Shown here: piece after piece, positions 1 to 32,909 of the stretch | Layout: each line of letters begins with the position of its first letter | Position numbering within the stretch: position 1 is the stretch's first letter | DNA from: a virus | Virus record (IMG/VR): IMGVR_UViG_3300006865_000383 | Location: 1 to 32,909 of that record | Strand: one strand, 5' to 3' | DNA length: 32,909 nt | Position numbers and translations under genes: made by a program | The notes under the pieces: model-generated | Told to the model about the DNA's origin: nothing | What the model saw: only the letters and a program-made list of their open reading frames with translations | The model's database searches: none

Positions 1-143
1 CGCCCGGAGCTGCTCGCAGGCCAGGCGCTGTGACGAGTGCGGATCCGCCAACACCGGCAGACACGCCCGGAGCTGCTCGCAGGCCAGGCGCTGTGACGAG
101 TGCGGATCCGCCAACACCGGCAGCCACGCCCGGAGCTGCTCGC
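1..143. repeat. 63-bp tandem direct repeat, two full copies plus a partial third
   Basis: Bases 1-63 and 64-126 are nearly identical and a third copy starts at 127 and diverges after about 143. The unit is 63 bp, exactly 21 codons, so duplication keeps all reading frames. In frame 2 each unit encodes one CCHC-type zinc knuckle, which makes this a coding repeat. The left boundary lies outside the window, so more copies may exist. Confidence 0.93.
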
Positions 144-241
144 GGTTCACGGGTGGACCTCGTTGTCGGGCATGTGGAAACCACCCGCGGTCGAGGCGTC
201 ATCGTCGCGGTGAGTGCCCCACCGCAAGGAGGGCCGCGTGA
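2..241 (+). CDS. Tandem CCHC zinc-knuckle protein, 3' part only
   Basis: The start is left of the window and the frame runs to TGA at 239-241. Each 63-bp repeat encodes a 21-residue unit with CDECGSANTGRHARSC, that is C-x2-C-x7-H-x3-C, a zinc-knuckle spacing expected to bind nucleic acid. A third, diverged unit (CRACG, then a His and a Cys) follows near the end. Two other frames are partly open across the repeat, but their products are Arg/Pro-rich or interrupted by stops, and only this frame gives regular metal-ligand spacing. The stop overlaps a GTG at 238 that opens a 13-codon ORF ending at 279, where the next gene begins at GTG 276. The function is unknown; a DNA- or RNA-binding role is an inference from the knuckles. 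Confidence 0.6.
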   Translation, partial: ARSCSQARRCDECGSANTGRHARSCSQARRCDECGSANTGSHARSCSRFTGGPRCRACGNHPRSRRHRRGECPTARRAA

Positions 242-275
242 CGAGTGCGTCAAGCGTGACCGGGAGGGGGCGTCC

Positions 276-539
276 GTGAGGATCACGTGCCCGCACTGTG
301 GCTCCCTGGCCTATGTGAGCGGTGTATGCGTGGAGAACGGTTGCCGGGACCCGCGCCCCGTGCGCCGACGCCAGCGTGCCATCCGGTCCTGCGCGCACCG
401 TGAGTGGACGCGCGGGCCCCGGCGATACATCGGAGGTGAGTATCGGCGCGCGGACCGCTGCAAGGCCTGCGGCCTGCGGCGCGAGGTTGAAGACGACCAG
501 GAGGACACGCCGGTGGCGGGCAGCGACAGGAGGTCATGA
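276..539 (+). CDS. Small double zinc-ribbon protein
   Basis: An 87-residue protein if it starts at GTG 276. I chose this start because a purine-rich ribosome-binding site (GGGAGGGGG, 262-270) lies 5 bases upstream and because the metal ligands begin at once: C5, C8, C18 and C23, then C39/H41 with C62 and C65. The same frame is open back to base 30, but that extension runs through the 63-bp repeat as an Arg/Pro/Ala shadow of the zinc-knuckle gene. The C-terminus is acidic. The stop overlaps the next ATG (ATGA at 536). Probably a nucleic-acid-binding or structural zinc protein of the phage early region; no named family is recognised. Confidence 0.6.
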   Translation: MRITCPHCGSLAYVSGVCVENGCRDPRPVRRRQRAIRSCAHREWTRGPRRYIGGEYRRADRCKACGLRREVEDDQEDTPVAGSDRRS

Positions 540-1150
540 GGGTGGCAAAGAACGTCTTCACGTCGGAGGCGAAGATCCTCGGGGTGAAGCTGAAGACAGG
601 GCCTGAACGCTCCTACGAGCGTCCGCCAGGCAACAAGTTGGAGATCGCGTTCGAGGTGGAGCTCCCGTGGTCGATCCCCATCAACAGCTACAAGCAGTGG
701 CAGGACGATTACCGCGACGGCCCCCCATCGCAGCTCTTACGCCGGCTCACAACACTCGACAACCAGCTGAAGAATCGCGCTGCGCCAAAGAGCGGCGCAG
801 GCAAGAAGGCAGGCAAGAACGCCGCACCCAACAGCGACGTCGAACTGGAGTTGCAGCGCCGCGAGCTGCTCAAGGAGTTGCAGGCGGCCTACGAGAAGTA
901 CCAGGCGCGCGTGAAGCGTCACAACGAGCGCGCTGCGGCGGCTGCCAACCACGCCGGGCTCTACATGGCGCTCGGCGGGCAGCTGGTGCGCCTCACGCTC
1001 TCGCCGATCCAGCGTGGGTTCGATGGCATGCTGGCCCTCCCCATGCCGGAGGCGATCGAGGACCCCGACGCCTCCGACGACCGCGATGACATCGAGGCTG
1101 ACGACCGCAACGAATACGACGACGATGGCGGCGATGGCGATGAGGCGTAG
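536..1150 (+). CDS. Conserved-looking phage protein with central coiled coil and acidic tail
   Basis: 204 residues from ATG 536, which overlaps the previous stop. GTG 542 may be the true start because AGGAGG at 529-534 sits too close to 536 but about 7 bases from 542. Roughly residues 1-60 form a mixed alpha/beta region (KLEIAFEVELPWSIPINSY). Residues 75-140 are Lys/Ala/Glu-rich and likely helical or coiled coil, and the last 30 residues are almost all Asp/Glu. A very acidic tail occurs in single-stranded-DNA-binding proteins and in proteins that mimic DNA or bind basic partners, but no OB-fold signature was found, so no function is assigned. It lies among nuclease and zinc-protein genes. Confidence 0.75.
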   Translation: MRVAKNVFTSEAKILGVKLKTGPERSYERPPGNKLEIAFEVELPWSIPINSYKQWQDDYRDGPPSQLLRRLTTLDNQLKNRAAPKSGAGKKAGKNAAPNSDVELELQRRELLKELQAAYEKYQARVKRHNERAAAAANHAGLYMALGGQLVRLTLSPIQRGFDGMLALPMPEAIEDPDASDDRDDIEADDRNEYDDDGGDGDEA

Positions 1151-1328
1151 TGTCCGGGACCTGCGCACGTCGCTGTGCCACTGCGGCTTTCTGGTGGCGC
1201 ACCACGCCCTCGACGTCGGCTTGATCATCGCCCAACACGTCGGGCGCGCCCACGCGGAATGGGTCTATACCCAGGCCGAGCTCGAGCGGCGGCGCCTGCT
1301 GCAGCAGCTGGCGAAGAGGACGAACTGA
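1140..1328 (+). CDS. Small hypothetical protein
   Basis: 62 residues from ATG 1140, which overlaps the end of the preceding gene in another frame. In-frame ATGs at 1125 and 1134 are alternatives. The N-terminus holds CHC followed by HH (LCHCGFLVAHHALD), which could bind a metal, then a helical C-terminus rich in Arg, Glu and Gln. No strong ribosome-binding site is visible, so translation probably depends on the upstream gene. It fills the gap before the VRR-NUC gene. No family recognised. Confidence 0.5.
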   Translation: MRRSVRDLRTSLCHCGFLVAHHALDVGLIIAQHVGRAHAEWVYTQAELERRRLLQQLAKRTN

Positions 1329-1329
1329 A

Positions 1330-1728
1330 ATGCCGCGGCAGTACCAAGCGCCTAACGCCCTCCGCATGGACGCCAACGACGTTATCGCCGGGGAGATGAC
1401 CGAGGAGCAGTTGCTCCGGAACATCGTCGATGCGGCGCGCAAGCTCGGCTGGGCCGAGTATCACACGCACGACAGCCGCAGCAGCCAGAGCGGCTTTCCG
1501 GACCTGGTGCTGGTCCGGAAAGCCGCCCACAACGGCGAGGGTCGCGGGCGGGTGATCTTCGCCGAGCTGAAGCGGCAGAACGGGAAGCTCACGGACGCGC
1601 AGCGCTGGTGGTTGGAGGCCCTGGCATCGGTGATGGCCGTGCGCGCCGGCGCCAGGAAGTCAGTCGAGGCGCATGTATGGCGGCCGCGCGACTGGCTGGA
1701 GGGCGAAGTGGAAGCGGCGCTGCGATGA
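1330..1728 (+). CDS. VRR-NUC domain nuclease (PD-(D/E)xK type)
   Basis: 132 residues. The VRR-NUC core is clear: SGFPDLVLV with the metal-binding Asp at about residue 58, then FAELKRQNGKLTDAQ with Glu79-x-Lys81 and Gln91, and a following helix (RWWLEALA). A conserved Glu near residue 26 (MTEEQLLRNI) completes the usual set. The family includes stand-alone phage nucleases of 90-140 residues thought to act as Holliday-junction or structure-specific endonucleases in replication or recombination. ATG 1330 is taken as start; ATG 1366 or 1399 would still keep the domain. The stop overlaps the next start (ATGA, 1725). Confidence 0.9.
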   Translation: MPRQYQAPNALRMDANDVIAGEMTEEQLLRNIVDAARKLGWAEYHTHDSRSSQSGFPDLVLVRKAAHNGEGRGRVIFAELKRQNGKLTDAQRWWLEALASVMAVRAGARKSVEAHVWRPRDWLEGEVEAALR

Positions 1729-1814
1729 GCCGCTGGTGCTGGCTGCGGGCCCACGTGTTCTGCGTCATGGCGTGGTGCGAATGCCGCTGTCACCGCGAGA
1801 AGGAGGCAGCATGA
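1725..1814 (+). CDS. 29-residue cysteine-rich microprotein
   Basis: This short frame is coupled on both sides: its ATG overlaps the VRR-NUC stop (ATGA at 1725) and its stop overlaps the next ATG (ATGA at 1811). It encodes 29 residues with five Cys, one His and three Trp, including CECRCH near the end. The same double coupling is used by the undoubted genes here, which argues that the frame is translated. It may only be a translational relay that keeps ribosomes moving to the next gene, or a tiny metal-binding protein. Confidence 0.45.
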   Translation: MSRWCWLRAHVFCVMAWCECRCHREKEAA

Positions 1815-2062
1815 TCGACGTGTCTCAGCCGGGCATATGCCGGGGATGCGGAACGCGCGTGTACTGGTGCGAGGAACGATCCGGGCGGCGGAATCCATAC
1901 GACCGGCCCGAGGAGTGCCCCGAATGTCAGGGAGCAGGCTGCGATGTGAGTCTTCGTACCTGCGTGGTGTGCGCTGGAGAAGGCCGGATCCAGACATCTC
2001 ATTTCGCCACCTGTCCGGAGGCCGCGCGCTTCCGGAGGCTGCGCGGAGGGACGGCGCGATGA
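1811..2062 (+). CDS. Small zinc protein with DnaJ-type CxxCxGxG motifs
   Basis: 83 residues from ATG 1811, with AGGAGG at 1801-1806 just upstream. It has ten Cys: C10/C13/C20, then CPECQGAGC (residues 36-44) and CVVCAGEG (residues 51-58), and a final H-x4-C pair. CxxCxGxG is the repeat of the DnaJ cysteine-rich domain, where two such units hold one zinc. The J-domain and substrate domain are absent, so this is not a DnaJ co-chaperone. A small nucleic-acid-binding or folding accessory role is possible. The end overlaps the next start (ATGA, 2059). Confidence 0.75.
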   Translation: MIDVSQPGICRGCGTRVYWCEERSGRRNPYDRPEECPECQGAGCDVSLRTCVVCAGEGRIQTSHFATCPEAARFRRLRGGTAR

Positions 2063-2361
2063 ACGCGGAGGAGTACGTGGCGGCCCACCCAAAGCGCCAC
2101 CGCGTCGATCCGTTACTTGGCTTGATGCGGCAGTGTTCGCGCTGCGAGGAGTGGTGGCAGGCGACGCCGGACTTCTTCGTCCGGGGTCACAAGGGTGATC
2201 CCCTCGGGCTGCACAGCTGGTGCAAGGCCTGCACCACTGAGTACTCAGCCACGCGTCGGCTCTTCCAGCAGCGGATTGAGCACGCGCATGGCGGCCTGTT
2301 GCACCGGCACTTCGTGCGCGTGGCCGACGACGGTGCCATCGAGGAGCACGATCATCGATGA
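2059..2361 (+). CDS. Zinc-finger phage protein (C-x2-C ... C-x2-C)
   Basis: 100 residues. The centre has CSRCEEWWQATPDFF, then GLHSWCKACTTEY, a four-cysteine finger with the sequence style (Glu-Trp-Trp, Phe-Phe, Gly-Leu, Trp-Cys-Lys-x-Cys) common in phage and bacterial zinc-finger/HNH-associated proteins. No HNH His-Asn-His triad follows, so nuclease activity is not supported. The C-terminus is His-rich (IEHAHGG and a final EEHDHR). It is coupled to both neighbours by 4-base overlaps and precedes the methyltransferase. Likely DNA- or RNA-binding. Confidence 0.75.
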   Translation: MNAEEYVAAHPKRHRVDPLLGLMRQCSRCEEWWQATPDFFVRGHKGDPLGLHSWCKACTTEYSATRRLFQQRIEHAHGGLLHRHFVRVADDGAIEEHDHR

Positions 2362-2930
2362 CGGCCGGCCGCAGGAAGCGCGATCCTCTCGACCGGTACG
2401 ACACGCCGCAGGAAGACGTGCAGCGCTTCTTGCGCGCGTGGCTGGCGGAGCTGTCCCCCAACTTATACACGGCCACATGGCGTGTCTGGGAGCCGGCTGC
2501 AGGGAGTGGGTCGATAGTGGCCGCGTTGCGCGAGGCGTTGCCCGGGGCCTGGATTATGGGCTCCGACATCGCGCCGCGCGGCGCCGCAGTCGTGCAACTT
2601 GACTTTTTCGGCTCCACGATGATCCAGGGGTGGGACCTGATCATCACGAACCCGCCGTACCGTCTCGCGGAGCAGTTTGTGCGGCACGCGCACAAGCTCG
2701 TCCGTGATGGCGGATTCGTGGTGATGCTGCTTCGCGCAGCCTTCCTCGAAGCGCGAGCGCGGCGCGCGTTCTGGCAGGAGTTCCCCCCCAGCCAGGTGTT
2801 CTTTCTCGAGCGCCGCCCGCGCTTTCGGGGGCCGAACACCGATGGCGGGACGGACACGGCGATGTACGCGTGGTTCGTCTGGCGGCGGCTGCCTCAAGGA
2901 CCGCGCGCGTTCGAGGGATATCGCATCTGA
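2358..2930 (+). CDS. DNA N6-adenine methyltransferase
   Basis: 190 residues. It transfers a methyl group from S-adenosylmethionine to adenine N6 in DNA. Motif X-like YDTPQEDV lies at residues 14-21, the cofactor motif EPAAGSG at 45-51 and the catalytic NPPY at 98-101, in that order. It is short and has almost no separate target-recognition domain, as in many solitary phage methyltransferases. No partner restriction enzyme is adjacent; the VRR-NUC gene nearby is not a known partner. It could protect phage DNA from host restriction or regulate packaging or transcription. The specificity cannot be read from sequence. Confidence 0.88.
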   Translation: MTAGRRKRDPLDRYDTPQEDVQRFLRAWLAELSPNLYTATWRVWEPAAGSGSIVAALREALPGAWIMGSDIAPRGAAVVQLDFFGSTMIQGWDLIITNPPYRLAEQFVRHAHKLVRDGGFVVMLLRAAFLEARARRAFWQEFPPSQVFFLERRPRFRGPNTDGGTDTAMYAWFVWRRLPQGPRAFEGYRI

Positions 2931-2991
2931 CCAACGGCGGCGGGGCCGGCGGGTACATGAGGACGAATGGAAGGGGTGACTCCTGGATGCC

Positions 2992-3264
2992 ATGCCTACT
3001 CTGAATGATCGGGCTGTAGCGGCCGTCTGGGTCGCAACAAGACTAGTCCTCCGGTATCACGAGAAACACGGCGCGGAGGATCCGGATCCGTTTGAGATCG
3101 CCGGAGTGCTCCTGCTGATCATGGCGGCGCAGCTGCGCGCTGACCGTGAGTGGGTCGAGACGCTGCTGACTGACCTGGCGGATCAGATCCCCCCCAGGCT
3201 TGACCTCCGGAGACTCCTGGACCAGGAATTGGCTCTCGTTGTTGCTGAGAAGGAGTCCGAATGA
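2992..3264 (+). CDS. Small helical hypothetical protein
   Basis: 90 residues, predicted mostly helical (IAGVLLLIMAAQL, then amphipathic helices rich in Asp, Glu and Arg). ATG 2992 is in frame; GGAAGGGG about 15 bases upstream is a rather distant ribosome-binding site. The hydrophobic stretch is too short and too flanked by charge to be a clear membrane segment. A 12-codon ORF at 3261-3299 overlaps its end and may relay ribosomes to the gene at 3296. No family recognised. Confidence 0.6.
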   Translation: MPTLNDRAVAAVWVATRLVLRYHEKHGAEDPDPFEIAGVLLLIMAAQLRADREWVETLLTDLADQIPPRLDLRRLLDQELALVVAEKESE

Positions 3265-3295
3265 TCCACCTGGTGCGGTCCGCGCTCGTCGTGCC

Positions 3296-3475
3296 ATGAC
3301 CGCGGAGATCTGGATCTACTGCCGGTTCTGCGACCGAAGCGCGCCGCTAGCGGAGTTTGTGAGGATGTTGCACGAGACGCCGGTGTCGAGCGGTGGCACG
3401 GTTGTCGGCTGGGTCGCCGTGCTGCGGCATCGCGAGTGCCGGACGGCGACGGCAGTGCCGGTTCGGGTAGACTGA
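3296..3475 (+). CDS. Small zinc-ribbon protein, paralogue of the one at 26153
   Basis: 59 residues from ATG 3296. The N-terminus IYCRFCDRSAPLAEF supplies C-x2-C and a downstream LRHREC supplies His and Cys, giving a likely CCHC or CCC-H zinc site. The opening matches the protein at 26153-26347 (YCSRCKRAAPLGEW): YC-x2-C-x-R-x-APL-x-E is shared. Both genes end just before a stem-loop and a new gene block. No function is known; small regulatory zinc proteins such as Mu Com are a loose comparison. Confidence 0.65.
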   Translation: MTAEIWIYCRFCDRSAPLAEFVRMLHETPVSSGGTVVGWVAVLRHRECRTATAVPVRVD

Positions 3476-3519
3476 GGGCGCGGCGCAGGGCGACGCGGAC
3501 CAAGGTGATTGAGCGGATG

Positions 3520-3561
3520 CCACCGCAGTTCCGGGGACCCGGGGCGCGGTGGTTTCGTTGT
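3520..3561 (+). terminator. Possible stem-loop terminator or attenuator before the HNH gene
   Basis: CCACCGC (3520-3526) pairs with GCGGTGG (3546-3552), followed by a T-rich TTTCGTTGT. The 19-base interior can itself fold (CCGG/CCGG). The stem is only 7 bp and the T-tract is broken, so terminator strength is doubtful. It is listed because three other zinc-ribbon genes in the window have the same arrangement. A TAGACT at 3468-3473 could be a -10 element but has no recognisable -35. Confidence 0.35.
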
Positions 3562-3575
3562 AGCGGAGGGGGTAG

Positions 3576-4130
3576 ATGACGCGACGCGCATTGAGGCCAT
3601 GCACACGGTCTCCGCACTGTCCGTACGTGCAGCCATGCCCTGTGCATGTAGCTGCTGCACGGCCGGCGCGACCGGAGCGTGTCAGCTGGCCCGCGGCCAC
3701 CCTCAATCCTCATCGCCTCCGGGGTCGGCGCTGGCAGGCAACACGCCGCCGCATCCTCGAGCGCGATAGTTACCAGTGTCAGCTGCGGATCGCCTGCGCC
3801 GGTCGTGTTGTCTCGCTCCGTGAGGGCGTTATCGATCACCGCGTGAACCTTGCCGCTGGTGGAACGAACGACGACGACAATCTGCGCGCGGCCTGTCGGC
3901 CATGCAACGACGCCAAGCGCCGGATCGAAGCGCGTGATAGCGCTGTGCTTCGCCGCAATCGGAGGCAGATGCTTGCCGCTGAGGGAGGGGTGGGTGAAAA
4001 GTTCGCGCCGCCGCACGGGAACCCGGCTGGCGCCCAAAACCCGCACGGTGTCGAAATTGGCGATCCGAAAATGGTGGCCGGTGCTATGGAGAACGCGCAC
4101 ACGCGCGCGCACACGCGCGCGGACCGTTGA
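3576..4130 (+). CDS. HNH endonuclease of the packaging module
   Basis: 184 residues; GGAGGGGG lies just upstream of ATG 3576. The N-terminus has a Cys/His-rich start typical of phage HNH proteins (CTRSPHCPY...CPVH). The HNH core runs from ERDSYQC (about 66-72) through VIDHRVN (Asp87-His88) and DDDNLRAAC (Asn102, Cys107) to CNDAK (Cys110, Asn111). Proteins of this type sit next to terminase genes in HK97-like phages and cooperate with large terminase in cutting at cos sites. The last 50 residues are low-complexity (HTRAHTRAD) and may be dispensable; the DNA there may matter more (see 4093-4121). Confidence 0.92.
   Translation: MTRRALRPCTRSPHCPYVQPCPVHVAAARPARPERVSWPAATLNPHRLRGRRWQATRRRILERDSYQCQLRIACAGRVVSLREGVIDHRVNLAAGGTNDDDNLRAACRPCNDAKRRIEARDSAVLRRNRRQMLAAEGGVGEKFAPPHGNPAGAQNPHGVEIGDPKMVAGAMENAHTRAHTRADR
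4093..4121. other. 29-base alternating purine-pyrimidine tract (Z-DNA-prone)
   Basis: Every step from 4093 to 4121 alternates purine and pyrimidine, mostly GC and AC dinucleotides with two AC-AC inserts. Such runs readily adopt Z-DNA under negative supercoiling. It lies between the HNH domain and the small terminase start, a common place for packaging recognition sites. A packaging role is inference only. Confidence 0.6.
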
Positions 4131-4138
4131 GCGGACGG

Positions 4139-4645
4139 ATGCGAGGTCGGAAGAAAGAACCCACGCGATTGCATGCGATCAAGGGGACTGATCGCGCGGA
4201 CCGGCACGCCCAGGAGCCGCGGCCGTCGCGTCCGCCGCGACGCCCGGGCTGGCTCGACGGACGCACCCGAGCTGGTCGGCTCTGGCGGGAGCTCGCGGAC
4301 CTCCTGACAGACATGGGGATCATGACCGCCGCCGACGAGCAGCTGATCGCCTTGGGCGCGGACCGCCTGGCGGACTACGTCCGGGCGAGCCTCTACCTGC
4401 GCGAGCACGGTGACACCTACGAGTCCTACGTGATGGTCGACGGCGAAGACGGCGAGCGAGCCGTCGCGCGAAAGATGCGCCGTCCGAACCCGGAAGTGGC
4501 CATGAAGCAGGCGGCGTTCAGGGACGTGATGAAGGTGCTCAGCGAGGTCGGCATGACGCCGACCGCGCGGGCGCGTCTGAAGGCCGCGCCGGATCGCGTG
4601 CCGGACGAGCTGGAGGACTTCCTCCGGAAAGGTCGGACCGCATGA
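4139..4645 (+). CDS. terS: Terminase small subunit, P27 family
   Basis: 168 residues from ATG 4139; a TTG at 4127 overlapping the HNH stop would add four residues, but MRGRKKEPTRLHAIKGT is the usual P27-family opening. The family binds phage DNA at the packaging site and recruits the large subunit. The basic N-terminal arm is followed by a Pro/Arg linker and a helical body (AGRLWRELADLLTDMGIMTAADEQLI). The C-terminal part carries the typical FRDVMKVLSEVGMTPTARARL segment. It is followed by large terminase with an ATGA overlap. Confidence 0.93.
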   Translation: MRGRKKEPTRLHAIKGTDRADRHAQEPRPSRPPRRPGWLDGRTRAGRLWRELADLLTDMGIMTAADEQLIALGADRLADYVRASLYLREHGDTYESYVMVDGEDGERAVARKMRRPNPEVAMKQAAFRDVMKVLSEVGMTPTARARLKAAPDRVPDELEDFLRKGRTA

Positions 4646-6429
4646 GCGCCCCCGCTACCGTGCGCCGCCGCCCTCCGTCGCGGCGGACGGATCCCGTCAC
4701 GGCCTATGCCCGCGATGTCGTGCGCGGAAAGGTCCTCGCTGGCTGGCGGGTCCGCAGGGCGTGCGAGCGCCATCTGCGCGATCTTGATGCAGGCGCGGCG
4801 CGGGGGCTGCGGTTCGACGCCGAGATGGCCGAGCGGGCGATCAGCTTTTTCCCCAGGGTCCTGCGCCTGGCGGAGGGTGAGTTCGCCGGCAAGCCGTTCG
4901 TCCTGCAGCCGTGGCAGGCATTTATCATCGGCTCCCTGTTCGGCTGGCTGCGCGCGGATGGGACGCGCCGTTTCCGCGAGGCCTACGTGGAGGCGGGGAA
5001 AGGCAGCGGCAAGACGCCCCTGGTGGCCGGTACCGGCCTCTACGGGCTCACCGCGGACGGCGAGCCAGGCGCGGAGATCTACAGCGCCGCCACCAAACTC
5101 GAGCAGGCGAAGATCCTCTTTGGCGACGCGGAGAAGATGGTCCGCGCGTCCCCGGCGCTGGCCGCGCGCATGACGATCACGGCGAACAATATCGCTTATC
5201 TCGCGGCCGGGTCGTTCTTCCGCGCGATTTCGTCCGAGAAGCGCGGGCTGGACGGCCCGCGCGTCCACATGGGGCTCATTGACGAGATCCACGAGCACCC
5301 GGACGACGTCGTCGTCGAGAAGATCAAGAAGGGCCGGAAGGGACGGCGGCAGCCGTTGATCTTCATGATCACCAACTCCGGGTACGACCGGCACACTGTG
5401 TGCTGGCACTACCACGAGTACGGCGAGAAGGTGCTCACCGGCATCATCGAAAACGATGAGTTCTTCGCCTACATCTGCGGGCTCGACCCGTGCGAGGCAT
5501 GCTGGAACGGCGGCGCCACGCAGCCGAAGGACGGCTGCCAGGACTGCGACGACTGGCGCGACGAGTCTGTATGGCTGAAGGCGAACCCAAATCTCGGCGT
5601 CAGCTTGCCGTGGGACTATCTCCGCCAGGAGGTCTTACAGGCCCAGGAGCTGCCGCACAAGCGCAACATCACCCTGCGGCTGAACTTTTGCATCTGGACC
5701 GAACAGGCGTCGCTGTGGCTCCCGCTCGACAAGTGGGACGCCGGCGCGGCCGAAGGGATCTGGGATGATGCCGGCGCCATGTACGTGGAGCGGCTGCAGG
5801 GCCGGAGCTGTTACGGCGGCCTCGATCTTTCGAGCAAAATCGACCTGACGGCCTTCGTGCTGCGCTTCGCGCCGGACGAGGAGGGCAAGGTCGACGTCCT
5901 CGAATGGTTCTGGTGCCCGGAGGAGACGATCGCGCAGCGCGCGCAGCGGGACCAGGCGCCGTACGACCAGTGGGTGCGCGACGGATGGCTGTACGCCACG
6001 CCGGGGCCGGTGGTCGATTACGATGCCGTACGGTCGTTCGTGGAAGCGGTCAGCGCGTACTACCAGGTCGAGGAGATCGGTTTCGACCCGTGGAACGCCA
6101 CGCAGATCGCGACGCAATTGATAGAGCGCGGCGCCCGTATGATCGAGGTGCGTCAGGGGTATTACTCGCTGTCGGAAGCATCGAAGGCATGGGAGGCGCT
6201 GATCGTCTCAGGGCGGGAGCGGCACCGCAATCATCCGGTGATGCGATGGATGATCTCCAACCTTTCGCGCGAGGAGGATCCCGCGGGGAACATCAAGCCG
6301 TCGAAGGCGCGCAGCCGCGACCGCATCGACGGCCCCGTCGCCCGGATCATCGCCGAAACGCGCGCGATGGTCGCGACGGCGGCCAAGCCACGGGGGATTT
6401 CGGTGTACATACCTGGCGGGGGGGCATGA
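4642..6429 (+). CDS. terL: Terminase large subunit (Terminase_1 type ATPase/nuclease)
   Basis: 595 residues, usual length. It pumps DNA into the prohead and cuts it. The Walker A loop GKGSGKT is at residues 119-125 and Walker B is LIDEIHE with Asp214-Glu215; ITNSG about 30 residues later is the coupling motif. The RNase-H-like nuclease has GGLDLSS with Asp395, GFDPWNA with Asp482, and Asp563 near the end (RIDGPVARI), matching the expected acidic triad. A Cys-rich insert (CEACWNGG, CQDCDDW) in the middle may hold zinc. The start overlaps the small-subunit stop (ATGA), so translation is coupled. Confidence 0.97.
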   Translation: MSAPATVRRRPPSRRTDPVTAYARDVVRGKVLAGWRVRRACERHLRDLDAGAARGLRFDAEMAERAISFFPRVLRLAEGEFAGKPFVLQPWQAFIIGSLFGWLRADGTRRFREAYVEAGKGSGKTPLVAGTGLYGLTADGEPGAEIYSAATKLEQAKILFGDAEKMVRASPALAARMTITANNIAYLAAGSFFRAISSEKRGLDGPRVHMGLIDEIHEHPDDVVVEKIKKGRKGRRQPLIFMITNSGYDRHTVCWHYHEYGEKVLTGIIENDEFFAYICGLDPCEACWNGGATQPKDGCQDCDDWRDESVWLKANPNLGVSLPWDYLRQEVLQAQELPHKRNITLRLNFCIWTEQASLWLPLDKWDAGAAEGIWDDAGAMYVERLQGRSCYGGLDLSSKIDLTAFVLRFAPDEEGKVDVLEWFWCPEETIAQRAQRDQAPYDQWVRDGWLYATPGPVVDYDAVRSFVEAVSAYYQVEEIGFDPWNATQIATQLIERGARMIEVRQGYYSLSEASKAWEALIVSGRERHRNHPVMRWMISNLSREEDPAGNIKPSKARSRDRIDGPVARIIAETRAMVATAAKPRGISVYIPGGGA

Positions 6430-6442
6430 CGCAGGAGGCTGC

Positions 6443-6625
6443 ATGGCGATCGTGAAGGCGATCAGGCGCGGGGCGGCCGCCGCCGGCGGGGTGCTCGACG
6501 CGGAGGACCGCGCAGTGCTGGGCCAGCTGATCGTGTGGGCGCTGCTGATCGCCTTCATCGCGATAGTCATGGCTTTCAGCGCCGGGGCGGCGGTCCTCGT
6601 CTTTCGAACGACGACAGGGCTGTAG
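6443..6625 (+). CDS. Small single-pass membrane protein
   Basis: 60 residues with AGGAGG just before ATG 6443. A basic, Ala-rich N-terminus leads into one strong transmembrane helix at about residues 29-53 (VWALLIAFIAIVMAFSAGAAVLV). It sits between terminase and portal, where some HK97-like phages carry small unknown proteins. A topology with the positive N-terminus inside is likely. The role is unknown; a moron or a head-assembly membrane tether are both possible. Confidence 0.75.
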   Translation: MAIVKAIRRGAAAAGGVLDAEDRAVLGQLIVWALLIAFIAIVMAFSAGAAVLVFRTTTGL

Positions 6626-6638
6626 GAGGGAAGCCGAC

Positions 6639-8015
6639 ATGGGGCTGGTCGCCAAGTCTGTAAAAAATGCGTTCACGATCACCGGGCGGAGCGCACCGTT
6701 CCCGGCCTTTAGCGGTACGACCGGGCAGATCCTGCATTACGGAGGGGCGCTCACCAAGTCCGGGCAGCAGGTCGACGAGCAGGGCGCGTTGCGCGTGGCG
6801 GCGATCTGGATCGCCAACACCATTCTGGCCGACGAGATCGCCTCGTTGGTCATGCGCTTGGTGCTCAAGGACGACCGCGATCGCGTGCCGCAGCAGCCGA
6901 TGGCGGCGCGGGCGCTCTGGAGTGACAACCCGAACCCGGACCAAACCCGCTTCGGCGTCGAGGCCACAGAGACGTTGAGCATGTGCCTGTGGGGTGCGTC
7001 CTACTCGTACCTGGGGTGGACGCGCTCAGGCGAGCTGGGCGTCCGCTGGCCGCTCGACCCGAGCGGCGTCACGCTCGAGCGGACCGCGTACGGCGGCATC
7101 CGGCTACAAGCTCGCGGCCAGGGCGAGCTCGTGAACGAGCCGGACGAGCGTCCGCAGTTTGAGTACGTGCCGCTGTACACACTACCGGGCCAGCTGACGC
7201 CGGTATCCCCCGTCCGCATGGCCGCCGAGCTTGCCGGGCTGGCGCTCGCCTATGACGAGACGGCGGCCCGCCTGATGGGGCGCGGGATGAACCCGAGCGC
7301 CATCCTGACCTCGGGCGAGTACGTCGATCCGACGAACGCCGAGGAGATATCCAAGCGACTGGAAGGACTCTACGGCGGCACCGGCAACGCCGGGAAGGTC
7401 GCCGTGCTGGGGGGTAAAGACCTCAAGTTGGAGCGGATGACGATGAGCCTGGCGGACGCCGAGTTCGTGCGGCAAAACGATCGCGTCTTTCAGACGCTGC
7501 TGGCGATGTGGCGCGTGCCGCCGACGGTGGCCGGCATGGTCGATAAGCCGTCGACATGGGGCACGGGCGTGGCCGAGTTCTCCCGCGGCCTCGAACGTTT
7601 CACGCTCCGGCCGATCGTGCAGCGGCGACAGGCCGCGCACCAGAAGTACATCACCAGCTGGATCGACCCTGACCTGCAGGTGAAGTACATCTTCGACTCG
7701 TTACTGTCGGCATCGCCGAAAGAGCGCACGGATATCCAGGTCAAGCAGCTCATGGCGGGCATGACATCGCGCGAGCGGGTGCTCGCGCAGAACGACGAGG
7801 CTCCGTTTGCGGACGATGAGACCGTCTTCACGCAGCTAGCGCTGGCTGAGGAGGAAGACCGGCGGCTCGCCCGCCTGGCGCGGCAGGCGGATGCCTACGC
7901 CGCGCTCATCAGGGCGGGCGTGGAGCCCGATTCCGCGGCTGAGGCGACCGGGTTTGACCCCTCAGAGCTGCGTCACATCGGCGCCCTGCCCGTCACTGTG
8001 GCGGAGGATGCGTGA
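6639..8015 (+). CDS. Portal protein, HK97 family
   Basis: 458 residues, typical of the family; AGGAGGG precedes ATG 6639. It forms the 12-subunit ring at one capsid vertex through which DNA passes. Family features include the N-terminal AIWIANTILADEIASL helix, the wing region with GRGMNPSAIL, then the stem/crown region with FQTLLAMWRVPPTVAGM and a C-terminal helical tail. It lies directly after terminase in the standard head-gene order. Its stop is overlapped by the GTG of the Com-like gene (GTGA at 8012). Confidence 0.96.
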   Translation: MGLVAKSVKNAFTITGRSAPFPAFSGTTGQILHYGGALTKSGQQVDEQGALRVAAIWIANTILADEIASLVMRLVLKDDRDRVPQQPMAARALWSDNPNPDQTRFGVEATETLSMCLWGASYSYLGWTRSGELGVRWPLDPSGVTLERTAYGGIRLQARGQGELVNEPDERPQFEYVPLYTLPGQLTPVSPVRMAAELAGLALAYDETAARLMGRGMNPSAILTSGEYVDPTNAEEISKRLEGLYGGTGNAGKVAVLGGKDLKLERMTMSLADAEFVRQNDRVFQTLLAMWRVPPTVAGMVDKPSTWGTGVAEFSRGLERFTLRPIVQRRQAAHQKYITSWIDPDLQVKYIFDSLLSASPKERTDIQVKQLMAGMTSRERVLAQNDEAPFADDETVFTQLALAEEEDRRLARLARQADAYAALIRAGVEPDSAAEATGFDPSELRHIGALPVTVAEDA

Positions 8016-8221
8016 GCGAGGTCAGCACGGCTGCCTGCTGGCGGTGCAAGCGCAAGCTGTTTGAACTACGGCTTGCCGTCCGCATCACGCTGCCGCCGGG
8101 CGTCGTCGTGGAGCTCCCATGCGCTCGCTGTCGCGCGATGAATGCGGTCTCACTTGACAGGCTCCCCAGGGGGGTCGTAGCATTTGACAGGCTCCCCAGG
8201 GGGGTCGTAGCATTCGCCTAA
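8012..8221 (+). CDS. Com-like zinc-finger protein with a promoter in its last codons
   Basis: 69 residues from GTG 8012, overlapping the portal stop. It has CWRCKRKLFEL, then VELPCARCRAMNAVSL, resembling the C-x2-C...C-x2-C-x2-N pattern of phage Mu Com, a zinc-finger translational regulator that binds mRNA. The C-terminus is a tandem 10-residue repeat (DRLPRGVVAF) encoded by the 30-bp repeat at 8154-8213, which also spells two promoters. The original protein probably ended after one unit. Its TAA (8219-8221) is in the same frame as the protease gene that follows, with no other stop between. An RNA-binding regulatory role is inferred from Com only. Confidence 0.75.
   Translation: MSEVSTAACWRCKRKLFELRLAVRITLPPGVVVELPCARCRAMNAVSLDRLPRGVVAFDRLPRGVVAFA
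8154..8213 (+). repeat. 30-bp perfect tandem duplication
   Basis: Bases 8154-8183 and 8184-8213 are identical. Each copy starts with TTGACA and ends with TAGCAT. The unit is 10 codons, so it adds a 10-residue repeat to the Com-like protein without shifting frame. It looks recent, with no differences between copies. Confidence 0.95.
8154..8213 (+). promoter_or_regulatory. Two tandem sigma70-type promoters upstream of the protease and capsid genes
   Basis: Promoter 1 has TTGACA at 8154-8159 and TAGCAT at 8178-8183. Promoter 2 has TTGACA at 8184-8189 and TAGCAT at 8208-8213. Both spacers are 18 bp. The same form with the same spacer recurs at 14284, and close variants lie before thiD (31808) and on the minus strand (31335). 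Transcription from promoter 2 would start near 8220, about 40 bases before the stem-loop at 8257. Confidence 0.7.
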
Positions 8222-8256
8222 CCGAATAGCCGGAGATCGAGCGCCCCGCGACATCG

Positions 8257-8292
8257 AGCGCCCCTACTGTCGCAGCAGGGGCGCTTTTATTT
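8257..8292 (+). terminator. Intrinsic terminator or attenuator just before the protease start
   Basis: AGCGCCCCT (8257-8265) pairs perfectly with AGGGGCGCT (8277-8285) around an 11-base loop, followed by TTTTATTT (8285-8292). The protease TTG start (8291) is inside the T-tract. The left arm is also present upstream as part of a 12-base direct repeat (8236-8247 and 8253-8264), so the right arm has two possible partners, a layout that suits regulated folding. Confidence 0.8.
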
Positions 8293-9076
8293 GGACATCG
8301 AGACGCTGGCATCGCTCAAGCCGTACAACCGCGGCGCGCGCAAACAGCGCGAATGGTTCAGCGTGCGCAATCTGGCGACCGGCGAGGCCGAAGTGTTCAT
8401 CTATGACTTCATCGGCTTCGACCCGTGGCTTGGAGGCGTTGCCGCGAAGGACTTCGTCGCCCAACTGCGGCGTACCGCCGCGCAAAAGATCCTGCTGCGT
8501 ATCAACAGCCCCGGCGGCGACATCGCCGAGGCGGTGACGATCCGCAATGCGCTGATCGAGCATCCCGCCAGCATCGAGACTCACATTGACGGACTGGCGG
8601 CGTCCTCTGCCTCATGGGTGGGGCTCGCCGCCGAGAAGGTGATCATGTCGCCCCATGCGACGCTGATGATCCACGAGCCGTGGAACATCGTGATGGGCGA
8701 CGCGCAGGCGATGCGCAAGGAGGCAGACGTCCTCGACAAGTTTGGCGACGAGATCGCCAGCATGCTCGTCGAGAAGGCCGGCGGCACGCGCGAGGAGTGG
8801 CGCGACCGCATGCGCGAGGAGACCTGGTACTCGGACCAGGAGGCCGTCGATGCCGGTCTGGCCGACGAGATCGCCGGCGCGCCTGCGGAGAGCGCGGAGA
8901 ACCGCTACGACGCCGCCATCCTCGCGCTCTACCGACGCACGCCGTCGCACCTGACGGAGGGTGCAGCACATCCGTCGCCGTTGCAGCAGCAAGAAGCAGG
9001 CCCGCACCCCGAACTGGTGCAGGCCGCGCTGGAGCACTATCGGGAGCAGTCACGCCGGTTGGGCGTGGCCGTGTAG
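8291..9076 (+). CDS. Prohead maturation protease, ClpP-like serine protease (S14)
   Basis: 261 residues from TTG 8291. It trims capsid proteins during head maturation. The fold markers are EVFIYDFIG, RINSPGGD at 70-77, nucleophile region GLAASSAS with Ser105, and MIHEPW with His128. The position of the third catalytic residue (ETWYSDQEAVDAGLADEI) has Glu177 where E. coli ClpP has Asp. The start is unusual: no ribosome-binding site, and the TTG lies in the U-tract of a terminator hairpin. The frame is open back to the TAA of the Com-like gene at 8219, so readthrough would give a fusion. No standard start exists between them. Confidence 0.92.
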   Translation: MDIETLASLKPYNRGARKQREWFSVRNLATGEAEVFIYDFIGFDPWLGGVAAKDFVAQLRRTAAQKILLRINSPGGDIAEAVTIRNALIEHPASIETHIDGLAASSASWVGLAAEKVIMSPHATLMIHEPWNIVMGDAQAMRKEADVLDKFGDEIASMLVEKAGGTREEWRDRMREETWYSDQEAVDAGLADEIAGAPAESAENRYDAAILALYRRTPSHLTEGAAHPSPLQQQEAGPHPELVQAALEHYREQSRRLGVAV

Positions 9077-9085
9077 GAGGGGAAC

Positions 9086-10432
9086 ATGCCGTTCGCGATC
9101 AACATCGAGCGTGACGAAGACATCGCCGCGCTGACGGCCAACGACATCGAGAGAGCGATCGACGAGCGCAATCAGTCGCTGCACGAAATCTTCGCGCAGG
9201 CGGGCGCCAATCTCGACCACACGAAGGTGACCGCCGTCTCAGTGAGGGACGGCGCCGAGCTGGCGCAACAGATCCGCCACCGCAACGAGGAGATCACCAA
9301 GCTCGCCAAGCGCCGCGACGAGCTGGCCGAGATCGAGAAGATCCGGCGTCAGACCGAAGAGCGGCGCAACGAGCCGTCCGGTCCGGACCCGCGGCAGTTC
9401 GCGCCGGGCTCCGGACCGTCGCCGACGCAGCCGGTCCGGCAGATGCAGAACCTCGGCCACCTGGTCACGCGCAACGAGAGGTACGCCGCCTGGGCGCAGG
9501 AGGGCGCGCCCTCCGGGACGGGTCTGAGCTTCTCGTTCGACAAGATGCGCCCCTCCGACGTCCTCGCCTCGGCCGCGTACGTGCGCACGCTGCGCAACAC
9601 GCTATTCGAGACGACGGCCGGGTGGGCGCCGGAGTCGATCCGTGTGCCTGGACTCGTCGTCGAAGCCGTCACGCGGCCGCTGCAGCTCCTCGACATCATC
9701 CCTCTCGCGGAGACGTCGATGGAGAAGGTCGTGTACATGGAGGAGACGACGCGCACGCACGCGGCCGCGGAAAAGGCGGAGGGGGCGGCGTACGCCGAGT
9801 CGACCTTCGTCCTGACGGAGAAGGAGTCGAGCGTGCGCAAGATCACCGACTCCATCCCGGTCACGGACGAGCAGCTGGCCGACGTCGCGCAGGTTGAGAG
9901 CTATCTGAATTCGCGCCTCGTCTTCGGGCTCAGGCAGCGTCTGGACTCGCAGGTACTCGTCGGCAACGGCACGGCGCCGAACCTGCGCGGCATCAAGAAC
10001 GTCGCCGGCATCCAGACGCAGGCGCTGGGCGGGGACAACCGGCCAGACGCCTTCTTCAAGGCGATGACGAAGATTCGCGTCACCGGACGGGCGATGCCGA
10101 CGCACCACCTGGTCCACCCGGATGACTGGCAGGAGATCCGCCTGCTGAAGACGACGGACGGCGCTTACCTCTGGGGACCGCCGTCCGAGGCGGGCCCGGA
10201 ACGGATGTGGGGGCTGCCGGTGGTCCAGCAGGACGCCGACGCCGCGGGCACAGGCTATGTGGGCTCGTTCCAGCCGGCGTGGATCAGCTTGTTCGAGCGC
10301 GCCGGCGTCGACGTCCAGGTCGGATTCATCGGCGACCAGTTCGTGCAGGGCAAGCGCACGATTCGCGCGGACATGCGGTTCGCGTTCGTCGTGTTCCGCC
10401 CGGCGGCGTTCTGCACGGTCACGGGCATCTAG
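9086..10432 (+). CDS. Major capsid protein, HK97 fold
   Basis: 448 residues; AGGAGGGG precedes ATG 9086. The first 120 or so residues are charged helical/coiled coil (ITKLAKRRDELAEIEKIRR), the scaffold-like delta domain expected to be removed by the upstream protease. The rest matches the HK97 capsid pattern: SIRVPGLVVEAVTRPLQLLDIIPL, the E-loop/P-domain with KVVYMEET, then LVHPDDWQEIRLLKTTDGAYLWG and a final strand region FAFVVFRPAAFCTVTGI. It lies in the canonical portal-protease-capsid order. Confidence 0.96.
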   Translation: MPFAINIERDEDIAALTANDIERAIDERNQSLHEIFAQAGANLDHTKVTAVSVRDGAELAQQIRHRNEEITKLAKRRDELAEIEKIRRQTEERRNEPSGPDPRQFAPGSGPSPTQPVRQMQNLGHLVTRNERYAAWAQEGAPSGTGLSFSFDKMRPSDVLASAAYVRTLRNTLFETTAGWAPESIRVPGLVVEAVTRPLQLLDIIPLAETSMEKVVYMEETTRTHAAAEKAEGAAYAESTFVLTEKESSVRKITDSIPVTDEQLADVAQVESYLNSRLVFGLRQRLDSQVLVGNGTAPNLRGIKNVAGIQTQALGGDNRPDAFFKAMTKIRVTGRAMPTHHLVHPDDWQEIRLLKTTDGAYLWGPPSEAGPERMWGLPVVQQDADAAGTGYVGSFQPAWISLFERAGVDVQVGFIGDQFVQGKRTIRADMRFAFVVFRPAAFCTVTGI

Positions 10433-10446
10433 GAGCTACGGGGCGA

Positions 10447-10474
10447 CGCGTGGCCGGCGACGGCCGGCCACGCG
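10447..10474 (+). other. Strong hairpin after the capsid gene
   Basis: CGCGTGGCCGG (10447-10457) pairs perfectly with CCGGCCACGCG (10464-10474) around a 6-base loop. No T-tract follows; the ribosome-binding site of the next gene comes within 12 bases. It may stabilise the abundant capsid mRNA by blocking 3' exonucleases, or be a partial terminator that lowers expression downstream. Confidence 0.6.
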
Positions 10475-10490
10475 GGCCAGGAGGACAATC

Positions 10491-10967
10491 ATGCCGCTCG
10501 AGAGCGATCCGGTACCTGGGCAGACGAGTATCGCGGCGCCCGCGCGGATCCTGAAGCGTGACGTCGTGGTCAGCTCGGCCGAGCTGCTCGCGCTGAACGC
10601 CACGCCGAAGGAGATCGTGCCCGCGCCGGGTGCGGGGCTGGCGCTCGTCTTCGAAGGCGCCGTTATCCACAAGCCGGCGGGGACCGCGTACGGCGGCATC
10701 GCGGCGGGTGAGGACCTGTCGGTGAAGTACACGAACGGCGCCGGGCTCGAGGTCGCGCAGTGTGAGACGACAGGGTTCCTGGACCAGGCGACAGACCAAA
10801 CGCGATATGTCCGGCCGCACACTGCAGCCTCGCTCAACAGCGCGTTAGTGCCCACGGCTAACGCGGCGCTCGTGCTGCACATGCTTGTCGGTGAGATCAC
10901 GTCCGGTGATTCCCCGTTGCACGTGCGGTTCTTCTTCCGCGTGGTGCCGGCATCCGGGTTCGCATAG
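10491..10967 (+). CDS. Probable capsid-associated structural protein
   Basis: 158 residues; CAGGAGGAC precedes ATG 10491. The body is beta-rich (VVVSSAELLALNATPKEIVPAPG, LALVFEGAVIHKP), with no membrane segment. Proteins with this opening are found directly after the capsid gene in several siphoviruses, and the position suits a decoration or head-fibre protein. No catalytic motif is seen. The function is inferred from position and composition. Confidence 0.75.
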   Translation: MPLESDPVPGQTSIAAPARILKRDVVVSSAELLALNATPKEIVPAPGAGLALVFEGAVIHKPAGTAYGGIAAGEDLSVKYTNGAGLEVAQCETTGFLDQATDQTRYVRPHTAASLNSALVPTANAALVLHMLVGEITSGDSPLHVRFFFRVVPASGFA

Positions 10968-10980
10968 GGAGGAATCAACC

Positions 10981-11244
10981 ATGGGTGATGGCCTGAGGAT
11001 CGAGACGCTTCGCCGGCCGGCCGAAGGTGGCATCTACACCTCGCCGGCGCGGCTGTTCCTGACGGCAGACCGCAGCCGGGTGGTCGCGGAGGACGACCCT
11101 GAAGCGGCATGGCTACTTGTCGGCGAGGGGTGCGAGCTGCCCGCCGAAGAGGCCGCGCGCTACGGGCTCGTGGCGGAGGAGCGGACACCGCCCGCAGCGG
11201 CGGCGCCGCCGACGGAGGAGAAGTCCAAGAAGGGCAAGAAGTAG
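10981..11244 (+). CDS. Small hypothetical head-region protein
   Basis: 87 residues with GGGAGGAATC before ATG 10981. A compact N-terminal domain (residues 1-65) contains LFLTADRSRVVAEDDPEAAWLLVGEGCELP, followed by a Pro/Ala linker and a Lys-rich tail (EEKSKKGKK). The form resembles small proteins between capsid and head-tail connector genes in HK97-like phages. The basic tail may contact DNA or capsid. No named family is recognised. Confidence 0.7.
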   Translation: MGDGLRIETLRRPAEGGIYTSPARLFLTADRSRVVAEDDPEAAWLLVGEGCELPAEEAARYGLVAEERTPPAAAAPPTEEKSKKGKK

Positions 11245-11258
11245 GCGGGCGATGCGAG

Positions 11259-11315
11259 ATGGCCGAGGACCACGAGCACGACTGCGTACATGTCGATGAC
11301 CGAGAGCGAGGGTAG
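11259..11315 (+). CDS. Possible 18-residue leader ORF
   Basis: ATG 11259 to TAG 11313-11315 encodes MAEDHEHDCVHVDDRERG, rich in His and Asp. It ends six bases before the first plausible codon (ATC 11321) of the connector gene. It has no strong ribosome-binding site of its own. It is listed because the connector gene lacks a normal start, and re-initiation from this short ORF could explain its translation. It may equally be noise. Confidence 0.25.
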   Translation: MAEDHEHDCVHVDDRERG

Positions 11316-11320
11316 TAGCC

Positions 11321-11929
11321 ATCCCGATCACCGACGCCTATGCAACGGCCGCGGAGTACCGCACGGCGATCAGCCACTCGGACACGTCGCAGGACGCTGA
11401 CATCCTGCAGGACCTGACGGCCGTCACGCGCTATCTGGAGCGCAAGCTCGGGCGCACGTTCAATCGCGACGCCGCGCCGACGGCCCGGGTCTACATGCCA
11501 CTGATGCGGGATGCGGTCATCTACGTCGAGGATCTGGTGAGCGCCGCAACGATCAAAATCGACGAGGATCAGGACGGGGACTTCAGCGATGAGACGGCGC
11601 TCGCGGCGAGTGACTACGAGCTGATCCCGCGCAGCGCGCCGTACGGTTCAGAGCCGCGGCCATACACGGCGATCGAGCTGACCACCTGGGGTACGAAGGG
11701 CTGCTTCGTCCCGGGGGCGCGCGTCGAGGTGACGGGTGTGCATGGCTGGCCGTCCGTACCGGCGGCGATCAAGCGCGCCTGCATTCAGCTGACGGCGATC
11801 CTGCGGTTGGACTCGCCGCGGGCGCAGCGCCAGGTGACCGACCTCGGCCAGGTCGTCGAGATGAGCCCGCAGGGCGCGGGAATCGTGCGCGACCTGATCC
11901 GCGAGGGGTACCGAAGGGTGGTGATCTAA
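11321..11929 (+). CDS. Head-tail connector (gp6-like adaptor), probable ATC start
   Basis: About 202 residues. The coding frame is open from 11300 (after TGA 11297-11299) and reads PITDAYATAAEYRTAISHS onward, a typical start for this family, but has no ATG, GTG, TTG or CTG before the domain. ATC 11321 would give M-PITDAY, exactly the usual N-terminus, with a GAGCGAGGG purine stretch 9 bases upstream. The first ATG (11495) would delete the first 58 residues. The helical body contains DADILQDLTAVTRYLERKLGR and the C-terminal PAAIKRACIQLTAILR, as in gp6-like connectors that bind the portal. A sequencing indel is the main alternative. Confidence 0.8.
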   Translation: MPITDAYATAAEYRTAISHSDTSQDADILQDLTAVTRYLERKLGRTFNRDAAPTARVYMPLMRDAVIYVEDLVSAATIKIDEDQDGDFSDETALAASDYELIPRSAPYGSEPRPYTAIELTTWGTKGCFVPGARVEVTGVHGWPSVPAAIKRACIQLTAILRLDSPRAQRQVTDLGQVVEMSPQGAGIVRDLIREGYRRVVI

Positions 11930-12273
11930 TGGCAGCGCGGTTCGACGTCGAGGTACAGGCGCGTGGAGCGCTGCGCTATTACGAATTCCTCGACCAGCGC
12001 GCCCGCGCGGCGTTGCGGGAAGACCTCATCGACCATCTGAACACACGCTTCGTGCGTCAGGGAAAGGGGCTGGGAGCGCAGCGCAATATCGTGGTACGGA
12101 TAGTCCGGGTGCTGCCCGGTCCCAATCCCGAGGTGACGCTCGACATGAGTTCCTCGCGCATCCCGCCGCGCACGACCGGCAATGCCTGGATTGGCAAGTC
12201 GATCGCCATCACGAAATCCATGGCGCCCAGGGTGCTCAGGAAGGCCTTGCTGCGGATGGTGGGGGCAGCATGA
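11929..12273 (+). CDS. Probable head-tail joining / tail completion protein
   Basis: 114 residues; ATG 11929 overlaps the preceding TAA. The N-terminus is a beta/helix mix (FDVEVQARGALRYYEFLDQRA), followed by a basic middle and a helical end (APRVLRKALLRMV). Position and size match the HK97 gp10-like or head-closure genes that sit between connector and tail terminator. No strong motif is visible, so the exact role is an inference from gene order. Confidence 0.75.
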   Translation: MAARFDVEVQARGALRYYEFLDQRARAALREDLIDHLNTRFVRQGKGLGAQRNIVVRIVRVLPGPNPEVTLDMSSSRIPPRTTGNAWIGKSIAITKSMAPRVLRKALLRMVGAA

Positions 12274-12734
12274 CAACGTGGTCCGCCGCGCGCGACGCCA
12301 TCGCCGCCATTCTCGACAGCGTGGCGATCACCGTGCCGGTCGCCACGAGCATCAAGCGTGTCTACACGTATCGAACGGGGGCCGAGACAGAGTTCCCGTG
12401 CGTCGTGATCTCAAGCCCGCCGGCGAAGCGCGTGGAGCGCGGCCCGGGAGGATACCGCGCCAAGACGTACGACGTCGATCTGCATCTCATGGTGCGCGAC
12501 GCTGAGATCGCGCGCGCGGCGGACATCCTGGATGCGTTCGAGGAGGCGATCATCGATGCCTTCGACAATGCTGTGGCGCTCAATTTTGCCGCCAGTGGCT
12601 ACATGCTGCTGAGCGGGCCGGATTGGATCGCGGTCGGCGAGCCCGCGCCGCGGCAAGGCTCGGCGATACCCGTGAGCAGCGCGCACGGCGTACTGACGCT
12701 CCGGGCGACCGAAGCAAAGAATTACATCGGATGA
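12270..12734 (+). CDS. Probable tail terminator protein
   Basis: 154 residues, starting in a 4-base overlap (ATGA, 12270). An N-terminal helix (WSAARDAIAAILDSV), central strands with FPCVVISSPPAKRV, a second helix (ADILDAFEEAIIDAFDNAV) and a final strand (AHGVLTLRATEA) match the alpha/beta arrangement of lambda gpU-like terminators, which cap the tail tube. It is placed directly before the tail tube gene, as expected. Confidence 0.8.
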   Translation: MTTWSAARDAIAAILDSVAITVPVATSIKRVYTYRTGAETEFPCVVISSPPAKRVERGPGGYRAKTYDVDLHLMVRDAEIARAADILDAFEEAIIDAFDNAVALNFAASGYMLLSGPDWIAVGEPAPRQGSAIPVSSAHGVLTLRATEAKNYIG

Positions 12735-12744
12735 GGAGGTCGAG

Positions 12745-12984
12745 ATGGCGCTGAGGTACCGCTACGTGGGCGAGGGGGCGTTCCTGCCGGGCGTCCCGGC
12801 GCGGGATATCACTGATGAGGATATGTCCGAGCTGGAGGATCCGGCGCGGGCGATCCTCGCGGAACACATGCAGCTCGAAGAGGGCCGCATCTATGAAGCC
12901 GTCGTCAACCCGTCGAGGGGGAGGCCAGGGCCTGCCGGTCTCCCCGTCTCGACGGGGCCGGGCCGGCCCAGCGAGGAGGAGTAA
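12745..12984 (+). CDS. Small hypothetical protein of the head-tail region
   Basis: 79 residues; GAGGAGGTCGAG precedes ATG 12745. The opening MALRYRYVGEGAFLPGVPARD is a form often seen for small phage proteins near tail genes; the C-terminal 25 residues are a Pro/Gly/Ser-rich tail. The end of the gene carries the GAGGAGGAG ribosome-binding site of the tail tube gene. Function unknown. Confidence 0.75.
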   Translation: MALRYRYVGEGAFLPGVPARDITDEDMSELEDPARAILAEHMQLEEGRIYEAVVNPSRGRPGPAGLPVSTGPGRPSEEE

Positions 12985-12987
12985 CCC

Positions 12988-13998
12988 ATGCCGTCAGGCG
13001 TCCGGGATCTTGGTATTACCCAACTGGGCCGTGAGACGACGAAGGGGACCGCCGTAGCGGCGACGACACGCTGGGTCGGGCTCACCACCTTCGACCCCGA
13101 GGAGCCGCGCCTGTACCCGCAGATTCAGAACGGTCTGCTGTTGCAGAACAAGGCGAGCGCGCCTATCGCCAAGAAGATGACGCGCTTCACGCTCGAGGCG
13201 GATCTGACCTTCGAGCAGTTACTGCACGTCCTGAACATGTGCGTCATGGGGCTGACGACCGGTACGGGTGCTGGTGCAGATAAGACGTGGACGTTCAATC
13301 CGTCGTTCGCGGCGGACCCGGGTTTGAATTCATTCACCATCCAGAAGCGATTGACGGATGGCTCCACAAACTGGGACGAACGCATCGCCTACGCGATGGG
13401 GTCATCGTTGGAGATCGGCGGTGCGATCGGCGAGAACGCGAAGCTCTCGATGGAGGGCTTCGGACGGCCGATCGAGCTGGCCACCGCGATCACCCCGGCG
13501 ATCGCGGTGCCGACCGTGAACTTCGTGCCGGTCAGCCTGTTCAAGGTCTACATCGACGACACGTTTGCCGGGCTGGGCACGACGCAGATCCTTGGGAGCC
13601 TGCACGGATTCCGCCTCCGGTTCGACGCGATGGCGCAGCCGAAGGATTACATCGACGGCCGGCCCGACCTTTCGTTTTCGAGCCACGGCGTCAAGGCCGC
13701 CTACTTCACGCTTGAGTTGCAGGGAGAGTTCCAGGCGCAGATCGAGACCGAACGGACGAAGGCGCGCTCGGCGAGCAAGCGCTACGTCCGCCTGGAGGCT
13801 GTCGGTCCGGCGCTGGGGGGCTCAAACTACAAGATCACGATAGACCTGTGCTGCGGATACGAGCAGGGGGTCTTCGATTCGAACGGCGAGCGCGAGGGCA
13901 ATGATGCCGTGACGCTCTCGCTCGTACAGGATTACGATCCGACGCCGCCGCTCGCCGCCAAGTTCACGGTGGTGAACGCGCTGAGCAGTCTGCCATAA
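12988..13998 (+). CDS. Major tail (tube) protein
   Basis: 336 residues with a strong ribosome-binding site (GAGGAGGAG) upstream of ATG 12988. The opening PSGVRDLGITQLGRETTKGT and the later strands (MTRFTLEADLTFEQLLHVLN, NAKLSMEGFGRP) match siphovirus tube proteins, which stack as hexamers around the tape measure. It lies after the tail terminator and before the chaperones, the standard order. The stop overlaps the next ATG (TAATG). Confidence 0.92.
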   Translation: MPSGVRDLGITQLGRETTKGTAVAATTRWVGLTTFDPEEPRLYPQIQNGLLLQNKASAPIAKKMTRFTLEADLTFEQLLHVLNMCVMGLTTGTGAGADKTWTFNPSFAADPGLNSFTIQKRLTDGSTNWDERIAYAMGSSLEIGGAIGENAKLSMEGFGRPIELATAITPAIAVPTVNFVPVSLFKVYIDDTFAGLGTTQILGSLHGFRLRFDAMAQPKDYIDGRPDLSFSSHGVKAAYFTLELQGEFQAQIETERTKARSASKRYVRLEAVGPALGGSNYKITIDLCCGYEQGVFDSNGEREGNDAVTLSLVQDYDPTPPLAAKFTVVNALSSLP

Positions 13999-14321
13999 TG
14001 GGGCTAGCGCACTGTGGCGGGATGCTGCCGGGGGCACGCACCTCGCCACCAGGACCGCCGCCGGGCGTGCCCGCCGCAGTGCTGGCCAGGAATCGGATGC
14101 TCGACCTTGCGTGTCCGGTCTGTGGAACCCTGGTGCTGCGTATCGACACCGGGTCCGGGATGGCGCGCGTTGACCCCCCCATCGTCTTCGCGGCGCGGTG
14201 CCGCAACCGGCGGCCGGGAGCCTGTCGGCGACCGCTGATCACGTGGGAAGTGACGTACCGCGGCCGGGTCGCTGTGCGCAGGCTTGACAGCCTCGCGACG
14301 GCGGCGGTAGCATCGCCATAG
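13998..14321 (+). CDS. Zinc-finger protein with a promoter in its last codons
   Basis: 107 residues; ATG 13998 overlaps the tube stop. After a Pro-rich lead of about 30 residues comes LDLACPVCGTLVLRID, then AARCRNRRPGACRRP, a four-cysteine ribbon. It interrupts the usual tube-chaperone gene order. Its C-terminus (RLDSLATAAVASP) parallels that of the Com-like protein (SLDRLPRGVVAFA) because both tails are encoded over a TTGACA-18-TAGCAT promoter in the same codon phase. The unit of zinc gene, promoter and stem-loop therefore looks like a module used twice. Function unknown; a regulatory RNA-binding role is inferred by analogy to Com. Confidence 0.7.
   Translation: MGLAHCGGMLPGARTSPPGPPPGVPAAVLARNRMLDLACPVCGTLVLRIDTGSGMARVDPPIVFAARCRNRRPGACRRPLITWEVTYRGRVAVRRLDSLATAAVASP
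14284..14313 (+). promoter_or_regulatory. Sigma70-type promoter upstream of the tail chaperone genes
   Basis: TTGACA at 14284-14289 and TAGCAT at 14308-14313, spacer 18 bp. Hexamers and spacer are identical to both copies at 8154-8213 although the spacer sequence differs. Transcription should begin near 14320, just after the zinc-finger gene ends. Confidence 0.75.
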
Positions 14322-14340
14322 CTCTTTCTGTCACCGACTG

Positions 14341-14376
14341 CGTGACTCGCCCGAGCGATCGGCGAGTCACGTTTTT
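14341..14376 (+). terminator. Intrinsic terminator or attenuator before the chaperone genes
   Basis: CGTGACTCGCC (14341-14351) pairs perfectly with GGCGAGTCACG (14361-14371) around a 9-base loop, followed by TTTTTGTTG. It lies about 20 bases after the predicted start of the 14284 promoter and 20 bases before the next ATG. As drawn, most transcripts from that promoter would end after about 57 nt unless readthrough is regulated. Confidence 0.85.
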
Positions 14377-14396
14377 GTTGCGCTGGGAGACAGAAC

Positions 14397-14846
14397 ATGA
14401 GCGAACTGCAATTTTCTTCTGACTTCTTCGACGACGGTTCCGAGATCGCCAGGATCACGTTTTCGGGCGGTGCTTGGGTTGACGTGCGCAAGCACCTGAC
14501 GGTGGCTGAGCGCAACGAGATGATGCAGGAGGCGCGGCGCCTGCACTCGCGCCGCGAGATCGATCCCAGGACCCGTCAGGGCAACGTCGTCCAGATCCAG
14601 GAGTTCGATCTGGTGGCGATGCGCATGGCGTTGCTCAAGGCGATCATCGTCGCCTGGTCGTCATCGCGGCCGGTGAATGACGAGAACATCGCGGCGATGC
14701 CGGAGCCCATGGCGGTGCGCATCCAGGCGCAGTACGACCGCTGGAACCCGGAAGAGGACAGCGAGGAGGGAAAAGCCTCCGCGCCCGCCTCCGCGGCCAC
14801 TTCGGTGTCGGGCGCGGGCGTCTTCCCGATGAGCTCGGTTGGATAG
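14397..14846 (+). CDS. Tail assembly chaperone, short form (gpG-like)
   Basis: 149 residues; GGGAGA at 14385-14390 precedes ATG 14397. It lies just before the tape measure gene, where lambda-like phages encode the chaperone pair G and G-T. The helical body (VRKHLTVAERNEMMQEARRL, VAMRMALLKAIIVAW) is typical. The last 25 residues, after the slippery site, are Ala/Ser-rich low complexity, as expected for the non-shifted ending. Chaperones of this kind coat the tape measure and recruit tube subunits but are absent from the virion. Confidence 0.88.
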   Translation: MSELQFSSDFFDDGSEIARITFSGGAWVDVRKHLTVAERNEMMQEARRLHSRREIDPRTRQGNVVQIQEFDLVAMRMALLKAIIVAWSSSRPVNDENIAAMPEPMAVRIQAQYDRWNPEEDSEEGKASAPASAATSVSGAGVFPMSSVG

Positions 14847-15013
14847 CCGAGGCGCGGGGGCTGCGGCGGGATGGCATCATTGCGGGCCTTTATCCGAACT
14901 ACGGCGACATTCCCGAGCATCGGCTGGTGCAGTGGCGCATCTATGCAGAGGAGCGCGGTAAAGCGGAGCTGGAGGCTGAGCGGGAAGCGGAACGTAAACG
15001 CCGTCGGCGTTGA
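14397..15013 (+). CDS. Tail assembly chaperone, long frameshift form (gpGT-like)
   Basis: A -1 slip on GGGAAAA (14768-14774) after 126 residues joins the frame that runs to TGA 15011-15013, giving about 205 residues. The added 79 residues include GWIAEARGLRRDGIIAGLYP and a charged helical end rich in Glu, Arg and Lys. This is the arrangement of lambda gpGT, where the T part binds the tube protein. The T frame has no good start of its own, and its product is well ordered and charged, which supports translation by slippage. Confidence 0.85.
14768..14774 (+). other. Slippery heptamer for programmed -1 frameshift
   Basis: GGGAAAA is phased as G GGA AAA relative to the short-form frame (codons GAG GGA AAA), the X XXY YYZ pattern and the same heptamer class as phage lambda G-T. 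A purine-rich AGGAGG at 14764-14769 overlaps it and could act as an internal Shine-Dalgarno-like stimulator, although stimulators usually lie about 10 bases upstream. Confidence 0.85.
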
Positions 15014-15032
15014 GCGCGGAAGAGGCGGCTAG

Positions 15033-17723
15033 GTGGCGCTCACCAAGCAGGAGGTCCAGCTCCTCATCCGCGCTCAGGCGGATATCGAACGCGCTCGGCG
15101 CGAGATCAATGGTTTCTTGCGCGGACTTCCGAAAGAGGCGGCCGCCGCCGGCGCAGCTTCCAGCGCTGCGCTGTCAAGGTCGTTCAGCGGCGTCGGCTCA
15201 AGCCTCACGGCTGCCGGCCAGTCCCTCTCCCTCGGGCTCACGCTCCCCATCGTCGGCGCCGGCGTTGCCATCGCGAAGCTCTCCAACGACTTCGATCAGA
15301 GCATGTCACTGATCCGGGGACTGGTGGGCGCGAGCGCTGAACAGGTTGCCGCGTGGCGCGAGGAGATCCTCGCGCTTGCGCCAGAAGTGGTGAAGAGTCC
15401 CAAGGAGCTCGCGGACGCGCTCTACTTTGTCGCGTCGGCGGGGGTGGACGCCGAGCAGGCGATGAGCGTCGTCGAGGCCTCGGCGAAGGCGGCGACGGCT
15501 GGGCTCGGCGATACGCAGGTAATCGCGAACGCTGTGACATCGGTCATGAACGCCTACGGCGCATCCAACATTAGCGCCGCCGAGGCCACCTCGATTCTCG
15601 TGGCGACGGTGCGGGAGGGGAAGGCCGAGGCACCGGAGCTGGCCGCGGCCATTGGCCGCGTGATCCCGATCGCCGCGCAGATGGGCGTGTCCTTCGATCA
15701 GGTGGGCGGCGCGCTTGCGGCGATGACCCAGCTGGGGCTGGACACGGATGAGGCTGTGACCGCGCTCCGAGGCGTCCTCACGCAGATTCTCAGTCCTACC
15801 GCTGAAGCGAAAGAAGCGCTCAAGGAATATGGCCTGACGGCGGAAGGCCTGCGCATGCAGGTGCAGGACGAAGGGCTGCTGGCGGCACTCACCACGCTGA
15901 GCACGACGTTTGGCGGTAACAGCGAGGCGCTGAGCAAGGTCTTCCCCGAGATTCGTGGGCTCGTCGGTTTTCTCAGCATCATGGGTGAGAACGCGGGTAC
16001 TGCGCAGCAGATTTTTGCGGACCTTGCGGCGACGACGGAGCAGGACCTCGCAAGCGCGTTCGACGCGGCGACGCAACGCGCTGATCACGGATTCCGGCAA
16101 GCGCTCATTGAGCTTCAGGTTGCGGCGATCCGGTTGGGTGATACGCTCGCGCCGATCATCATGGATGTCATCATCCCCGCAATCGATGCCGGTGTTGTAG
16201 TGGTCGAGCAGCTGGTCGCGCAATTCTCGGCGCTGCCCGGCCCGGTGCAAGGCGGCATTGTTGCCTTTGTGGCGCTCATGGCGTTGCTAGGACCGCTGCT
16301 GATGGTGCTGGGCTCAGTAGCGAGCGGCATCGGCGCGCTGATCACCTTGGCCCCGCTGCTCGGCGCGGCGTTCACGCTGGCGACCGGCCCGGTCGGGCTG
16401 TTGGTGATCGCATTGGCCGGAGTGACGGCTGCGGCGTTCCTGATGTGGAAGAACTGGGATAGCATCTGGCCCCGCCTGAAAGAAGCGCCGGTCGCGATTT
16501 TCAACTGGCTCCGAGACAACTGGCTGAACGCGCTCATCTTTCTGTTCGTTCCAGGCGGGCCGCTCATCGTGCTCTTCAAGAACTGGGATAGCATCTGGCG
16601 CATGATGCCGGGGCCGGTGCAGACCGCTATGAACGCCGTGGCGGGCATCGTTGAGGCGATCGTGAACGGCATCGTGGCGACGTTCGAGCGGGGCGTCAAC
16701 CTCGTCATCTCCGCGATCAACGACATCCTGGCCGCGGCGCGGAAGGTGGACAACATGCTGCCTGAGGCGCTCTCGCCATGGGACGTGCCGGGCGACATCA
16801 GCCCCATCAGCATCGAACGAGTCAACTTTACGAACCGCAGCGCGGGACCAGGGTTCGGCGGCGCGCTGCGCGAGGTGTTCACCGCAGCAAGCGACGGGCT
16901 GGCGACGCTGCGTGGCGCCAGCCTCGGCGCGTCGGAGGGACTAGGCGCGCTCAATCCCCAGCTCGGTGGCGGCGGCGGTGGCGGGGGCGCGGGGGGTGCC
17001 GGTGGTGGCGGGGGTGGCCTCGCCGCTAACAGCCTGGCCGCCGCAGACGGCCTCGCGGCGCTCAACGGCGCCTTTCAGGACTGGCTCCTGCTCAACCCGG
17101 GCGGCACGATTGAGGAGTTCGTGGCGCGGCTGGAGCTCGCGCAGGAAGGCCTGCTCGGGGCAGGCAGTGGCGCGCAACAGGCGGCGGCGGATGCCTTCCG
17201 TGCCCGGGTGGAGCTGCATAAGCTCGCGCTCGTCCTCGGGGAACGTGGGATCAGCGCGGAGGCGTTCATCGCCCAGCAGTTCCTGACCCGCGTGCGTGAC
17301 AACTTCGCGGACGCGGGCGTCGCGATCAACGATGGGCTTCTTCACATCCTGAGCGCGGCGCGGGACTTCTCGGTGGACATGATCCGAATCGCGAATGCAC
17401 TGCTCGAGCGAGGCCGTGACCTTGCGCGTGCGCGGGGCGAGCCGATCAACTCCGTCGCGTTCCTCAACGTCGATCTGCCGGGCGGCGACCGCATATCGAT
17501 TGGCGGCAACCTGACGGACGAAGGGTTGCGGCGCATCGAGGAGCGGCACGGCGTCGATATCCCTGACGAGGCGATCACACGCCACGAGCCATCGCCACGC
17601 ATCCCGCGCGGGTTCAGCAGCTCGCAGCAGCAGATGGTCGTGAACAACTACGCGCCGATCACCGTGCATACGCAACTGGGAGTAGAGGACGCACTGAACC
17701 AGATCGGTGACCAGCTGAGGTGA
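15033..17723 (+). CDS. Tape measure protein
   Basis: 896 residues from GTG 15033. It sets tail length and fills the tube. The N-terminal helical part contains the TP901-type core (LSNDFDQSMSLIRGLVGAS and repeated Ala-rich helices). A long hydrophobic region at about residues 400-471 holds two or three membrane-like helices, typical of tape measures that help DNA cross the host membrane. KNWDSIW occurs twice nearby (after the hydrophobic region). A Gly run (residues 645-663) acts as a hinge before the C-terminal domain. At about 0.15 nm per residue it predicts a tail of roughly 130 nm. Confidence 0.96.
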   Translation: MALTKQEVQLLIRAQADIERARREINGFLRGLPKEAAAAGAASSAALSRSFSGVGSSLTAAGQSLSLGLTLPIVGAGVAIAKLSNDFDQSMSLIRGLVGASAEQVAAWREEILALAPEVVKSPKELADALYFVASAGVDAEQAMSVVEASAKAATAGLGDTQVIANAVTSVMNAYGASNISAAEATSILVATVREGKAEAPELAAAIGRVIPIAAQMGVSFDQVGGALAAMTQLGLDTDEAVTALRGVLTQILSPTAEAKEALKEYGLTAEGLRMQVQDEGLLAALTTLSTTFGGNSEALSKVFPEIRGLVGFLSIMGENAGTAQQIFADLAATTEQDLASAFDAATQRADHGFRQALIELQVAAIRLGDTLAPIIMDVIIPAIDAGVVVVEQLVAQFSALPGPVQGGIVAFVALMALLGPLLMVLGSVASGIGALITLAPLLGAAFTLATGPVGLLVIALAGVTAAAFLMWKNWDSIWPRLKEAPVAIFNWLRDNWLNALIFLFVPGGPLIVLFKNWDSIWRMMPGPVQTAMNAVAGIVEAIVNGIVATFERGVNLVISAINDILAAARKVDNMLPEALSPWDVPGDISPISIERVNFTNRSAGPGFGGALREVFTAASDGLATLRGASLGASEGLGALNPQLGGGGGGGGAGGAGGGGGGLAANSLAAADGLAALNGAFQDWLLLNPGGTIEEFVARLELAQEGLLGAGSGAQQAAADAFRARVELHKLALVLGERGISAEAFIAQQFLTRVRDNFADAGVAINDGLLHILSAARDFSVDMIRIANALLERGRDLARARGEPINSVAFLNVDLPGGDRISIGGNLTDEGLRRIEERHGVDIPDEAITRHEPSPRIPRGFSSSQQQMVVNNYAPITVHTQLGVEDALNQIGDQLR

Positions 17724-17727
17724 CGTG

Positions 17728-20700
17728 ATGGCCGGCTACCGGATGAAGGTGCTTTCGTTCGATGGCGACGCTGCGATCGCCGAGGGCGGCGCCGACTACA
17801 ACGCTTACTTCGAGGCGGACGGTGACCCGCTCGCCACGTACGAGCAGGACCCGGTAGTGGCCGAGGTGGCGCGCGACCATCCGCGGTATGTTCGCGCGCA
17901 GCCGAGGGCAAAGCTCCTCGGCATGACGATCGAGCTGCGCAACCTCGACCAGGCGAAGATCGACGCCCTCAAGCAGAAGTTCACGCAGCGAGATGACACA
18001 GAGAAATATCTCGTCGTAGAGGACGGCAGCGGCACGCAGCGGCGTCTGGCGGTCGCCGTGCTCGGGCTTGTCACCAAGGAGCCCCCGGCGGTGTTCACGG
18101 CGGTGCTGTTTGCCGCCAGGGCGGTCTGGGAATCGATCGCCGAGACCGACGGGACGAAGACGGTAACGGCGTCGCCGACGTCATTCACGACCACGCCCGA
18201 TGGCGGCGATGCGACGGCGCCGACGAACAGCGGGAGCAACATCGTCCGTCCGCGCGTGACGATCACCCCGCAGGCGTACAAAAACGTCAACAACAGCCCC
18301 CGCTACATGCGCCATGTGGCCATCGCAAACCGGTCCCCGCTCGCGCTCAATGATGCGTTTGGCAACGGGTGGCCTGTCGACATCACGAATGGGGGATGGG
18401 ATGTGGACAGCCTGATCAACGCATCGCCGCCGCGCCTGCATCCGCAGGGCTACGACGTGCGTGTGCTCGTCGACGGGATCGAGGTCGAGCGGTATCTGTC
18501 CAACTGGGGAGCTGGGTTCTGGAACGACGCCGGCGATCCCCCCTCCACGAATCCCGGCAATCCGTTCTCGACGTTCGACACGTTTCTGCCGGGTGCCGCC
18601 TGGCACGGGCAGGCCTTCATGTTCCCAGGCTGCTCAGAAAAGGAACAGCTCACCGTCGCCTCCGTCCGCCTTTGGTTGCGCAAGGTGGGCGCGCCGACGG
18701 GCAACCTGAACATCGAGATCTGCGCCGACAACGGCAACAAGCCGGGCACGGTGCTGCACACGGCGCAGTCGCTGGATGTCTCGACGCTAACTACATCGTT
18801 CGCAGAGCGGACGCTCACCTTCGCGGCGGCGCCGGTGCTCACAGCCAAGACAAAGTACTGGCTGGTCATCAAGCCGCCGACCGGCGGGACGCACAACAGC
18901 ACGAACTACGTGGAGATGCTCGGCGAGGTGGGGCAGTACGAGGGGGACTATTTCGCGGCGCACTCACATGACGGCGGCACGACCTGGTACGTGGGCGTAT
19001 CGCTCCTGGCCCTGTTCGGCTCAACCGAGCATTCGGCGATGGCCGGGATCACAAACATCAGATTCAAGGTACTGGTCAGCGGTGACGCGAAGATCTGGGT
19101 TCCGGCTCCGCTGGCGTCAGGCGTAAGATTGACGCTGGCGCAACAGATGAACGAATCCTCGTCGTCGGTCATCATCGCTGAGCATGAGGGGCATGTCAGG
19201 CTACCTGACGCGGGGTGGCTGCTGATCGATACCGAGTGGATACGATACCGCACGAAGACGGGGACGCGGGCACTCGCCTCATTGCTTCGGGGATGTGGCG
19301 GCACAACCGCGGCCGCCCACCTGGCCGGCGCCGCCATCCACGCGGTCGATCACATGGTCCAGGTGGTGTATGGCCAGGAGGCTGGCAACGCGAAGCCCGA
19401 GACGGAGCCGGACGAGCTGGCGCCTGCGATTGATGGTGTGGCGAGCACCAATACGGAGCATCGCTGGATCGGGCCGTTCCTCTGCCCCGGCGAGGAGACG
19501 CGGTCTGGCGCTTGGCTGACCGAGTTTGACGACGGAGTGGACCTAGCGTCGAGCGTGTCGATCGACGCTGACCCGGCGGCGGATCTTGTGGAAATCACGT
19601 TTGAGGATGACCGCGCGGGCAGCACGTTCATGCAGCGTAACGTAGCGGCGCAGGTGTTCCCGCCCGGCATCAAGCGCACGGCGTCGGCAATCAGCTTCAA
19701 GGCGACGATCCCTGATGAGCTGGTCCTGGAGGTGCTGGGCACCAACGGTGGCGGCGTCGAATCTGTGCTCCAGACGTTCCGGTCAGCGGACACGCCATCG
19801 CCGTTGACGACGCTGGGCATCGACCTCACGAACGTCGACCAGATGTACCGGCTCCGGCTCCGGGCGCGGCACAAGGTGATCACGGGCGCGAACGCATCCG
19901 GCGGCACGGCTATCGCCGTGGCGAGCGGGTCGCCAAAGGCGATGCTGTTCACCCTTGAGGCGGCGAGCGTGATCGAGGCGATCGCCTTCCGCGTTGCCGA
20001 GGGGAGCACGGCCCCGACGCAGAGCCTGAACATCGATCTCTACCGGGTCAACGACGACGACGAGCAGTCCGTGGATACGTCGGTGAAGCTGATGCCGACG
20101 CAGACGATCACGCCTGCGGAGACCACGACGGCGTACGCGACCATTTCCAAGACGGTGGCGAGCGCGGTGCGGCTCGACGCGGGCGTCTACGCCTTCACCT
20201 TCACCACGGCTGACACGGCGGGGTACCTGCTCCAGGCATCGGACGGGTCGGTGTACCCGAACGGTGAGGCGCGGCAGGGGGGACAGATCGTGCTGTCGAT
20301 ATCCGCCGATTACGACGCCGACGCGACGGCGGGTGGGACGCTCGATGAGGTGGGCACGACGCTGGTCATCGGGTCCCCATCGTCACCGAATCAGGAGCGG
20401 GCGGCGATCCGCTTCCCGCTGTCGTCATTGCCCGCGAACGCCAGCGTGGGGAGCGTCGCGTTCTCGTTTGAGGTGATGAAGACGGCCCCCAGTCATGTGA
20501 TCCACGTGGGCGCCTACGGCACGGTGGGCGATCAGCCGGGGCAGGCCGACCCCGACGCCGACAGCGGGGCCGACCTGTATACGTCGTGCCGTCTCAACCC
20601 GATGCCGTCCTACGGGTTCCTGAACGCCGAGATCGAGAGCACGGGGGTCAAGACCGCATCGCTCGGCGGCACGGTGGTAGCTGACCTGACGGCGGCGAAC

Positions 20701-21297
20701 GCGGCGGGCGGGGATCGGTTCTCACTGGCCTTGTTCATGACCGGCAGCGGGAGCGACACAGCGGAGATCGCGGCCATCGAGCACGCATCGGCGCAGGAGC
20801 CGCGGCTGATCGTCACGTACACGCCGTCCGCGACGGCGAGCTACACCACGCGGATCCCGCAGGATATCTGGTTCCGCGTGTTCGGCACGCCGACGCAGGG
20901 CGATACGCCCGTCGGCTCCGGCAACCAGCTGATCATCGACGAAATCGTGATCAAGCTCGACGACGCGACCCCGCGCACGCCATTGGTCGTCTTTCAACAG
21001 GCCGATCAGGATTGCTACTACCTGCAGGGCACGCTGGAGAATGTGACCACCGGGCAGAGTGTCACACTCCGCGCGCCGTTGCAGATCGGGGATGAGCTGG
21101 ATATCGACTTCGCGACGATGGCGGTGACGCTCTCCGACGATGATCTTGCCGACACGGCACAGCCAAACGCCATAGGGGCCGTCAGCGATCTGGGGAATGC
21201 GTTTAGCCTCATGCCGGGGTCAAACACGCTGCGCTGGACCGAGGGCGGCGTCACGGATACGGATATCCGCCTCCGGTACCGGGACGAGTGGCTATGA
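17728..21297 (+). CDS. Giant distal tail protein (Dit-like) with inserted adhesion domains
   Basis: 1189 residues from ATG 17728. The first 250 or so residues look like a distal tail protein (ARDHPRYVRAQPRAKLLGMTIELRNLDQAKID...VVEDGSGTQRR), and the last 140 (LENVTTGQSVTLRAPL through MPGSNTLRWTEGGVTDTDI) match its usual C-terminal half. Between lie about 790 extra residues: a choice-of-anchor R-like beta-sandwich (about 285-440, NIEICADNGNKPGTVL), a second similar stretch (about 725-850) and a DNRLRE-like domain (about 857-1030, SADYDADATAGG). Dit forms the baseplate ring at the tube tip; inserted beta domains in evolved Dits bind cell-surface glycans. Host binding by these inserts is inferred. 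Confidence 0.85.
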   Translation: MAGYRMKVLSFDGDAAIAEGGADYNAYFEADGDPLATYEQDPVVAEVARDHPRYVRAQPRAKLLGMTIELRNLDQAKIDALKQKFTQRDDTEKYLVVEDGSGTQRRLAVAVLGLVTKEPPAVFTAVLFAARAVWESIAETDGTKTVTASPTSFTTTPDGGDATAPTNSGSNIVRPRVTITPQAYKNVNNSPRYMRHVAIANRSPLALNDAFGNGWPVDITNGGWDVDSLINASPPRLHPQGYDVRVLVDGIEVERYLSNWGAGFWNDAGDPPSTNPGNPFSTFDTFLPGAAWHGQAFMFPGCSEKEQLTVASVRLWLRKVGAPTGNLNIEICADNGNKPGTVLHTAQSLDVSTLTTSFAERTLTFAAAPVLTAKTKYWLVIKPPTGGTHNSTNYVEMLGEVGQYEGDYFAAHSHDGGTTWYVGVSLLALFGSTEHSAMAGITNIRFKVLVSGDAKIWVPAPLASGVRLTLAQQMNESSSSVIIAEHEGHVRLPDAGWLLIDTEWIRYRTKTGTRALASLLRGCGGTTAAAHLAGAAIHAVDHMVQVVYGQEAGNAKPETEPDELAPAIDGVASTNTEHRWIGPFLCPGEETRSGAWLTEFDDGVDLASSVSIDADPAADLVEITFEDDRAGSTFMQRNVAAQVFPPGIKRTASAISFKATIPDELVLEVLGTNGGGVESVLQTFRSADTPSPLTTLGIDLTNVDQMYRLRLRARHKVITGANASGGTAIAVASGSPKAMLFTLEAASVIEAIAFRVAEGSTAPTQSLNIDLYRVNDDDEQSVDTSVKLMPTQTITPAETTTAYATISKTVASAVRLDAGVYAFTFTTADTAGYLLQASDGSVYPNGEARQGGQIVLSISADYDADATAGGTLDEVGTTLVIGSPSSPNQERAAIRFPLSSLPANASVGSVAFSFEVMKTAPSHVIHVGAYGTVGDQPGQADPDADSGADLYTSCRLNPMPSYGFLNAEIESTGVKTASLGGTVVADLTAANAAGGDRFSLALFMTGSGSDTAEIAAIEHASAQEPRLIVTYTPSATASYTTRIPQDIWFRVFGTPTQGDTPVGSGNQLIIDEIVIKLDDATPRTPLVVFQQADQDCYYLQGTLENVTTGQSVTLRAPLQIGDELDIDFATMAVTLSDDDLADTAQPNAIGAVSDLGNAFSLMPGSNTLRWTEGGVTDTDIRLRYRDEWL

Positions 21298-22364
21298 GTC
21301 TGATCGTCAGCGTCTACGCTCCCACCTGGCCATTCCGGCGGCGTCGGGTGTTGCGTTCCGTTGAAGGCGTCGCATATGCGTTTGAGCTGATGCGCTATGG
21401 ATCATTCGAGTTCTCACTGCCGTCACCCGATGCGGATGGCATAGAGGCTGGCGACCTCATCGGCATACAGTCGTCGCGGGGTGTGCCGGACTTCGGAGGC
21501 GGCATCGACCAGGTAAAGGCGGGGGCGGGGGCGTACACCGAGATTGCCGGTCGGGAGCTGGCCAAGATCCTTGACGATCGGCTTGTCGCGCAGCAACGGA
21601 CTTTTGCGCCGGCAGCGGGTGGCGACGTAGCGCGCGAACTGGTGCGCCGTGTGTCCGGCCGCAACCCGACGGGCATCATCGCGTTGCCGACGGGCGCGTC
21701 CGCCCCGATCGTCTCGTCGTTCACCACACGATCCGAAAGCGTCCTTGACGGCCTCGATCACATCGCCGCCCTTACCGGGTGGGAATGGGAGATCCGCTAC
21801 ACAGCGGACGTTCGTCTGACGGCGCGCTTCATCTGGACACGTCGGGTCGGCGTCGACCTGCGTAACCGTGTCCGTTTTGGGCCGAGCGTACTGGCCGAGT
21901 ACGAATACGAGTTCGACGCATTGGCGCAGCGCCAGCTCGTCCAGATCGTCGGGTCGACGGGCGAGTACGGCGGACGGCCATCGGCGGCCGCCGTGATCGA
22001 CGCGCCGGTGACGCTTCAGGATCTCTCGACGATCCAGCTGCCGATCCGATCGCGCCGACGCCAGCGGCGCGGGGTCTATACGTCGCGGGAGGATGCGATT
22101 CTTGAGGCGTCGCTGCCGGACGGGCTCAGCGTGCAGCGCCGGGCGACGGAGGATATCTCCCTTGTCATCGCAGGGCAGGAGACGCTGACCATCTCCGTGA
22201 GCGCGCAGGCCAATTGGTCCCGGCTGCGTGTGGGCAACGTGGTCACGATCGCGCTTCCGCGCGTGCAGGCAGGGGGGGATTTCGTACGCCCGTTCCGCAT
22301 CCAGGCTATGCAACCGGACGATGAGGCCGGTATGTGCCGCCTGACCGGCAAGGTGCTGGTATGA
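21294..22364 (+). CDS. Tail tip protein, siphovirus Gp37-like (baseplate hub / Tal-like)
   Basis: 356 residues from ATG 21294, which overlaps the Dit stop (ATGA). The opening YAPTWPFRRRRVLRSVEGVAYAFELMRYGSFEFSLP and the later IAALTGWEWEI and ARFIWTRRVGVDL are typical of the Gp37-like tail proteins of actinobacterial and Chloroflexi siphoviruses, which occupy the position of the tail-associated hub. The order tape measure, Dit, hub is the expected one. No peptidase or lysozyme domain is seen. Confidence 0.85.
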   Translation: MSLIVSVYAPTWPFRRRRVLRSVEGVAYAFELMRYGSFEFSLPSPDADGIEAGDLIGIQSSRGVPDFGGGIDQVKAGAGAYTEIAGRELAKILDDRLVAQQRTFAPAAGGDVARELVRRVSGRNPTGIIALPTGASAPIVSSFTTRSESVLDGLDHIAALTGWEWEIRYTADVRLTARFIWTRRVGVDLRNRVRFGPSVLAEYEYEFDALAQRQLVQIVGSTGEYGGRPSAAAVIDAPVTLQDLSTIQLPIRSRRRQRRGVYTSREDAILEASLPDGLSVQRRATEDISLVIAGQETLTISVSAQANWSRLRVGNVVTIALPRVQAGGDFVRPFRIQAMQPDDEAGMCRLTGKVLV

Positions 22365-24031
22365 GACGGCAGCCACCCGACCTGATTCGCGGCGCACGGG
22401 AGCGGCTCACCAGGTCGGGAGTCATCGTGCGCCAGCAAGAGACGCAACGCCGCCTGGGCCAGCTGGAGCGGGCTGGCACCAGCGGAGGGAAGACGATCAT
22501 CGAGCAGATCACCAGCGCATCCGCCGGAAGCGCGGGCGGCTCGACGCCCGCCGCGCACGCGCTGGAGAGCGCAATCCACACGAACATCGACGCAGCACCG
22601 GCCGCGGACGACACGCTGATCTTCGACGGCTCGGTCTGGCAGGCCCGGTTGCCGTGGCAGATCTTCGACAGCACAAAGGTGACGGGGCTGGTCGCATCGG
22701 CGGCGCAGATCGTGGGCTACGTCGGCGGCACGGCCACCGCCGACCAGCGCCTGCTGATCCACGAGCACGGCGTGATGGTCCACGGCGACGGCACGGTCGA
22801 CGCCGCGACGCTGATCCTGAACCCAGGCTGGGGGTCGTCACCGCTCACCGCGCCGACCAACAGCGGCTTCGCGTTGATGCTGGGCGGGGGGCCGCACTGG
22901 GAGGGCAGCCCCAGCGGCGTCTGGACGCAGAGCGATCTGCGGTTCTTCTACGATATCGATCCGACGTTCACGCATTCGGGCACGCTCAAGGGGCTGCTCG
23001 TTGGGATGCTGACCGGCAGCGCGCCGCAGGGGACGATCACCAACGCGACGGCGCTGGAGGCGTACACCGAGCTGGTCGCCAGCACGATCACGAATCATCG
23101 CTACCTGCACCTGAAGGCGCCGGTGGTGAACACAGGCGGCGGCGCCGCCATCACCAACATCTGGGGCATCGATATCGACGATTTGGATGCTACAGGCGTC
23201 GGCACGGCGCGCGGCATCCGCAACAACAGCCTGACCCGGCTGGTCGGCACAACGACGGTAGGGCTTGACGGCGACGGGCCGCAGGTGTTGTCCGTCAGCG
23301 GCAACGTGGGGCTGAACAATCAGGCGGGCGTCGTGTTCTACGAGGGCGCGGCGTTCAACGGCAATACATGGACGATCACCCCCCCGTCGTCATGGAGCAC
23401 CGATTTCACGCTGCTGTTGCCGTCCGATGTGCCGTCGGCGGGCGAAGTGCTCAAGGTGGCGTCGTACTCGTCGGGGACGATCACGACCGAGTGGTCGTCG
23501 GCTGCGGATATCACCGGCACGAAGGCCACGCTGCTGTTGCTGGCGGCGTCGGGCAAGCCCGCCACCACGTCAGGCTGCGCGGCAGGCACGACCGTCGAGG
23601 CGAGCACGAACGACGTAGATTACGACGTGCTGGACTTCGACGCGAGCACGCAGGAGTACGCCCGCTGGCAGGTATTCATGCCGGATAACTACGACCCGGC
23701 GGTGGACATGAAGGCGACGTTCGTCTGGACGACGGCGGCGTCGAGCGGCAACGTGATCTGGGGCATCCAGGCGCTCGCGGTGCCCGACGACGGCGCAATC
23801 GACCAGGCGTGGGGGACGGCGGCGGAGGTCACGGACGGCTTCCTTGCGGCGGGGGACGTGCACATCTCGGCGGAGTCGAGCGGATTTGCGCCAGGGGGCA
23901 CGGATGGGGCGGGGCGGATGTTCTTTTTCAGGGTGTACCGCAAGGCCGCAGACGGGGGCGACACACTCAACGGCGACGCGCGGCTGATGGCTGTGCGGAT
24001 CGAGTACGGGATTACGGCGCTGAGCGCGTAG
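22361..24031 (+). CDS. Tail fibre / receptor-binding protein
   Basis: 556 residues from ATG 22361 (ATGA overlap with the hub stop). A basic helical N-terminus (RERLTRSGVIVRQQETQRRL) could anchor to the baseplate. A repetitive beta-rich shaft follows (TNSGFALMLGGGPHW, VLSVSGNVGLNNQAGV), then a C-terminal beta-sandwich from about residue 430 (DFDASTQEYARWQVFMPDNYD...VFFRVYRKAADGGDTLNGDA-like), a form seen at the tips of phage fibres. Likely trimeric host recognition. No peptidoglycan or sugar hydrolase motif seen. Confidence 0.82.
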   Translation: MRRQPPDLIRGARERLTRSGVIVRQQETQRRLGQLERAGTSGGKTIIEQITSASAGSAGGSTPAAHALESAIHTNIDAAPAADDTLIFDGSVWQARLPWQIFDSTKVTGLVASAAQIVGYVGGTATADQRLLIHEHGVMVHGDGTVDAATLILNPGWGSSPLTAPTNSGFALMLGGGPHWEGSPSGVWTQSDLRFFYDIDPTFTHSGTLKGLLVGMLTGSAPQGTITNATALEAYTELVASTITNHRYLHLKAPVVNTGGGAAITNIWGIDIDDLDATGVGTARGIRNNSLTRLVGTTTVGLDGDGPQVLSVSGNVGLNNQAGVVFYEGAAFNGNTWTITPPSSWSTDFTLLLPSDVPSAGEVLKVASYSSGTITTEWSSAADITGTKATLLLLAASGKPATTSGCAAGTTVEASTNDVDYDVLDFDASTQEYARWQVFMPDNYDPAVDMKATFVWTTAASSGNVIWGIQALAVPDDGAIDQAWGTAAEVTDGFLAAGDVHISAESSGFAPGGTDGAGRMFFFRVYRKAADGGDTLNGDARLMAVRIEYGITALSA

Positions 24032-24041
24032 GGGGCGGGGA

Positions 24042-24566
24042 ATGCCGACGGCGCGGCTGACAGTCCTTGATGCACCGGCGTGTAAGACCATCGCTGATGC
24101 TGCGGTGGCCGAGACGCGCGCCTTCTGGCCAGGTTCGGTGAGCAGCTTTGATCTGGCGGTGTGGGAGAACCTGGTGCAACTCGGCGGTTGGAAGGTCACG
24201 GCGAACAATGGCGCGATGCGTGGCTTCATCATCACACCCGAGCGGCCTGTGCCTGTTGGCCCCAACAGCGGGGAGCGGGCGGAGGAGATGTTCATCTGGT
24301 ACGCCGCGCAGGGGCTGAGCAATGCCGTGTTCGCCAGTTCTACGAAAGAGTTATGGACGGCGTGGTGGACAGACCTGCGCGACCGTGGCATCCCGTTTGG
24401 GTGGGGCAGGAATGCGCCGCAGTATCCAACGCGCACCGAAACCCTGTTCCAGAACGCGATCACGCGCGGCGGGATGCAGATGATCACCAGCGTCGAGGAC
24501 GGCGTAGCGTGGCGCTACGTCGTGATGCGCCCCCCCGATGCGCTGGCAGGACTGGCGAGGCTGTAG
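24042..24566 (+). CDS. Hypothetical protein of the fibre region
   Basis: 174 residues; GGGGGCGGGG precedes ATG 24042. It is globular and Trp-rich (eight Trp), with ERAEEMFIWYAAQGLSNAVFAS and KELWTAWWTDLRD as likely helices. No signal, membrane segment or catalytic motif is recognised. Its place between two virion-fibre genes suggests a structural or fibre-assembly role. Confidence 0.7.
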   Translation: MPTARLTVLDAPACKTIADAAVAETRAFWPGSVSSFDLAVWENLVQLGGWKVTANNGAMRGFIITPERPVPVGPNSGERAEEMFIWYAAQGLSNAVFASSTKELWTAWWTDLRDRGIPFGWGRNAPQYPTRTETLFQNAITRGGMQMITSVEDGVAWRYVVMRPPDALAGLARL

Positions 24567-25859
24567 GTGGGAGCCGTCACGCGCGACTACGGCACCCTGT
24601 TATTCAGTGACCCAGCGTTCGACACTGCGGACAAGCGCTATTTTCCTGACAACGCAATCGGTGCGGCGATCTTGTCCGATGCGGACTTCCGCAGTGGTAA
24701 GTGCATCCGGTTCAACTCGGCCGCCAACACCGAGCGTGTTCGCTACCATCTGGACTCGATGCCAACCGACGGCTCGGATTACATCGAGCTCGCCTACGGC
24801 GAGCAGGTCAGGTACTTCTTCGAGTACGACGGCGCGAAGACCGGCACGGCCAACCGCGTGTCGATCTTCGAGGCTGCGGGCGGCTCGGTGCAGCTGCTCA
24901 TCAAGCTGGAATCGGGCGGCTCGTACACCTTGCGCGTATCTATTACTGACCGCAACGGCGGGGGGCCGACGACGCACGATATCTCCTCGTTCCCAATCGG
25001 GGCGGGGGTGGTGCGCGACATGGAGGTGGGGATCCGCCGCTGGCTCGACGGGGCGGATACGAAGGTCGAAGTGATCGTCCGCTGGGATGGCGTACAACAG
25101 GCGGTGGTCAACCACACTATCACGGGCGCAGACAAGACCGTTCGCGTGCACAGCTTCTGGATCGGGCACACGGCGGACAGCGAGAAGGCGGTGACGTGTG
25201 ACCACCGGCACGGGCGTGTGCATGTGTCGTACAACAACGGGACGATCAGCCGCGCCGACCAGCAGTGGTACACCGAGTGGGAGCCGTCCGTCCTGCAACA
25301 GCTGCCAACATCGGACGTAACCTCGCCGGACGAATGGACGGGCCAGGGTGACACCGCCAACCTCTACGCTAACGTCGATGACAACCCCAGTTCGTTTTCG
25401 ACCGGAAACTACACATCCAACAGCACGTCCAAGTTCGAACTTCTGATGGGCTTTGCGGCCGTAGGATCATTGCCGAACATCGCGGCGGTGATCTGCCTGT
25501 ACAACGCCCGGCTGTCTGCCGGTGCGCCCGTTGGCAACCCGACGCATCAGGTCATCGCGAAGAATGGGGCGGGCACCTACAAGCGTCGGCCACAGCACAC
25601 GGCGGAGTCTGGGACGCAGCTCAACGACGGCATTATCATGGCCGGGGTGTTCCTGACGGACCCGGCGAACGCCGCCTGGACGTCGTCGAGCGTCGATGAC
25701 AACGACTTCGGGCTGGACAAGCCAGCGACCGGCAGCGCGTCGGGCGGGTCGGTCGGGGAGTTCTGGCGCTACGTGCTATACGGGGGCGCTCAGTTGGCTG
25801 CGCCTGCCGCTCGCAGCGCTCCAGTGCTGATGAGTCCAGGCGGAATGGGGGTGGTGTGA
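24567..25859 (+). CDS. Probable virion protein with LamG/ConA-like beta-sandwich
   Basis: 430 residues from GTG 24567, one base after the previous stop. Residues 1-225 are strand-rich with RFNSAANTERVRYHL, VRYFFEYDGAKTG and VHSFWIGHTADSEKAV, consistent with a concanavalin-like jelly roll of the LamG type. Residues 240-410 are another beta domain. Such domains bind sugars in tail fibres and spikes. The assignment rests on strand pattern and context, not on a diagnostic motif. Confidence 0.72.
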   Translation: MGAVTRDYGTLLFSDPAFDTADKRYFPDNAIGAAILSDADFRSGKCIRFNSAANTERVRYHLDSMPTDGSDYIELAYGEQVRYFFEYDGAKTGTANRVSIFEAAGGSVQLLIKLESGGSYTLRVSITDRNGGGPTTHDISSFPIGAGVVRDMEVGIRRWLDGADTKVEVIVRWDGVQQAVVNHTITGADKTVRVHSFWIGHTADSEKAVTCDHRHGRVHVSYNNGTISRADQQWYTEWEPSVLQQLPTSDVTSPDEWTGQGDTANLYANVDDNPSSFSTGNYTSNSTSKFELLMGFAAVGSLPNIAAVICLYNARLSAGAPVGNPTHQVIAKNGAGTYKRRPQHTAESGTQLNDGIIMAGVFLTDPANAAWTSSSVDDNDFGLDKPATGSASGGSVGEFWRYVLYGGAQLAAPAARSAPVLMSPGGMGVV

Positions 25860-26146
25860 TCAACGAGGACGAGATCCGGGCCGTGATCAGTGCGGAGCAG
25901 CTGGAGCGGGCCATCGCCCGCCACCGCGACGCGCTGACGCAGGCGATCGCGGATGAGTACGCGCGGGGGCTGATCGCCAACCCGCCGGAGCAGCACGTCA
26001 CGACGCCGGCGGGGGAGGCGCATCCGGGGTGCGCCTGCGAGACATGCTGCGCGCGCAGGCTGGCCGGGCTGATGGCCAGCCTGCGGCGGCTCGATCAGGC
26101 GAACGGGAAGCAGGCGCGCCCGCCGACCGTGCGAAGGCGGAGGTAA
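25856..26146 (+). CDS. Small helical protein with a cysteine cluster
   Basis: 96 residues from GTG 25856, overlapping the previous stop (GTGA). The first half is helical (EDEIRAVISAEQLERAIARHRDALTQAI), then HPGCACETCCARRL gives four clustered Cys, and the tail is Arg-rich. The cluster may bind zinc with the nearby His. It may be a fibre chaperone or accessory protein; no family recognised. Confidence 0.65.
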   Translation: MINEDEIRAVISAEQLERAIARHRDALTQAIADEYARGLIANPPEQHVTTPAGEAHPGCACETCCARRLAGLMASLRRLDQANGKQARPPTVRRRR

Positions 26147-26152
26147 GCGGAC

Positions 26153-26347
26153 GTGCTCTACTGCTCGCGCTGCAAGCGGGCGGCGCCGCTGGGAGAGTGG
26201 CGCGAGGGGAAGATGATCGACGTGCTCGCGGCGGGACGCGGGCACATCTGGCATCATCGTTGTGGCTGGCGGGTTGCCGTCCCGGACCGTGCACTGGCGG
26301 ACGGCGCCCGGTTGCCGGAACGGGGTACAATAGGCGCGATGCGATAG
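26153..26347 (+). CDS. Small zinc-ribbon protein, paralogue of the one at 3296
   Basis: 64 residues from GTG 26153. The N-terminus YCSRCKRAAPLGEW and the later IWHHRCGWRV give C-x2-C with HH-x-C. The opening shares YC-x2-C-x-R-x-APL-x-E with the protein at 3296-3475. It ends at the border of the lysis block, where a large stem-loop follows. A TACAAT at 26326-26331 within its last codons could be a -10 element, but no -35 hexamer lies 17-18 bases upstream. Function unknown. Confidence 0.65.
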   Translation: MLYCSRCKRAAPLGEWREGKMIDVLAAGRGHIWHHRCGWRVAVPDRALADGARLPERGTIGAMR

Positions 26348-26379
26348 GTCAGGGGCAGACCCGGCAGAGCGGCGCGGCT

Positions 26380-26429
26380 GAGCCGCGGCCCCCCCGGAGA
26401 ATGGGGGGCCGCGGCTCGTTCGGTTTTCT
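26380..26429 (+). terminator. Long GC-rich stem-loop before the lysis genes
   Basis: GAGCCGCGGCCCCCC (26380-26394) pairs perfectly with GGGGGGCCGCGGCTC (26403-26417) around an 8-base loop. GTTCGGTTTTCT follows, a modest U-tract. The 15-bp stem is the strongest in the window. It sits 20 bases before the lysis block's first ribosome-binding site and may delay or limit lysis gene expression. Confidence 0.7.
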
Positions 26430-26448
26430 GGAAACCTGGGAAGGGGTC

Positions 26449-26667
26449 ATGTCGTTGGAGCAGATCGGGGAGCTGGTGAAAGATGTGGGATTCCCCGTCG
26501 CCGTGGCGACGTTCGTCCTCGTGCGCCTCAACGGCAAGATGGACCGGCTGACGGAGGCACTCTACAAGCTCATCGAGAAGCTCGAGCAGCAGGCGCACCG
26601 CGCGGCGCTTCGCGATGCAGAGATGGCCTACGAGGAGCGAGTCAGGCAGCAAGGAGGATCGCTATGA
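26449..26667 (+). CDS. YvrJ-like small membrane protein of the lysis block
   Basis: 72 residues from ATG 26449 after GGGAAGGGG. DVGFPVAVATFVLVRLNGKMDRLTEAL matches the YvrJ-type pattern (Gly-Phe-Pro, hydrophobic helix, Leu-x-Arg, then Asp-x-Leu). The rest is a charged coiled helix. Such proteins are often beside holins in phages of Gram-positive-type hosts and may tune hole formation. The end overlaps the holin ATG (ATGA at 26664). Confidence 0.75.
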   Translation: MSLEQIGELVKDVGFPVAVATFVLVRLNGKMDRLTEALYKLIEKLEQQAHRAALRDAEMAYEERVRQQGGSL

Positions 26668-26879
26668 GCGAGACGGTCTACAAGGCGGTGCTGACGGTGT
26701 CGCAAGTGGCGGCTGCGGTCGGCGCCTTCGTGTTGTCGGCGGACGCGGTGCCGTTCGGCTTCGACGCGTACGACGTGGGGCTGGCGATGGTGTGGCTGGG
26801 GACGATCGCCGGCATCATCGCGACGGTGTGGCGAGCGAACTGGATTCCCGGCATCACGACCGGGATCGGGAACGAGTGA
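26664..26879 (+). CDS. Holin
   Basis: 71 residues with AAGGAGGA before ATG 26664. Two transmembrane helices are visible: about 9-25 (VSQVAAAVGAFVLS) and about 38-57 (GLAMVWLGTIAGIIATVW), with a short loop between. Size, topology and position directly before the amidase fit a class II holin that permeabilises the cytoplasmic membrane at lysis. Confidence 0.8.
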   Translation: MSETVYKAVLTVSQVAAAVGAFVLSADAVPFGFDAYDVGLAMVWLGTIAGIIATVWRANWIPGITTGIGNE

Positions 26880-26888
26880 GGCGGTCTG

Positions 26889-27566
26889 ATGCTCCCGACG
26901 ATCACGATTGGCGGCGAAGAGTTTTACGACATCACCGGCATCGTGCAGCCGCCGCGCGCGCCGCGGCCGTCACTGATCGGCCTGGGCATCCATCACTCCG
27001 TGGGGCAGCAGGACTTCGCGGACCTCAACCAGAGCGGCACGAACATGGACGAGGAGATCGCGCACATCAAGGCGATTGACGCTTACCACGTGCGCGTGGG
27101 GTACGGGGGCTTCGGCTACAACGGCATCGGCTTCGCGAGCGGGCGGGGCTATGTCGTGGGCGACGGCAAGCAGCAGCGCGCCGGCATCTACCGGCGCAAC
27201 CACGAGATCGAGAACTTCTGCCTGGCGGGCGACTTCTCGATCAAAACCGTGCCGCTGGGCCTGGTGCTGATCGCGGCGCGGTGGGTGAAGGCGAAGTGGG
27301 CGCAGCACGGCGTGGAGCTGCCCGTGAAGGGTCACATGCAGTGGGCGCTCCCGGAGTCTCCGACATCGTGTCCGGGCGCGGTGGGCCTGGCGTCGGTGCC
27401 GACGATCGTGGCGGCGGCGCGCAACCTGCGGGACCGGCCGGACCTGATTGCCAGGCAGGTGCGGCAGCGGATCACCGCGGCGCTACAGCCGGCCTGGGCT
27501 GCGGGCGACATCGAGACGCTGGCGCGGCAGATCGCGTTCATCAGCGGCGGGAAGCTCTGCGGATGA
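26889..27566 (+). CDS. Endolysin, N-acetylmuramoyl-L-alanine amidase
   Basis: 225 residues. The Amidase_2/PGRP fold is clear: GLGIHHS with zinc ligand His35, FGYNGIGF with Tyr77, then GHMQWALPESPTSCPG with His149 and Cys161. It cleaves the lactoyl-peptide bond of peptidoglycan. Residue 159, where T7 lysozyme has a catalytic Lys, is Thr here, as in many PGRP-type amidases. The last 55 residues are helical and Arg-rich and may bind the wall. No signal peptide is seen, so export should depend on the holin. Confidence 0.92.
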   Translation: MLPTITIGGEEFYDITGIVQPPRAPRPSLIGLGIHHSVGQQDFADLNQSGTNMDEEIAHIKAIDAYHVRVGYGGFGYNGIGFASGRGYVVGDGKQQRAGIYRRNHEIENFCLAGDFSIKTVPLGLVLIAARWVKAKWAQHGVELPVKGHMQWALPESPTSCPGAVGLASVPTIVAAARNLRDRPDLIARQVRQRITAALQPAWAAGDIETLARQIAFISGGKLCG

Positions 27567-27579
27567 TGGGAGGCGTGTA

Positions 27580-27765
27580 ATGGGCGGCGTCGTGGATAAC
27601 TTCGTGTGCGATGGTTGCAAGCAGCAAGTCCCGCGCGAGCAGATCGGCAAGTGGGGAGCTGACTGCAAGCCGCTCTGTTACCGCTGCACGCATGGCAAGC
27701 AGCCCGCAAGGACGCGTGCGAGACGGGGATTCTACGCGCGGTTCAAGCGCGTGGAGGTCCGATGA
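27580..27765 (+). CDS. Small zinc-ribbon protein at the start of the accessory cassette
   Basis: 61 residues from ATG 27580 (after ATGGGAGGCGTGTA). NFVCDGCKQQVP and PLCYRCTHGK give two C-x2-C pairs spaced as a classic zinc ribbon, followed by a basic tail (ARTRARRGFYARFKR). It probably binds nucleic acid. The stop overlaps the next ATG (ATGA, 27762), the first of four coupled junctions leading to the CysH-like gene. Confidence 0.75.
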   Translation: MGGVVDNFVCDGCKQQVPREQIGKWGADCKPLCYRCTHGKQPARTRARRGFYARFKRVEVR

Positions 27766-27929
27766 TCTGGTTCGTGCTGGGCTGGATGCACGGCTTCTCG
27801 GTTGCCGTGTGGCTGATGGGATGGGTCAACGCGGCGTCGCCGGGCCGGGGACGGGTGCAACCGGGGGCGCCGCTGGCCGATGGAGACACGTACGCGGCGG
27901 CGCTCGCGCGGGCAAGGAGCAGGACCTGA
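27762..27929 (+). CDS. 55-residue small membrane or exported protein
   Basis: ATG 27762 overlaps the previous stop and TGA 27927-27929 overlaps the next ATG (TGATG). It encodes 55 residues: a hydrophobic segment (WFVLGWMHGFSVAVWLMGWV, about 3-22) followed by a Gly/Pro/Arg-rich soluble tail. The hydrophobic part could be a membrane anchor or an uncleaved signal (VNAA is a possible cleavage site). There is no lipobox cysteine, so an outer spanin is not supported. Coupling to both neighbours supports it as a real gene. Confidence 0.6.
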   Translation: MIWFVLGWMHGFSVAVWLMGWVNAASPGRGRVQPGAPLADGDTYAAALARARSRT

Positions 27930-29557
27930 TGGCCAATCCGATTTACTACGCAACGGTGATCGCGCAGGATATCGCCACAGACCTGTGGCCCCGGTACCGG
28001 GCGACCGACGAGTCCTATCTGCGCCAACAGAAGGCGGACATCGAGGCGAAGATCGCAGCGCCCTACACGGACGACTGCCGACACACGCCGACGCACTACT
28101 TCAGCGATGCGGCCGGGCAGCAGCAGTACGACCGGCAGGCGTGCTGGCAGCGGCAGTACGACGATAAGCGGGCGCTGGAGCGCGTGCTGGCCGAGTCGAC
28201 GATCCCGCTGCTCGACACGATGGCGCAGCGACAATCGCTGACGCCGTCGGATCTGCACTGGTGCACGCAGGAGATCGCCCGCGATATCGACCGCTGGTTC
28301 CGGACGTACCTGGGGAAGCGGACGAACTGGCGTGACGTGTTCGTCGTCGCGCCGGTGGGCCACCGCGAGCTGATGACCGAGGGTGGCGTGTTCTACGGGC
28401 CGCCCAACGGCGCCCAGGAGTACGAGATCCACCCCGCCGGCGGCGGCTTCCGGCCGAACACGGTGCTACCGTACGTGGCAGCGGCGATCATGGCGCAGTA
28501 TCCGGACTCGGGGTTGCGGCAGCCGGACCCGGTACAAGCCCCCTACTGGTACGTGTGGGACGCGCCGGGAGGCCCGCGCGACGAGCACGGACGGCCGGCC
28601 GCGAAGGTCGGGGTGGGCGTGGCTGCTGGCCACGGCTGGTACGGCGCCTTCCCGCCGCCGCCCTATGACCCGGCCCACCCGGAGCAACACAATGTTGCCG
28701 GCGGCTGGTGGGGCATGGAGGAGTGGGCGCGCTGGAAGCTGCTCGGCTTCCGGGACGCGCACGCCGCGCTCCGGAACCCGTTCCAGGCCAGGCACGCAGC
28801 GTCCGAGTCGCACGAGTTCGCCGGCCACTGCTTCGACTGGTGGTGCCATCGTCTCGACCGCCCGTCGTACGTGCCCGAGCGGGACGCGGCGACCTCGTTC
28901 AACTCCTACCCCTTGGCCGGGCACTGGCTGCTCTACTGGCAGCGCGACCAGCTCCTCGCCTCGGCGTCGTCGTTCCTCGACGACGTGGAGCGGCCGCAGC
29001 CGCTCGAACTGAACGTCGTGGATCGCCACGTCTACCCGCGCATCAACCTCTACCCGCCACCTGAGGCGTTCGCGCTGGCGTGGGAGCAGGATGGCTCGTC
29101 ATGGATCGTGCGCGACGATCGGCCCGTCTATCTACCTGATGGCGGCACGGTGACCGCGCGACTCCTCGGCGGTTACGGCCTGCACGAGGACGTGCGCACC
29201 GAGCTGGGATGGGCATCAGTGCAGCTCGAGGCTCCGCCTCCACCCCCACCTCCTCCGCCCCCACCCCCGCCACCGGCGCGCGTGCTCGAGCGGATCGAGA
29301 TCGTGGTGAGGGGCATGGAGCCGGCGATGGTGGAGATGACGCGCGGGGAGCGGCTGCCGTACCTCGTGCGCGGCTACTGGTCCGACGGGAGCACCGCGGC
29401 GCTGGACGCGGCCGTCAGCTCGTCGCGGGAGTCGGTGGTGCGGGTGCGCAACGGGGCGCTGGAGGCGCTGCGGCGCGCGCCTGGCTCGTCGCCGTCGCCG
29501 ACGGTGACGGCGCTGTACGGGGGGCTGGCGGACGCTGTGCGGGTGGTGGTGCGCTGA
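27929..29557 (+). CDS. Unknown 542-residue protein with polyproline linker and Ig-like end
   Basis: ATG 27929 is chosen: AAGGAGCAGG lies upstream and the frame before it overlaps two other genes. Residues 1-435 form an unrecognised Trp/His-rich region (WYVWDAPGGPRDEHGRP, GGWWGMEEWARWKLLGF, GHCFDWWCHRL). A run of 14 prolines (codons at 29234-29275) follows; these would stall ribosomes without EF-P. The last 95 residues resemble a bacterial Ig-like Big_2 domain (RIEIVVRGMEPAMVEMTRGE, then VVRVRNGALEAL). The Ig-like end suggests an extracellular or virion location. It lies after the lysis genes and may be a cargo (moron) gene. HEFAGH occurs but is not a standard HExxH zinc protease motif. Confidence 0.75.
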   Translation: MANPIYYATVIAQDIATDLWPRYRATDESYLRQQKADIEAKIAAPYTDDCRHTPTHYFSDAAGQQQYDRQACWQRQYDDKRALERVLAESTIPLLDTMAQRQSLTPSDLHWCTQEIARDIDRWFRTYLGKRTNWRDVFVVAPVGHRELMTEGGVFYGPPNGAQEYEIHPAGGGFRPNTVLPYVAAAIMAQYPDSGLRQPDPVQAPYWYVWDAPGGPRDEHGRPAAKVGVGVAAGHGWYGAFPPPPYDPAHPEQHNVAGGWWGMEEWARWKLLGFRDAHAALRNPFQARHAASESHEFAGHCFDWWCHRLDRPSYVPERDAATSFNSYPLAGHWLLYWQRDQLLASASSFLDDVERPQPLELNVVDRHVYPRINLYPPPEAFALAWEQDGSSWIVRDDRPVYLPDGGTVTARLLGGYGLHEDVRTELGWASVQLEAPPPPPPPPPPPPPPARVLERIEIVVRGMEPAMVEMTRGERLPYLVRGYWSDGSTAALDAAVSSSRESVVRVRNGALEALRRAPGSSPSPTVTALYGGLADAVRVVVR

Positions 29558-30042
29558 TGCTGTCGCTGCCGGCGTTGCTGGCGTTACCCGAGGAGGCGGG
29601 CGCTGTGGCCGGCTCCTGCTATATCTGCGGGACCGCAACTGAGCGAGGTTGGCGCGAGGCACCGAGCGAGAATTTCACGGCCTGGGCGCAAGTATTTGCG
29701 GGCGATGTTATCTGCCCCCCCTGCCATGCGATGCTCAAGACGCCAGCATTGCGGAGGCAGTCATGGATGGCGACCCGCCGCGAGGAGCCTGCCGCATGGA
29801 TGATCACTGGCGGCGCACCTTCGCGGCGTGGGCGCAGACGCCCGGCTATCGGCGCAAATGCTGGCAGGCGCACCGGCGCATCAAGGCGGCGCTGGCGACT
29901 GCGGGCAAGCCTTACGCCGCCTGGTCGGGCGGCAAGGACTCGACCGTCATGCTCGACCTCGTCCTCTGCCAGCGGCCGGGCATCGCGGTCTATCGCTCGC
30001 GAGGCCGGCATCCGCGTGCGGTCGAGCGCGAGCTGGCGGTGA
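29557..30042 (+). CDS. Zinc-finger ORF resembling the N-terminus of Csf1; 3' end uncertain
   Basis: ATG 29557 overlaps the previous stop (TGATG). The first 75 residues read as a real protein: a helical lead, then CYICGTATERGW, a Phe-Thr-Ala-Trp region, and ICPPCHAM, with a basic end (ALRRQSWMATRR). This four-Cys form resembles the zinc-finger start of Csf1, the Cas8-like subunit of type IV CRISPR complexes, but is far shorter. Beyond about residue 78 the product is Arg/Ser-rich and overlaps the CysH-like gene for about 280 bases, so that part is probably shadow. The gene may have lost its stop. The Csf1 link is a recollection of sequence style and needs a profile search. Confidence 0.5.
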   Translation: MLSLPALLALPEEAGAVAGSCYICGTATERGWREAPSENFTAWAQVFAGDVICPPCHAMLKTPALRRQSWMATRREEPAAWMITGGAPSRRGRRRPAIGANAGRRTGASRRRWRLRASLTPPGRAARTRPSCSTSSSASGRASRSIAREAGIRVRSSASWR

Positions 30043-30425
30043 TCGCCGAGGCGCTGGGGATCCGCAACCTGATCCTCGAGCCGGAGCGGAGCATGGGTAC
30101 ACACGCAGCGATCTGGCGCGAGCGTGGCTATGACCTTGTGTTCGTCGGCCTGCGAGCCGAGGAGTCGTGCGGCCGACGAGGCCGCATCGGGCGCGGTGAG
30201 TCGATCATGATCCGCGAGAGCTGGCCACTCCAGGACTGGACGTGGATGGACGTGTGGGCATACATCGTCGAGCACGATATCCCCTATCCGTCCGTGTACG
30301 ACCGCGAGGCGCCGCTCGTGGGGTACGAGCGTGCGCGCTTCGGCCACCTGTTTGACGAGCGCATGCATCCATACGGGACGGAGTCCGTCCACAACGTGCT
30401 GCACTGGCGCTGGCGCAACGGCTAG
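29763..30425 (+). CDS. CysH-like PP-loop protein (PAPS-reductase family)
   Basis: 220 residues from ATG 29763, chosen because GGAGG (29753-29757) lies 5 bases upstream. The ATP-pyrophosphatase loop SGGKDST is at 55-61. GLRAEESCGRRGR carries the family's R-x-E-S-x2-R substrate motif and WMDVWAYIVEHDIPYPSVYD its C-terminal signature. The ECGLH cysteine motif of assimilatory PAPS reductases is absent, so sulfate reduction is unlikely; nucleotide activation for sulfur transfer or modification is more plausible. Family members occur in phages, in DNA phosphorothioation (DndC) and beside type IV-B CRISPR loci. The stop shares a CTAG with the convergent gene. Confidence 0.88.
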   Translation: MDGDPPRGACRMDDHWRRTFAAWAQTPGYRRKCWQAHRRIKAALATAGKPYAAWSGGKDSTVMLDLVLCQRPGIAVYRSRGRHPRAVERELAVIAEALGIRNLILEPERSMGTHAAIWRERGYDLVFVGLRAEESCGRRGRIGRGESIMIRESWPLQDWTWMDVWAYIVEHDIPYPSVYDREAPLVGYERARFGHLFDERMHPYGTESVHNVLHWRWRNG

Positions 30426-30631
30426 GACCTGCGCGTCTCCAGCCCCAGCGCGGCGAGCTCGGCCTGCAACGCGTCGTCGCCAGCGTCAGCGCGAGCACGG
30501 ATGATGTCATGCAGTGCAACGAGCTGCGTGAGGTACTTGCCTGAGGACCAGCCGCGCGCGGCGGCGCCGCGCTTGACGCGCTCTGCTGTCTCTTGGCTCA
30601 AGTCCCCACCGCGTATGTTGAGCGTGGCCAT
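30422..30631 (-). CDS. Small ribbon-helix-helix-like DNA-binding protein
   Basis: 69 residues; ATG is at 30629-30631 on the minus strand with GAGGAGG upstream. A short N-terminal strand (ATLNIRG) followed by two helices (QETAERVKRGAAARG, SSGKYLTQLVALHDIIRA) fits the MetJ/Arc ribbon-helix-helix form, which binds DNA as a dimer through the strand. Such proteins serve as phage repressors or antitoxins; no toxin partner is evident. It is last in a three-gene minus-strand operon and could autoregulate the promoter at 31306-31335. The start overlaps the upstream stop (TAATG). Confidence 0.7.
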   Translation of the reverse strand: MATLNIRGGDLSQETAERVKRGAAARGWSSGKYLTQLVALHDIIRARADAGDDALQAELAALGLETRRS

Positions 30632-30906
30632 TACTCCTCCTCGAGAGGCTCGACCTGGTGCCACGGTCGAGCGTAGCTGTAGCCATCGTCGCCGTCGATC
30701 AGATACCATCCGTCGCTCGTCAGCCATCGGCGGCCGCAGCCACCCTCCTGTCGGCCGCAGCGGAACATCACACGCCCCGGCAGCATGCGGATACGACCGA
30801 CGGTCAGCTGTGCGGTGTCTCCCGTCGGAGCCCCACAGCCCGGACAGCGCACCTCCCACGGGCCGGGCAAGAGGCGTACGGTGGTGCCAACGGGGAGCGG
30901 TCTCAC
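30631..30906 (-). CDS. Zinc-ribbon protein with a beta-rich body
   Basis: 91 residues from GTG (30904-30906), which overlaps the upstream gene's stop in GTGA. EVRCPGCGAPTG and FRCGRQEGGCGRRW supply four ribbon cysteines with strands between (LTVGRIRMLPGRVM), and the C-terminus is Trp/Tyr-rich and acidic. Likely nucleic-acid-binding; no family recognised. It is the middle gene of the minus-strand operon and is coupled at both ends. Confidence 0.7.
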   Translation of the reverse strand: MRPLPVGTTVRLLPGPWEVRCPGCGAPTGDTAQLTVGRIRMLPGRVMFRCGRQEGGCGRRWLTSDGWYLIDGDDGYSYARPWHQVEPLEEE

Positions 30907-31283
30907 GAGAGCACCTGCGCCAGCGTGCTTGCGCGGTGGTCGATCCACCAACTTGCCGAGGCCTGCCCCTTGACGGCGGCGATCTTGGCGGCGAGGTCCT
31001 GGGGGAGCACCCCGCCCGCCGCCTCGCCCTTGGCCACCACATCATCGATGCGGCTGATGATGTCTGCGCGGATGGTGGTCGCCCAGGCGATCTGCTTGTC
31101 AGTGCCCGTCAGCGCGGGGAGGTCGCTCATCGCGGCCGCGGCTGCGTCACGCTCGCTGTCGCGCTTGCACGCGAGGCACGGGACGGTCTTGAGCCAGACC
31201 GCCTTGCGCTCGCGGTCGGCGTAGGAGCCGTACAGGTGGTGGGTCTCGGTGTGTCCGCAGGTGTGGGTGATCGGGTATTGCAT
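30903..31283 (-). CDS. Conserved mobile-element protein with N-terminal zinc ribbon
   Basis: 126 residues; AAGGAGG precedes the ATG at 31281-31283 by 8 bases on the minus strand. ITHTCGHTETHHLYG and VPCLACKRD give a Cys/His zinc site, followed by LTGTDKQIAWATTIRADII, a segment I associate with small proteins of phages and integrative elements. The C-terminal half is helical (LPQDLAAKIAAVKGQASASWWID). It is first in the minus-strand operon, 16 bases from its predicted transcription start. Function unknown. Confidence 0.75.
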   Translation of the reverse strand: MQYPITHTCGHTETHHLYGSYADRERKAVWLKTVPCLACKRDSERDAAAAAMSDLPALTGTDKQIAWATTIRADIISRIDDVVAKGEAAGGVLPQDLAAKIAAVKGQASASWWIDHRASTLAQVLS

Positions 31284-31305
31284 ATGGCGTCCTCCTTACA
31301 CCCCT

Positions 31306-31335
31306 ACTGTAACACGATGATACACAGCGTGTCAA
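31306..31335 (-). promoter_or_regulatory. Sigma70-type promoter of the minus-strand operon
   Basis: On the minus strand TTGACA (31335-31330) and TACAGT (31311-31306) are separated by 18 bp, the same spacing as the plus-strand promoters. Predicted start near 31299 leaves a 16-base leader holding the AAGGAGG ribosome-binding site. No competing early promoter is seen facing the phage genes here, so this operon can be read independently of the late genes. Confidence 0.8.
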
Positions 31336-31345
31336 GAAGTAACAC
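31309..31345. promoter_or_regulatory. Operator-like element over the minus-strand promoter
   Basis: A near-palindrome ACACAGCGTGT (31322-31332) overlaps the -35 region. Two direct GTAACAC repeats (31309-31315, 31339-31345) flank it symmetrically with 30-bp spacing, about three helical turns. This layout suits a repressor dimer or pair of dimers; the operon's own ribbon-helix-helix protein is the natural candidate. Inference from layout only. Confidence 0.45.
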
Positions 31346-31414
31346 AAGGATTATTTTCGATCGCAGGCAAAGGCCGAGCATGCCCCTCGGCATCCTCGTC
31401 GGTCGTCCACCTAA

Positions 31415-31759
31415 GGCGACCCCGTCCTGAAGAAGGTGCAGCGCAAGCGGCTGATCCGCGGGGCTGCGTACCGGCGCCGCAACGAGATGATCCTGCGCCT
31501 TCTGCAGCAGTACGGTGGCGAAGGGATCGAATACGCGCCGTACCGCTCGCGGGTGGTGTGGGGCAGTGTGCTGCCGCTCGACCGGTCGCGGCTGGTGGCG
31601 GATGAGCGGGCGCTGGTGGCCGCGGGGATCCATTCGCGGCGACGGGCGGCGGATGAGCTGGGGGTGGAGGACCCGGAGCTGGAGTGGCAGCGGTGGCTCG
31701 AAGAGCAGGCGAGCGTCGGCGGCGGGGAGCAGGAGCCAGGGGCCGGGGGCAGGCGTTGA
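31415..31759 (+). pseudogene. 3' remnant of a second phage portal gene
   Basis: The frame is open from 31415 (after TAA 31412-31414) to 31759, about 114 residues. DPVLKKVQRKRLIRGAAYRRRNEMI, split by nothing, leads into VLPLDRSRLVADERALVAAG and SRRRAADELGVEDPELEW, the C-terminal region of phage portal proteins that is unlike the intact portal at 6639. About three quarters of the gene is missing and no ribosome-binding site suits a start. This looks like a relic of an older prophage at the same chromosomal site, or the far end of a neighbouring decayed element. Confidence 0.7.
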
Positions 31760-31807
31760 GGGTTGGGAACCGGAAGCCGAACCCGGGAGGGCGGATGGCT
31801 GATGCGC

Positions 31808-31837
31808 TTGACGGGGTTATGGGGGCGCACGTAGCCT
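31808..31837 (+). promoter_or_regulatory. thiD promoter
   Basis: TTGACG (31808-31813) and TAGCCT (31832-31837) with an 18-bp spacer, close to the phage promoters at 8154 and 14284. Start predicted near 31844, about 35 bases before the TPP aptamer. The 31760-31807 stretch between the portal relic and this promoter holds no gene or repeat that I can see. Confidence 0.65.
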
Positions 31838-31878
31838 GAACTGGACATTGGACGCTGGGAGCGGAGAGCTCACCAGCC

Positions 31879-31973
31879 GGTTCCGCGGGAGCTGGGGTCA
31901 GCCCGGCTGAGAGGGCCGCCGAGATCGCGGCCGACCGCCGAACCTGAACCGGGTAATGCCGGCGCAGGGAACG
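31879..31973 (+). promoter_or_regulatory. TPP riboswitch (THI element)
   Basis: The conserved aptamer parts are present in order: CTGGGGT (31892-31898), GGCTGAGAG (31905-31913), GACCGCCGAACCTGAACC (31933-31950) and GGGTAATGCCGGCGCAGGGAA (from 31951). GTTCC (31880-31884) pairs with GGAAC (31968-31972) as the closing P1 helix. It senses thiamin pyrophosphate and lowers expression of the following thiamin gene when the cofactor is plentiful. Confidence 0.97.
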
Positions 31974-31985
31974 AACCACCTCCTT

Positions 31986-32015
31986 CGCGCCTCCGGCATT
32001 CCCAGGCGGGGCGCG
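31986..32015 (+). promoter_or_regulatory. Probable expression platform of the TPP riboswitch
   Basis: CGCGCC (31986-31991) can pair with GGCGCG (32010-32015), enclosing the G-rich GGCGGGG (32005-32011) that is the only likely ribosome-binding site for ATG 32019. No T-tract follows. Control by hiding the ribosome-binding site when TPP is bound is therefore more likely than termination. Confidence 0.5.
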
Positions 32016-32018
32016 ACC

Positions 32019-32909
32019 ATGCAAGACGAGACTTGGGACGACGACCAGCCGCCGGCAGAAGCGCCGCGGGCGTTAACGATCGCCGGCAGCGATTCGGGGG
32101 GTGGCGCGGGGATCCAGGCGGACCTGAAGACGTTCGCCGCGATGGGCGTCTACGGCGCATCGGCAGTGACGGCGGTGACGGCGCAGAACACGCTGGGGGT
32201 GAGCGACTGGCTGGCGATGCCGGAACAGCTCGTCGCGGGGCAGATCGATGCTGTCCTCAGCGACATCGGCGCGGACGCGGTGAAGACGGGGATGCTGGCG
32301 AACGCGATGATCATCGAGACGGTCGCCGCGAAGGTGCGCGAGCACAACGTCGAGCGGCTGGTGGTCGATCCCGTGATGGTGGCGAAGGGCGGGCACAAGC
32401 TGCTGGAGGACGATGCGGTGGAGGCGCTGGTGCGCGCGCTGTTGCCACTGGCGGCGATCGTCACGCCGAACGTGCCTGAAGCGGAGGTGCTGATCGGCGG
32501 GCGCATCGAAACGTGGGACGAGATGCGCGGCGCGGCGGAGCGCATCGTGGCGATGGGCGCGCGGTCGGTGGTGGTGAAGGGCGGGCACCTGGCGACGCCC
32601 GAGGCTTCGACGGACCTGTACTACGACGGCCGCGGGTTCCGCGAGTTCACGGCCGTGCGCGTCGATACGAAGAACACGCACGGCACCGGCTGCACGTTCG
32701 CATCGGCGATCGCGGCGGGGCTGGCGAAGGGACTCGACGTGCCGGGCGCGGTGGCGCTGGCGAAGTCGTATGTGACGCTGGCGCTGCAGCACGCCTTTCC
32801 GGTCGGACACGGGCATGGGCCGGTGCACCACTTCTACCGGTTCTGGCAGCCGTCGGGCCCGCGCTACAAGCCTGGCAAGCGTCTCGCGCAGGCGCCGCAG
32901 GGGGGATAG
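32019..32909 (+). CDS. thiD: Hydroxymethylpyrimidine/phosphomethylpyrimidine kinase
   Basis: 296 residues, complete to TAG 32907-32909. It phosphorylates HMP and HMP-phosphate with ATP in thiamin synthesis. The ribokinase-like signature is clear: [50 protein letters not shown] and the anion-hole/active-site NTHGTGCTF with Cys225. ATG 32019 gives a 17-residue acidic N-terminal extension before the core; an upstream in-frame extension would run into the riboswitch. The C-terminal 25 residues are a basic tail after the usual end. This is chromosomal, not phage, and marks the right flank of the prophage. Confidence 0.97.

Follow-up and report, generated by a model that had tools for sequence, protein, structure and literature searches.

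Organization of the locus

The DNA analysed here, referred to as the window, is the 32,909-nucleotide record IMGVR_UViG_3300006865_000383 at its full length, and the window and all of its relatives discussed below (denoted by L numbers) are contigs of uncultured viruses. The genes of interest are arranged in the order HNH endonuclease, small and large terminase subunits, portal (6639-8015), a short open reading frame (ORF) encoding a predicted zinc ribbon, a putative promoter-leader-hairpin unit at 8154-8292 (unit 2), a ClpP-like protease and the major capsid protein, and the features discussed in this work are collected in Table 1.

Table 1. Features of the window, with predicted roles; all positions count from the first letter of the window.
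Positions	Strand	Feature	Remark
3296..3475	+	Zinc-ribbon-like ORF, putative unit 1	Precedes HNH, terS and terL; no -35 box
3520..3560	+	Hairpin of putative unit 1, with TTTCGTTG	
8012..8221	+	Small Com-like zinc-ribbon gene, GTG start, 69 aa, CxxC...CxxC	PHROG_6417 match
8154..8183	+	Sigma70-type promoter TTGACA-18-TAGCAT, upstream copy	Motif scan, repeat comparison; duplicate found in this contig only
8184..8213	+	Promoter TTGACA-18-TAGCAT, downstream copy	Same position as in relatives, where it is conserved; start predicted near 8220
8220..8229	+	AACCGAATAG at the predicted 5' end of the RNA	Possible NusA/boxC-type site
8238..8247	+	Repeat 1, CGAGCGCCCC	5' arm of hairpin form A; contains GAGNNCC
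8248..8273	+	Inner stem GCGACA/TGTCGC (8248-8253 with 8268-8273)	Loop encloses repeat 2; compensatory changes
8255..8264	+	Repeat 2, CGAGCGCCCC	5' arm of hairpin form B, the stem originally predicted
8257..8292	+	Terminator-like hairpin and TTTTATTT	Likely Shine-Dalgarno AGGGG lies within the 3' arm, 8277-8285
8291..9076	+	ClpP-like head maturation protease, TTG start	First gene past the hairpin; major capsid protein next at 9086
13998..14321	+	Second zinc-ribbon-like ORF (CPVC...C...C), unit 3	
14284..14313	+	Third TTGACA-18-TAGCAT copy, unit 3	Within the 3' end of ORF 13998-14321
14340..14382	+	Terminator-like hairpin of unit 3 (14340-14372) and TTTTTGTTG	Precedes gene 14397 and the tape measure gene 15033
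26153..26347	+	Zinc-ribbon-like ORF, putative unit 4	TACAAT at 26327, close to the ORF end; no -35 box
26379..26430	+	Hairpin of putative unit 4, 16 pairs, then GTTCGGTTTTC	

The product of the short ORF matches PHROG_6417, annotated as a translational regulator, with an E value of 2.4e-4, and the corresponding zinc ribbon of the relative L038 does so with an E value of 8e-9. The cysteines of the CxxC...CxxC arrangement are invariant in five homologues of the window protein, and a profile built from these five matches Com of phage Mu with an E value of 7e-6 and a probability of 84%. The Com family model PF10122 is not matched by the window zinc ribbon itself, and two relatives score 21.0 and 22.4 bits, below the cut-off of 22.9. 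From the end of the ORF it is 36 nt to the hairpin and 70 nt to the start of the protease, and the ORF thus occupies the directly upstream position seen in the Com family. In other contigs a Com-like zinc ribbon forms the end of the portal protein (L089, L230, L260) or of a minor head (Mu F-like) gene (L169), with a leader directly behind.

The promoter and its duplication

Both promoter sequences anticipated by the original prediction were located at the expected positions, within the 3' end of the zinc-ribbon gene. Each copy agrees with the sigma70 consensus, which may not be that of the host, at 10 of 12 positions, and two such sites occur in 6 kb as compared with 0.4 +/- 0.6 in dinucleotide shuffles. 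Across the + strand of the entire 33-kb window there are only three sigma70-like sites (at least 9 of 12 positions), all of which read TTGACA-18-TAGCAT and all of which belong to units 2 and 3. The two copies in unit 2 constitute a 30-bp tandem repeat, 97% alike and in frame within the zinc-ribbon gene, with the ten residues DRLPRGVVAF present twice as a result. The duplication is absent from all relatives examined. The proposal that tandem copies reflect selection for higher output does not stand, as only this contig possesses the second copy, which has the form of a clean, in-frame, slippage-type duplication of 30 bp. The repeat may represent a recent slippage event or an effect of assembly.

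The hexamer TTGACA is retained in 19 promoter-bearing units, and the zinc-ribbon ORFs read it in three different frames. In the window type it is translated in frame as xLD and in L088 and L144 as LT, in L089, L097, L098, L127, L169 and L209 it supplies the TGA stop codon of the ORF itself, and in L113 it lies after the stop. Boxes of the -10 type are found 16-18 nt downstream, including TATAAT (L089, L097, L098), TACAAT (L045, L093) and TAGCAT (window, L021). Protein coding can hardly account for the retention of TTGACA despite differing reading frames, which instead points to selection on the DNA, that is, on a promoter; we have accordingly rejected the notion that these sites are a mere coding artefact of Leu-Asp codons. 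Judged by its conservation, the predicted promoter is real, and the pairing of promoter and putative attenuator is well supported by sequence comparison.

The leader RNA and the start of the protease gene

Initiation near 8220 would yield a transcript of approximately 72 nt up to the T run. The RNA 8220-8292 has a predicted folding energy of -28.8 kcal/mol (z = -2.5). Its hairpin begins 37 nt past the transcription start predicted for the second promoter and pairs AGCGCCCCT with AGGGGCGCT (8257-8265 with 8277-8285) through nine perfect pairs followed by CTG/CAG, with the T tract TTTTATTT, which is interrupted, immediately thereafter; the 9-bp perfect stem and T run envisaged about 40 bases past the start are therefore present as predicted. 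The accompanying statement that the transcript contains no ORF holds for the 72-nt RNA and fails for its surroundings, in that the promoters lie inside ORF 8012-8221 and the T run enters the TTG start of the protease. The promoter-carrying zinc-ribbon gene, the further unit at 14.3 kb and the overlap between the hairpin and the protease ribosome-binding site had all been overlooked.

TTG 8291 is the most likely start codon of the protease, and the best Shine-Dalgarno sequence available to it is AGGGG at 8277-8281, 9 nt before that codon. As AGGGG is part of the 3' arm, the hairpin is expected to hide the ribosome-binding site; the start codon directly adjoins the T run. Furthermore, the 5' arm is present twice, as repeats 1 and 2, such that two mutually exclusive hairpins would compete for a single 3' arm. 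The window and L021 favour form B and the other window-type relatives form A, by margins of 0.8-4.3 kcal/mol. Both hairpin forms would be expected to terminate, and the window leader shows no sign of an antiterminator structure that would compete with them. Comparison across relatives, which the original prediction had advised as a search for compensatory changes in the stem, identified covariation in the inner stem: with the pattern GCNNCA/TGNNGC, 97% of cells are paired, an outcome equalled in 1 of 500 shuffles, and compensatory changes occur at two pairs, with three pair types at one position and two at another.

Relatives of the window type

A locus of the window type is carried by five viral contigs that are independent of one another (L002, L021, L038, L045 and L081); the L002 locus recurs in L024, L077 and L080, and that of L081 in L082. 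In each of these relatives a Com-like ORF comes first and CGAGCGCCCC follows in two copies, one of which differs by a base in L081; next come a 3' arm rich in GC, a tract rich in T and finally a TTG start codon. The gene following the leader is the protease in four of the five and the portal in L038, and the placement of the pair before a portal gene indicates that zinc ribbon and leader move as a unit. Among named phages no close relative was found, the zinc ribbon having no matches and the protease matching only at less than 60% identity. A Com-like match in a Bradyrhizobium genome (L159) was dropped as spurious, its context not being that of a phage; the same pattern was absent from 397 genomes of the order. 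On the contig of L002, a second sigma70-like promoter (L398) is located near small HTH-type regulator and tyrosine-recombinase-like genes, and the presence of these genes suggests that this relative is temperate.

Further units in the same genome

The architecture described above appears to occur at least twice in this genome, at 8154-8292 and at 14284-14372 (unit 3). In the phage of L021, a distant relative in which both units are present, a homologue of gene 14397 (40% identity; L400) likewise follows a zinc ribbon of its own, a TTGACA-18-TAGAGT promoter and a terminator hairpin, and the zinc ribbon of unit 3 matches that of the L021 tail gene with an E value of 8e-5. No second unit was found in the tail regions of the L002, L076 and L088 contigs, so the presence of unit 3 is not universal. 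Each of the four strong + strand terminators in the window (3520, 8257, 14340 and 26379) begins 19-45 nt after a cysteine-rich small ORF. The ORFs of putative units 1 and 4 share the pattern YCxxCxRxAPLxE, the hairpins behind them are GC-rich and have tails that contain T residues, and putative unit 4 precedes a gene near 26449.

Protease loci collected by homology, and a motif scan

Our main conclusions are based on 65 nonredundant ClpP-like protease loci gathered by protein homology alone, independently of any motif, and not on a scan for the motif itself. The promoter pattern lies within 330 nt upstream of the protease in 11 of the 65, in comparison to 1.3% of 345-nt windows from the same contigs. 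A strict zinc-ribbon pattern accompanies 6 of the 11 loci with the promoter and 3 of the 54 without it (Fisher p = 4e-4); these last three (L091, L127, L144) display a leader or terminator on inspection, and most of the apparently missing zinc ribbons are variant forms (L097, L098, L125, L135). One locus, L093, has promoter and terminator without an adjacent zinc ribbon. Terminator-like hairpins, zinc ribbons and AACNGAATAG, exact or with one mismatch, cluster in the promoter-bearing loci. Among the 65 protease loci, promoter-leader-hairpin units and zinc ribbons occur together almost exclusively.

A scan of the collection for the promoter together with AACNGAATAG returned 103 contigs and a shuffled motif returned 115, so that the raw count is uninformative. 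A terminator-like hairpin followed within 160 nt in 24 of 74 cases as opposed to 6 of 52 in the shuffled control (strong hairpins, 21 versus 4), and in 21 of 38 versus 1 of 8 when GC-rich contigs were considered. The downstream genes in the scan encoded head proteases, major head proteins, portals and terminases, whereas those of the control were mostly helicases and DNA polymerases. The leaders contain one to three hairpins and differ in sequence; what is common to all families is a zinc ribbon, a promoter, a short structured leader, a hairpin with T tract, and structural genes.

Candidate RNA signals

Mu Com binds CC(N)2-3GAG in hairpin loops, with the SELEX motif NGAGNNCC(N)2-3GAGNNCCNN (PMC6483171). 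The window leader contains GAGCGCC twice and CC(N)2-3GAG not at all, the latter being found in the leaders of L094, L209, L214, L216, L245 and L260, among others, and hairpins such as GCGC-CUAGA-GCGC are present in other leaders. GAGNNCC was observed 12 times in 20 leaders (3.8 in shuffled sequence), and CC(N)2-3GAG 29 times in the 28 terminator-bearing leaders of the scan (14.4 shuffled), with only 8 occurrences of the reverse complement. When only homology-selected leaders of other than the window type are counted, the enrichment of CC(N)2-3GAG is modest (11 versus 5.2, P = 0.024) and GAGNNCC shows none; the argument from Com sites is thus partly dependent on related sequences.

The word AACNGAATAG lies near the 5' end of the leader and, with at most one mismatch, is present in 8 of the 15 homology-selected loci that have a leader; we take it to resemble the boxC RNA of M. 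tuberculosis that is bound by NusA. Binding of boxC-like RNA by NusA is described in one report (PMC6614801). In unit 3 a boxA-like GCTCTTT at 14321-14327, unique on the + strand, is situated one base past the predicted start. The boxC-like and boxA-like words and the Com-type motifs may be RNA signals, and we regard them as leads, not tests.

Discussion

We propose that the head operon has an attenuated internal promoter at positions 8154-8292, and that the zinc ribbon relieves termination or masking by binding the leader, a reading to which we assign a probability of roughly 0.55. The sigma70-type promoter within the 3' end of the zinc-ribbon gene would initiate a leader of about 70 nt, and either hairpin form, A or B, in conjunction with the U tract, would stop transcription; in the window group the hairpin would also mask the protease Shine-Dalgarno sequence. 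The zinc-ribbon protein would be supplied by upstream transcription once terminase and portal are expressed, and a boost to capsid and tail genes would as a consequence come only after the late programme has begun. The protein probably binds the leader, most likely at the GAGCGCC repeats that form the 5' arms, and this binding would be expected to free the 3' arm and admit RNA polymerase and ribosomes into the protease and capsid genes. Ultimately, the arrangement would boost high-copy structural proteins by feed-forward and would otherwise keep their genes silent. Termination at the hairpin, the role of the zinc ribbon as a regulator, the direction of that regulation, and any involvement of NusA are matters of inference. 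The attenuated late promoter put forward in the original prediction is borne out insofar as the promoter-leader-terminator architecture recurs before structural genes in relatives, and again within the window.

It is conceivable that the switch is instead purely translational, as in Mu com/mom, with the hairpin masking AGGGG at 8277-8281 and pressing on the TTG codon, a Com-like protein opening it, and the T run serving as initiation region in place of a terminator. The 3' arm of both hairpin forms does cover the best Shine-Dalgarno sequence, the TTG directly past the hairpin is kept in window-type relatives, and the neighbouring gene is Com-like, Mu Com itself acting on a structure that hides the mom start. 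However, L089, L094, L098, L216 and unit 3 of the window use ATG and a ribosome-binding site of their own past the T tract and yet keep the hairpin and T tract, and a conserved promoter would be needless under translational control alone, and we therefore consider this explanation unlikely, if the best of the alternatives. Attenuation is favoured over it because it fits all families, while masking of the ribosome-binding site fits the window type only, where both may apply.

Somewhat less probable still is a housekeeping arrangement, in which a constitutive internal promoter is joined to an insulating terminator and the zinc ribbon is a non-regulatory part of the packaging or portal machinery. 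Intergenic terminators are common in phages, and the fusion of zinc ribbons to the portal C-terminus in L089, L230 and L260 would accord with such a role; nevertheless, a terminator 40 nt past its own promoter cannot insulate from that promoter, and a separate zinc-ribbon gene with leader is also found before tail genes (window, L021) and before a portal gene (L038). Last, a short, stable, trans-acting phage small RNA with no connection to the zinc ribbon, a product that the original prediction had entertained and that has no positive evidence of its own, is improbable: the compact unit of promoter, structured RNA (approximately 60-140 nt) and terminator and the better-than-shuffled folding of the window RNA would suit it, but the placement before structural genes is kept and the RNA sequence is not, no family-wide conserved seed is seen except AACNGAATAG near the 5' end, and the link to the zinc ribbon is left unexplained.

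The attenuated promoter that we favour has partial counterparts in several known systems. One is the Mu Com/mom leader (PF10122, PHROG_6417), in which a small CxxC...CxxC protein is encoded immediately 5' of its target RNA, GAGNNCC and CC(N)2-3GAG motifs are present, and a hairpin hides the ribosome-binding site of the next gene (PMC6483171). In Mu the target is a DNA-modification gene, whereas the putative target here is a head or tail block. The leader here also carries a promoter of its own together with a hairpin of intrinsic-terminator type, there are several zinc ribbons per genome, and their HMM scores fall under the family cut-off. At lambda pR'-tR', transcripts stop at a nearby terminator until the phage protein Q is made. 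The likeness, at the level of sequence, is that of a promoter closely trailed by an intrinsic-type terminator before structural genes (Q: PMC7171158). The differences are that the candidate regulator is not Q but an RNA-binding-type zinc ribbon beside each unit, that the leader is far shorter, and that there is one unit per structural block. The put RNA of HK022, too, is structured, occupies the 5' end of an operon in its phage and is followed by terminators (PMC9378689). It acts without a phage protein and on early genes, whereas a zinc ribbon accompanies nearly every unit described here, and the RNA sequences differ. With the boxA/boxC-NusA signals of rRNA operons the leaders would share AACNGAATAG, which we take to be boxC-like, and the boxA-like GCTCTTT of unit 3, but no complete boxB-boxA-boxC arrangement is found. 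A search of Rfam returned no family at the gathering threshold, the match to sX11 (E 0.85) being attributable to chance, and the open-access literature yielded no description of the motif or of a phage zinc-ribbon attenuator.

A more general scheme, in which each structural block of the phage has its own zinc ribbon and cognate leader, each zinc ribbon works together with host Nus factors on the nascent RNA to lift termination of its block, in a manner reminiscent of Tat/TAR, and blocks are turned on in genome order, is possible, though we hold it only tentatively.

Taken together, these observations suggest an undescribed switch by which structural genes would stay off until released by a protein of the phage. 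It would bear on how head and tail gene expression is timed and scaled in phages outside lambda-like models. If the proposal is correct, several lineages of uncultured phages would possess a small, self-contained switch composed of a zinc ribbon of approximately 65 aa and an RNA of approximately 70 nt, used twice in one genome. Such a switch would provide compact parts for transcription control, and would widen the Com family from the translational control of one gene to the control of structural operons.
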